Part shown: in pieces, positions 1-45,811 of the stretch
Numbering within the stretch: the stretch's first letter is position 1
Layout: every line of letters begins with the position of its first letter
Origin: Clostridia bacterium
Lineage (GTDB): Bacteria > Bacillota > Clostridia > RGIG6154
Length of the DNA stretch: 45,811 nucleotides
NCBI GenBank assembly: GCA_017410375.1
Contig: JAFQQW010000005.1
Location: 1-45,811, forward strand
Direction of reading: 5' to 3'
Program-made: the position numbers and the translations under genes
The notes under the pieces: model-generated
Database searches by the model: none
What the model was told of the DNA's origin: nothing
What the model saw: the letters and a program-made list of their open reading frames with translations, nothing else

Positions 1-596
1 CGGCGGTGCGGTTACAACCATTACCGTAACCTACGGCGATGCAATCGGTTTGCAGATGCCCTCTGACCCGAGCAAAACAGGTCATACCTTTGTTGGTTGG
101 AAAGACCAGAACGGCAACGCTGTAACAAATGCAACAATCGTTGAAGACGATATGCAGATTACAGCAGAATATACTGTAAACGATTACACTTTAACATTTG
201 ATCCCGATAACGGCGGTGCGGTTACAACCATTACCGTAACCTACGGCGATGCAATCGGTTTGCAGATGCCCTCTGACCCGGCCAAAGCAGGTCATACCTT
301 CGTTGGCTGGAAAGACGGCAACGGTAACCCTGTAACAGATGCAACAATCGTTGAAGACGATATGCAGATTACTGCAGAATATACCGTAAACGATTATACT
401 TTAACCTTTAATCCCGATAACGGTGAGGCGGTTACAACCATTACCGTAACCTACGGTGATGCAATTGGTTTACAGATGCCCTCCGACCCGACTAAATCCG
501 GTTGGACCTTCATGGGATGGGAAGACCAGAACGGCAACCCCGTAACAGATACAACAATCGTTGAAGGCGATATGCAGATTACTGCAGTATGGCAGC
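1..596 (+). repeat. Tandem 210-bp repeats encoding InlB modules
   Basis: The sequence at 1 recurs almost base for base at 211 and again at 421, a period of exactly 210 bp (70 codons). Copies 1 and 2 differ at only a few positions in the first 100 bp. The third copy is more diverged and runs into a different module after about 596. The array continues upstream out of the window, so the copy number is unknown. Confidence 0.95.
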
Positions 597-3500
597 AGGT
601 TGTTGTAGGTAGCTTTACCGTAACCTTTGTGGTTGATGGCGCGACCTACGAAACCATCACAGTAGCAGACGGCGCTCCTATCGGCGGCCAGATGCCTGAT
701 GATCCTGTTGTAACAGGTAAAAACTTCTTGGGTTGGAAAGACCAGAACGGTAATGCGGTATCCTCTGGAACAACTGTTACCGAAGACTTGACTGTTACTG
801 CAGAGCTTGAGACCATTCAGGTAACGGTTAACTTTAAGGTGGATGCTGCAGCGGCAACGCCTGTACATGCAACCTTAACCCGTGATTATGGCTGGACACT
901 TGCTGAAGATGATGTAACAGAACCCACATTGCAGGGTTATGTGTTCAAGGGATGGATTTTCTATAACGGAACACCTGTTGAATACGGCGTAACACAGTTT
1001 ACAGAAGATGTAACCGTTTATGCAAAATGGGAACCCGGCAATGTAAGCTATACCGTAAACCATTATGTACAGAAGCTTGATGATACATATGAGCTGATTA
1101 CGGAAACAAAGACAGGTACTACAGGTGCCGATACTGAGGCAGAAGCGAAGACTGAATATAACGAGTCGCATGATACCCAGAGCTTCAGCCAGAAAACCAT
1201 TCAAGCTGACGGCACTACCGTGGTTGACATTTACTATAACTTAAAACAGTTTACTGTAGTCTTTGAAGCAAACGGCGGTTTATTCTCAGATAGCAGTATC
1301 AAGAAGGAAATTGAGTACAAGTACGGCGAAGCATTGAATGTAAGATGCCCCTTAGATGCTTCCAGAACAGATTATCTGTTCAAGGGATGGTATTCCAATG
1401 CCGAAGGTACCGGTGATGAAGTTGTTACAACCACCGTTGTGAAAAACGGCTTCACCTTGTATGCAAAATGGGAACTCATTCCTGCAGACAGCTTTGTGGT
1501 AACGTTTAAACTGGAAGCAACCGATACCGACGATTATGCTTCTATCTATGTAGAAGACGGTCAGACAATTGGCGATAAAATGCCTGCAGATCCGACCAAG
1601 ACCGGCTACACCTTCCTGCGTTGGGAAGATGAAAACGGCAATGTTGTGGATGAAAACTATGTAGTGTCTGCGGCAACAACGGCTGTAGCAGTTTGGGAAG
1701 TTCAGACCTATACCGTTCGTTTCTTTAACGGCGCGGAAGCAGTTGCAGGAAAACAGCTGGGCGATAACCTGTCGGTTGAATACAACGACAATGTGGAAAA
1801 TGCAGAATACCCGACAGAAGCAATCAAGGCGGCTGAAAATGTAAAAGCAATCGGCTACATCAAGAAAGCAGACTGGGCAGCATTTTATAACAATGACAAG
1901 CACGAAGTATTTGCACAGTGGATGTACGTAAATCCCGAAACCGGTGCATGGGAATTGTTTGATGAAAATGTAGCCATTACCGGGGATACCGATGTACATC
2001 TGCTCTTAAAGCGTATTTTCTTCATGATTGAAAATGACCGCTTACCGCAGGCGTTCCAGGTACAGGCACACTACATCGATTCTGCTGACAATTATAACCC
2101 GACAAAGGGTGAGCCTACTCGTTTAAGAGATACAGGTAAAGACCTCTTAGCAAGCTTCAATAAGCAGATGGATTGGGCTTTGGATATGGACATCTTTACT
2201 GAAAAAGAAGCTAAGCTGTTCAATAAGCTCGCTGACTTAGATCTGATTACTGAAAACAGAGAAATCAAGATTTCCAAGCTTCCGGTTAAAATTACAACAG
2301 TAATTAAGGTAGAAGACATTGAAAAAGAAGTAAAACAGTACATTGAAAACGCTCTTGAGGATCCCGATCAGTTGGATTCTGTACTGGCAATGGTAGATAT
2401 CCAGTCTCTGATTGCGACCATCGGTATTGATAAGATTATCACCGGCTTACCGGATGATGTTCTGCTTACACTGTTAACCGATACAAACAACAGAGAGCTG
2501 GTTGTCAATGCTATTTATGATAATCTCAGCAATCCTATACTCCAGAAACCCATTACCGATTATCTGAAGGATGAAATCATCGGCAATGAGGAATTCAGAG
2601 AACAGCTGGCAGCAACTGTAGCAGGCAGCCTGATGAACAGTCTGGATGATGAAAAATTGCTGAGCCTGATGAAGGGACCCTTAAAGGAAACTGTTATTGA
2701 CTATGTAGTAGACAATGCGACCGGCACTTTGAAACCGACCATCATTTCGTTCTTAGAAAAGGAAGCTAAAGATCCGGACAGTGCATTCTTTGCGGACCTT
2801 TTGGCAATCATCAGACAACACCTGGAAGATGATGCACTCTTAAGAAAAGAAATTTTGAGCAACAGAGTATTGCTTGAAACCATGCTTGACTTCTTTGAAG
2901 ATGATGTAATCGACCTGATTTCGACTACAGACGCATTGATTGAAAATGCACTTAAGCAGGACAACGTAAAAGCGGACTTCCTGGATGAATTGGTTGAAAG
3001 TGAACACTTTATAGAAGAGGTTTTGCATGTTCATCCCGAATATTTAACCAACATGGTAAAAGACGGCGGTGATTTGCATGCAACAGCAGAAAGTGCATTA
3101 CAGAGTGATGCATTCAAAGCGGATATTTTTGAAGCTTTGAAAGCAGATTCCTCCTTTGCGGCATTCTTTACTGCAGGCTCTGCTTTGGAAACGGTTGTTT
3201 CTGACCTTTTAGAAGGCGAAAGAGATGCAATCTTAGCATACATCACCGAAGGAACAGGCGATTATTCCGATTACGACAGCCAGATTGAAGCGGCTGTTCA
3301 GGCAAAGGGCTTTGCAGACCTTGCTGATTTCAGAAACGCATATGCGCTTCTTGATAGCACACAGCAGGCAGATGCTTGCAGCGAAATCTGGGCAGAACTT
3401 AAGCCTGAAATTGTAACACTTGCTATGGACAGCTTTACGCAAACCGGTGTAGACAACGACCTGGCAAACGATGCCCTCGCAAAGGTAATGGCAGATTATC

Positions 3501-5677
3501 TGGACAAAACCTTACCCACAGGTATTGATGAAGCTTTGATTGATACAATCTTTGTAGCATATGTAAACGACACACTGCACGAAACCGGTCTGCACGCAGA
3601 TATTGCCGCACTGATTGAATCGGTTAAGACTGAAGTGAAAGACGTTTCCAACGGACCGCTGGCAGGTATGAGCACAGACGAACTGATTAACTTTGTTAAG
3701 ACCTACAGAGACGATCATCCGGATGAAGTAAAAGACGTTCTGCACACCTCTTACGATGTAGTGGAAGATTATGTTTTAGACGGTATTACAGATTCAACTG
3801 CGGCAACCTACGACCCGACTCTGTATGCTGAAATTGATGAACTGGTAGCAGACCACGCATCTGAGGTGCAGGATAATGTAATCATTTCGTTGATTAACGA
3901 ACTTTTAAATCATAACATCGACTTACTTGATGCATACATCGAGCTTTTGATGGGCGATGAAACTGAGCTTAGAAAATGCGTAACGCTGTTCATTGAAAGT
4001 GATTCCTTTGACAAACAGTTTGTGACTACCTACAGAGCAGGTATTACAAGCACCATGACTGTGGATGATTATGCAGATATCTTGCTTAAACTTGCACAGG
4101 AAGCGGTAAACGAAGAAGCTGCAGACGGTGCTTTGGGCACAGCATCGACAGACCTGATTTCCGATATGGTTTCCGAATTTATTCAGGATACCTCCGATGA
4201 TACGGTTATCACCGTAAAATCCTATATCGGAAGATTTGTGGAAAATGATCTGGATGTTGACTTTATCAAGACCAATCGTGCGATAATCGACCAGGTATTG
4301 ATTGATGCAGATGTTGCAGACCTGATTGACACCGATATGATTAAGAAGTATGTGGCTGAAGTGAATAAGAGAGGCGAAACCGACGAGCTGGCTGATATGA
4401 TTTACGGCTATCTGAAGGATTTGCAGTACTACAAAGACTTTATTGCGGCATTCAAGAACGGCGATGACAGCTTTGAAGTAACAAAAGACAGCGCGGTATT
4501 TGCTTCCGCAATTGCAAACGCAGTATCCAGATTCACCTATGAAGAAATCATTGTTATGGTAGACAATCCGGTTGTGGATAAGGTTCTTGAGGTAATGGGT
4601 GACCAGTTCCTGAAAGAAATGTTTGATACCGCAACTGCAGATTATGCAAAGGGACTTCAGGATACAGTAGACGAAGTACAGGCAGACGGTCAGACCCGTG
4701 AATACACCACTTCGATTATTTTCAAAGCCAACGTAGTTCAGCTTTTGAATGATATCTACGAAAAAGCACAGCTTAAGGCTGAAGAAAAGCTTCTTGAATA
4801 CCCGGCATTGCGTTATGATGAAAACGAATATCTGCAGTTCATCGTACAGCACAATCCGATTGATGAGCTTTTGATTCATGTAGGTCCTGCAACTGATGAG
4901 CTTACAGGCTATAAGCTTAAAGACACTGCAGATACCATGGATTATCTGGATTATGCAGAGAAGATGGTTATGATTGCAGACGATGCAATCTTGTGGTATG
5001 GCGATACTGCAAACCTTTCTGAAGCTGAAATCGAAGCTTTGTTTGATGCAATCTATGGCAAAGCAGACAAAGCACAGGCAAAGATTAACGAGTTGCTGAT
5101 TGAATTTGAAGCAACCGGTGATTTGCCCGACAAGGTGGAAAAACTTATCAATAAGGTTTCTAAAGTCAACGAACTGCTTGACAGATTTGAACCGAAGATT
5201 GATAAGGTAATTAACATCTATTTAGACAGCGCGTATAGCGATATTGGCGAAGAAAAGCCCAAGAAAGCTTACGATATTCTGCTTGGTATTGAAGAACCTG
5301 TAATTACAGTTGATTTCCTGTATGATATCTTCTACAGTAAAGAACCGAAATTGCAGGCAAAACTCAAAGAAAAGATTGACGACGGTACTTTGCAGAAGGC
5401 AATCGACAAGTTCGAAAGCACAAGCATTAAGGAAATCGTTGACAGACTTGGTAACGAAAAGGCAAGCACTTACGCTGAAAAACTGGATGAAATCAAGAAC
5501 AGCGGCAGAGTGGAAAGCGCATTCGATTCTCTCTATGATGTGCTTGTAATGGTTGCAGATCAGGGCGTTGATGTACTCAAGGCACCTGCCAATACCAATA
5601 CGAAGCTGATTGTTGTGGATGCTTATCAGATTAACATCCGCGGCGTGAAATTCACAATTCAGAGAGATATGAGATAA
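1..5677 (+). CDS. Giant surface protein with InlB/Flg_new repeats, 5' end outside window
   Basis: The reading frame is open from nucleotide 2, and the first bases already match the middle of a repeat that recurs at 211, so the true start lies upstream and the ATG at 50 is only an internal Met. The first ~1.9 kb encodes beta-grasp InlB B-repeats (Listeria-Bacteroides/Flg_new type), recognised by 'FVGWKD', 'FKGW', 'LYAKWE' and similar ends. A MucBP-like module starts near 1045 ('YTVNHYV' to 'VVDIYYN'). From about 1990 to the stop there are about 1,200 residues of acidic, Leu/Ile-rich, helix-predicted sequence that I cannot assign to a family. No SLH module, LPXTG motif or C-terminal membrane segment is visible, so any anchor or signal peptide must lie upstream. 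The likely role is an extracellular adhesin or stalk. The exact function is unknown. Confidence 0.9.
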   Translation, partial: GGAVTTITVTYGDAIGLQMPSDPSKTGHTFVGWKDQNGNAVTNATIVEDDMQITAEYTVNDYTLTFDPDNGGAVTTITVTYGDAIGLQMPSDPAKAGHTFVGWKDGNGNPVTDATIVEDDMQITAEYTVNDYTLTFNPDNGEAVTTITVTYGDAIGLQMPSDPTKSGWTFMGWEDQNGNPVTDTTIVEGDMQITAVWQQVVVGSFTVTFVVDGATYETITVADGAPIGGQMPDDPVVTGKNFLGWKDQNGNAVSSGTTVTEDLTVTAELETIQVTVNFKVDAAAATPVHATLTRDYGWTLAEDDVTEPTLQGYVFKGWIFYNGTPVEYGVTQFTEDVTVYAKWEPGNVSYTVNHYVQKLDDTYELITETKTGTTGADTEAEAKTEYNESHDTQSFSQKTIQADGTTVVDIYYNLKQFTVVFEANGGLFSDSSIKKEIEYKYGEALNVRCPLDASRTDYLFKGWYSNAEGTGDEVVTTTVVKNGFTLYAKWELIPADSFVVTFKLEATDTDDYASIYVEDGQTIGDKMPADPTKTGYTFLRWEDENGNVVDENYVVSAATTAVAVWEVQTYTVRFFNGAEAVAGKQLGDNLSVEYNDNVENAEYPTEAIKAAENVKAIGYIKKADWAAFYNNDKHEVFAQWMYVNPETGAWELFDENVAITGDTDVHLLLKRIFFMIENDRLPQAFQVQAHYIDSADNYNPTKGEPTRLRDTGKDLLASFNKQMDWALDMDIFTEKEAKLFNKLADLDLITENREIKISKLPVKITTVIKVEDIEKEVKQYIENALEDPDQLDSVLAMVDIQSLIATIGIDKIITGLPDDVLLTLLTDTNNRELVVNAIYDNLSNPILQKPITDYLKDEIIGNEEFREQLAATVAGSLMNSLDDEKLLSLMKGPLKETVIDYVVDNATGTLKPTIISFLEKEAKDPDSAFFADLLAIIRQHLEDDALLRKEILSNRVLLETMLDFFEDDVIDLISTTDALIENALKQDNVKADFLDELVESEHFIEEVLHVHPEYLTNMVKDGGDLHATAESALQSDAFKADIFEALKADSSFAAFFTAGSALETVVSDLLEGERDAILAYITEGTGDYSDYDSQIEAAVQAKGFADLADFRNAYALLDSTQQADACSEIWAELKPEIVTLAMDSFTQTGVDNDLANDALAKVMADYLDKTLPTGIDEALIDTIFVAYVNDTLHETGLHADIAALIESVKTEVKDVSNGPLAGMSTDELINFVKTYRDDHPDEVKDVLHTSYDVVEDYVLDGITDSTAATYDPTLYAEIDELVADHASEVQDNVIISLINELLNHNIDLLDAYIELLMGDETELRKCVTLFIESDSFDKQFVTTYRAGITSTMTVDDYADILLKLAQEAVNEEAADGALGTASTDLISDMVSEFIQDTSDDTVITVKSYIGRFVENDLDVDFIKTNRAIIDQVLIDADVADLIDTDMIKKYVAEVNKRGETDELADMIYGYLKDLQYYKDFIAAFKNGDDSFEVTKDSAVFASAIANAVSRFTYEEIIVMVDNPVVDKVLEVMGDQFLKEMFDTATADYAKGLQDTVDEVQADGQTREYTTSIIFKANVVQLLNDIYEKAQLKAEEKLLEYPALRYDENEYLQFIVQHNPIDELLIHVGPATDELTGYKLKDTADTMDYLDYAEKMVMIADDAILWYGDTANLSEAEIEALFDAIYGKADKAQAKINELLIEFEATGDLPDKVEKLINKVSKVNELLDRFEPKIDKVINIYLDSAYSDIGEEKPKKAYDILLGIEEPVITVDFLYDIFYSKEPKLQAKLKEKIDDGTLQKAIDKFESTSIKEIVDRLGNEKASTYAEKLDEIKNSGRVESAFDSLYDVLVMVADQGVDVLKAPANTNTKLIVVDAYQINIRGVKFTIQRDMR

Positions 5678-5691
5678 CAAATGGGGGAGTT

Positions 5692-5711
5692 TGGGCAGAG
5701 AAATCTGCCCA
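5692..5711 (+). other. Short intergenic hairpin between surface-protein genes
   Basis: An 8-bp perfect stem (tgggcaga/tctgccca) with a GAAA loop lies in the 58-bp gap between the giant protein and the downstream SLH gene. There is no T-run after it, so it is not a convincing terminator. It could be an mRNA-stabilising or processing element between two cotranscribed genes. Confidence 0.5.
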
Positions 5712-5735
5712 TTTCCCAATTGAAAGGAGATTGGT

Positions 5736-6944
5736 ATGAAAAGGATATTGAGTATTATACTGGCAGCATTGTTTATTTTTTCCGTTTGTATGAGTGTGCA
5801 GATTTTTGCGGACACACCCACAACCGAAAAAGCAGAAATTGTATTTGACGATGTGGATGCAAATACAACCCGAGGCAAAGCAATTTATAAAATGGCAAAG
5901 GCAGGTATCATTGTGGGTGACGGTGACGGCACATTCCGCCCGAACGATCCGATTACCCGTGGTGAGCTGACAAAAATTGTAAATATGATTTTCGGTTACA
6001 CCGAAAAGGCGGACAATAACTTTACAGATGTAAATGATACCCAATGGTATAAGGACCATGTGCTGATTGCACAGAAAGCAGGCTATATCAAAGGCTATGA
6101 AGATAACACCTTCCGTGGTGACAACAACATCACCCGTGAAGAAACCTGCACCATTTTAACCCGCGTGGATACGCTTGTTGATTTGGGGTATCATCCGGTT
6201 ATTACCGATTCGGTTTCCGACTGGGCGAAGCCTTATGTGGAGCTGGTTATCAGTAACTTTATTATGACTCTGGAAGAAGGCGGTAAATTCCGTGCGACCG
6301 AAAATATAACCCGTGCAGAATTCTGTGAAGCTTTTTCGCGTTATGTTATGGATGCACCGAAACCGCCGGTGGAAGAAAAACCTGATGAGCCTGAAAAGCC
6401 GGAGGATAAAGAAGATAACAACACAGGAAACACAGGGAATACGGGCAACACCGGCAACACCGGCAATACCGGAAATACAAGCAAGCCGGGAACATCCTTT
6501 AAACCACCGGAAAGCTGGGAAGTGGATAATTCTCAGAACAACAACGAGAATACCGGTTCCGGTGATGAGACGACAACACCGCCCGAGCCGGAAGTGTCCA
6601 TTGCAGAGCAGAATGCAGAAATCATCTCACATTTGAATACTGCACTGGAATTTTTAGGTAATATGAGTATCGGTAATGAGGCAGAAGATACCATTGTAAA
6701 TGATACCTACTCTGCAATCGAAATTGTAATTGCCAGTGCAACCGATGATGTGCTGATTGATGCAGATTTCGTGGCTTCTCTTTGCGAGTATGAAATGAGT
6801 GTTGTGGCTGAAGCTTATGAAAGCATGAGTGCGGAGGAGAAAAAGACGTTCAAAGATAAATTTACCTACGGTGATGGGGATGACACCATTGCATTTAATA
6901 CACTTTACACTATTTTTGAACCGCTTAGAAATATGATCAGATAA
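5736..6944 (+). CDS. SLH-domain surface protein (402 aa)
   Basis: The protein has an N-terminal signal peptide (about residues 1-25, hydrophobic, ending near 'IFADTP'). Three S-layer homology modules follow: 'FDDVDAN...GDGDGTFRPNDPITRGEL', 'FTDVNDTQWYKDH...GYEDNTFRGDNNITREE' and a weaker third ending 'ENITRAEF'. SLH triplets bind pyruvylated secondary cell-wall polymer and hold proteins at the wall. A Pro/Glu/Lys linker and a run of Gly-Asn-Thr repeats (about 6420-6480) separate them from a ~110-residue C-terminal domain I do not recognise. The start is supported by GAAAGGAG upstream. The gene lies 58 bp after the giant repeat protein and probably shares its transcript, which suggests a partner or anchoring role. 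That pairing is inference. Confidence 0.92.
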   Translation: MKRILSIILAALFIFSVCMSVQIFADTPTTEKAEIVFDDVDANTTRGKAIYKMAKAGIIVGDGDGTFRPNDPITRGELTKIVNMIFGYTEKADNNFTDVNDTQWYKDHVLIAQKAGYIKGYEDNTFRGDNNITREETCTILTRVDTLVDLGYHPVITDSVSDWAKPYVELVISNFIMTLEEGGKFRATENITRAEFCEAFSRYVMDAPKPPVEEKPDEPEKPEDKEDNNTGNTGNTGNTGNTGNTGNTSKPGTSFKPPESWEVDNSQNNNENTGSGDETTTPPEPEVSIAEQNAEIISHLNTALEFLGNMSIGNEAEDTIVNDTYSAIEIVIASATDDVLIDADFVASLCEYEMSVVAEAYESMSAEEKKTFKDKFTYGDGDDTIAFNTLYTIFEPLRNMIR

Positions 6945-6950
6945 AAAAAC

Positions 6951-6985
6951 GCTTGCGTACAATATGTACGCAAGCCCTTTTTTTA
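6951..6985. terminator. Bidirectional rho-independent terminator
   Basis: A 10-bp stem (gcttgcgtac/gtacgcaagc, 6951-6960 and 6966-6975) with loop aatat has a T-rich tail on the right and an A-run on the left. It can therefore terminate both the SLH gene (+) and the convergent aldo/keto reductase (-). Confidence 0.9.
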
Positions 6986-7975
6986 TTAAAGAACAATCTG
7001 ATCGATTTTTTGCAATTCCTCGGCAGAAAAAGTAATGTTTTCGGTTGATTTTAAATTTTCTAAAATTTGTTCGGGTTTGGAAGCACCAATCAAAACAGAG
7101 GTTACGGCAGAGTGGTTTAAAACCCAGGCTAAAGCCATTTGTGCAAGGGACTGACCGCGCTCCTTTGCGATTTCATTAAGCTTCTGAACCTTTTCCATTC
7201 GCTCGGGGGTTAGTGCGGCTTCGGTTAAAAATCTGCCGCTGGTGCGGATTCTGGAATCCTCAGGAATGCCGTCTAAATAGCGGTCGGTGAGAACGCCTTG
7301 CTCTAAGGGACTGAAAATAATGACGCCCTTTCCTTCTTTCTCGGCAGAAGCTAAAAGTCCGTTCTTTTCTACGGTTCTGTCTAAGATGGAGTATCGATTC
7401 TGGTTGATGATAAAGGGGCAGTTCATTTCTTTTAAAAGAGCGGAAGCTTTTTCCATCGTTTCACCGTTGTAATTGGATAAACCTGCATACAGTGCCTTAC
7501 CGCTGTGCACGGCAGTTGCTAAGGCGTGCATGGTTTCTTCTAACGGTGTTTCGGGGTCCATGCGGTGGTGATAGAAAATGTCCACATACTCAAGTCCTAA
7601 ACGCTTTAAGCTTTGGTCCAGGCTGGAAAGCATGTATTTTTTACTGCCAAAGTCGCCGTAAGGACCATCCCACATAGTGTAGCCTGCTTTGGTACTGATG
7701 ACCAGCTCGTCCCGGTACGCAAACATTTCTTCTTTTAAAATTTTGCCCAAATTTTCTTCTGCACTTCCGGGCAGGGGACCATAGTTATTTGCAAGGTCAA
7801 AATGTGTAATGCCGTTATCAAAGGCGGTAAAACACATTTGCTTCATGTTGTAGAAACTATCGTTTGTACCGAAATTATGCCAGAAACCCAAGGAGACGGG
7901 TGGTAGCTTTAAACCGCTTTTGCCACAACGGTTATACTGAATTTCGCTGTAGCGGTTTGCATTTGCTGTATACAT
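6986..7975 (-). CDS. Aldo/keto reductase, YghZ (AKR14)-like (329 aa)
   Basis: This is a cytoplasmic NADPH-dependent oxidoreductase with the (beta/alpha)8 AKR fold. The family's catalytic tetrad is visible: Asp and Tyr in 'FDLANNYG', Lys in 'STKAGY' and His in 'FYHHRMD'. The N-terminal 'LGFWHNFG' is typical of the E. coli YghZ / L-glyceraldehyde-3-phosphate reductase branch, which also reduces methylglyoxal. Full length for the family. The start is supported by AAAGGATG placed 7 nt upstream. It lies downstream of the tRNA cluster on the same strand with no clear terminator between them, so some read-through is possible. The substrate cannot be told from sequence. Confidence 0.92.
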   Translation of the reverse strand: MYTANANRYSEIQYNRCGKSGLKLPPVSLGFWHNFGTNDSFYNMKQMCFTAFDNGITHFDLANNYGPLPGSAEENLGKILKEEMFAYRDELVISTKAGYTMWDGPYGDFGSKKYMLSSLDQSLKRLGLEYVDIFYHHRMDPETPLEETMHALATAVHSGKALYAGLSNYNGETMEKASALLKEMNCPFIINQNRYSILDRTVEKNGLLASAEKEGKGVIIFSPLEQGVLTDRYLDGIPEDSRIRTSGRFLTEAALTPERMEKVQKLNEIAKERGQSLAQMALAWVLNHSAVTSVLIGASKPEQILENLKSTENITFSAEELQKIDQIVL

Positions 7976-8047
7976 TTTGTTTCATCCTTTCGTTTTTATC
8001 GAAAAATAAAAGCATGCTCTGCTGATTCAGCCGAACACACTCTAAGA

Positions 8048-8121
8048 TGGCAGCGGAAATAGGATTCGAACCCATACAAAACGAGTCAGAGTCGTTTGTG
8101 CTACCCTTACACCATTCCGCT
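8048..8121 (-). tRNA. tRNA-Gln (CTG)
   Basis: Read on the minus strand, the acceptor stem AGCGGAA/TTCCGCT closes a cloverleaf with an encoded CCA. The D-arm has GTAAGGGTAG, the T-loop is TTCGAAT, and the anticodon loop CTCTGAC gives anticodon CTG (complement at 8087-8089). The length is 74 nt. It is the last gene of a three-tRNA cluster. Confidence 0.93.
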
Positions 8122-8141
8122 ATATTTAACTTTTTTAGCGC

Positions 8142-8175
8142 CCATAAGAAAGACGGTTAACGTTCTTTCTTATGG
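8142..8175 (-). other. Hairpin between tRNA-Pro and tRNA-Gln
   Basis: An 11-bp perfect inverted repeat (ccataagaaag at 8142-8152, ctttcttatgg at 8165-8175) lies between two tRNA genes. Neither strand has a T-run after it, so it is not a standard terminator. A processing or spacer hairpin in the polycistronic tRNA precursor is possible. Confidence 0.55.
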
Positions 8176-8181
8176 TCACTA

Positions 8182-8257
8182 TGGTCGGAGTGACAGGACT
8201 TGAACCTGCGACCACTTGACCCCCAGTCAAGTACGCTACCAGCTGCGCTACACCCCG
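8182..8257 (-). tRNA. tRNA-Pro (GGG)
   Basis: On the minus strand the acceptor stem CGGGGTG pairs with CACTCCG, with encoded CCA. The anticodon stem CTTGA/TCAAG encloses CTGGGGG, anticodon GGG. The T-loop is TTCAAGT. The length is 76 nt. It is the middle gene of the Leu-Pro-Gln cluster. Confidence 0.95.
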
Positions 8258-8271
8258 GTACAAAAAAGATA

Positions 8272-8356
8272 TGGTGCGAGTGATGGGACTTGAACCCATA
8301 CGCCGTTAAGCACACGCCCCTCAAACGTGCCTGTCTGCCAGTTCCAGCACACTCGC
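8272..8356 (-). tRNA. tRNA-Leu (GAG)
   Basis: On the minus strand the acceptor stem GCGAGTG pairs with CACTCGC, with encoded CCA. The anticodon loop TTGAGGG gives anticodon GAG. A long variable arm brings it to 85 nt, as expected for class II leucine tRNA. It is the first gene of the cluster. Confidence 0.95.
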
Positions 8357-8381
8357 GTAAACGTTCCGGAGAACAAAAAAC

Positions 8382-8410
8382 ATTATACTACATTTTTAAC
8401 CGTTTGTCAA
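8382..8410 (-). promoter_or_regulatory. Consensus sigma-A promoter of the tRNA cluster
   Basis: On the minus strand TTGACA (complement at 8405-8410) and TATAAT (8382-8387) are separated by exactly 17 nt. Both hexamers are perfect consensus, and the promoter lies about 25 nt upstream of tRNA-Leu. Confidence 0.92.
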
Positions 8411-8440
8411 TAACTTTTTTGCAAAAAAACAAAAATATTT

Positions 8441-8584
8441 TTATTTTGGGAAATAGACGCGGAATATGGTGTTGAGTGGGTCGGGCGGTTCAAAACCGTA
8501 TATGAAGCACAGCTTTTTTTCAATGAATATAACCAGTACAAACAGTACGATAATAGCCAGGGTACTTTTTAAAAATATTCGCAA
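8441..8584 (-). CDS. Small single-pass membrane protein downstream of spoIIP (47 aa)
   Basis: A TTG start at 8584 follows AAAGGAG with 9 nt spacing. It begins 15 nt after the spoIIP stop, and the open frame encodes 47 residues. About residues 7-22 are a hydrophobic membrane segment. A conserved-looking tail follows, with 'FIYGFEPPDPLNTIF'. I do not recognise a family. The good ribosome site, tight spacing and membrane profile argue that it is real and cotranscribed with gpr-spoIIP, which suggests (inference) a sporulation-related role. No upstream in-frame ATG with a ribosome site exists. Confidence 0.65.
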   Translation of the reverse strand: MRIFLKSTLAIIVLFVLVIFIEKKLCFIYGFEPPDPLNTIFRVYFPK

Positions 8585-8598
8585 TATAAGATGCTCCT

Positions 8599-9573
8599 TT
8601 ATTTTATATATGTATAAAAAGCATCTGCCAAAAGTAATGCACTGCGCTTTGCTTCTTCCAATGTGTTGCCGTTGGTGCCAATTTCCAGAATTACGGTGCA
8701 GGGGGTAAGCTGTTGGTTGAAGCGTTCTTTGCGGAGACTCAAGGGACGCATGGCACCGGGACAAATTTGTTCAACAGAGGCGTGCAGTCCTGCGGCAAAT
8801 TTTAAATTTTCCCGCCAGGCAGGATGGGTAAGATTGGTGTCTGTACCCACCACCAGCATCAGTTTTGCAATTTTTTGCCCATCTCTGGTTGCGGAGAGAG
8901 GCACCTTTGTGCCGTCCTCTAAAACAATTCCGTCCCGATGCAGATCCAGCACGATTTCAATGGAAGGGTATTTTTTTAAGTACCCTGATATCGTTTCGGC
9001 AGAATTGGCATATGAGCCGTTGTAGTTGGGATAGTCATGTAAGGTTTGATCGTGCAGAACACAAAAACCGTATTGGGTAAGTGTATCCTTTAAAATCTTG
9101 CCCACCGCAATCATATTGCGCTCTTTGTCGGTAGAGCGGTTATCTGTTCCCGAAAAGGACTCGGTGGCGTGGGTGTGCACAATCAGAATCTGCGGTGCAT
9201 CCGTTTGCTTTTTGGGAGGCTTGTAATTTTTCATTTCCGATATAAGATCGACTGTTAAAGCCGTGTTGTTCTGAACAGGAAACGTGGAATAGTCATAGTT
9301 CGTTTTATTGGCAGTTTTTGCAGACGTAAAAACAGGAGTTGTTTTTTGTTTGTCGGGCACCTCTTTTTTTTCGGCAGGCGTCATGGCTTCTTTTAAGGTG
9401 CTTGCCACAAATGCAGGATAAGAGGTATGTCCCTGTTGCAGAGCGTAGGCGGCATAGGTCGTACCAAGACAAAGCTCCGTGGGACAGTAGGGAAGCAGAC
9501 AGCCTAAAAAGGCTATCCCGATGCCGGACAGCAGGAGCAATATAATAAATGCGAGTCTGGAATTTTGTAACAT
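8599..9573 (-). CDS. spoIIP: Stage II sporulation protein P (324 aa)
   Basis: SpoIIP is the amidase/endopeptidase of the DMP complex (SpoIID-SpoIIM-SpoIIP), which degrades septal peptidoglycan to drive engulfment during sporulation. The sequence shows an N-terminal membrane anchor (about residues 8-28), a variable linker and the SpoIIP/amidase_3-like catalytic domain. That domain carries 'HTHATES' (residues 133-139), 'DLHRDG' and a late 'EIGTNGNTLEEA', the zinc-binding and catalytic signatures of the family. The start is backed by GGAGGG 6 nt upstream. It follows gpr by 40 nt on the same strand, the same order as in Bacillus. Confidence 0.95.
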   Translation of the reverse strand: MLQNSRLAFIILLLLSGIGIAFLGCLLPYCPTELCLGTTYAAYALQQGHTSYPAFVASTLKEAMTPAEKKEVPDKQKTTPVFTSAKTANKTNYDYSTFPVQNNTALTVDLISEMKNYKPPKKQTDAPQILIVHTHATESFSGTDNRSTDKERNMIAVGKILKDTLTQYGFCVLHDQTLHDYPNYNGSYANSAETISGYLKKYPSIEIVLDLHRDGIVLEDGTKVPLSATRDGQKIAKLMLVVGTDTNLTHPAWRENLKFAAGLHASVEQICPGAMRPLSLRKERFNQQLTPCTVILEIGTNGNTLEEAKRSALLLADAFYTYIK

Positions 9574-9613
9574 ATATAGCCCTCCACACTATCCTATGCT
9601 CTAAAACCCCGAT

Positions 9614-10510
9614 TTATCCCACATAGTCATAGATTTGCTCTATGGTCAGATTGTGTAAGGTAAGATTGATTCCGGCTGCCACTAAGTTTGACATGTGGGT
9701 GATAATCCGATCCACATCCTTTGGCGTTACAAGCAGATTTTCGGTATCGGAAAGAGAAATTTCCAGTGCTTTTGTGTCCGCACCTGCTTGTTGGAGCGCA
9801 TCATAGGCAAGGGTTTTGGCATCCACAACCATAGGAACGCCGATAGCAATTACCGGAATGCCTAAGGTTTCTTTGCAGAGGGCAGAACGGGTGTTGCCGA
9901 TGCCCGAACCGGGGCTTATGCCGGTATCGGACAGCTGAACGGTGGTGCTGACCCGTTCCATGCTGCGCGCCGCCAAAGCATCAATGGCTAAAATAGCTTT
10001 GGGGCGAACTAGAGGAATAACCTGCTTTATGATGTCCGCAGTTTCCATGCCCGTCAGCCCCATTACCCCGGGTGCAAGACAGCTGACCTTTCCCAAATCT
10101 TTAACCGCCTCAGGTGCTAAAGCACAAAGATGTCCGGTTACAATCAGCTTATCGGTGACCTTGCTCCCTAAGGCATCGGGGGTAATATTTCGGTTACCGA
10201 GTCCGACTACCAGAACACTATCCTCGGAAGAAATATCTAAAAGTGTATGAAGCGCCTCTTTTAATGCCAGGCTGCCTGCTTTGTAAAAAAGATGTCCGTA
10301 TTCCTTAAAGGCGGGCATCTCAATGGTGATATAGGTGCCGATTTCCTTTTGCAGAGCCTGCTTTCCTTTTTCGTTTAAAATTTCAACCGTGGTAATTTTT
10401 AACCCGTCTTTGTCAACGGTTTTTGCGCGCACGCCGTCGATTTCGGTGACTTCGCCTGCGTTTTCGTGATACATTTCCTTTGCTTCAAGGGCAAGGTCGG
10501 TACGAAGCAT
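9614..10510 (-). CDS. gpr: Germination protease GPR (298 aa)
   Basis: GPR is the spore-specific aspartic-type protease (family A25) that degrades small acid-soluble spore proteins at germination. The sequence begins 'MLRTDLALEA', matching the conserved N-terminus with its autocleavable propeptide, and contains the family blocks 'VVGLGNRNITPDALG', 'VMGLTGMET', 'AIDALAAR' and 'IGVPMVVDA'. I chose the ATG at 10510 because AAAGGAG sits 8 nt upstream. A GTG at 10519 falls inside that ribosome site and is not used. It is first in a gpr-spoIIP-small-membrane-protein unit. Confidence 0.96.
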   Translation of the reverse strand: MLRTDLALEAKEMYHENAGEVTEIDGVRAKTVDKDGLKITTVEILNEKGKQALQKEIGTYITIEMPAFKEYGHLFYKAGSLALKEALHTLLDISSEDSVLVVGLGNRNITPDALGSKVTDKLIVTGHLCALAPEAVKDLGKVSCLAPGVMGLTGMETADIIKQVIPLVRPKAILAIDALAARSMERVSTTVQLSDTGISPGSGIGNTRSALCKETLGIPVIAIGVPMVVDAKTLAYDALQQAGADTKALEISLSDTENLLVTPKDVDRIITHMSNLVAAGINLTLHNLTIEQIYDYVG

Positions 10511-10530
10511 TTTAATCACTCCTTTTTACC

Positions 10531-10540
10531 TAGTTTGTCC
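10531..10540 (-). promoter_or_regulatory. Possible sigma-F type -10 element upstream of gpr
   Basis: On the minus strand GGACAAACTA fits the sigma-F -10 pattern GGNNANAHTR at every position, and lies about 20 nt upstream of the gpr start codon. No good -35 (GYATA) occurs at the usual 15-nt distance, so the call is weak. In Bacillus gpr is transcribed by sigma-F and sigma-G. Confidence 0.3.
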
Positions 10541-10570
10541 TTTTTTTTCATTCGAAAAGATGTAATTCAT

Positions 10571-10600
10571 GGAAAAAATTAAACCGCCTTTTGGCGGTTT
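10571..10600 (-). terminator. Rho-independent terminator of the adaptor-ABC-SLH operon
   Basis: On the minus strand an 8-bp stem (aaaccgcc/ggcggttt) with loop AAAA is followed by aatttttt. It overlaps the stop codon of the 887-residue SLH gene and closes the operon. Confidence 0.9.
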
Positions 10601-13262
10601 AATTTACGGTCCAGACAATAACGCGAACCTTATTATTCTCTTTGTAGCATTGAATGGAGCCTGAAGATAAGTCAACATCCTCCGGAGAAATCCATTGATA
10701 GTGCCAGTCTAAGTTGTAGTGCTTATATACCGCAAGTCCCTCGCCTAATGCGTATTTCTGACCGCTGCTCATGTAAACATATTTATCGTCTATGTTGGTA
10801 ACGGTTCCTGCAAGCTTGCTGAGTGCTTTTGCGTGGGTTAAAGCGCCGTTTTGCAAAATATACTGAATGGCATTGTTAGTGTTGATAGGAAAGGCACTGT
10901 TTGCCGAGTAGGTTTGTTCCACACCGTTTACGTTGATGACATACTGTCCGCTGGCGGACATACCTCCGATTGATTTATTTACTTCGGTTACAACACCGTA
11001 GTTCCAGAGATCTCCGGTGGCATCGTTTAAAAACAGCTCATCAATCTCACCTGATTGGTTAAAGCCTACGTACGCAATGTTGTTTTTGTTTAAGGTAATG
11101 TTGTGGAGCTGTTGCGGAAATGCCTTTTCGTAAATGGGTACACGAGATGCGTTTCTATACCCGACAATATCTAAAATTTCAACGTCCTCCGCAACGGTTT
11201 TGCCGTCTAAGGTCATTTTGGTTGCATTGAAGGTGCCGTTTAAATCCGGGGTCTGATTGGTTCTTGCAATACTGCTTACTCCGTTTTTGGTGGTTACGGT
11301 TACAATTTCGCTTCTGGCAGATTCAAAGTCCTGTTTGCCCGTTTTTACCTCTAAGGTGTTGCCGTCTGCCGTAGCGACAGTTGCATAGTAGGCATATTCG
11401 GTGTTTCCGCTTTCGGTGATGTATTCCTTTGTGCCGGTGCCAATCAGCAGACCGTGCTGAACGATTTGTGTATCGCCTGTTACAACATCGGCAATGGCAC
11501 CGTCTCTGCCCAGAAGAACTGTTACGGTGTCGCCAAGTCGTACGTTTCCTCCCGATGCTAATTTTTTAAAAGCGGTGGCACTTTCAATACTTAAAGTGTT
11601 TCCGGAAATCACAACAGACGAAGGGTTGTCCTGATTGGGTGTTGCTTTTTCGTAAATACCGGTGAGAGAGTCGCTATATGCCCATACCAGATTTAAGTCC
11701 TCTGCATAATAAACCACATCATGCAGACCGATTTCGTTGCTTGTAACCGTTTTGCCGTTGCGGATTACAGAAGCATTTTCCGCAATGCCGTTTTGAGACA
11801 TCCATGCGTTGCTTAAAACGGTATAAGGTCCTTTTAAGGTTGCTTTCTGATGTAACAGATAGTCAACGTCTCCGTCTTTATCGTAAGCTATTTTCAAAGT
11901 GTCTCCGGTTTGCATCTGACTGCGAATATCCGAAAGCGTACCCGAAAGTCTGCCGGAATAACAAACTGTAGCATCATCTATCGCAAGGGTAGAGGTGCTT
12001 TTGTTTTCATAAATTAAAATATCGGTATTCACAACCGAAAAAACGGGATGTGTTTTGATGCTTTGGGTATCCGGCATAAAAACAGCGATGGTGTCGCCGT
12101 TTTGAATAAAGGCATCACCCTTTTGCCCGACCATAGAGCTGTTTACAATACCGTTCATTTTGTAGGTGCCTGCAGAGGTTAAAATGCTGTCTTTGCCAAC
12201 ACTTTTGTCCTCAGTCTGGGTTGCGAGCAAAACGATATCCTCTGCTAAAGTGTAGTTTAAATCAGTTTTGCGGTGAATCACATAATCGGTATTACCCAAC
12301 GCATCATAATAAACGGTAAGCAGGTCACCGGGATTGAATTTTGCAGTGGACACGTTTGCGGTTTGTGTGCCTGTATAGCAAATCAGGTCATTGCTTAAAT
12401 ACAAATCGGATGTGTTACCTTCTGTCTGTACGGTGATGCTGTTGCCTTCCGCCTTATATACACTATAACTTTCCGAAGTTTGGGCATTGGGAATAAAAAG
12501 CTCTAATGTATCGCCGTTTTTAATGAATGCGGCACCTTTTCTGCCAACCAGAGAGCGGTTAAAATGGTCGCCGATTTTATACGTTCCTGCAGAGGTTAAA
12601 ACTCTGTCTGCACTGATGCTTTTGTTTTCGTTCTGGGTTGCAATAACGGTGGTGTCTTCCAGATACGCATAATTTAAGCCGTTAATCAGCTCATTCTGCG
12701 AACCCTTTGCTTTTGTGTTTAAGGTGTTGTAGAGCAGCTGCATAACGTCCCTGCGTAGCAAGGTGTCACCCGTAAATTTATCCATATCTTCAAGCAAATC
12801 CAGGTTTTTGGCAAGGCTCATGGGACCCGAGGGCCACACTTTTCCGTAGTCCGCTTCACTGTAGCCCAAAGTTTTTAGAAGAATGGTTACCCCCTCTTCT
12901 AAAAGCACCGTGTTATCGGGTCGGAAGGTGGAGTCGGGATATCCGCTTACCAGATTACTGTCGGATGCCAATGCAATGTAAGGGGCAGACCAAAGGGTAT
13001 AAGGAACATCTCCAAAGGGTGAGGTGGATGAAATTTCCGGCACCGCATTGCGATAGGGCGAAGCCATAATGGCAACCTTTACAAATTCAGCACGGGTTAC
13101 CGGGCGTTCCGGATGAAAATTACCGTCGGGGTCGCCCACCATAATGTTTAAAAGGGAGAGAAGCTCCTGAATCTGTGCATCGTTTTCCACTTTTGCAAAG
13201 CCTGTTACGGGCAAAGAGAGAAATATGCACAAAATCAATAGAACAGAAAGAAGTTTTTTCAT
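10599..13262 (-). CDS. SLH-domain protein in exporter operon (887 aa)
   Basis: This secreted wall protein has a signal peptide (residues 1-23, ending 'TGFAK') and SLH modules at about 35-180: 'VGDPDGNFHPERPVTRAEF', 'FGDVPYTLW...GYPDSTFRPDN' and a degenerate third with 'LLRRDVMQLLYNTL'. Two tandem copies of a ~140-residue beta-rich module follow. Each contains 'VLTSAGTYK' or 'ILTSAGTYK', then an 'AFIKNGDT'/'AFIQNGDT' segment and a closing 'YVIHRKTDL'/'YLLHQKATL'. The rest is beta-rich and of unknown family. It starts 14 nt after the permease stop, with AAAGGA upstream, so it is the last gene of the adaptor-ATPase-permease operon. It may be a wall-located partner or client of that exporter (inference). 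Confidence 0.9.
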   Translation of the reverse strand: MKKLLSVLLILCIFLSLPVTGFAKVENDAQIQELLSLLNIMVGDPDGNFHPERPVTRAEFVKVAIMASPYRNAVPEISSTSPFGDVPYTLWSAPYIALASDSNLVSGYPDSTFRPDNTVLLEEGVTILLKTLGYSEADYGKVWPSGPMSLAKNLDLLEDMDKFTGDTLLRRDVMQLLYNTLNTKAKGSQNELINGLNYAYLEDTTVIATQNENKSISADRVLTSAGTYKIGDHFNRSLVGRKGAAFIKNGDTLELFIPNAQTSESYSVYKAEGNSITVQTEGNTSDLYLSNDLICYTGTQTANVSTAKFNPGDLLTVYYDALGNTDYVIHRKTDLNYTLAEDIVLLATQTEDKSVGKDSILTSAGTYKMNGIVNSSMVGQKGDAFIQNGDTIAVFMPDTQSIKTHPVFSVVNTDILIYENKSTSTLAIDDATVCYSGRLSGTLSDIRSQMQTGDTLKIAYDKDGDVDYLLHQKATLKGPYTVLSNAWMSQNGIAENASVIRNGKTVTSNEIGLHDVVYYAEDLNLVWAYSDSLTGIYEKATPNQDNPSSVVISGNTLSIESATAFKKLASGGNVRLGDTVTVLLGRDGAIADVVTGDTQIVQHGLLIGTGTKEYITESGNTEYAYYATVATADGNTLEVKTGKQDFESARSEIVTVTTKNGVSSIARTNQTPDLNGTFNATKMTLDGKTVAEDVEILDIVGYRNASRVPIYEKAFPQQLHNITLNKNNIAYVGFNQSGEIDELFLNDATGDLWNYGVVTEVNKSIGGMSASGQYVINVNGVEQTYSANSAFPINTNNAIQYILQNGALTHAKALSKLAGTVTNIDDKYVYMSSGQKYALGEGLAVYKHYNLDWHYQWISPEDVDLSSGSIQCYKENNKVRVIVWTVN

Positions 13263-13276
13263 AGCTTTATCCTTTC

Positions 13277-14449
13277 TTAATCGTGTCTTAATGCGTCAAT
13301 CGGGTTAAGCTTTGCGGCTTTCCTTGCAGGGAAGTAGCCAAACAGTATACCGATTGCGGCAGAGAAGGTAAATGAAATCAGAATGGCAGAGGTGGAGGGG
13401 GCTACCCGGATATCCATAAGATTACCGGCTAAAAAGGAGACAAGAATGCCCAAAAGTATACCGATGATTCCGCCAATGGCACTGGTTGTGGCAGCTTCTA
13501 CCACAAACTGACTCATGATATCGAACCGTCTGGCACCTAAGGATTTTCGGATACCGATTTCCCTTGTCCGTTCGGTAACCGATACCAACATGATGTTCAT
13601 GATACCAATACCGCCAACAAGCAGGGAAATTGCCGCGATGCCTGCTAAAATGGTGGACAGCTGACCGGTCAGCTCATCCATAATATCAATTAGCTCTGTC
13701 ATACTGATAATTGTGTAAAGCGAATCGTCTGCAAAAATTTTAAAAAGATAGCTTTCAATGATTTGCTTTGCCTGATCGGATTTGGTTTCGTCCACTGCCG
13801 CAAAGGTATAGCTTGCAGGTTGCGAAAAAGGCGTGATGGAGCGGACGGTGGTGTAGGGAATTAAAATTTTGTCATCGGAGGAGCTTTCGGTGCTGTCTGC
13901 CTTTTCTTCCAACGTGCCGATAATTTTAAAGGTATTGCCGTTGATTTTAAGGGTTTGACCGACAGCGTTGCCTCTGAAGAATTCCTGCGTGATATAACTG
14001 CCGACCACACAGACTTTCTGCCGTGTGCTTACATCACTAAAGCTTATGAATCTGCCCGATTCTAAGGTATCGGTAGATACATCCAGATAAGCCTCCGAAA
14101 CACCGGTTGTGGAAGAGGACAAATCCTCTGTACCGATTTTCGGTGTACCCATTACCGTAACGTTTGGGGACGCGCCTGCTAAAATGTCGCTGTTTTCATC
14201 ACAAAGCGAAAGCATGTCTTCCACATCTACTGTGCGGGTGCTGCCTCTTGACTGAATGGAAACGGTAAGAGTATTGGTGCCCATACTGCTGAATTTATCA
14301 GTTATGGTGTTGGAAAAACCGTCTACAATGCTGACTAAAATGATAACCGCCGCAACACCGATAATAATGCCCAGCATGGTTAAAAATGCACGCATTTTGC
14401 TGGTCATGAGGCTTTTGATGGCAAGCTTGAAGGATTGCTTTAAATTCAT
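13277..14449 (-). CDS. MacB/FtsX-type ABC transporter permease (390 aa)
   Basis: This is an integral membrane permease of the MacB/type VII ABC superfamily. It has an N-terminal transmembrane helix (about residues 20-45, 'MLGIIIGVAAVIILV'), a large extracytoplasmic MacB_PCD domain (~45-270) and three C-terminal helices of the FtsX domain with the cytoplasmic signature 'ERTREIGIRKSLGA'. Such permeases work by mechanotransmission rather than direct passage, and typically export peptides, lipoproteins or antibiotics or act in envelope stress. The gene overlaps the ATPase by 4 bp (ATGA). The substrate is unknown. Confidence 0.95.
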   Translation of the reverse strand: MNLKQSFKLAIKSLMTSKMRAFLTMLGIIIGVAAVIILVSIVDGFSNTITDKFSSMGTNTLTVSIQSRGSTRTVDVEDMLSLCDENSDILAGASPNVTVMGTPKIGTEDLSSSTTGVSEAYLDVSTDTLESGRFISFSDVSTRQKVCVVGSYITQEFFRGNAVGQTLKINGNTFKIIGTLEEKADSTESSSDDKILIPYTTVRSITPFSQPASYTFAAVDETKSDQAKQIIESYLFKIFADDSLYTIISMTELIDIMDELTGQLSTILAGIAAISLLVGGIGIMNIMLVSVTERTREIGIRKSLGARRFDIMSQFVVEAATTSAIGGIIGILLGILVSFLAGNLMDIRVAPSTSAILISFTFSAAIGILFGYFPARKAAKLNPIDALRHD

Positions 14450-15150
14450 GCTTCGGTCACCTCTCTTTCAGAGGCGTTGGTTTTTCGGTCTTCAATAATT
14501 TTACCATCCTGAATCCGCACAATGCGCTTGGCTTGCTCTGCGATAGAGTTGTCATGGGTAATCAGCACAATGGTGTTGCCTTCATTATTTAAGGCTTTTA
14601 AAAGGGCAAGTACCTCAATGCCTGTCTTGGAATCCAATGCCCCGGTTGGCTCATCGGCGAGGATGACCGAAGGGTTCCCTGCCAGCGCCCGGGCAATGGA
14701 GACTCTCTGCTGTTGCCCGCCTGAAAGCTGAGAAGGAAATTTTTTGAGTCTGTCCCCAAGCCCGACTCTTTCCAGTGCGGTTATTGCCAGTTCTTCTCTT
14801 TTTTTCGCTGAATATCCTCTGTATATCAGAGGCAGTTCCACATTTTCCAGAATGGTGAGCTTGGGAATCAGGTTATACTGCTGAAAAATAAAGCCTAAAG
14901 TCTGATTGCGGAATTGTGCCTGCTCGTCTTCGGTCAGGGTGCCTGCATCTATGCCACAAAGCTTGTATGTGCCGGAAGTTGGCACATCCAGGCAACCGAT
15001 AATGTTCATGCAGGTGGATTTACCTGAGCCGGACTGTCCGACGATTGCGACAAATTCTCCTTCGTCGATATGAAGCGAAATACCGCCTAAGGCGTGGATT
15101 TCGCTGTCACCGTCCACATAGATTTTATAAATATTTTCTAAGTCTATCAC
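14446..15150 (-). CDS. MacB/LolD-type ABC transporter ATP-binding protein (234 aa)
   Basis: This is the cytoplasmic ATPase of the exporter. It carries Walker A 'GQSGSGKST' (about residues 38-46), Q-loop 'FIFQQYNL', ABC signature 'LSGGQQQR', Walker B 'VILADEPTGALD' and H-loop 'LITHD'. The 'FQQYNLIP' and 'DEPTGALD' forms are typical of the MacB/LolD/BceA group. It overlaps the adaptor gene upstream and the permease downstream by 4 bp each, which indicates translational coupling and equimolar assembly. Confidence 0.96.
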   Translation of the reverse strand: MIDLENIYKIYVDGDSEIHALGGISLHIDEGEFVAIVGQSGSGKSTCMNIIGCLDVPTSGTYKLCGIDAGTLTEDEQAQFRNQTLGFIFQQYNLIPKLTILENVELPLIYRGYSAKKREELAITALERVGLGDRLKKFPSQLSGGQQQRVSIARALAGNPSVILADEPTGALDSKTGIEVLALLKALNNEGNTIVLITHDNSIAEQAKRIVRIQDGKIIEDRKTNASEREVTEA

Positions 15151-16871
15151 CGCGTACCGCCTCCCATGTTACCACGGTTGCCACCACCCGGCATACCGCC
15201 TCTGGGGGCACCGGCAGGCATGCCTCCGCCTTGCATCATTTTTGCGGGGTCAAACTCGCTGTTTACCACAACTGTCGTAATCAGAATTTCATCCCCTTCA
15301 GAAAGACCGGAGGTGATTTCTACATAAGAGTCATTGCTTAAGCCCGTTTCTACTTCAATCTGCACGTAACCCTCAAAGCTTTTGTCATTTGCTTTTTGTT
15401 TGCTTTCGACCTTTTTGCCGTTTTTGGCAGACTTTGAATCTGCCTTGACCCAAACCGTATTGCCGCGGTTTAAGGCGGTGGCGGGAATCAGTAAAGCATC
15501 CTCTGCGGATTGTGTAATAATGGTTGCTTCCACGTTCATGCCGGGAATCAAACCTTCGGGGTTGTCAATAATAATGGTAACCGGGTAGGTGGTTACACCG
15601 TTTGTAGTGGTTCCCACACTGCTGATTTCAGATACATAGCCGGTAAACGTTTCATTTTCCAGTGCATCCGCGGTTATGGTGGCTTTCTGGTTCATCTTAA
15701 CCTTGGTTATATCCAGCTCATCCACCGCTAAGGTGAATTTGATAACAGACATGTCGGCAATGATTGCCATGGCAGAGGTGGCTGTACTGCTGTCGAGCTT
15801 ATCGCCTGCCTTAACATTTTTTTCAATAACTGTGCCGTCGATAGGTGCTTTGATGGTATAATCTTCTAAAGTGTCCTGCAAGTTTTTCAGGCTGAGTTTA
15901 GCATCCTGAACAGACATTTTGCTGTCAAAGAGCGCATCCTCCAGAGAGGAGCTGGACAGCTTTGCCACAACCTCTCCCTGACGGACGGAGTCGCCAACCT
16001 TAAAGTTTAGCACATCTACCGTGCCGGAAATTTCGGATTTTACAATTTGCACCTTGTTATAATCAAAGGTACCTGCGGTGTTGCAGGCAACGCCGTTGCA
16101 GATGGCGGTTGCGCTTACGCCGGGCGTTAACGTATTAATACCGGACACCGCAATGTCCACCTTCATAACCGTCGCACCGCGGCTGTTGGTTACAGAGCCT
16201 GTGGAAATGCGTTCTACCGTGCCGCCGTAGGTGGTGGCAGAGCCTTCTAAATGAACGGTTGCAGGTGCGCCTATGTACAAAGCCGAACGGTCGGATTCAT
16301 TAAATTCGATGCTTAAAATCATTTTGGTGTTGTCCTGTACTGTTAAAACGGGCGTACCGTTTGCGACGTCATCGCCTTTGGAAACGTGCGTTTCGGACAC
16401 AACACCCGAAACGGGAGAGGTGATGACAAGCTTAGACATGTCCTCCATGTTTTTATTGTGATTCCGCTGGGCTTTTTCTAAAGCATCCTCAGCCTTTTGA
16501 ATACTGGTTTCCATATCCGAAACATCAAACTGATATAGCGGGTCATCTTTTTTCACAATATCGTTTTTTTCAAAAAAGTCAGATGTGATATCGCCTTTTA
16601 CCAGTGCGGTAATTTCGCGTTGCTCGTTGGCTTCAATTGTACCCGAACCGGAAAGGGTGATTTCAAGACTGTCACGAATGACGGTGGCAGTTTTGGTTTG
16701 AATGTTTGCGGTTGGCTCGCTTTTGCAGCCCCGAAATGCAAAAATGGCAATGAGAACAAGCAAAATCAATACAATAATGAGGATGATTCTCTTCTTTTTC
16801 CCGGATTTCCGGATGCGGATATCGGGAGCTTTGCTTTCGTCTGTTGCTGTCTTTTTCCGTAAAATTGACAT
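15147..16871 (-). CDS. HlyD/MacA-type adaptor subunit of ABC exporter (574 aa)
   Basis: This is a membrane-anchored periplasmic-adaptor-like protein. A basic N-terminus is followed by a transmembrane anchor (about residues 27-46, ending 'AFRGC'), then barrel-sandwich/lipoyl halves with the typical 'ITSPVSGVVSETHVSKGDDV', a helical hairpin ('MSVQDAKLSLKNLQD'), a second lipoyl half ('IKAPIDGTVIEKNVKAGD') and a beta-barrel domain. It is longer than E. coli MacA (~370 aa) and ends in a Gly/Met/Arg-rich low-complexity tail of ~30 residues. The start ATG at 16871 has GGAGG 7 nt upstream. It is the first gene of a four-gene operon. In organisms without an outer membrane such adaptors probably bridge permease and wall (inference). 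Confidence 0.93.
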   Translation of the reverse strand: MSILRKKTATDESKAPDIRIRKSGKKKRIILIIVLILLVLIAIFAFRGCKSEPTANIQTKTATVIRDSLEITLSGSGTIEANEQREITALVKGDITSDFFEKNDIVKKDDPLYQFDVSDMETSIQKAEDALEKAQRNHNKNMEDMSKLVITSPVSGVVSETHVSKGDDVANGTPVLTVQDNTKMILSIEFNESDRSALYIGAPATVHLEGSATTYGGTVERISTGSVTNSRGATVMKVDIAVSGINTLTPGVSATAICNGVACNTAGTFDYNKVQIVKSEISGTVDVLNFKVGDSVRQGEVVAKLSSSSLEDALFDSKMSVQDAKLSLKNLQDTLEDYTIKAPIDGTVIEKNVKAGDKLDSSTATSAMAIIADMSVIKFTLAVDELDITKVKMNQKATITADALENETFTGYVSEISSVGTTTNGVTTYPVTIIIDNPEGLIPGMNVEATIITQSAEDALLIPATALNRGNTVWVKADSKSAKNGKKVESKQKANDKSFEGYVQIEVETGLSNDSYVEITSGLSEGDEILITTVVVNSEFDPAKMMQGGGMPAGAPRGGMPGGGNRGNMGGGTR

Positions 16872-16963
16872 ACATTTTCCTCCATTTTTCAGTCTAAGAA
16901 AAATTATACAGTAAAGATGTGAAAAGAGTGTGAAGATTCATAAAAATTTTAGCAAAAAGTTGC

Positions 16964-16992
16964 TTTACTTTTTGTCGAAATGATTGTATAAT
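16964..16992 (+). promoter_or_regulatory. Promoter of the U32 gene
   Basis: TTTACT (16964-16969) and a perfect TATAAT (16987-16992) are separated by 17 nt, ending 30 nt before the start codon of the U32-family gene. Confidence 0.75.
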
Positions 16993-17022
16993 GAAAGAAA
17001 GCAACAAGAAAGGCGGTGGAGT

Positions 17023-19017
17023 ATGGAACTGTTGGCACCCGCAGGCTCGTTTGAAGCCTTAAAAGCAGCTGTAAGCGCCGGTGCAGATGCGGTGTATTTT
17101 GGCGGAACGGCATTCAATGCCAGAGTGTTCGGCAAAAATTTTACCGATGAAGAGGTTGTGCAGGCTGCATCATATTGCCGCAGGTTTGGTGTTAAGGCAT
17201 ATCTGACCTTAAATACATTGGTGTCCGACCAGGAAAAAGACGGACTGGATGCCTTTTTACAGATGATAAACGATTCTTGCATTGATGGCTTGATTGTGCA
17301 GGATTTGGGTCTTGCAAGAATGCTGAGACGTATTTTACCCGACCTTCCCATTCACGCCAGCACACAAATGACAATTTGTAATTTAGACGGTGTAAAAACC
17401 GCCGCGGAAATGGGCTTTTCGAGGGTGGTACTGTCCAGAGAATTGCCTGCATCCGAAATTGAATATATCACGAAAAACTCTCCCGTGGAGATTGAAGCTT
17501 TTATTCACGGCGCTCTTTGCATGTGCTATTCGGGACAGTGCTATTTAAGCAGTGTTATTGGTGAACGAAGCGGTAATCGTGGAAAATGTGCACAGCCCTG
17601 CCGTAAAGCCTACGGGAACGGCTATGAGCTTAGCCTTAAGGATTTGTGTATGGCAGAAGATTTTGTTTCGTTTATGCAAACGGGTGTGCATTCGCTGAAA
17701 ATAGAAGGCAGAATGAAATCGCCTGCGTATGTGGCAGGGGTGGTTTCGGTCTACCGGAAGCTGATTGACCAAAACCGCAATGCAACGCCTGAGGAAATGC
17801 AGTTCTTGGCAGAGCTTTTCTCCAGAGAGGGCTTTACAAACGGATATTATAAAGATAAAACAGGCAGGCAGATGTTTGGCATTCGTACCGAGCAGGACAA
17901 GGCACAAAGCCGTGAGGCGGAAGTGGAAATCCCTGAAAAGAAGATTAAAATCAACGCAAGCTTTACGGCGGGAAAAGATGAGCCGATGAAGCTGATGTTT
18001 TATAACGAAACCCATTGTGCCGAAGCGGTAGGGGATATTCCGCTGATCGCGGAGAAAAACGAAACCTCTGTGTCGGATTGTGAAAAACAGCTTTCAAAGC
18101 TTGGCAATACCGATTTTGTGATGGATACTTTGCAATGCGATATAGAAAAGGGCTTGTTTATACCTGTTGGCGCGTTAAACCGCCTGCGTCGTGCGTGTGT
18201 GGAAGCCTTTGAGGCGGAATTGACAAAAAAAGAGCCGAGACGCTTTTTGGCTTCATTGCCGGCTGTTTTGGAGGTGGCACAGACCGGGCGGAAAATTGCG
18301 GTTTGCAATACCAAAGAGCAAGCTGAGGCGATAGCGGGTTATGTAGATGAAATCCGCCTGCCACTTCATCTGATTGACCGAAATTACGGCGAAAAAACCG
18401 CTGTTTTATTGCCCTTTGTGATTTGGGACAGAGAGTGGAAACGGGTAGAAGAAAAGCTGGAGCTTGTAAAAGCGTTTGGAATTACCAAAGCAGTCTGCCG
18501 GAATATCGGACAGCTTGCAAGGGCGAAAGAAAAAGGTTTTTTAGTTGCAACAGATACGGGGCTGAATGTATTCAACAGCGAAAGCATTTTAATGCTTAAG
18601 GAGTTGGGCGTGAGCGAGGTAACTCTTTCTATGGAAGCCAATGCCGGTCAGATTCGGGATATGAAAAAAGCATTGCCCGCTTCGACGGTGGTGTACGGAC
18701 GGTATCCTGTTATGGTGATGCAAAATTGTATTATGAAGAACAAAAATGCGTGCATTGATTTTAAGGGGTACGGGCTGTTAAAGGATGAAACCGACCGTGC
18801 GTTTCCTGTGTTTTGCGAGATGCCCCATCGAAATGTGATTTACAACGCGTGTCCGCTGTATATCGGGGATAAAGAAAAGCTTTTGCCTGATACCGATCAT
18901 GTTTTTCTGTTTACAACAGAAAGCGGAGCAGAGGCGAAGCGGATTTTAACCATGTATGAAAACGGGGAGACGGCAGAGTTTGCCTTTACCCGTGGATTTT
19001 ATAACAAAAAAGTTTAA
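17023..19017 (+). CDS. U32-family protein, RlhA-like RNA hydroxylation factor (664 aa)
   Basis: The N-terminal U32 domain ('MELLAPAGSFEALKAAVSAG', 'ADAVYFGG') carries the family signature 'EAFIHGALCMCYSGQC' (about residues 158-173) and a following 'GKCAQPCR' cysteine cluster. A C-terminal DUF3656/collagenase-like region extends it to the size of E. coli RlhA (YdcP) rather than the shorter TrhP. U32 proteins were named as collagenases. RlhA and TrhP are now known to be needed for prephenate-dependent hydroxylation of 23S rRNA C2501 and of tRNA U34. I chose the ATG at 17023 because an AAGGCGGTGGAG ribosome site precedes it and the conserved N-terminus starts there. The VOC gene follows after 15 nt. 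Confidence 0.9.
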   Translation: MELLAPAGSFEALKAAVSAGADAVYFGGTAFNARVFGKNFTDEEVVQAASYCRRFGVKAYLTLNTLVSDQEKDGLDAFLQMINDSCIDGLIVQDLGLARMLRRILPDLPIHASTQMTICNLDGVKTAAEMGFSRVVLSRELPASEIEYITKNSPVEIEAFIHGALCMCYSGQCYLSSVIGERSGNRGKCAQPCRKAYGNGYELSLKDLCMAEDFVSFMQTGVHSLKIEGRMKSPAYVAGVVSVYRKLIDQNRNATPEEMQFLAELFSREGFTNGYYKDKTGRQMFGIRTEQDKAQSREAEVEIPEKKIKINASFTAGKDEPMKLMFYNETHCAEAVGDIPLIAEKNETSVSDCEKQLSKLGNTDFVMDTLQCDIEKGLFIPVGALNRLRRACVEAFEAELTKKEPRRFLASLPAVLEVAQTGRKIAVCNTKEQAEAIAGYVDEIRLPLHLIDRNYGEKTAVLLPFVIWDREWKRVEEKLELVKAFGITKAVCRNIGQLARAKEKGFLVATDTGLNVFNSESILMLKELGVSEVTLSMEANAGQIRDMKKALPASTVVYGRYPVMVMQNCIMKNKNACIDFKGYGLLKDETDRAFPVFCEMPHRNVIYNACPLYIGDKEKLLPDTDHVFLFTTESGAEAKRILTMYENGETAEFAFTRGFYNKKV

Positions 19018-19032
19018 GGAGGATTTACTAAA

Positions 19033-19452
19033 ATGGCAAATCAGGTAGTTGAAAATTGCGGATTTCATCATATTGCACTTTCCGCATCGGATTTTGAAAA
19101 ATCTTTAAAATTTTATACCGAGGGCTTGGGCTTTACGGTGTATCGCAGTTGGATTGCAGGGTCGGGTAAGAAAATTGCACTTCTTGACATGGGTAACGGC
19201 AACTGCATTGAGCTGTTTTCGGACGGAGAAAAGGCGGAATACCCGGCAGAGCCTGCAGGAAGCTATTTTCACCTGGCATTAAACACTACAGATGCGAAGT
19301 CGGCTTATGAAAAGGCGATCGCTTACGGTGCACCGTCTCATAAAGCACCTGCAGAATACACCTTGCCGGCACAGCCTCCCATTGAAGCGGTTATTGCTTT
19401 CGTAAAGGGTCCTGACGGTGAACTGATTGAATTTTTTCAGCAGATGAACTGA
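19033..19452 (+). CDS. VOC superfamily (glyoxalase-like) protein (139 aa)
   Basis: This is a single vicinal-oxygen-chelate domain of two beta-alpha-beta-beta-beta modules. Likely metal ligands are visible: His in 'FHHIALSASD', Glu in 'CIELFS', His in 'YFHLAL' and Glu in 'LIEFFQ'. Family members include glyoxalase I, dioxygenases and fosfomycin-resistance proteins. The substrate cannot be told here. The ribosome site AAGGAGG lies just after the U32 stop codon, so the two genes are probably cotranscribed. Confidence 0.88.
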   Translation: MANQVVENCGFHHIALSASDFEKSLKFYTEGLGFTVYRSWIAGSGKKIALLDMGNGNCIELFSDGEKAEYPAEPAGSYFHLALNTTDAKSAYEKAIAYGAPSHKAPAEYTLPAQPPIEAVIAFVKGPDGELIEFFQQMN

Positions 19453-19454
19453 TA

Positions 19455-19490
19455 TAAAAAAACCAAGTGCGATTGCACTTGGTTTTTTGT
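19455..19490. terminator. Bidirectional terminator
   Basis: A 10-bp stem (aaccaagtgc/gcacttggtt, 19461-19470 and 19475-19484) has an A-run before it and a T-run after it. It separates the convergent VOC (+) and M23 peptidase (-) genes. Confidence 0.92.
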
Positions 19491-20687
19491 TTACGGCGTA
19501 ATTGAAATTGTTTTGGTATCGGGATTCCAGTCAATTTGCGCACCGAGCGCTTCACATATGAAGCGGACAGGTACATAGGTTCTGTTGTTTTCTATGAATG
19601 CAGGGCTGTCAAGCACCACCTGCGAATCATTGACACGCGCCACATTGGAATCAATATAAATGTTGATTTGTATGCCGTCCTTGACTACGATGGTTGTGTC
19701 GGGGGCAGAGGCATCCCAGTAAAGGGTTGCACCTAGGCTTTCAGAAAGTAAGCGAACCGGAATCATGGTTCTGCCCTCTACGATAATGGGCGCAGAGTCG
19801 GTTTCCTGACTTTTGCCGAAAACATGGGCGTGCGGAACGCCGACTGTTAAAAATATTTTTGAATTTATATCCACAGGGGAAACGGTCGGAGACAGGCTTT
19901 GATTCAAACAGATTTCATTTAATCTGGCAATGGTGCCGGGACCTGCAATGCCGTCAATTTCCAATCCGTGGAGCTGTTGAAACAGTTTAACCAGCTCTTC
20001 TGTAGAAGGACCAAATTCACCGTCTGCCGGAAGATTGGTTCCCATTGCTAAGTTCAGAGAGGATTGCAGCTGGGAAACAATGTCGCCATTCTGTCCGATT
20101 TCCAGCATCTGATTGGTATAAAGAATTTGCGCAGAATCGTAGGCATATGATTCCTCGGAATAGTCATATTCCAAAGATTCGGAAAAGGGAGCGGAGCTTC
20201 CTAAATAGGTGTGTCTTTCGTCGATATTTATCGGCATGGGATTGACTTCCTCGCCGTTTAATTTAATGTCAAAGTGCAGATGCGGTCCTGTAGAATTTCC
20301 TGTGTTGCCTGCATATCCAATGATTTGTCCGCGCTCGACATATCCGTCTTCAATGGCGATGCTGTCCAAATGCATATAACGGGAAATGTATCCGTTACCG
20401 TGGTCAATGGAAACAAAGTTTCCGGCAGTACCATAGTTTGGATAGGTGGTTGCATAACCACTTTTGGTTGCTACAATCGGTTTGCCGGTAATATTGCCGA
20501 CGCCGGTGGAATCCACATCAATGCCCTGATGCCAGCCTCTGTTTCTCTGTCCGTAGCCGGAGCTGATATTATAATAGTGCTGAACCGGCCAGAGCCAGCT
20601 TTCTTCTGCATGTATTGGTATTGGGAGTATTGTGAGTGAAATTAAAATTGTGCAAAGCACCAATACCGGGCGCATAAATTTTCTCAT
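19491..20687 (-). CDS. Secreted M23 peptidase with PG-binding and copper-amine-oxidase-like domains (398 aa)
   Basis: A signal peptide (residues 1-26, ending 'IPIHAEE') is followed by an M23/LytM zinc endopeptidase domain with intact ligands in 'HQGIDVD' and 'PHLHFD'. A peptidoglycan_binding_1 repeat follows ('LQSSLNLAMG', 'DGEFGPSTEELVKLFQ'). The C-terminus is a copper-amine-oxidase N-terminal-like domain ('MIPVRLLSESLGATLYWD' and 'YVPVRFICEALGAQIDW'), common in Clostridia wall proteins. It probably cuts peptide cross-links in peptidoglycan. I chose the ATG at 20687 because GGAGG lies 5 nt upstream and a signal peptide starts there. The open frame runs a further 103 codons upstream, but through a promoter and a repeat element. 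Confidence 0.93.
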   Translation of the reverse strand: MRKFMRPVLVLCTILISLTILPIPIHAEESWLWPVQHYYNISSGYGQRNRGWHQGIDVDSTGVGNITGKPIVATKSGYATTYPNYGTAGNFVSIDHGNGYISRYMHLDSIAIEDGYVERGQIIGYAGNTGNSTGPHLHFDIKLNGEEVNPMPINIDERHTYLGSSAPFSESLEYDYSEESYAYDSAQILYTNQMLEIGQNGDIVSQLQSSLNLAMGTNLPADGEFGPSTEELVKLFQQLHGLEIDGIAGPGTIARLNEICLNQSLSPTVSPVDINSKIFLTVGVPHAHVFGKSQETDSAPIIVEGRTMIPVRLLSESLGATLYWDASAPDTTIVVKDGIQINIYIDSNVARVNDSQVVLDSPAFIENNRTYVPVRFICEALGAQIDWNPDTKTISITP

Positions 20688-20724
20688 AAAAACCTCCTGC
20701 TTTTGCAATGTGTCCGGTAAGTGC

Positions 20725-20753
20725 AGTATAGCATAAATGTCATTTTTTGTCAA
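20725..20753 (-). promoter_or_regulatory. Promoter of the M23 peptidase gene
   Basis: On the minus strand TTGACA (20748-20753) and TATACT (20725-20730) are spaced by 17 nt, about 38 nt upstream of the start codon. The -35 box sits 6 bp from the edge of the 251-bp repeat element. Confidence 0.85.
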
Positions 20754-20759
20754 ATAAAA

Positions 20760-21010
20760 GGGAATGTAAAAAAAGTCCGGATCGCAAAAACGCGAGTATA
20801 AAGGCGAACAAAGTTTGTGCAAACGCACGAGAAAGACACGAAATGAAGAAAACACGCAAAATTTTGCGTGTTTTCTTTTGATAAATGCGTTTTTGCTATG
20901 AACAAACTTCGCCTCTCGACGTACCTTTGTACGCCTTCGGGTAACCCCAAACCGCGCTATATCGCGGTTTGGGCTCAGTTTGTCCATTCCGAACATTTTT
21001 TCCTATTCCC
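20760..21010. repeat. MITE-like palindromic repeat element, full copy (~251 bp)
   Basis: The element is bounded by imperfect inverted ends: gggaatgtaaaaaaagtccg from 20760, and the reverse complement of 20988-21010. A perfect 30-bp palindrome with 15-bp arms occupies 20847-20876. The arms flanking it are further inverted copies (a 'ggcgaacaaagtttgt' stretch near 20803 against one near 20905), and there is a second hairpin at 20946-20973 (ccaaaccgcg/cgcggtttgg). TAAAA occurs immediately on both sides and may be a target duplication. A related copy starts at 45568. It fills the 339-bp gap between the M23 gene and the capD-like gene and may also act as their boundary or terminator. Confidence 0.7.
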
Positions 21011-21026
21011 TAAAAAAGGGCTGTAA

Positions 21027-22895
21027 TTAGTTATTGGCAGGTTTGAAGGTGGGGACTAAATCCATGAGCAATTCACGGGTTTTTTGTTCGTCCTGTGCAT
21101 GGGCTGCGGTGTAAAGCGCTTCTAACTTCGGCTTCAATTCCTCAAATTCTGCAAAAGAGGGCTTGCCGATGAAAATCTTGTTGTGCGCGGTTTGTCCTAA
21201 GCCTTCCTCGGACATTAAAAGCTCTTCATAAAGCTTTTCACCGGGTCTTAGACCGGTAATCTGAATGTCGATATCTTCATAAGGCACATAGCCCGAAAGC
21301 TTAATCATGTTCATTGCCAGGTCATAAATTTTAACCGGCTGTCCCATGTCCAGTACAAAGATTTCACCACCCTTTGCATAAAGGGATGCCTGAAGCACCA
21401 GTTGTGCGGCTTCGGGGATAGTCATAAAGAAGCGGGTAATCTCCTTGTGTGTCAGTGTTACCGGACCGCCCCGGGCAATCTGACGCTTAAACAACGGAAT
21501 AACCGAGCCGTTTGAACCAAGCACGTTGCCGAAACGAACTGCAACAAAGTTGGTGGAACTTATCTTCTGGTATGCCTGCACAATGATTTCGCAAAGACGT
21601 TTGGTGGCACCCATAACGTTGGTTGGGTTTACCGCCTTGTCTGTGGAAATCATGACAAATTTCGGAATATTGTTTTGCGCCGCACACTGTACCATATTCA
21701 AGGTGCCGAACACATTGTTCTTTATGGCTTCGCAGGGAGAATCCTCCATAAGCGGAACATGCTTGTGTGCCGCTGCGTGGAAAATGACCGAAGGCTTGTA
21801 CTGCTTGCAGATGGAGTCCATGCGGTCTTTATCCCGAACAGAAGCAATGAGTGTTTTAATGTTTAAATCGGGATACAGATATAAAAGCTCATTGGTAAGG
21901 TCATAGGCATTGTTTTCATAAATGTCAACAATAATCAGCTGAGAGGGTTCATAAACGGCAATCTGTTTGCAAAGCTCGCTGCCGATAGAACCACCACCGC
22001 CGGTTACCATAACCACTTTTCCGCCGAGACTGTCTTTTAAAGCGCCATTATCTAAGACAATCGGGCTTCTGGGGAGTAAGTCCTCAATCTGCACGTCGCG
22101 GATGCGCTTGGCAAGACTTTTGTCGGGCGAAGAAATAATCTGATCCAGACTGGGAACAATCTTAACCTTACATTCGGTCTGATTACAAAGGTTTAAAATT
22201 TCCTTTGTGGTTTCCTCGTCAGCCGAGGGGATTGCATATAAAATATTGGTGATTTCTTTTTCTTCACAGATTCTTTTGATGTCGGAAATACGACCCAAAA
22301 CCTCGACACCTTTAATGGTCATACCAAGCTTAGACGGATCGTCATCCACAAAGCCGATAACATTATAATTAAGCTTGGTATTGATGCTCACTTCCCGGGC
22401 AACAATCTGACCTGCCTCGCCTGCACCTACAATTAAAAGACGATTACTGCTCTTTTTGTTGCCGTGCTTTTTGACAATGCGGACTGCCATGCGGTGATAC
22501 ATATGTAACAGTGCGCGGGTGAAGCAGGAGAGTACCGCACATAAAAGAGTAGCGGTAAAAATATGATCGGTGGGTAAAAATACAGATTTCGGGATAATGG
22601 AAAGCGGAATCATGGGGAACAGAATGAAAAGCGTTGAGAACAAAAGCTTTGCAAAATCCGTAAACCCTGCAGTTTGCCAGTATTTTTTGTATACGCCTGA
22701 AAGCAGGAAAAAGCAAATCTGGAAAAATAGCAGAGCAAGTGCCGTATACACAATTTTGTACACAGAGATTTTATCGGCAAAGTCCAGACCGTACAGTAAG
22801 ATTTCCAAACCGAGGACACTGCAGATTGTACCGATGATATCAGCAATGACAAAAAGAGTGGTAATCAGCACCTGGCTTAAATAGAATTTTTTCAT
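21027..22895 (-). CDS. Membrane-bound nucleoside-diphosphate-sugar 4,6-dehydratase, CapD/WbpM-like (622 aa)
   Basis: This is the large form of the polysaccharide-biosynthesis SDR enzymes. Four or so N-terminal transmembrane helices (about residues 10-130) are followed by a CoA-binding-like Rossmann domain ('LLIVGAGEAGQIV') and a catalytic extended-SDR domain with 'VMVTGGGGSIGSEL'. The active site 'MISTDKAVNPTNVMGATK' shows the Ser-Met-Lys triad (Met in place of Tyr) known from PglF and WbpM, which convert UDP-GlcNAc to the 4-keto-6-deoxy sugar used for surface glycans. The exact substrate is inferred. It stands alone, with its own promoter and a GGAGTG ribosome site. Confidence 0.93.
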   Translation of the reverse strand: MKKFYLSQVLITTLFVIADIIGTICSVLGLEILLYGLDFADKISVYKIVYTALALLFFQICFFLLSGVYKKYWQTAGFTDFAKLLFSTLFILFPMIPLSIIPKSVFLPTDHIFTATLLCAVLSCFTRALLHMYHRMAVRIVKKHGNKKSSNRLLIVGAGEAGQIVAREVSINTKLNYNVIGFVDDDPSKLGMTIKGVEVLGRISDIKRICEEKEITNILYAIPSADEETTKEILNLCNQTECKVKIVPSLDQIISSPDKSLAKRIRDVQIEDLLPRSPIVLDNGALKDSLGGKVVMVTGGGGSIGSELCKQIAVYEPSQLIIVDIYENNAYDLTNELLYLYPDLNIKTLIASVRDKDRMDSICKQYKPSVIFHAAAHKHVPLMEDSPCEAIKNNVFGTLNMVQCAAQNNIPKFVMISTDKAVNPTNVMGATKRLCEIIVQAYQKISSTNFVAVRFGNVLGSNGSVIPLFKRQIARGGPVTLTHKEITRFFMTIPEAAQLVLQASLYAKGGEIFVLDMGQPVKIYDLAMNMIKLSGYVPYEDIDIQITGLRPGEKLYEELLMSEEGLGQTAHNKIFIGKPSFAEFEELKPKLEALYTAAHAQDEQKTRELLMDLVPTFKPANN

Positions 22896-22931
22896 ATATA
22901 TATAAACACTCCAATCATTTATCCTAAAAAC

Positions 22932-22960
22932 ATTATATCACTTTCATATGTGAAAGTCAA
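22932..22960 (-). promoter_or_regulatory. Promoter of the capD-like gene with possible operator
   Basis: On the minus strand TTGACT (22955-22960) and TATAAT (22932-22937) are spaced by 17 nt. An inverted repeat (ctttca at 22941-22946, tgaaag at 22951-22956) fills the spacer and overlaps the -35 box, a position suited to a repressor site. Confidence 0.8.
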
Positions 22961-23014
22961 ATACATTTGCAGAATTAAAATTAAGAAAAAAACGCAAAAA
23001 ATGAAATATTTTTC

Positions 23015-23043
23015 TTGACAAACGGAAAAAGATGTGGTATCAT
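23015..23043 (+). promoter_or_regulatory. Promoter of the rplU-rpmA operon
   Basis: A perfect TTGACA (23015-23020) is followed after 17 nt by TATCAT (23038-23043). Confidence 0.87.
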
Positions 23044-23047
23044 TGAG

Positions 23048-23116
23048 TGTAACCGCTCGAAAATGGTTTATGAAGTGCGAAAGCCACCGGTATCGGCGAG
23101 TCTAAAATACAGGAGG
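23048..23116 (+). ncRNA. Ribosomal protein L21 leader (candidate)
   Basis: The ~80-nt 5' leader of rplU contains a short stem (ctcg near 23057 with cgag near 23097) enclosing a second stem (tggttt with aaagcca), and ends at the GGAGGTG ribosome site. This matches the expected place of the L21 leader, an autoregulatory mRNA element of Firmicutes. I call it from position and folding. A covariance-model hit would be needed to confirm. Confidence 0.55.
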
Positions 23117-23126
23117 TGAAACCGTT

Positions 23127-23429
23127 ATGTACGCAATTATCGTAACGGGTGGTAAGCAGTATAAAGTGTCTGAAGGCGATACCTTGTTTATCGAAAAGAA
23201 AGACGTTGCTGTTGATGATACCATTAAGTTTGACGAAGTTCTGGCAGTATCTTCTGATGCAGGATTTACCGTTAATCCCGCAGGCGCTTCTGTTGAAGCG
23301 AAAGTAATTGGCCAGGGTAAGGACAAGAAGATCATTGTTTACAAGTATAAACCGAAAAAGGGTTATCACAAAAAGCAGGGTCACAGACAGCCTTACACAA
23401 AGATTCAGATTGAAAAAATTAACTTTTAA
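23127..23429 (+). CDS. rplU: 50S ribosomal protein L21 (100 aa)
   Basis: The protein starts '[18 protein letters not shown]' and has the conserved '[15 protein letters not shown]' motif near the C-terminus, both diagnostic of bL21. Full length. GGAGGTG lies 8 nt upstream of the ATG. It is the first gene of rplU-rpmA. Confidence 0.98.
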
Positions 23430-23466
23430 TTAAAGTTTAAGTCGAAAATTTCGGAGGTGAGATTAC

Positions 23467-23724
23467 ATGGCACATAAGAAGGGCGTCGGCAGTACCAAAA
23501 ACGGCAGAGATTCCGAGTCTAAACGCCTTGGCGTTAAGCGTGGCGACGGTCAGCACGTTTTGGCCGGTAACATTCTCGTTAGACAGAGAGGAACCAAAAT
23601 CTATCCCGGTATTAATGTTAAAAAGGGTGGAGACGATACACTGTTTGCCTTGATCGACGGACAGGTTAAGTTCGAAAGAAAAGGTAAAGACAAGAAGCAG
23701 GTTAGTGTATACGCTGCTGAATAA
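23467..23724 (+). CDS. rpmA: 50S ribosomal protein L27 (85 aa)
   Basis: The sequence '[24 protein letters not shown]' is bL27, whose N-terminus reaches the peptidyl-transferase centre. Many Firmicutes make L27 with a ~9-residue extension removed by the protease Prp, encoded between rplU and rpmA. Here the protein starts directly with the mature-like N-terminus. GGAGGTG precedes this ATG, and only 37 nt separate it from rplU, so prp is absent at this place. Confidence 0.98.
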
Positions 23725-23736
23725 TGAAACTGCAAG

Positions 23737-23768
23737 GTGCCGATACTTTATAGTACCGGCACTTTTTA
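23737..23768 (+). terminator. Terminator or attenuator between rpmA and obg
   Basis: The stem gtgccg-a-tac/gta-c-cggcac has one A-C mismatch and a TTATA-type loop, and is followed by TTTTT. It lies 13 nt after rpmA, so obg and later genes probably get only part of the ribosomal-operon transcript. Confidence 0.65.
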
Positions 23769-23799
23769 CTTTGAAAATATAGGAAAGGAGCGGATAAAA

Positions 23800-25068
23800 A
23801 TGTTTATTGACAGAGCGAAAATTTTAGTAAAAGCCGGAAAAGGCGGCGATGGAAGCATGTCTTTTCACAGAGAAAAGTATATTGCATCCGGCGGTCCTGA
23901 CGGCGGCGACGGCGGTAACGGCGGCGACGTAATTTTTGTGGCGGATAATCAGCTGTCCACTCTTCTGGATTTTAAATATAAGAAAAAGTACCTGGCGGAA
24001 AACGGTGGGGACGGTACTGCGGGCAAATGTCACGGTAAAAACGGTGCAAACCTTACCATCAAAGCGCCGATTGGTACGGTGATTAAATACAACGGCGTTA
24101 TTGTTGCCGATTTGAAAGAAAAAGGCGATACCTTTGTAGCGGCAAAAGGCGGCAGAGGCGGTTGGGGCAACGTACATTTTGCAACCGCAACCCGTCAGGC
24201 ACCTAAATTTGCAAAGGTGGGCACTTTAGGGGATGAACGTGAACTGGAGCTTGAATTAAAGCTTCTGGCAGACGTGGGTCTTTTGGGTTTCCCGAATGTG
24301 GGTAAATCCACACTTTTGTCTACCGTAAGTGCTGCAAAGCCTAAAATTGCAAACTATCATTTTACAACGCTTATTCCCAATCTTGGGGTGGTTTCCGCAG
24401 GAGAAGGCGAAAGCTTTGTGGTTGCGGATATTCCGGGATTGATTGAGGGCGCAAGCGAAGGCGCAGGCTTGGGACACGACTTTTTGCGCCATGTAGAGCG
24501 TACCCGTATGCTCATTCATGTTGTGGATGTTTCAGGCATCGAGGGCAGAAATCCCATAGAGGATTTTGACCTGATTAACAAAGAACTTGTGGCATATAAT
24601 CCGGATTTGGCTTCCCGTCCGCAGATTGTGGCGGCAAACAAAACAGATATTTTAACCGATCCCGATATGTACAAAGCTTTCTTGGAAGAAATGGAACGTC
24701 GTGAATACAAAGTTTTTGAAATTTCTGCGGCAACCAAGACAGGTGTAAGAGAGCTTATGGCGTATACTGCGTCCATGCTCAAAGAAATTCCGATTCCTGA
24801 AATTGAAGTGGAAAGCATTGACCATGTGGATTACACCTTTACACCTATGGAAGAATTTACCGTGCGTCGGGAAAATGAAATTTATGTGGTGGAAGGTCCG
24901 TATGTCACAAAGCTGATTAACTCCATTAACTTTGATGATTACGAATCTTTAAGCTATTTCCAGACCATGCTCCGCAAAAAGGGCATCATTGAGGCACTGG
25001 AAAAAGCAGGTATTAAAGAAAATGACATCGTTCGCATGGACGAGTTGGAATTTGAATTTGTATTCTAA
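23800..25068 (+). CDS. obg: GTPase Obg (422 aa)
   Basis: Obg is a conserved GTPase in 50S ribosome assembly and stress control, and is needed for sporulation entry in Bacillus. The glycine-rich OBG fold comes first ('KAGKGGDGSMSFHREKY', 'GGPDGGDGGNGGDV'), then the G domain with 'GFPNVGKST' (about residue 163), 'DIPGLIEGASEG' and 'NKTD', then the C-terminal OCT domain typical of Firmicutes Obg. I chose the ATG at 23800 because AAAGGAG lies upstream and 'MFIDRAKILVKAG' is the conserved start. A longer frame from 23737 overlaps the terminator hairpin. Confidence 0.97.
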   Translation: MFIDRAKILVKAGKGGDGSMSFHREKYIASGGPDGGDGGNGGDVIFVADNQLSTLLDFKYKKKYLAENGGDGTAGKCHGKNGANLTIKAPIGTVIKYNGVIVADLKEKGDTFVAAKGGRGGWGNVHFATATRQAPKFAKVGTLGDERELELELKLLADVGLLGFPNVGKSTLLSTVSAAKPKIANYHFTTLIPNLGVVSAGEGESFVVADIPGLIEGASEGAGLGHDFLRHVERTRMLIHVVDVSGIEGRNPIEDFDLINKELVAYNPDLASRPQIVAANKTDILTDPDMYKAFLEEMERREYKVFEISAATKTGVRELMAYTASMLKEIPIPEIEVESIDHVDYTFTPMEEFTVRRENEIYVVEGPYVTKLINSINFDDYESLSYFQTMLRKKGIIEALEKAGIKENDIVRMDELEFEFVF

Positions 25069-25079
25069 GGCGGTAAGAT

Positions 25080-25664
25080 ATGAATATCGGCATATTTGGC
25101 GGTACATTTAATCCCATTCATAACGGACACATATCCCTTGCTGAGCAGTTGCTCGGCAAGGGCATTTTGGATAAGGTTTTGTTTATGGTTTCCGCCCGTC
25201 CGCCTCATAAAAATGAACCGCAGGTTTCGGCAGAGGCACGCTATGAAATGGTACAGCTTGCTTTGGAGGACAAACCGGGCATGGAGCCTTGCGACATGGA
25301 ATTAAAACGAGAGGGAAACAGCTATACGGTGGATACAATGGAAGCAATTCGTGCAAAATATCCGAAGGATCATATATTTTTTATTATGGGTGCGGATATG
25401 TTTGTGGATTTGCCCCGCTGGAAAGAGCCGGAGCGGTTATTCCGGGAGGTTTCGTTTATTGTTTCGGACAGAAGCGGTGCGTTTTCGGAGACAGAATACC
25501 AAAAAAAGGTAACGGATATTCAGGAAAAATTCAGTCCCAAAGTGCAATTTGTGCCACTTTTGACGCCGGATGTTTCCTCTACCGCACTCAGGTCGGAGGC
25601 GGATTGTACCGAACTGCCTGAAAAGGTGTATGCATATATTAAAAGGAATGGATTGTATGAATGA
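25080..25664 (+). CDS. nadD: Nicotinate-nucleotide adenylyltransferase (194 aa)
   Basis: NadD joins nicotinate mononucleotide and ATP to give deamido-NAD in NAD synthesis. The nucleotidyltransferase signature 'GGTFNPIHNGH' is at residues 7-17, and the second motif 'VSSTALR' is near the C-terminus. Full length. It follows obg by 11 nt and overlaps yqeK by 8 nt, the usual Clostridia order. Confidence 0.97.
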   Translation: MNIGIFGGTFNPIHNGHISLAEQLLGKGILDKVLFMVSARPPHKNEPQVSAEARYEMVQLALEDKPGMEPCDMELKREGNSYTVDTMEAIRAKYPKDHIFFIMGADMFVDLPRWKEPERLFREVSFIVSDRSGAFSETEYQKKVTDIQEKFSPKVQFVPLLTPDVSSTALRSEADCTELPEKVYAYIKRNGLYE

Positions 25665-26208
25665 AGAGATTTTAAAGGTGCTGGTGCAAAAGCTTCGGGA
25701 GAAACGCTTTTTGCATACCTTAGGGGTTGCAGAGTGTGCTAAAAAGCTTGCTTTTAAATATGGTGCAGACCCCGAAAAAGCCTATACGGCAGGCTTATTG
25801 CATGACATTGTAAAGGAAGATACCATTGAACAAATGCGTATGCTTTGTAAGGATTTAAATCTGGATGAAGAAATGCGTGCAACCCGTGCATTGTTGCATG
25901 GCCCTGCCGGAGCAGAATATGCTAAACAGCACTTTGAAATTGATGAAGATATGTATAATGCCTGTTTTTACCACACGGTGGGCAGAGAAAATATGTCGGT
26001 TTTAGAAAAAATCGTGTATCTGGCAGATGTGATTGAACCCAATCGCACGCAGCCGGGGGTGGAAGAGCTCAGAAGCCTTGCGGAAGAAAATCTGGATAAG
26101 GCGGTTTTGCAGGCGATGGAGAATACCATCTCCTATTTGCATGAAAATGGCATGAAAGTACACAAAAATTCTTTAAATGCACGGAATTTTCTGTTGAAAT
26201 CTATATAA
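25657..26208 (+). CDS. yqeK: YqeK-type HD hydrolase, symmetrical Ap4A hydrolase (183 aa)
   Basis: This HD-domain metal phosphohydrolase has the metal-binding His and His-Asp in 'FLHTLGVAECA' and 'GLLHDIVKE', and later 'LLHGPAGA' and 'YLADVIEP'. Family members hydrolyse diadenosine tetraphosphate to two ADP. I chose the ATG at 25657, with AAAAGGA 9 nt upstream, over the ATG at 25648 that directly abuts the ribosome site. It overlaps the end of nadD and precedes rsfS, as in Bacillus. Confidence 0.93.
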   Translation: MNEEILKVLVQKLREKRFLHTLGVAECAKKLAFKYGADPEKAYTAGLLHDIVKEDTIEQMRMLCKDLNLDEEMRATRALLHGPAGAEYAKQHFEIDEDMYNACFYHTVGRENMSVLEKIVYLADVIEPNRTQPGVEELRSLAEENLDKAVLQAMENTISYLHENGMKVHKNSLNARNFLLKSI

Positions 26209-26222
26209 ATTTGTGATACAAT
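26194..26222 (+). promoter_or_regulatory. Promoter upstream of rsfS-leuS
   Basis: TTGAAA (26194-26199) and TACAAT (26217-26222) are spaced by 17 nt. The -35 box lies inside the end of yqeK. It would give rsfS and leuS an internal start. Confidence 0.65.
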
Positions 26223-26256
26223 AAGAATTAGAGTAAATTTTATAAAGGAGGACTTT

Positions 26257-26604
26257 ATGGAATCCGTAGAAATCGTAAAAAAAATAATGGCGGCGCTTGG
26301 TAAGCACAAGGCACAAGATGTGAAAATCTTAAAGCTTGAGGATGTAACCGTGGTAACCGATTACTTTGTAATCGCAGGCGGTAACTCCAACACGCAGGTA
26401 AAAGCATTAGCCGGTGCCATTGAAGAAGAATTAAAAAAAGACGGCATTGAAGTTAATCACGTAGAAGGTCATGACAGCGCGTCCTGGATTCTGCTGGATT
26501 ACGGCGGTGTGATTGTACACGTGTTTATGCCGGATGCAAGAGAGTTTTATAATTTAGAACGTCTCTGGGCGGATGCAACCGAAATTGCACCCGATTCACT
26601 TTGA
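26257..26604 (+). CDS. rsfS: Ribosome silencing factor RsfS (115 aa)
   Basis: RsfS binds L14 on the 50S subunit and blocks subunit joining when nutrients are low. The typical motif 'VTDYFVIAGGNSNTQVKALA' and the C-terminal 'DYGGVIVHVFMPDAREFYNLERLW' are present. Full length for the family. AAAGGAGG lies 6 nt upstream. It sits between yqeK and leuS. Confidence 0.97.
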   Translation: MESVEIVKKIMAALGKHKAQDVKILKLEDVTVVTDYFVIAGGNSNTQVKALAGAIEEELKKDGIEVNHVEGHDSASWILLDYGGVIVHVFMPDAREFYNLERLWADATEIAPDSL

Positions 26605-26632
26605 TTGATAAACAGAAAGGTTTTGATATAAG

Positions 26633-29047
26633 ATGGATTACAAATTCAGACAAATTGAAGACAAATGGCAAAAATACTGGGACGAGCATCATACCTTTGA
26701 GGCGTCCTCGAAAGATAAATCCAAGCCGAAGTTTTATGGCTTGGTAGAATTTCCGTATCCCTCGGGCTACGGCTTGCATGTAGGACATCCCAGAAGCTAT
26801 ACTGCCCTTGACATTGTGGCAAGAAAAAGAAGAATGGAAGGCTATAACGTACTGTATCCCATGGGATGGGATGCATTTGGTCTGCCCACCGAAAACTTTG
26901 CAATCAAAAATAAGATTCATCCCCGCATTGTAACCGAAAACAATGTGGCAAACTTTAAGCGTCAGTTAAAGAGCATCGGTTTTTCCTTTGACTGGTCGAA
27001 AGAAATCAACACCACAGACCCGAATTATTTCAAGTGGACCCAGTGGATTTTCTTGAAATTGTTTGAAAAAGGACTTGCTTATAAGCAGGAAATGCCGGTT
27101 AACTGGTGTGTAAGCTGTAAGTGCGGTCTGGCAAACGAAGAAGTTGTAAACGGTGTTTGCGAACGTTGCGGCAGCCAGGTTGTACAGAAGTTAAAGAGCC
27201 AGTGGATGCTCAAAATTACCGAATATGCACAGCGTCTGATTGATGACTTGGATGACCTTGACTACATAGAACGCGTTAAAATTCAGCAGAAAAACTGGAT
27301 TGGCCGTTCTGAGGGCGCAGAGGTTGATTTCGCTTTAACAGTTGGCGAAAAGCTCAGAGTATATACCACCCGTCCCGACACCTTGTTTGGTGCAACCTAC
27401 ATGGTTATCTCGCCCGAGCATCCTTTTATCGACAAATTTGCATCTGAAATTACCAATATGGACGAAATCAAGGCTTACCGCGAAGCGGCAGCTAAAAAGT
27501 CCGATTTTGAAAGAACCGAGCTTGCCAAAGATAAGACCGGTGTAGAAATGAAAGGCATCCGTGCCATCAACCCGGTAAACGGCAAAGAAATTCCGGTTTG
27601 GATTTCCGATTATGTACTCATGACCTACGGTACCGGTGCGATTATGGCAGTACCTGCACACGATACTCGTGACTATGAATTCGCAAAGAAATTTAATCTC
27701 CCCATCATTCAGGTGGTTGAGGGCGACAATGTAGACCTGGAAAAAGAAGCGTTCACCGATGTGTCGGAAGGCGTGATGATGAATTCCGATTTCCTGAACG
27801 GTTTGCAGGTAAAAGAAGCGATTCAGAAGATTATCGCATACCTTGCCGAAAAAGGCGTTGGCAAAAAGAAGGTTAACTATAAACTGCGTGACTGGGTATT
27901 CTCCAGACAGCGTTACTGGGGTGAACCCATTCCGTTGGTACAGTGCGATTGCTGCGGATTCGTTCCCGTTCCTGAAAGCGAATTACCTTTAACACTTCCG
28001 GATGTGGAAAACTACGAGCCTACAGACGACGGTCAGTCGCCTTTAGCGGCAATCACCGATTGGGTAAACACCACTTGTCCTAAGTGCGGTAAGCCTGCAA
28101 AGCGCGAAACCGATACCATGCCCCAGTGGGCTGGCTCTTCCTGGTACTTCCTGCGCTATATCGACCCCAAAAACGATTGTGCGTTGGCTGCCAAAGAAGA
28201 ACTGGATTACTGGATGCCGGTGGATTGGTACAACGGCGGTATGGAACACACCACATTGCACTTGCTTTATTCCAGATTCTGGCACAAGTTCTTATATGAC
28301 ATTGGTGTTGTCAGCATGCCCGAGCCTTATAACAAACGTACCAGCCATGGTATGATTCTGGGCGAAAACGGCGAAAAGATGTCCAAATCCCGTGGTAACG
28401 TGGTAAATCCCGATGATATTGTAGAAAACTACGGTGCAGATACATTCAGAACCTACGAAATGTTTATCGGTGCGTTTGACCAGTCTACGCCCTGGTCCGA
28501 ACAGGGTGTTAAGGGTTGTCACAAGTTCTTAGAACGTGTCTGGAACTTGCTGGATATTGTAACCGATGAAACGGAATATTCCAAAGACATGGAAAGCCTG
28601 ATGCATAAGACCATCAAAAAGGTAACCGACGACATCGAAAAGATGAAGTTTAACACCGCGATTGCATCGCTCATGGCACTTATCAATGAATTCTATCGTA
28701 AGGGTAGTGTGACAAAGGGCGAACTTAAGACCTTTATCCACTTGCTGAACCCCACCGCACCGCATATCACTGAAGAAATGTGGCAGGTGCTGGGCTTTGA
28801 GGGTACACTTTCTGCAAATGCATGGCCGACCTTTGACGAAAGCAAAACGGTGGATGATTCAGTAGAAATCGTGCTTCAGATTAACGGCAAAATCCGTGAC
28901 AAGCTGGTAATTCCGTCCGGTCTTTCCCGCGAAGATACTGAAAAAGCAGCTATGGAAAGCGAAAAAATTAAAGAACTTACCGCAGGTAAGCAAATCATTA
29001 AAGTTATCGCTGTTCCCGGCAAGCTTGTAAATGTAGTATGTAAATAA
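26633..29047 (+). CDS. leuS: Leucyl-tRNA synthetase (804 aa)
   Basis: This class Ia synthetase charges tRNA-Leu. It has 'HVGH' (the HIGH box) at residues 49-52 and 'KMSKS' at residues 582-586. An inserted editing domain ('[20 protein letters not shown]', '[19 protein letters not shown]') and a zinc module ('[13 protein letters not shown]', 'CERCG') are also present. Full length for the bacterial enzyme. No T-box leader occurs upstream: the gap to rsfS is only 28 nt. It is followed by a clear terminator. Confidence 0.98.
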
Positions 29048-29051
29048 TTTT

Positions 29052-29081
29052 AAAACTCTGCTCACTTGAGCAGAGTTTTTC
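29052..29081 (+). terminator. Terminator of leuS
   Basis: A 12-bp perfect stem (aaaactctgctc/gagcagagtttt) with loop actt is followed by a T-run. Confidence 0.93.
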
Positions 29082-29110
29082 TTTACAAAACAGGAAATAT
29101 GTGCTACAAT
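29082..29110 (+). promoter_or_regulatory. Promoter of the structured RNA/zinc-ribbon gene
   Basis: TTTACA (29082-29087) and TACAAT (29105-29110) are spaced by 17 nt, right after the leuS terminator. The predicted start, near 29117, coincides with the 5' base of a long hairpin. Confidence 0.8.
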
Positions 29111-29116
29111 AAAAAT

Positions 29117-29284
29117 GCCAAGTAATTTCATATTTAGAATCACTATAAGTGTGCGTTTTTCTTTTAGGTAAAAATGCATGCTCTGTTTTGCATACTTGTA
29201 GTGATATTTGTATGTGTGAAATTGCTTGGCGGCTCGGAGCTGTGCGTTTTTCATGCGTAGCTTCGGCTACGCATTTTTTATTTT
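29117..29284 (+). ncRNA. Candidate structured RNA with intrinsic terminator
   Basis: The predicted transcript begins with a 14-bp closing stem (29117-29130 with 29217-29230). An asymmetric internal loop follows (8 nt at 29131-29138, 11 nt at 29206-29216). Then comes a 16-bp stem (29139-29154 with 29190-29205) containing two G-U pairs, and an apical region holding a small hairpin. About 25 nt later it ends in a terminator: stem atgcgtagc/gctacgcat, loop ttcg, then a T-rich tail (29253-29284). An 11-nt direct repeat (gtgcgtttttc at 29151 and 29242) could allow alternative pairing with 29170-29178. The shape (closing stem, bubble, distal stem) recalls 6S RNA, but I recognise no family sequence. 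Confidence 0.6.
29253..29284 (+). terminator. UUCG terminator after the structured RNA
   Basis: A 9-bp GC-rich stem with a stable TTCG tetraloop is followed by ttttt-a-tttt. It precedes the zinc-ribbon gene by 27 nt, so that gene is expressed only by read-through or controlled antitermination. Confidence 0.9.
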
Positions 29285-29311
29285 ACAAGGAAGAAAAAAG
29301 GAGGAAGAAAA

Positions 29312-29806
29312 GTGAAGGAACTGTTTGAGTTGACAGCAAGAGAGCGACCTAAAACGTTGGAAGATTGTGCAAGACCGGATCCGGTGGTTTCTTGTTTGTA
29401 CAGTTGGGCAAATACATTAAGACATTGGGGGAGATATGCTTGCATTGTATTCGTATTGTTTGGTATTCTCGATGGGGTGACGATTGCATCTGCTGTAAAA
29501 GAAAAAGCTTTTTTGGCGTTTGTGATAGAATTTTTGCCCGATTTGATTACGGGAGTTATTGCATACCTCTCGTTTGCTTGTGTCGGTGTATTGTTGATTG
29601 CTTTTGCAAATGTTATTTACAACACCAGAATAACAGCAAACTTTAAGATGTATAACGAATTGCCTGTGCCGATAGTTAAAGTAGCTGTAAAACCGGATGC
29701 CAAAGCATATGAGGCGGGATATTGGGTGTGTAAAGAATGTAAAACTAAAAATCCGGCAGGTGCAAACATGTGTTACAAATGCGGATTGAGTGAAAAACTG
29801 TTTTAA
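29312..29806 (+). CDS. Membrane protein with C-terminal zinc ribbon (164 aa)
   Basis: A GTG start at 29312 follows AAAGGAGG. Two hydrophobic segments (about residues 44-62 and 76-104) predict membrane helices, and the C-terminus is a four-cysteine zinc ribbon, 'CKECKTKNPAGANMCYKCG' (CxxC-x12-CxxC), probably cytoplasmic. The family is not recognised. Such tails occur in many small Clostridia membrane proteins of unknown role. The gene lies directly behind a strong terminator and structured leader, so its expression is probably attenuated. It has its own downstream terminator. Confidence 0.82.
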   Translation: MKELFELTARERPKTLEDCARPDPVVSCLYSWANTLRHWGRYACIVFVLFGILDGVTIASAVKEKAFLAFVIEFLPDLITGVIAYLSFACVGVLLIAFANVIYNTRITANFKMYNELPVPIVKVAVKPDAKAYEAGYWVCKECKTKNPAGANMCYKCGLSEKLF

Positions 29807-29845
29807 AAGGCATATTTCTTGATAATAAAAGTAGCGTAGCGTGCG

Positions 29846-29879
29846 AAAGGATATGATTTTCAAATCATGTCCTTTTTTC
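29846..29879 (+). terminator. Terminator of the zinc-ribbon gene
   Basis: A 13-bp stem (aaaggatatgatt/aatcatgtccttt, one G-U pair) with loop ttca is followed by a T-run. Confidence 0.9.
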
Positions 29880-29911
29880 TATGAAATGGAGATGTGAAAC
29901 ACACAAATTTC

Positions 29912-29940
29912 TTGCGAAAAAAGCAGAGGTGTGTTATACT
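29912..29940 (+). promoter_or_regulatory. Promoter of the secreted stalk-domain protein
   Basis: TTGCGA (29912-29917) and TATACT (29935-29940) are spaced by 17 nt, 30 nt before the start codon. Confidence 0.75.
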
Positions 29941-29970
29941 GTATATATCGACAAAAAAGGGGGAACAGAA

Positions 29971-31071
29971 ATGAAGAAAATAATGACGGTTGTTTTGAGC
30001 GTGGTTATGCTTATGTCTTGCTTTGGCATGATTGCACAGGCGAAGGTAGGAGATGTAGTGGGAACGGCTTTGAATACTGATATTGTAGTATACATCAATC
30101 ATTATGCCATTCCGTCCTATGCGGTGAACGGACAGTCCGTAGTTGTGGCGGAGGATTTACAGAATTTCGGATTTGATGTATTCTGGAATCAGTATGACAG
30201 AAGCCTGACCATAACCCGCAACGGAAGTACAGAGGTAACTGCCATGGAGGTTTGTAAAGAAGATGCCCCGGGAACAAAATTTACCGATATACTGGCAACT
30301 GATATTAAGGTTTATGCGGGTAATAAGCGGATAACTTCATATGCAATGAACGGATATACCATGGTGCCTGTGGAGGAATTGACCATGTTTGGAGACGTGC
30401 ATTGGGTTCCTAACGAGCGTGCACTGAAAATGTGGGTAAGTGATCTGCACGCGAATCATGTGATGCAGGAGGTGTCTTATTGGAAAGTGCCGATGCTCAC
30501 AATGGATATGCAGGAGATATATGTGTTCCCAAGCGAGGTGCTTGCATATCAGGCGGCAGGGTGGTATACATATGGCGATTTTGTGATTGCTTGGGCAAAC
30601 AAGCTGGCAAACGAACAGGGATACGCTGCAGCTGCAGAATATCTGGAAACCAAGATATACGGTGAAGACTTCGGTACTCTCTATGCTACCGATGAGCATG
30701 TCGAGCTGTTGCTGAAATACTACAGACTGCTGTATAGACAGGTCGGTGTTCCCATTGTTGTAAAGGATACTTATGTAGACTATGATTCAAGCGGAAATCC
30801 GCAGGCGAATCTTGTGCTTTGGAACATATCCAATAAAAATATAGAAGCCTTTGAACTGGAATTTACATGCATGAATGCATATGGTGAAATTACTTATGAT
30901 TATAACTATTATGATGCAATCATAAGCGGTTATACCGATTTTGCCGACTTAACATGGGGAGACACTGTGACATACACCTGGACAATTGATGACTGCAGCA
31001 GAATGCGAAAAGTCGGAAATGTGTATATCGAAAAAGTTGCGTTTGATGACGGAACGACCTGGTTCAGATAA
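29971..31071 (+). CDS. Secreted protein with copper-amine-oxidase-like stalk domain (366 aa)
   Basis: A signal peptide (residues 1-25, 'MSCFGMIAQAK') is followed by copper-amine-oxidase N-terminal-like repeats ('YINHYAIPSYAVNGQSVVVAEDLQNFGF' and 'YAGNKRITSYAMNGYTMVPVEEL'). The C-terminal ~90 residues look like a beta-sandwich ('YVDYDSSGNPQANLVLWNIS'), perhaps DUF5780, which I am not sure of. I chose the ATG at 29971 over the longer frame from 29881, because a GGGGG-containing ribosome site and the signal peptide start there, and the longer frame crosses the promoter. It is a single-gene unit between two terminators. The function is unknown, but it probably sits in the wall. Confidence 0.87.
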   Translation: MKKIMTVVLSVVMLMSCFGMIAQAKVGDVVGTALNTDIVVYINHYAIPSYAVNGQSVVVAEDLQNFGFDVFWNQYDRSLTITRNGSTEVTAMEVCKEDAPGTKFTDILATDIKVYAGNKRITSYAMNGYTMVPVEELTMFGDVHWVPNERALKMWVSDLHANHVMQEVSYWKVPMLTMDMQEIYVFPSEVLAYQAAGWYTYGDFVIAWANKLANEQGYAAAAEYLETKIYGEDFGTLYATDEHVELLLKYYRLLYRQVGVPIVVKDTYVDYDSSGNPQANLVLWNISNKNIEAFELEFTCMNAYGEITYDYNYYDAIISGYTDFADLTWGDTVTYTWTIDDCSRMRKVGNVYIEKVAFDDGTTWFR

Positions 31072-31074
31072 AAA

Positions 31075-31110
31075 GCAAATAAAAAAGACCGCAACGCGGT
31101 CTTTTTTTAT
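31075..31110. terminator. Bidirectional terminator
   Basis: A stem aaaaaagaccgc/gcggtctttttt with a 3-nt loop (31081-31107) serves the convergent stalk-protein gene (+) and the SGNH operon (-). Confidence 0.92.
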
Positions 31111-32186
31111 TTAATGGATTCTAGTGCTTGCTTTAAAACAGGCTCAATGCCTTTTGCCATAAGATGAAAACCGAGGTCGTTGGGATGACAACCATCGAAG
31201 GTGCAATCTGCGTGGTCGTGTTCGTTTTTGAAGAAGGTTTCTCCATCAATAAAATAAACATTTTTGTCACCACGAGCAAGTGCATTTTGGTATGTCTGAT
31301 AGACAACGGCACGACGTTTGATGCTGTTTTCTATTCCTTCTTTGCCGTGTGCAGGGTGTCCGAAATCAGGCTTGGTAATCATAATAATCGGTATTTCGGG
31401 ATGTTTTTTGCGCACGGTTAAAAATACATTCTCGTGGGTGTTTTGAAGATGCTCAAGGGTGGGGGCGTTGTGTTCGTAATCCAATACAAAAACAGACATA
31501 TCAAGGCTTGCAAGATATTCTGCTATTTCCGGTTCACCCTTTGCGTTTCCTGAAAAGCCTAAGTTGATATAATCAAAATCAAGCGCACGGGAAAGAATGG
31601 AAGTGTACTGCAAACCGGGTCTGGAGGCACATCCGCCCTGCGTAATAGATGAGCCGTAAAACACAACCGGTTTTTGGTATGTATAGGGTTTTGCAGGTTT
31701 AAACACCGCATTTTTTTGTAAACCGATATACACATCGGCTACATTATTATATAGTGGGAAGTTGATTGTGATTTCACGCATGCCTTTGTCAGGGAAATCC
31801 CAATAGGTGTCATAGTCCTTGGTTGTATTGGGGGGCGGAACCAACGGACGGAAAAACAGATTGTCTCCGTAAATATCAAATCCGGCAGCACCGGTAAGGG
31901 TCATGTTATTAGGTCTTGCGATACCGTTGGTTTTGCAGGAAATGGCAATGTAGTCTGAATCTGTAACAAACCGAAGTCTGCCACCTGAGGTGTTCTCGTT
32001 CAGCCAAATGAGATTTTGGCTGATTTTTTCTGCAACTGATTTGTCCATGCGAAAAAACTGGGTTTCATCATACATCAAACCGTATAAGCACCAATCGTTT
32101 TCCTTAACATTGTAAAACACAACATCTTTTTTGTCTATCGCTTCGGGAACTGTAAAATTTTTATCAATTTTAGAAATATCGCTCAT
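31107..32186 (-). CDS. SGNH/GDSL hydrolase, paralogue 2 (359 aa)
   Basis: This is an esterase of the SGNH fold: 'FYGSSITQGGCASRPG' (about residues 178-193) is the block I nucleophile motif, 'GFSGNAKGEPE' supplies the block III Asn, and 'CTFDGCHPNDLGF' holds the catalytic Asp and His. An N-terminal ~170-residue beta-sandwich precedes it, as in the acetylxylan-esterase-like SGNH proteins. No signal peptide is seen, so it is probably cytoplasmic. It starts 3 nt after its close paralogue, whose last codons supply the AAGGAG ribosome site. The likely role is deacetylation of a sugar or glycan (inference). Confidence 0.9.
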   Translation of the reverse strand: MSDISKIDKNFTVPEAIDKKDVVFYNVKENDWCLYGLMYDETQFFRMDKSVAEKISQNLIWLNENTSGGRLRFVTDSDYIAISCKTNGIARPNNMTLTGAAGFDIYGDNLFFRPLVPPPNTTKDYDTYWDFPDKGMREITINFPLYNNVADVYIGLQKNAVFKPAKPYTYQKPVVFYGSSITQGGCASRPGLQYTSILSRALDFDYINLGFSGNAKGEPEIAEYLASLDMSVFVLDYEHNAPTLEHLQNTHENVFLTVRKKHPEIPIIMITKPDFGHPAHGKEGIENSIKRRAVVYQTYQNALARGDKNVYFIDGETFFKNEHDHADCTFDGCHPNDLGFHLMAKGIEPVLKQALESIK

Positions 32187-32189
32187 TTT

Positions 32190-33266
32190 TTAACACTCCT
32201 TTTTCAGGGATTCTAGTGCTTGTTTTAAAACAGGCTCGATGCCTTTTGCCATGAGCGCAAAGCCGTGGTCGGTGGGATGAACGCCGTCTACTGTGCAATC
32301 GCCCGGGTCGGTTTCGTTTATCCAGAAGCTTTCGCCATCTACAAAGTATACGTTTTTGTCTCCGTTTTCAAGGGCATTTTTGTAGGTGGTATAAATGATG
32401 TCGCGACGTTTTATATCCTCTTCCTTTGTGTTGTAAGGGATACCAAAATCGGGCTTGCTAATCATGATAACAGGCAATTCAGGTTGTTTTTCGCGAATGG
32501 TTTTAAACAGCTGTTCGTGCCGTTCCTGCAATCCTTCCACACTTGAGTTGTGGTCGTAATCCATGACAAAAACGGACATATCAAGGTTTGCAAGATAGTC
32601 AGCCATAGCAGGTTCCCCTTTGGCATTTCCCGAAAAGCCTAAATTGAGGTGGTCAAAATCAAGCTTTCGGGCAAGTATTGCAGAATACTGACAGCCCGGT
32701 CTGGAAGCACATCCGCCTTGCGTAATGGACGAGCCGTAAAACACCACCGGCTTTTGGTATGTATACGGCTTTGCAGGCAGGAAGGTAGCATCCTTCTGCA
32801 AACCGAGATACACCTCATCAACGGGGTTATAAAGAGGGAAATGTATCAAAATTTCGCGCGGTTTACGGTCGGGGAATTCCCGATAGGTATCCATACCGCC
32901 TACAGCATCTACTGTGGTGATTAAAGGACGGTAAAATATGTTGTCTGCATAAATATCAAAGCTGGAGCTGCCCGAAAGAGGCATATGATTCATGTGATGT
33001 TCAAGGCTTCCTTTAAAAGAGATGGCAATATACTCTGAATCGGTAACAAAACGAAGTCTGCCTCCCGATGTGTGGTAGTTCAAGACTTCAACGCCTGTGC
33101 TGACTTCTTTTGCAATCTCTTTGTCCATACGGTAAAAGCATTTGTTATCATATTTCAAACCGTGTAAGCACCAGTCATTTTCTTTAATGTTGTAAAACAC
33201 CACATCGTCCTTGTCAATGGTTTGGGAAACATCAAAGTTTTTATCAATCTTGGAAATAGGATTCAT
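32190..33266 (-). CDS. SGNH/GDSL hydrolase, paralogue 1 (358 aa)
   Basis: It has the same architecture as the following gene and is closely related throughout. Both start with 'SKIDKNF', and both contain 'YGSSITQGGCASRPG', 'GFSGNAKGEP' and a 'DGxHPxDxGF' catalytic end. I chose the ATG at 33266, with GGGAGG 10 nt upstream, over a TTG at 33284 that would include the ribosome site. The start overlaps the stop of the O-acetyltransferase gene by 4 bp (ATGA), so translation is coupled. An enzyme that adds acetyl groups and two that may remove them in one operon suggests acetyl-sugar turnover (inference). Confidence 0.9.
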   Translation of the reverse strand: MNPISKIDKNFDVSQTIDKDDVVFYNIKENDWCLHGLKYDNKCFYRMDKEIAKEVSTGVEVLNYHTSGGRLRFVTDSEYIAISFKGSLEHHMNHMPLSGSSSFDIYADNIFYRPLITTVDAVGGMDTYREFPDRKPREILIHFPLYNPVDEVYLGLQKDATFLPAKPYTYQKPVVFYGSSITQGGCASRPGCQYSAILARKLDFDHLNLGFSGNAKGEPAMADYLANLDMSVFVMDYDHNSSVEGLQERHEQLFKTIREKQPELPVIMISKPDFGIPYNTKEEDIKRRDIIYTTYKNALENGDKNVYFVDGESFWINETDPGDCTVDGVHPTDHGFALMAKGIEPVLKQALESLKKEC

Positions 33267-33877
33267 TTTTTTAAAGCCTCCCAATCAATTTTTTTGGTTT
33301 TGTAGTAGTATTCTTTGTCATGGTCGCCGATTTCGCGTAATACTTTACAAGGGTTGCCTACCGCAACAACATTTGCGGGGATATCTTTGGTAACAACACT
33401 TCCTGCACCGATGACCGAATTGTCTCCGATGGTAATGCCGGGCAGGATTACAGAATTGGCACCAATCCAGACGTTATTTCCAATGTGCACGGGAATGTTG
33501 TACTGTGCCACATCTCTTCTCAAATCGGGATTTATCGGGTGTCCTGCGGTGGCAACGGTGACGTTCGGACCAAACATAACCGAATCCCCTACAAAAATAT
33601 CGGTATCGTCCACCAACGTTAAATTAAAATTTGCATATACATTGTTGCCAAAATGTGTGTGACAGCCCCAGTTTGCGTGCAGGGGCGGCTCTACATAACA
33701 GTTTTTGCCAACTTCAGCTAACAACTCTTTTAAAAGGAAGGCGCGTTTTTCGAATTCTGAGGGACGTGTCTGATTAAAGTCGTATAATTTCTCCAGACAT
33801 AAAATCTGTTCTTTCATCAGTGCTTCGTCATCACAAAAGTAGATTTCTCCGCTTTTCATGCGTTCTTTTGCGTTCAT
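33263..33877 (-). CDS. Sugar O-acetyltransferase, maltose/galactoside acetyltransferase type (204 aa)
   Basis: This LacA/Maa/NodL-family enzyme transfers acetyl from acetyl-CoA to a sugar hydroxyl. The N-terminal Mac domain ('MNAKERMKSGEIYFCDDEALM') is followed by a left-handed beta-helix of hexapeptide repeats with the catalytic His in 'ATAGHPINPDLR' and the late coils 'NVWIGANSVILPGITIGDNSVIGAGSVV'. Full length. It starts 4 nt after the DUF6062 gene, with GGGAGG overlapping that stop codon, and overlaps the SGNH gene downstream. Confidence 0.95.
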   Translation of the reverse strand: MNAKERMKSGEIYFCDDEALMKEQILCLEKLYDFNQTRPSEFEKRAFLLKELLAEVGKNCYVEPPLHANWGCHTHFGNNVYANFNLTLVDDTDIFVGDSVMFGPNVTVATAGHPINPDLRRDVAQYNIPVHIGNNVWIGANSVILPGITIGDNSVIGAGSVVTKDIPANVVAVGNPCKVLREIGDHDKEYYYKTKKIDWEALKK

Positions 33878-33881
33878 ACAG

Positions 33882-34499
33882 TTACCTCCCTACCATCAGT
33901 TTTACGGCGCGTTGCCATGCAAGCTTTTCTTCTTCGGTAATACTTTCATTTGCATAACGGTAGTCGTGCTTGCGGACAATTTCATCTAAATGCTCCTTTG
34001 CAGTTTCTAAGTTTCGAATCTGCACCTCATAAAGCCCGGCTAAAAGCTCTTTTTGCTTTTTGAAGCGTATCTTCAGCTCTTTTAAATGCGGTCGGCAAAT
34101 GCAGGATTTTGTGTCTGCAAACTTGTCATAAAACGCCTTATCGCCCGAAAAGTATTCCATAAAAGCTCTGTAGGTTACCTCGTCTGCTTCCACTTCCTTA
34201 GAGCAAACCAGACAACCGGGTTTCTTTTTGGCGTCAATATTTTTTAAATAGTCACCGATTAAGTCGCTGTATAAAATAGAGTGGGCAAGCGGGTCACCCT
34301 GCGCCATCATATCATAGGCATGCTTGCGACAGAGACCACCGTTATTGCGGATGGTTGTACGGAAATTTCGGTCATTGACGCCTTCGTACAAAAAAGCATC
34401 AATAAACTCGTCTGCCCATTTCTGGCGCATGAGACAAATCGGGCAGTCGTCCTGCTCAAAAAGCTCCATAAAGTCATAGTATTTCTGGGTCTTTATCAT
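33882..34499 (-). CDS. DUF6062 family cysteine-rich protein (205 aa)
   Basis: This is a duplicated cysteine/histidine module: 'CPICLMRQKWADEF' with 'GGLCRKHAY', then 'CLVCSKEVEAD' with 'CICRPHLKEL'. The pairs of CxxC and CRxH look like two metal-binding sites. The family is of unknown function and common in Clostridia. AAAGGAG lies 7 nt upstream. It leads the acetyltransferase-SGNH-SGNH operon. No promoter fits in the 52-bp gap before it, which holds a terminator. Confidence 0.82.
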   Translation of the reverse strand: MIKTQKYYDFMELFEQDDCPICLMRQKWADEFIDAFLYEGVNDRNFRTTIRNNGGLCRKHAYDMMAQGDPLAHSILYSDLIGDYLKNIDAKKKPGCLVCSKEVEADEVTYRAFMEYFSGDKAFYDKFADTKSCICRPHLKELKIRFKKQKELLAGLYEVQIRNLETAKEHLDEIVRKHDYRYANESITEEEKLAWQRAVKLMVGR

Positions 34500-34514
34500 T
34501 TTTGTACTCCTTTG

Positions 34515-34546
34515 AAAAAAGCTGTGCTTTTCGCACAGCTTTTTTA
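34515..34546 (-). terminator. Terminator between SLH gene and DUF6062 operon
   Basis: The stem aaaaaagctgtgc/gcacagctttttt with a short loop has T-runs on both sides. On the minus strand it ends the 608-residue SLH gene. The downstream DUF6062 operon lies 15 nt beyond it and would need read-through. Confidence 0.9.
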
Positions 34547-34551
34547 TTCAT

Positions 34552-36378
34552 TTATTTACCTGCGGGAAAAACAACGATGGAAATTGCTTCAGCGGTAAAG
34601 CCTGTGGTGGAAACCACGGCGGTTAAAGTATCACCGGGCTTGATGGTAGAAAGTGTTGCTTTTTTGCCGGTGGTACCGTTGATGATGCTTGCACCGGATT
34701 TCACAAACACTTTTTCGTACGAGCCGTCATTTAAGAGTAATGTAATGGAAGAATAGTTGGTGTTTACTTCAGTTACAGTACCCATTACATTTACGCTTTC
34801 AACTGTCGGTGTAGAGGTGATGGTTACTTCGGTTACGGTGGAGCTGTCGGTTTTAACGACTGCCGGGAAACCGAGACGAACATCGTAAATGGTTGCTTCT
34901 TCACCGTTGATGGTAATGGCGATGCTGTTATCCATTGCACATTCAATTTCTTCCTTGCCGATATCAATCTTGATTCTGGGATTGGTGCTGGAAATGATGA
35001 TTTCTTCAATGGTACCTTCGTAGGATTTCTTTACGCTGGTTGCATCAACAGAGTAGATGATATCGTATTCCATTTTAACGGTAACCTTGTCGCCAACCTT
35101 TAAGTCGCGCATGGTTACTTCATCACCGTTTCTGGTAACAGATACGTCGTCTTCAGAGAGCGGATATGTCACAACGCTGTTGTTGGAAAGCTTGATGGAT
35201 AGGCTGCCTTCTTCTTCGTAATCAAAGGCGCTGATATAGCCGTTGATGGTGGTTTTTCTTGCAGCTGCGTTGATAATGGTTACACGGCTGTCGCGAATGG
35301 TGAGCTTAATGCGGTCGCCACTCTGCAGAGAAGACATGGAAACCTCTTCGCCGTCTAAGTAAATGCGAACATCATCGTCTAAAATATAGCTTAAGGTGCT
35401 GGGGTCGTCTCCGATTTCGCGAACCAGAATTTTCTGAATTGTGGAGGAAGAACCTTTTCCGGCATAATAGCCTTCAATTGTTTCGTCTTTCAGTACGGTC
35501 AAGGCTTCAATCATATAAATGTCTTTGCCGGAATACTGAACGTTAATGATGTCACCGGTGGAAATCATGTCGATGTCTTCAATGTTTTCTGCATTTAAGG
35601 TGATGCGAACATCGCCGGTATTATTAAATACTTCCTTGTTGTTAAACTCATCAATGTAGGTGATGGAGTTATCGAAACCGCTTACCTCTTCAACAGTACC
35701 GCATACGGTAGAAAGGTTTAACGTTTTCATGGCATTGTAAAGCAAAACCGACATTTGTGCGCGGGTTACGATGCCGTTGGGATCAAACTTGTTATCTTCT
35801 ACACCTTTCATTAAACCGTGCTGGTAGCAGTAGTTTACATGCGGTAAGGTTTTTGCGGAAATTTCTTCCACATCAGCAAAGGGGAGCGAAATTTCGTCAG
35901 CCTTGAGCAGTTCATCCTCTGCATTTGCCATTTTTACCATAAGAACAGCTGCTTCATAGCGCTTAACGGGCTGTGCGCCCAGATCCAGTTTAAGAAAAGT
36001 CTGTAATTCTTCGGGACTGAAAACCTCGCGGTATAAAATGTATGCTAAGTTTTTCTGGTAGGCAGGATATTTCAATAAATTCACAACAGGATAATAATTG
36101 TTTTCGGCGAGCTCAACAATTTTTGCTTCTGTCGGATTATTCACACCAAGAATTCTGGAAATCAGAAGCAAAGAGTCAATACGGGTTACGCCCTGATCCG
36201 GTCGGAATGATCCGTCCTCAAAGCCGTTGATGATACCCATGTCAGCCATTTCATTAATCTGTGTAGTTGCCCAGCTGTATCTTTCTGCATCCACATCGTC
36301 AAAAGCGAAAACAGAAAAGGTAAGTTGCGAAAGCAAAAGTGCGACACACATTACACCTGTAATTATTTTTTTAATCAT
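34552..36378 (-). CDS. SLH-domain surface protein (608 aa)
   Basis: A signal peptide (residues 1-24, ending 'FSVFAFDD') is followed by SLH modules: 'FDDVDAERYSW...GFEDGSFRPDQGVTRIDSL', a degenerate second and 'FADVEEISAKTLPHVNY...GVEDNKFDPNGIVTRAQM'. The remaining ~380 residues are beta-rich repeats of about 80 residues with 'GDRIKLTI', 'GDKVTVKM' and 'VTEVTI' endings, similar in style to the 887-residue SLH protein. It is probably an S-layer or wall-bound protein. GGGAGG lies 7 nt upstream of the ATG. It has its own promoter and terminator. Confidence 0.92.
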   Translation of the reverse strand: MIKKIITGVMCVALLLSQLTFSVFAFDDVDAERYSWATTQINEMADMGIINGFEDGSFRPDQGVTRIDSLLLISRILGVNNPTEAKIVELAENNYYPVVNLLKYPAYQKNLAYILYREVFSPEELQTFLKLDLGAQPVKRYEAAVLMVKMANAEDELLKADEISLPFADVEEISAKTLPHVNYCYQHGLMKGVEDNKFDPNGIVTRAQMSVLLYNAMKTLNLSTVCGTVEEVSGFDNSITYIDEFNNKEVFNNTGDVRITLNAENIEDIDMISTGDIINVQYSGKDIYMIEALTVLKDETIEGYYAGKGSSSTIQKILVREIGDDPSTLSYILDDDVRIYLDGEEVSMSSLQSGDRIKLTIRDSRVTIINAAARKTTINGYISAFDYEEEGSLSIKLSNNSVVTYPLSEDDVSVTRNGDEVTMRDLKVGDKVTVKMEYDIIYSVDATSVKKSYEGTIEEIIISSTNPRIKIDIGKEEIECAMDNSIAITINGEEATIYDVRLGFPAVVKTDSSTVTEVTITSTPTVESVNVMGTVTEVNTNYSSITLLLNDGSYEKVFVKSGASIINGTTGKKATLSTIKPGDTLTAVVSTTGFTAEAISIVVFPAGK

Positions 36379-36413
36379 GTGTATTCCTCCCTAATTAGTT
36401 TCATGGTATTTAT

Positions 36414-36442
36414 ATCATACCATATATTGTGGATAATAGCAA
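36414..36442 (-). promoter_or_regulatory. Promoter of the 608-residue SLH gene
   Basis: On the minus strand TTGCTA (36437-36442) and TATGAT (36414-36419) are spaced by 17 nt. The inverted repeat tggtat/ataccA around 36404-36422 overlaps the -10 box and could be an operator. A 9-bp match to the DnaA box (TGTGGATAA, 36428-36436) falls in the spacer. Confidence 0.65.
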
Positions 36443-36463
36443 TAGTTTTTTCAAAAAAACAAG

Positions 36464-36492
36464 GTTTAATTTTAAATTTTTTGGGGAAAATC
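36464..36492 (+). promoter_or_regulatory. Possible sigma-F promoter of the SpoIIQ-like gene
   Basis: GTTTA (36464-36468) and GGGGAAAATC (36483-36492) resemble the sigma-F boxes GYATA and GGNNANAHTR, with 14 nt between them. One -35 and one -10 position deviate. No good sigma-A promoter is visible here. Confidence 0.4.
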
Positions 36493-36523
36493 TGTATAGA
36501 ATTCATGAAAAGGAGGAGAATGA

Positions 36524-37195
36524 ATGAAAGTTTTACAAAAGCCGGTTTTTATTGGTGTCGGAATTTTTCTGGCAGGTATTTTACTTACAGGGGTTATCAG
36601 CCGTTATTATATCTCCAGAACCAACGAAATCAGTCAGAATGTATTGGATACGCAACAGCAGTCCATGAAAAATATGCAGGAGATGTTGTCTGTACCTGAG
36701 CCGGAAATGCATACTGTTCCGGTGGTTGAAGAGGTGCCCGAAGAACCTATGCCCGAAGAAACGATTGCAGAAGCGGAAGCAGATCTGTTTGCACTTTGCG
36801 CACCGGTTGCGGGAGACGTTATGACTGCGTATACAGGAGAGAGACTGGTATATTCTCCGGTTTTTGCAGACTATCGGGCACACGCCGGTATTGATTTGTA
36901 CGGTGCTGTGGGAGAAACGGTGCGCGCTTGCGAAAAGGGTGAGGTACATGCCATTTATGCAGATAACATGTACGGAAAAACCGTTGAAATTAAACACGAA
37001 AACGGATTTTTGACCAAATACGCGAATCTTGATGCACAGGTGAAGGTGCAGGTCGGTGAGACGGTAGAACAGGGCGCTGTCATCGGTACAGTGGGCGAAA
37101 CGGCTCTGGTGGAAGCTCAATCTGAACCGCATTTGCATTTTGAGCTTTATGAGAACGAAAAAGCAGTAAATCCGGAAGTGTATATAGAATTTTAA
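36524..37195 (+). CDS. Membrane-anchored M23 (LytM) peptidase, SpoIIQ-like (223 aa)
   Basis: A single N-terminal membrane helix (about residues 8-28) and an acidic Pro/Glu-rich linker precede a LytM domain with both zinc motifs, 'HAGIDLYG' and 'PHLHFEL'. The layout and size match SpoIIQ, the forespore protein that binds SpoIIIAH across the engulfment septum. Bacillus SpoIIQ has lost the catalytic residues, whereas clostridial forms keep them. AAGGAGG is placed 7 nt upstream of the ATG. The promoter region looks sigma-F-like. It could instead be a general cell-wall endopeptidase. Confidence 0.85.
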   Translation: MKVLQKPVFIGVGIFLAGILLTGVISRYYISRTNEISQNVLDTQQQSMKNMQEMLSVPEPEMHTVPVVEEVPEEPMPEETIAEAEADLFALCAPVAGDVMTAYTGERLVYSPVFADYRAHAGIDLYGAVGETVRACEKGEVHAIYADNMYGKTVEIKHENGFLTKYANLDAQVKVQVGETVEQGAVIGTVGETALVEAQSEPHLHFELYENEKAVNPEVYIEF

Positions 37196-37227
37196 AAGGA
37201 GATAGCTAAGCTATCTCCTTTTAAAAT
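37189..37227. terminator. Bidirectional terminator of convergent genes
   Basis: An 18-bp perfect inverted repeat with a TAA loop (37189-37206 and 37210-37227) contains the last codons of both the SpoIIQ-like gene (+) and comFC (-). Confidence 0.88.
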
Positions 37228-37955
37228 TCTATGTCTTCTTCAACATTTGTAATATAAGGCAAATGCATGGCGACGGTGCAGATATAAATGTTTCTCACAC
37301 CCTCTTTGCGGAGCTTTGCCGCGCAGGCGAGGGTGGTTGCACCGGTGGTGTAAATATCATCCAGCAATAGTGCGGTTTTGGGTGGGTTATCCGTGGGAAT
37401 TGCCTCAAAAGCCTTTTTGGGATTGTTTTGGCGTTCTGCTTTGTTTAAGGTGCTTTGCCTTGGGGTATGCATGGTTTTGCGGAGCATATGAACCACGGGA
37501 ATCCCGGACAGGACGGAGAGGGCTTTTGCAAGCTGGACACACTGGTCGTAGCCTCTCTCCTTCAGTCGCTGTTTAGAAACAGGGACGGGAATCAATGCAT
37601 CAAAATTTGTAAGGTTATACTTATTTAACCGTTCCAGAAGAAAAGGCGCAAAGCTTTGCGCATAGTAGGGGCGGTTGCGGAATTTGAAGCATAAAATGGC
37701 TTCACGCAATTCTTCTTTATACAGAAAAGGGGAAACAATACCGCGGATGCCCGGAAAATGTCCTGCACAATAGGGACAGAAAGGCTTTTCATACACAGCA
37801 TCCATAGCCTTTCCGCATCGGGGACAGGTGCGTATCGGTAAAAAGGGTAATTTTACCCGACACTTGTCACAAAGATTCGGCGGCTTTTGATTTATGGGCA
37901 TGACCTTCCGGCAGAAAATACACTTTGGCGGAAAGAACAGATTTTTAAGAATCAT
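37221..37955 (-). CDS. comFC: ComFC-type phosphoribosyltransferase-like protein (244 aa)
   Basis: ComF family proteins act in DNA uptake and recombination. An N-terminal zinc finger is made of CxxC pairs ('CIFC', 'CDKC', 'CPRC', 'CPYC'), and a C-terminal phosphoribosyltransferase fold carries 'ALLLDDIYTTGAT'. The middle motif 'LIPVPVSKQRLKERGYDQ' is diagnostic. Full length. The start overlaps the recD2 end by 11 bp, with an AGGAG inside recD2. Confidence 0.94.
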   Translation of the reverse strand: MILKNLFFPPKCIFCRKVMPINQKPPNLCDKCRVKLPFLPIRTCPRCGKAMDAVYEKPFCPYCAGHFPGIRGIVSPFLYKEELREAILCFKFRNRPYYAQSFAPFLLERLNKYNLTNFDALIPVPVSKQRLKERGYDQCVQLAKALSVLSGIPVVHMLRKTMHTPRQSTLNKAERQNNPKKAFEAIPTDNPPKTALLLDDIYTTGATTLACAAKLRKEGVRNIYICTVAMHLPYITNVEEDIEF

Positions 37956-40149
37956 AGGTTAAACGCTCCTGTAGTCCCGAGTATCTTCGGAATTCGTTAT
38001 TGTTTTCAATCATCTGGGACAAAACGGTTTCCTGGCCCACCAGTACCACCAGCTGTTTGGCACGGGTTACGGCGGTGTACAGAAGATTTCTGGACTGCAT
38101 CATGGTGTTCCCCGAAAAGACAGGCATAACAATAATGGGAAATTCACTGCCCTGGCTTTTGTGTACCGTAGTGGCAAAAGCCGGCTCTAACTCCATAAGA
38201 GAAGCGAAATGATAGGTTACCAGCTTGTCCTCGTCAAACAGTATGGTCATCTGTTCATTGCGGTTGTCAATGGTCTGGATGATGCCCATATCCCCATTGA
38301 ACAAACCCTGTCCCTCGGGCATGAACGGGTCATTGCTTTCCCAGGGAATGTCATAATTATTTTTAATCTGCATCACCTTGTCGCCCTCTCTGTAGAGGTG
38401 TTCGCCGAACTTTTTCTCGTTCTTTTTATTGTCTGCGGGGTTTAAGGCGTTTTGCAGGGCTTCGTTTAACACGTTTACACCCACAGCATTTTTACGCATG
38501 GGGGTTAAAACCTGAATGTCGGTGTAGGGATTTACGTTGTATGCCTTGGGCAGACGGTATTTGCAAAGCTCCACAATGGTTTCCACCACTTTTTCGGGGG
38601 AATTGCGGTTCATCAAAAAGAAATCCTTGTCTTTTTGATTCAAAACGGGAAACTGTCCGCTGTTGATGCGGTGGGCGTTCATGACAATCATGCTTTCGCG
38701 TGCCTGACGGAAAATTTCGGTCAGGCGGATGGTCAGCACACCTTCACTTTTGATAATATCCCGCAATACATTGCCGGGGCCTACCGAGGGAAGCTGATCG
38801 GCATCTCCGACCAAAATCAGGGAAGTGCCGTGGGGAATTGCCCGTAAAAGGGCGTGGCAAAGCAAAATATCCACCATGGACATTTCGTCTACAATCACAG
38901 CGTCCGCTTCTAAAGGCGAGGCTTCGTTGCGGGCAAATTTTGTGCGATGCTCCTCTCGGGAGTATTCAGCTTCCAGTAAGCGATGAAGCGTACACGCCTC
39001 GTGGTTGGTCACCTCGGTCATGCGCTTTGCGGCACGACCCGTGGGTGCGGCAAGCAGGACGGTTTTGCCATCTGCCTCCATGGTCTGGATAATGGTATTG
39101 ATGACGGTGGTTTTACCGGTACCGGGACCGCCTGTGATTACCACAACCGGAGTGGTCATGGCAGTAATTGCGGCACACCGTTGTTTTTCTTCCAAATTAA
39201 TGCCGATACGGGCAGACACCTTGTCTACCAGCTTTTCCAGGGCAGGGGTTACCGACTTGGGCGGAATGTTGTTTAGTTCGCGCAGTTTGTCTGCAACGCC
39301 CGTTTCTGCCATATACATGCCGGCAAGGTAAACCGCCTCAAAAGCTTCGTGTTCTTCACGAATCAAATAGTGTTCCATGCAAAGCTCGCTTACTGCAATG
39401 TCTGCCGCCTCACCGTCACATTCTGTAAGCTGAATGGTTTTGGAAAGCAGAGTGTAGCGGGGCAGGTACACATGTCCGTTGGAGGAGGATTCCTGCAAAA
39501 TAAAAATAACTGCCGCCTTGATGCGCTCGGGATTGTCGGCATGCACACCTAAGCCCTGGGCGATTTTATCGGCGGTTTTAAAGCCGATGCCTTGAATTTC
39601 CCGGGCAAGTACATAGGGGTTATTCTGAATGATTTCAATGGCGCTGCCGCCGAATTGCTTGTAAATTCTGCCTGCGTATACGGGAGAAATATTGTTTTGT
39701 TGCAGAAACATGATAATGTTTCGTACCCCGAACTGTGCCTGATAGCTGTTGCTGATTTCGATGGCTCTTTTTAAAGAGATACCTTTCAGCTCTGCCAGGC
39801 GTTCGGGGTCGGTTTCGATGATATTTAAAGCATCTTCCCCGAAGGTTTCTACAATTTTCTGCGCAGTAGACGGACCAATGCCCTTAATCATGCCTGCCGC
39901 TAAGTATTTGTAGATGGCTTCGATGGAATTTGGGGGTGTTTTACTGAAGGTGGATACAGAAAATTGTTTGCCGTAAGTGGGATGGTTGATGTATTCGCCT
40001 TCCACATCAATCATTTCGCCGGGCGCAACAAAAGGAAGGTAACCTACCAAAGTTACCATAACATCCTGTACATTCATATCGCAAACGCAGTATCCGTTTT
40101 CATCGTTGCGGAAAATGATTTCTTCAATTGTGCCGGACAAATGCTCCAT
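37945..40149 (-). CDS. recD2: RecD2 ATP-dependent DNA helicase (734 aa)
   Basis: This is a 5'-3' helicase of the RecD2 (RecBC-independent) type. It has an N-terminal OB-like domain, helix-hairpin-helix repeats ('MIKGIGPSTAQKIVE', 'IQGIGFKTADKIAQ') and an SF1B motor. The motor shows Walker A 'GGPGTGKTT' (about residue 340), 'VIVDEMSMVD', 'LVGDADQLPSVGPG' and a final 'ATTVHKSQGSEFP', then 'LLYTAVTRAKQ'. It is involved in DNA repair and fork handling. AAAGGA lies upstream. It follows a small membrane-protein gene by 1 nt and overlaps comFC. Confidence 0.97.
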   Translation of the reverse strand: MEHLSGTIEEIIFRNDENGYCVCDMNVQDVMVTLVGYLPFVAPGEMIDVEGEYINHPTYGKQFSVSTFSKTPPNSIEAIYKYLAAGMIKGIGPSTAQKIVETFGEDALNIIETDPERLAELKGISLKRAIEISNSYQAQFGVRNIIMFLQQNNISPVYAGRIYKQFGGSAIEIIQNNPYVLAREIQGIGFKTADKIAQGLGVHADNPERIKAAVIFILQESSSNGHVYLPRYTLLSKTIQLTECDGEAADIAVSELCMEHYLIREEHEAFEAVYLAGMYMAETGVADKLRELNNIPPKSVTPALEKLVDKVSARIGINLEEKQRCAAITAMTTPVVVITGGPGTGKTTVINTIIQTMEADGKTVLLAAPTGRAAKRMTEVTNHEACTLHRLLEAEYSREEHRTKFARNEASPLEADAVIVDEMSMVDILLCHALLRAIPHGTSLILVGDADQLPSVGPGNVLRDIIKSEGVLTIRLTEIFRQARESMIVMNAHRINSGQFPVLNQKDKDFFLMNRNSPEKVVETIVELCKYRLPKAYNVNPYTDIQVLTPMRKNAVGVNVLNEALQNALNPADNKKNEKKFGEHLYREGDKVMQIKNNYDIPWESNDPFMPEGQGLFNGDMGIIQTIDNRNEQMTILFDEDKLVTYHFASLMELEPAFATTVHKSQGSEFPIIVMPVFSGNTMMQSRNLLYTAVTRAKQLVVLVGQETVLSQMIENNNEFRRYSGLQERLTYDS

Positions 40150-40150
40150 T

Positions 40151-40453
40151 TTATGTATCCTTTCTTATGTATCGGTCATGTATGTATGCAGAAAAATCCG
40201 ATTGGGAAACGAAATCCGCATACAAAAATTCGTTTTCCAATGAGGAAAAATCCTCTCCGTCTTTTGTGATGACCACCATGGGTAAACACAAACTGCTTAA
40301 GGTGCGGAGTGAAAAATACGCGTCACCCTGCTCCCGGTACATGGGGTAGAGGATTACGGCATCTGTAAAGCTTCGGCGCATCAGCTGAAAAGCAGTAAAG
40401 ACAAGCGCCAGCAGACCAAAGCCTGCAAAAGAGAAAAGAAATATCTGAAACAT
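40151..40453 (-). CDS. Small single-pass membrane protein upstream of recD2 (100 aa)
   Basis: An N-terminal hydrophobic helix (about residues 3-25, 'FLFSFAGFGLLALVF') is followed by a ~75-residue soluble domain containing 'YFSLRTLSSLCLPMVVITKDG'. No family is recognised. I chose the ATG at 40453, with GAGGTG 6 nt upstream. A GTG at 40462 lies within that ribosome site. It lies between rsmI (47 nt upstream) and recD2 (1 nt downstream, with the recD2 ribosome site inside this gene), so it is translationally linked to recD2. Confidence 0.75.
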   Translation of the reverse strand: MFQIFLFSFAGFGLLALVFTAFQLMRRSFTDAVILYPMYREQGDAYFSLRTLSSLCLPMVVITKDGEDFSSLENEFLYADFVSQSDFSAYIHDRYIRKDT

Positions 40454-40500
40454 ATACGTCACCTCAATGACAGTATATGCTTTTGACTTAAAAATGTGTA

Positions 40501-41331
40501 TCAGCTGTGCAAAAGCTTATACACGCTGTTTTTGGGCAGATTATAAAAGGCGGCGGTTTCTTTTGCGGCATCCTTTTTGCTCATGCCTGCATCCATAAGG
40601 GCTTGCGCTTTTTCTAAAATCATTTCCTCGGAAATAGTTTGTACATCTTCTATAGATGCGGTGTAGCCTTCTACCACCAGAACAAACTCGCCCTTCGGGG
40701 GATTTTCTTCAAAATGTGCCAATGCACCCGAAATATCGGTGCGCAACACCTCTTCGTGAATCTTTGTGATTTCACGCACAACCGCGATTTTGCGGTTGCC
40801 AAGGGCAGACAGCAAATCCTTTAAGGTGGTCAGTAATTTGTGAGGTGCTTCGTAAAAAATCAATGTGTGGGGAAGGGTTTTAACGCTTTCCAAATGCTCT
40901 TTTCTGGAGTTTTTGGTTACCGAAAGAAATCCTTCAAATGAAAATCTTCCGGTGGGCAGACCCGAAACGATAAGCGCCTGCACAAATGCACAGGGACCCG
41001 GGACGGGAATGACATCTATGCCGGCTTCGGCACATTGACGTACCAGATCCTCGCCGGGGTCGGAAATGGCAGGGGTGCCTGCATCGGTTACCAGCGCGCA
41101 GGTTTCGCCCTCTGCTATTTTGGCTATAATGATTTCACCCCGTTGGAGCTTGTTATGTTCATAGTAGCTGATCATCGGCTTTTTGATGCCGAAATGATTG
41201 AGTAGCTTTAAGGTGTGCCTCGTGTCCTCCGCGGCGACAAAATCCGACATTTTCAGCACCTCCAACGCCCGTTCCGAAATATCCGAAAGGTTGCCGATGG
41301 GGGTTGCTACCAAATATAAAACGCCATTCAT
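40501..41331 (-). CDS. rsmI: 16S rRNA 2'-O-ribose C1402 methyltransferase RsmI (276 aa)
   Basis: RsmI (YabC/YraL) is a SAM-dependent enzyme of the tetrapyrrole-methylase fold that methylates C1402 in the ribosomal decoding centre. Motifs are 'LYLVATPIGNLSDISERA', 'AEDTRHTLKLL', 'LVTDAGTPAISDPGEDLV' and 'PVPGPCAFVQALIVSGLP'. I chose the ATG at 41331, with AAAGGAG 8 nt upstream. A longer frame reaches 41421 inside the previous gene. It overlaps the yabB-type gene by the ATGA junction. Confidence 0.96.
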   Translation of the reverse strand: MNGVLYLVATPIGNLSDISERALEVLKMSDFVAAEDTRHTLKLLNHFGIKKPMISYYEHNKLQRGEIIIAKIAEGETCALVTDAGTPAISDPGEDLVRQCAEAGIDVIPVPGPCAFVQALIVSGLPTGRFSFEGFLSVTKNSRKEHLESVKTLPHTLIFYEAPHKLLTTLKDLLSALGNRKIAVVREITKIHEEVLRTDISGALAHFEENPPKGEFVLVVEGYTASIEDVQTISEEMILEKAQALMDAGMSKKDAAKETAAFYNLPKNSVYKLLHS

Positions 41332-42062
41332 GACTGATTCTCCTTTGTTTTCTGATACAATGCACTGCAATGAGCGGTGTATACGCCGTTTTGGTCGTAT
41401 ACCGTAAGCGGCGTTTCCCACTTTAAACCCTCGTTCCCGTCTTTCATGCCCTCAATTAAAATCAGGCAGGGTGCAGTGTTTTCTCTGGGATATACCGTTA
41501 AAATCCGTTTGGGTTCAATACGGTTTTCTTTCATTAAATATATAATTTGTGCGGCACGCTCGGGCTTGTGGACTAAAGCCAGCTTGCCCTTGGATTGCAA
41601 AAGGTATGCGCTCCGCTTGATAATGTCCTCTAAAGTGCAAAGCACCTCATGTCGTGCAATTGCAAGGGGAGAGGACGGATTTTTCAGCCCTGTTCCTGCC
41701 GGCTTATACGGTGGGTTGCAGGTTATATAGGAAAAAGAGGCGGCGGGAAAAAGAGAAACATCTTTTATGTCCCCCTCTTTGATTTCAATTTTATCTGTAA
41801 GGCTGTTGTATTCTACATTTTTTTGGGCGAGGGAAGCGGACTCGGGTTGAATTTCAAGCCCTGTGATTTTTTTTGCATTGCATTTTGCGGTCAGCAAAAG
41901 CGGAATAATGCCGTTGCCCGTGCCGATATCTAAGATGGTATCTTTCGGCTTTGGACAAACAAAATTTGCTAAAAGCACCGCGTCGGTGCCGAAGCAAAAC
42001 AAATCCTTGTCCTGCCAGATTTTTAAATTTCCGACCCCAAGGTCGTCTAACCGTAAGCTCAT
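41328..42062 (-). CDS. yabB: tRNA1(Val) A37 N6-methyltransferase-like protein, YabB family (244 aa)
   Basis: This Rossmann-fold SAM methyltransferase has 'ILDIGTGNGIIPLLL' (SAM motif) and 'ITCNPPYKP', the NPPY motif of N6-adenine and N5-glutamine methylases. The N-terminal 'LFCFGTDAVLLANF' is typical of the TrmN6/YabB family, whose E. coli member modifies A37 of tRNA1-Val. AAAGGTG precedes the ATG. The order yabB-rsmI is the same as in Bacillus. Confidence 0.93.
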   Translation of the reverse strand: MSLRLDDLGVGNLKIWQDKDLFCFGTDAVLLANFVCPKPKDTILDIGTGNGIIPLLLTAKCNAKKITGLEIQPESASLAQKNVEYNSLTDKIEIKEGDIKDVSLFPAASFSYITCNPPYKPAGTGLKNPSSPLAIARHEVLCTLEDIIKRSAYLLQSKGKLALVHKPERAAQIIYLMKENRIEPKRILTVYPRENTAPCLILIEGMKDGNEGLKWETPLTVYDQNGVYTAHCSALYQKTKENQS

Positions 42063-42091
42063 ACATTCACCTTTAATACTTCTGATTTATG

Positions 42092-42126
42092 AAAAGAGCG
42101 ACGAACTTTAAAATCCGTCGCTCTTT
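42092..42126 (-). terminator. Terminator after the ferredoxin gene
   Basis: The stem aaagagcgacg/cgtcgctcttt with a 12-nt AT-rich loop has a T-run on the minus strand. It lies 13 nt after the ferredoxin stop. Confidence 0.85.
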
Positions 42127-42139
42127 TTGCATTTTTGTT

Positions 42140-42310
42140 TTACGCTTCCTGAGGAGCGGAAACAGGACATACGCCTGCACATGCACCGCATTCTAAGCAT
42201 TCGTCAGCGTTGATAACATATTTGCCATCACCTTCGGAAATGCAGCTAACGGGACATTCGTCTACGCAAGCACCGCAGCTGATGCAATCATCAGAGATAA
42301 TGTAAGCCAT
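42140..42310 (-). CDS. 2[4Fe-4S] ferredoxin (56 aa)
   Basis: This is a short clostridial-type electron carrier with two cluster motifs, 'CISCGACVDECP' and 'CLECGACAGVCP' (CxxCxxCxxxCP twice). It begins 'MAYIISDD' and ends 'SAPQEA'. The start is well supported by GGAGGTG 6 nt upstream, and a strong promoter lies further up. It sits between ricT and yabB, where Bacillus has yabA, and has its own terminator. Confidence 0.96.
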   Translation of the reverse strand: MAYIISDDCISCGACVDECPVSCISEGDGKYVINADECLECGACAGVCPVSAPQEA

Positions 42311-42383
42311 TCGTGGCACCTCCTATCCGTTCTAACTTCATCAAATTATGAAAAAAGGTATTTCTCCTTGTTCCATTTAGATT

Positions 42384-42411
42384 ATTATAACATAAATATT
42401 TATATTTGCAA
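42384..42411 (-). promoter_or_regulatory. Promoter of the ferredoxin gene
   Basis: On the minus strand TTGCAA (42406-42411) and TATAAT (42384-42389) are spaced by 16 nt. A ~74-nt leader precedes the coding region. Confidence 0.8.
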
Positions 42412-42437
42412 ACATTTTTTTAAAAAAAAGTGGATTT

Positions 42438-43301
42438 TTATTCCAAATTCTTTAATTTTTTCATTTCTTCTGGGTTTACACGTACTTCTGCAGACTTCAA
42501 AACGGTTACGTCGCTGACATGCATCAGGTGTGAAACACCCTCTGCATCCTTGTCAAAGTGTATTTTTAGCATGCCGCGCAGAAGATTCACCTCCACAACC
42601 TTGCCTTTGCCCTCGGGCGTGTTAACCAGCGAGCCGACATTCGGGGTGGTTTTGAGCAAATCCTCGTAGGCTTCCTGCTCGTATTTCAAACAGCACATCA
42701 GTCTGGAACAGGTGCCTGAGATCTTAGTGGGGTTTAATGAAAGGTTTTGTTCCTTTGCCATTTTGATGGAAACCGGTTCAAAACCGCCTAAATGGGATGC
42801 ACAGCAAAGCTTTCTGCCACAGATGCCAAGACCGCCTAACATTTTTGCTTCGTCACGCACACCGATTTGCCGAAGCTCAATGCGGGTGCGGAATACGGAA
42901 GCTAAATCCTTTACCAGGTCACGGAAATCCACTCTGCCGTCTGCGGTGAAGTAGAATAAAATCTTGTTCTGGTCAAATGTATATTCCACTTCTACCAGCT
43001 TCATGTCTAAGTTATGCTTTTCGATTTTTTCCTGACAGATTTTAAAGGCTTCTTTTTCTTTTTTAATATTGTCCTCTGCTCTTTGAATGTCCTGCTCGGT
43101 TGCAACGCGTAAAACGGGCTTTAACGGTGAGATAACATTCTTTTCATCTGTCATTTTGTTTGCAATGGCAACGTCGCCAAGTTCGACACCTCTTGCGGTT
43201 TCCACAACGGCTTTTGCGCCAAGCTCCAGTTTATTGCCTGCAGGGTCAAAGTAGTAAACCTTGCCTCCGTCTTTAAACTTAATTCCTACAATTTCAATCA
43301 T
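42438..43301 (-). CDS. ricT: RicT/YaaT, PSP1-domain protein (287 aa)
   Basis: RicT is a subunit of the RicA-RicF-RicT (Y) complex that guides RNase Y processing of operon mRNAs and affects sporulation and competence in Bacillus. The PSP1 domain includes 'LGGLGICGRKLCCASHLGGF' and 'ISGTCSRLMCCLKYEQEAYEDL', with the conserved Cys-rich blocks. Full length. GGGAGG precedes the ATG, which overlaps the end of holB by 8 bp, as in the Bacillus holB-yaaT pair. Confidence 0.95.
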   Translation of the reverse strand: MIEIVGIKFKDGGKVYYFDPAGNKLELGAKAVVETARGVELGDVAIANKMTDEKNVISPLKPVLRVATEQDIQRAEDNIKKEKEAFKICQEKIEKHNLDMKLVEVEYTFDQNKILFYFTADGRVDFRDLVKDLASVFRTRIELRQIGVRDEAKMLGGLGICGRKLCCASHLGGFEPVSIKMAKEQNLSLNPTKISGTCSRLMCCLKYEQEAYEDLLKTTPNVGSLVNTPEGKGKVVEVNLLRGMLKIHFDKDAEGVSHLMHVSDVTVLKSAEVRVNPEEMKKLKNLE

Positions 43302-44283
43302 GTAAGTCCTCCCAGGTATCTAATAAGAAGTTTAACACCGAGCCTTCAAATGCTGCGGCGTTTTTCAGTGCTTCCAGTAATTCAGCCAAACGGGTGGCTG
43401 TGTTTTCAATTGCTTTTATGCTCCATTTTCCCGAAAGATTTAAAATTGTTTCTTTTAAATCTTCATTTAATAATCCCGGAACAGAGAGCTTTGTAAAAAG
43501 CATGTCTTTTAATATAGCAAACATATAGTCAGCGTTTTTTTGTATTTCCTCCGCATTGTCCTTTAAATATCCGCAAAAATCAAAAATGCAGGATTTTTCG
43601 GTACCGCACAGGCGTTCTAAAAACAAAGCAAGTCGTTTGCGGCGGCTAAAGGCACCGTCCTCTTCCAAAAGGGCTTCTGCTAAAGCCGGGTCGCCCTGTG
43701 AAAAAGCGGCACAAAAAGCACAGATGGATTTCTTTTCCGGATACTTCTGTTCTAAATACAGCTGTATTTCTTGCGTGCCGGGCGGTGTCAGCTTGAATTT
43801 ATGGGTGATGCGGGACAAAATAGTGGGGAGCAAATCCTCTTCCTTTTTGGCACACATAATAATCATATCGTAGGCGGGCGGTTCTTCAATGACCTTTAAA
43901 AGTGCGTTTTGTGCACCGGGAGTCAGAGCAGAAGCATCCTCTAAAATGAATATTTTGCGGTCACCCTCAAAGGGCTTGATGTACATGCGTCCAATCATTT
44001 CGCGGACTTCCTCTACACCGTAGCTTTGCTTTGCTTTTAATTTTTCAACCACAATTTTATCCGGGTGGCTTCCGGCAATTAATTTTTTGCAGGCGGGGCA
44101 GACTTTGCACATATCGGTGCCTCTTGCGTCACAAAGAAGGGTGTTTGCGGTTGCATGTGCCAAATCTTTTGCGGTGTCAGGCGAGCCGATAAAAAGCATG
44201 GCGTGCCGTAATGTGTTGGTGCGGATGCCGTTCCGGATACCTTCTATGATATTGGCTTGCCATTTGATTCTTGAAAAGTCCAA
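43294..44283 (-). CDS. holB: DNA polymerase III delta' subunit (329 aa)
   Basis: This is the clamp-loader subunit. It shows an AAA+ fold with a four-Cys zinc module ('LLCDARGTDMCKVCPACKKL'), 'GVEEVREMIGRMYIKPFEGDRKIFILEDAS' and the conserved 'ALLKVIEEPP' with 'LSRITHKF' (sensor 1/SRC-like). The P-loop is degenerate ('GSPDTAKD'), as is common for delta', which does not hydrolyse ATP. I chose TTG at 44283, because GGAGG lies 6 nt upstream and no ATG fits. Confidence 0.9.
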   Translation of the reverse strand: MDFSRIKWQANIIEGIRNGIRTNTLRHAMLFIGSPDTAKDLAHATANTLLCDARGTDMCKVCPACKKLIAGSHPDKIVVEKLKAKQSYGVEEVREMIGRMYIKPFEGDRKIFILEDASALTPGAQNALLKVIEEPPAYDMIIMCAKKEEDLLPTILSRITHKFKLTPPGTQEIQLYLEQKYPEKKSICAFCAAFSQGDPALAEALLEEDGAFSRRKRLALFLERLCGTEKSCIFDFCGYLKDNAEEIQKNADYMFAILKDMLFTKLSVPGLLNEDLKETILNLSGKWSIKAIENTATRLAELLEALKNAAAFEGSVLNFLLDTWEDLHD

Positions 44284-44314
44284 AACATACCTCCATGCAT
44301 ACTTAATTAAGTTT

Positions 44315-44343
44315 ATTATATAAAAAAACAGCGGATTTGTCAA
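44315..44343 (-). promoter_or_regulatory. Consensus promoter of the holB-ricT operon
   Basis: On the minus strand a perfect TTGACA (44338-44343) and a perfect TATAAT (44315-44320) are spaced by 17 nt. The 10-bp palindrome cttaattaag lies just downstream in the leader. Confidence 0.9.
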
Positions 44344-44736
44344 TAGAATTTGTTTCCGTGTGCACATATATTTATTTAATAGAAGAAACGCATATTTGCG
44401 GGGCTAGAAATGTGTTTTGCTTATATGAACGTAATGTTAATAAAATGTATTATAGATTAAGTCTGTCAAAAATGAACACTTTTTTGAAAAAAATTGAAAT
44501 TTAAATTGTTACAAAAATATAAACGAAAATTTCCCGTAGGAAAAAGAAACGGAAAACAGAGAAAAATGAATCAAATTGTAGTGTATGTGGGGATAAATCA
44601 CCACTATTCATGGTGTTTTTTACTGTTTTTTGTGTTTTTTTCACCACTTTTGATTTTTTGCGAAATCGGCACCTGAAAAATGGAGGAATTTTTTTCCGTG
44701 ATTTTGGATAAAATAGACCGTGTTGGAAAAAAGAAC
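44344..44736. other. AT-rich intergenic stretch, no gene seen
   Basis: Between the divergent holB and 3D-protein promoters there is ~390 bp of A/T-rich DNA with T-runs. A weak 5-bp hairpin (cacca/tggtg, about 44599-44616) is followed by TTTTTT. No open frame with a ribosome site, tRNA or recognisable riboswitch was found. Confidence 0.6.
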
Positions 44737-44765
44737 TTGACAACATGTTAAAAGAGTGTTACAAT
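44737..44765 (+). promoter_or_regulatory. Promoter of the 3D-domain gene
   Basis: TTGACA (44737-44742) and TACAAT (44760-44765) are spaced by 17 nt. A small hairpin (gggg/cccc, 44782-44796) lies in the ~40-nt leader just before the GGGAGG ribosome site. Confidence 0.87.
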
Positions 44766-44807
44766 TAGCGAGGTAAAAAAAGGGGCCATAATCCCCGGGA
44801 GGTAAAT

Positions 44808-45563
44808 ATGTTAAAAGCAAAAATCAAGTCGGCAGGCAAAGTGCTTCTTGCAATTTGTTTAACCGCAATCGTGATTGCTCCGACATATACCGCGCACGTA
44901 TATGCTGCAAAAGCATTGTCGGAAGGTCAGAACCCGGCAACCGAGGTTGCTGTAGAACAAGTGAATGTAAGTGAACAGGTTATTATAAAGCATGACACCA
45001 TTGAAATTAAGCGTCCTGATATGTTTATCGGTGATTCTTATGTATCTGTACAGGGTCAGGACGGTGTCGTTTCCAACAACTACGCAGTGCGCTATGAAAA
45101 CGGCGTAGAGGTATCTAAGGTATTGCTTGCTGAAGAAATGCTTGTAAAGCCTGTGGATACAATTAAATATGTGGGTACAAAAGTAAGACCTGAAACCAAG
45201 CAGACCTTTTTCGGTACATGGGTGACCAAGCCCACATCCTACAGAAATTCCTTTACGGTTTCGTGTACTGCATACGATTTGTCGTATGAAAGCTGTGGCA
45301 AACGTCCCGGCGACAGAGGATATGGTATTACCGCATCCGGTATGCGCGCAGGTGTTGGTGTTGTAGCGGTTGACCCGAGAGTGATTCCTTTGGGCACAAA
45401 GCTTTATATTGAAGCGGTAGACGGTTCCTGGACCTACGGCTATGCTGTAGCAGGGGATACCGGCGGTGCAATTAAAGGCAATCGTGTAGACCTGTTCTTT
45501 AACACCTACAATGAATGCATTCAGTTCGGCAGACGTAATGCAAGAGTTTACATTTTAGATTGA
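44808..45563 (+). CDS. Secreted G5/3D-domain cell-wall protein, YabE-like (251 aa)
   Basis: A signal peptide (about residues 1-33) is followed by a G5-like region ('EVAVEQVNVSEQVIIKHDTIEIKRPD' and 'VLLAEEMLVKPVDTIKYVGTK'). A C-terminal 3D (YabE/MltA double-psi-barrel) domain follows, with 'CTAYDLSYES', 'GVVAVDPRVIPLGTKLYIE', 'AGDTGGAIKGNRVDLFF' and 'FGRRNARVYIL'. The three conserved Asp residues of the domain are intact. Such proteins are predicted murein hydrolases related to resuscitation-promoting factors. In Bacillus yabE lies close to this same locus. GGGAGG lies 7 nt upstream. Confidence 0.94.
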   Translation: MLKAKIKSAGKVLLAICLTAIVIAPTYTAHVYAAKALSEGQNPATEVAVEQVNVSEQVIIKHDTIEIKRPDMFIGDSYVSVQGQDGVVSNNYAVRYENGVEVSKVLLAEEMLVKPVDTIKYVGTKVRPETKQTFFGTWVTKPTSYRNSFTVSCTAYDLSYESCGKRPGDRGYGITASGMRAGVGVVAVDPRVIPLGTKLYIEAVDGSWTYGYAVAGDTGGAIKGNRVDLFFNTYNECIQFGRRNARVYILD

Positions 45564-45567
45564 TAAA

Positions 45568-45670
45568 GGGAATGTAAAAAAGTCCGGACCGCAAAAACGC
45601 GAGTATAAAGGCAAACGAAGGTTCTACAAACTTAAAAAGAAAGACCTATGATGAAGAAAACACGTAAATT
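45568..45670. repeat. Second copy of the palindromic repeat, cut by an IS
   Basis: The stretch starts with the same gggaatgtaaaaaa-gtccgga end as 20760. It continues through the shared gcaaaaacgcgagtataaag and gaagaaaacacg blocks, with roughly 80 % identity by eye. It stops in the middle of the central palindrome, where an IS3-type end begins at 45671. Confidence 0.8.
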
Positions 45671-45811
45671 TGGAGTGAACCCAAAAGTTTAGACAAAATT
45701 TAATATTAAATTGCTTGAGAATGAGTTCGGTATTGTACCGGGCTCATTCCGTTTAATTTAAGAGATATTCTCTTGTTGTTGTAGTAATGTATGTATTCTT
45801 CCAGCTTCTTA
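45671..45811 (-). mobile_element. IS3-family insertion sequence, one end, cut by window edge
   Basis: An IS3-type terminal inverted repeat (tggagtgaacccaaaagttt then agaca, 45671-45695) begins where the palindromic repeat stops. The transposase C-terminus follows on the minus strand. The rest of the element lies beyond the window. Confidence 0.88.
45706..45811 (-). CDS. IS3-family transposase, C-terminal fragment in window
   Basis: The minus-strand frame reads 'KKLEEYIHYYNNKR', then 'ISLKLNGMSPVQYR', then 'THSQAI' and stop. The 'YIxYYNNxRIxxKLxGMSPVQYR' pattern is the standard C-terminal end of the IS3/IS150-group DDE integrase-core transposase. Only 34 residues are in the window; the catalytic DDE residues lie beyond the edge. 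Confidence 0.92.
   Translation of the reverse strand, partial: KKLEEYIHYYNNKRISLKLNGMSPVQYRTHSQAI

Follow-up and report, generated by a model that had tools for sequence, protein, structure and literature searches.

Several riboswitch classes, among them the fluoride, ZTP/ZMP and preQ1 classes, control transcription termination through a pseudoknot. The ZMP riboswitch is one such case (PMC7337938). Candidate structured RNAs have also been computed in GC-IGR motif surveys (PMC8632094, PMC11109978) and in a microbiome RNA survey (PMC8040213), whose main texts include some candidates that have terminators or sit directly upstream of genes; term searches of these same main texts returned no motif with the features described below. 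Apart from a possible unnamed entry in supplementary motif lists, Rfam and the texts accessible to full-text search held no earlier description of the element.

Here we report a structured RNA from a 45,811-nucleotide stretch of Clostridia DNA (the window), which is apparently one copy of an undescribed RNA-switch family of uncultured gut Clostridia. Like the fluoride, ZTP and preQ1 riboswitches, it is a 5' leader where a pseudoknot between loop and linker and the helix of the expression platform compete, with a terminator and a start codon directly behind them. It differs from them in being larger (about 165 nt), in its long closing stem and missing Rfam match, in a pseudoknot whose 3' strand doubles as the antiterminator strand, and in its targets, which are various envelope and small proteins and do not make up a single metabolic pathway. 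Because leaders with pseudoknots and antiterminators are already known, we regard it as a new variant; what appears to be novel is an undescribed family of such leaders. We propose that the element is best explained as a cis-acting 5' leader and transcription attenuator of the gene behind it, a reading based on comparative sequence analysis to which we assign a probability of roughly 0.75.

Two other described systems bear comparison. T-box leaders of Firmicutes likewise choose between a terminator and an antiterminator; no Rfam T-box match was found, and the sampled targets are not aminoacyl-tRNA or amino-acid genes. 6S RNA, which the original prediction had offered beside an attenuator, resembles the element as a long bulged hairpin of about 170-190 nt, whereas the element sits in a leader position and carries a terminator and a pseudoknot of its own. 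That it is a 6S RNA or a member of another described family is scarcely credible: the 6S model (RF00013) has no match at the locus, its sole match in the genome lies on another contig (C16; 75.8 bits, above cut-off), and Rfam 15 gave no family above the gathering cut-off for the element, either in the window or at 20 homologue loci. Permissive Rfam settings added nothing beyond weak, partial or chance-like hits. Elsewhere in the window, positions 23041-23113 match the Rfam L21 ribosomal protein leader, an ordinary known leader.

The region 29100-29300 has a fold energy of -69.8 kcal/mol, compared with -43.6 (sd 3.5) in shuffles (z -7.5). The RNA is predicted to start at 29116, 5 nt past a sigma-70-type promoter, and to end at a UUCG terminator. 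A covariance model (R1) was built from 27 aligned copies with the pseudoknot left out. The parts of the locus are as follows.

29082-29110, + strand: sigma-70-type promoter, with TTTACA at 29082-29087, a 17-nt spacer and TG-TACAAT at 29105-29110; in the same position in 124 of 131 homologues
29116-29279, + strand: structured leader RNA, as judged by fold energy and an R1 match at 29115-29280 (140.5 bits)
29116-29131, + strand: closing stem, 5' strand TGCCAAGTAATTTCAT, pairing with 29216-29231 over 16 bp
29140-29154, + strand: distal and apical stem, 5' strand TCACTATAAGTGTGC, pairing with 29190-29204 over 15 bp including G-U pairs
29151-29161, + strand: repeat copy 1, GTGCGTTTTTC, a U-rich 5' strand for which the apical A-strand is a possible partner within the loop
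29170-29184, + strand: apical A-strand AAAAATGCATGCTCT, the 5' strand of the proposed pseudoknot
29190-29204, + strand: apical and distal stem, 3' strand GCATACTTGTAGTGA, pairing with 29140-29154
29216-29231, + strand: closing stem, 3' strand GTGAAATTGCTTGGCG, pairing with 29116-29131
29236-29252, + strand: linker GGAGCTGTGCGTTTTTC, holding repeat copy 2 (29242-29252); its alternative partners are the A-strand (giving the pseudoknot) and the 5' arm of the terminator (giving the antiterminator)
29253-29279, + strand: intrinsic terminator ATGCGTAGC-TTCG-GCTACGCAT-TTTTT, a hairpin at 29253-29274 followed by the U-run
29300-29305, + strand: ribosome-binding site GGAGGA
29312-29806, + strand: downstream gene with a GTG start, encoding a 164-aa membrane protein with a C-terminal zinc ribbon

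The promoter hexamers with their 17-nt spacing, the hairpin with closing and distal stems and G-U pairs, the strong UUCG terminator and the 11-nt direct repeat had all been predicted, and each is present at the locus. Chance alone would give one promoter-like site in the region; among homologues the promoter occupies the same place in 124 of 131, as against 41% of shuffled sequences (at most 4 mismatches to the two hexamers). Its spacer is 17 nt in 113 homologues, and in 113 the end of the -10 element lies 4-5 nt upstream of the stem. In the minimum-energy fold, positions 29236-29247 of the linker pair with the 5' arm of the terminator to give an antiterminator, and the terminator itself is absent. 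This pairing in the lowest-energy fold was the first hint of a switch.

Covariation among homologues had been proposed as a check on the structure, and the helices do covary. Across the 27 aligned RNAs, 95.2% of cells are paired, compared with 85.7% in shuffled and 32-55% in slid alignments, and 28 of 42 pairs have changed on both sides, compared with 13.8 after shuffling (0 of 500 shuffles). Such double changes occur at 10 of the 12 modelled pairs of the closing stem, at all 7 modelled pairs of the apical stem and at 6 of 9 terminator pairs. The pseudoknot helix is 94.9% paired, with both-side changes at 5 of 14 pairs; variation in the antiterminator helix is mostly of the G-U kind, with both-side changes at just 3 of 10 pairs. 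Since R1 was built without the pseudoknot, its matches were not selected for that helix, and variants found later in the same genome appear on inspection to keep it (AAAAAGCG opposite CGCUUUUU in L161; AAAAUACA opposite UGUAUUUU in L158). Outside the nested helices, GGUAAAAA, CUCUGUUUU and AAUAU are conserved, which would be compatible with ligand binding by a riboswitch.

The original prediction had suggested that the direct repeat might support alternative pairing, and this is borne out by the linker, which holds repeat copy 2 and co-evolves with both the apical strand and the terminator arm. Duplex energies of own and swapped strands were compared in 123 parsed RNAs with 1000 permutations, a test that is inflated by kinship among the sequences. 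The apical:linker duplex averaged -15.36 kcal/mol for own strands and -13.89 (sd 0.16) for swapped ones (0 of 1000), and the duplex of the linker with the terminator 5' arm -14.40 and -12.00 (sd 0.20) kcal/mol (0 of 1000). No difference was seen in the control pairing of apical strand and terminator arm (-6.53 own, -6.48 swapped). In a non-redundant test, five pseudoknot positions beside the A/U tract were paired at 0.79 versus 0.68 (sd 0.022; 0 of 5000). A register-fixed count of the pseudoknot gave a weak excess (0.683 versus 0.591, sd 0.026), which we attribute to shifts of register in six-U linkers; trimming of the tract gave the 0.79 figure. The apical strand also matches its own upstream U-rich strand slightly better than swapped ones (-6.66 kcal/mol, swapped -6.23; 0 of 1000), while the control of U-strand against linker gave 670 of 1000 permutations. 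As both copies of GTGCGTTTTTC are complementary to the same apical strand, they could compete for it. A U-A-U triplex of the loop U-tract with the pseudoknot was considered and dropped on reasoning alone: the loop would run antiparallel to the A-strand, a misfit for standard Hoogsteen pairing.

Two conserved and mutually exclusive pairings are thus present, one of which disrupts the terminator, as is usual for attenuators. Mean energies of terminator (-14.8 kcal/mol) and antiterminator (-14.2 kcal/mol) are nearly balanced in the 123 RNAs, which is what a switch needs. With the loop cost of the pseudoknot left out, the terminator plus the apical-linker duplex (-15.4 kcal/mol) beats the antiterminator in 123 of 123.

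Sequence comparison supports the family, its helices, the two competing pairings, the promoter, the terminator and the leader position; the assignment of off and on states, the order of folding and a signal that shifts the balance are what we infer from them. In the proposed model, transcription would begin at the foot of the closing stem and the hairpin would fold first, presenting the apical A-strand AAAAAUGCAUGCUC, so that the emerging linker GGAGCUGUGCGUUUUU meets two mutually exclusive partners. Pairing of linker and apical strand in a pseudoknot of about 14-15 bp would leave the terminator free to form, and the gene would be off. Were the apical strand unavailable, because the preceding U-rich strand, a ligand, a protein or an RNA occupied it, the linker would join the terminator 5' arm as an antiterminator and polymerase would enter the gene, turning it on. 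To form the pseudoknot, the linker has to fold back beyond the closing stem; the conserved AAUAU bulge may supply the bend that this would require. The model is concrete, with named strands, such as the apical AAAAAUGCAU and the linker, that are open to mutation.

The position of the copies relative to genes bears on whether the RNA acts in cis. A Shine-Dalgarno sequence and start codon lie 14-40 nt past the U-run in 68 of 127 copies, with a peak at 17-20 nt, in a set collected with R1 and a conserved core pattern, whose subtype is over-represented. Of the other copies in this set, 9 lead into a second, tandem copy, a candidate start at 41-120 nt is present in 21, and neither a nearby start codon nor a tandem copy was found for 29, so some copies may not be leaders. 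For comparison, when the far side of the element was read outward, 39 of 128 had a candidate start of any kind in the first 200 nt. In an independent genome of another family, the start codon lies 19-37 nt on in 12 of 20 copies, and a tandem copy follows in another 4. The sequence of promoter, structured RNA, terminator and nearby same-strand start codon is that of an attenuator. Start codons 17-20 nt past the U-run leave no space for a further promoter and mark the element as a 5' leader; transcripts of the gene would then have to originate at the leader promoter and read through the terminator.

A stand-alone small RNA acting in trans, with the genes behind it expressed independently or merely through leakage of the terminator, would account for the promoter and strong terminator, for the 29 of 127 copies with no start codon nearby (among them L002 and L003, the closest paralogues in the window's genome), and for conserved A-rich and U-rich single strands that could pair with other RNAs. 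We consider it unlikely, given the sharp 17-20 nt spacing, which has no space for another promoter, and a linker that stays complementary to its own terminator arm, a feature needless in a trans-acting RNA.

Some copies show other arrangements behind the terminator. In L077, L088, L112 and L160 no usable long frame follows the first ribosome-binding site, and a second site with its start appears 60-100 nt farther along, which looks like the loss of a first gene or the insertion of a short frame. Among the copies that lack a leader-type start close by, about 11 (L128, L078, L099, L011, L002, L139, L019, L052, L022, L115 and L080) have a sequence immediately behind the terminator that could pair with the 3' strand of the closing stem, or with a closing-stem strand together with the start of the linker (for example ACTCCGATTGTTGTCACGCAA in L078); the strongest of these exceed their own shuffles and others are marginal.

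By DNA search, additional copies turned up in the window's genome and in 18 of 99 relatives. R1, whose E-values are rough, matched 14 copies in the window's genome (one more with filters off) and 97 of 391 sampled genomes of the class, representing 56 of 222 genera; ten chosen relatives hold 8-30 copies each. In a phylum-wide sample of 398 genomes R1 had no match outside the query genome. A strict DNA pattern located 80 loci in public genome contigs, all from metagenome-assembled Clostridia and many from herbivore guts, with record titles naming Clostridia, Oscillospiraceae, Ruminococcaceae, Eubacteriales and Monoglobus. The DNA pattern had no match in viral contigs, and phage and plasmid collections contained nothing similar to the element; a phage or plasmid origin was rejected on these grounds. 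If our reading is right, this would be a large undescribed class of RNA regulators, present in about a quarter of the sampled genomes of the class at up to about 30 copies per genome; its hosts are gut Clostridia represented largely by metagenome assemblies. A longer subtype (about 195-210 nt; L021, L029, L030, L162, L164 and L165) has an extended distal arm and the same linker and terminator.

Such copy numbers recall a dispersed MITE-like hairpin that carries promoter and terminator by chance, as do the tandem copies and the long inverted arms formed by the closing stem. The original prediction had named many copies in the genome as a sign of such a repeat; the copies exist, and a recent spread sits poorly with their divergence. 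The best same-genome copies are about 73-74% identical to the query with arms still paired through double changes, the distance to the start codon is fixed, and phage and plasmid collections gave no match, all of which makes a mobile repeat quite improbable. Diverged copies that keep helices, promoter and start-codon spacing fit a regulon better than a recently spread MITE.

Attenuation by a leader peptide, in which a ribosome stalled on a short frame shifts the antiterminator, could draw on the ATG found in 108 of 123 apical strands. We think this very improbable: a conserved translated short frame was not found, a Shine-Dalgarno-preceded frame of at least 5 codons before the linker occurring in just 8 of 123 RNAs, and several covarying variants lack ATG (AAAAACACAG, AAAAATACAG).

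What the proposed attenuators would control is varied. Among 60 downstream proteins, 12 have BspA-type leucine-rich repeats, 4 have dockerins and 3 contain DUF6273; RCC1, SLH, CAP, CHAP, an HtrA-type protease and an AbrB-type regulator are among those seen once, and the rest include lipoproteins, membrane proteins and small unknown proteins. In one genome (G274), secreted repeat proteins that are paralogues and have similar signal peptides possess one copy of the leader each, as do several AbrB-like proteins. The zinc ribbon of the window's own target has a weak RanBP-type match; a relative of this protein was found in 1 of 40 other genomes searched, in another family, and its locus had no leader match. 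If our reading is right, one RNA switch would govern a set of secreted, surface, membrane and small unknown proteins, and its signal would be searchable by standard riboswitch methods.

Because the apical strand of one leader can pair with the linker of another, a genome-wide network might control the surface-protein repertoire, with terminated leaders and gene-less copies acting in trans on other leaders so that members of surface-protein families affect each other's expression; we offer this as a speculative and distinctly unlikely extension.

Small proteins recur behind the leader. In the window's genome, L161, L163 and L166 precede three paralogous small proteins (MSEMYFNKEDFRKSITNRMIKTYISDAVW...), each with a leader of a divergent subtype (apical GUAAAAAGCGUAC). 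Members of one family of small cysteine-rich proteins (MIIDGPTGIELIPGNGGKDCPGNG...) lie directly behind the leader at L101, L117, L125, L133, L136, L141 and L030; that of L136, scanned singly, had no Pfam match. Farther along the window, on the minus strand at 31107-33284, two adjoining similar proteins (359 and 364 aa) both contain VVFYGSSITQGGCASRPG and look by eye like SGNH hydrolases.
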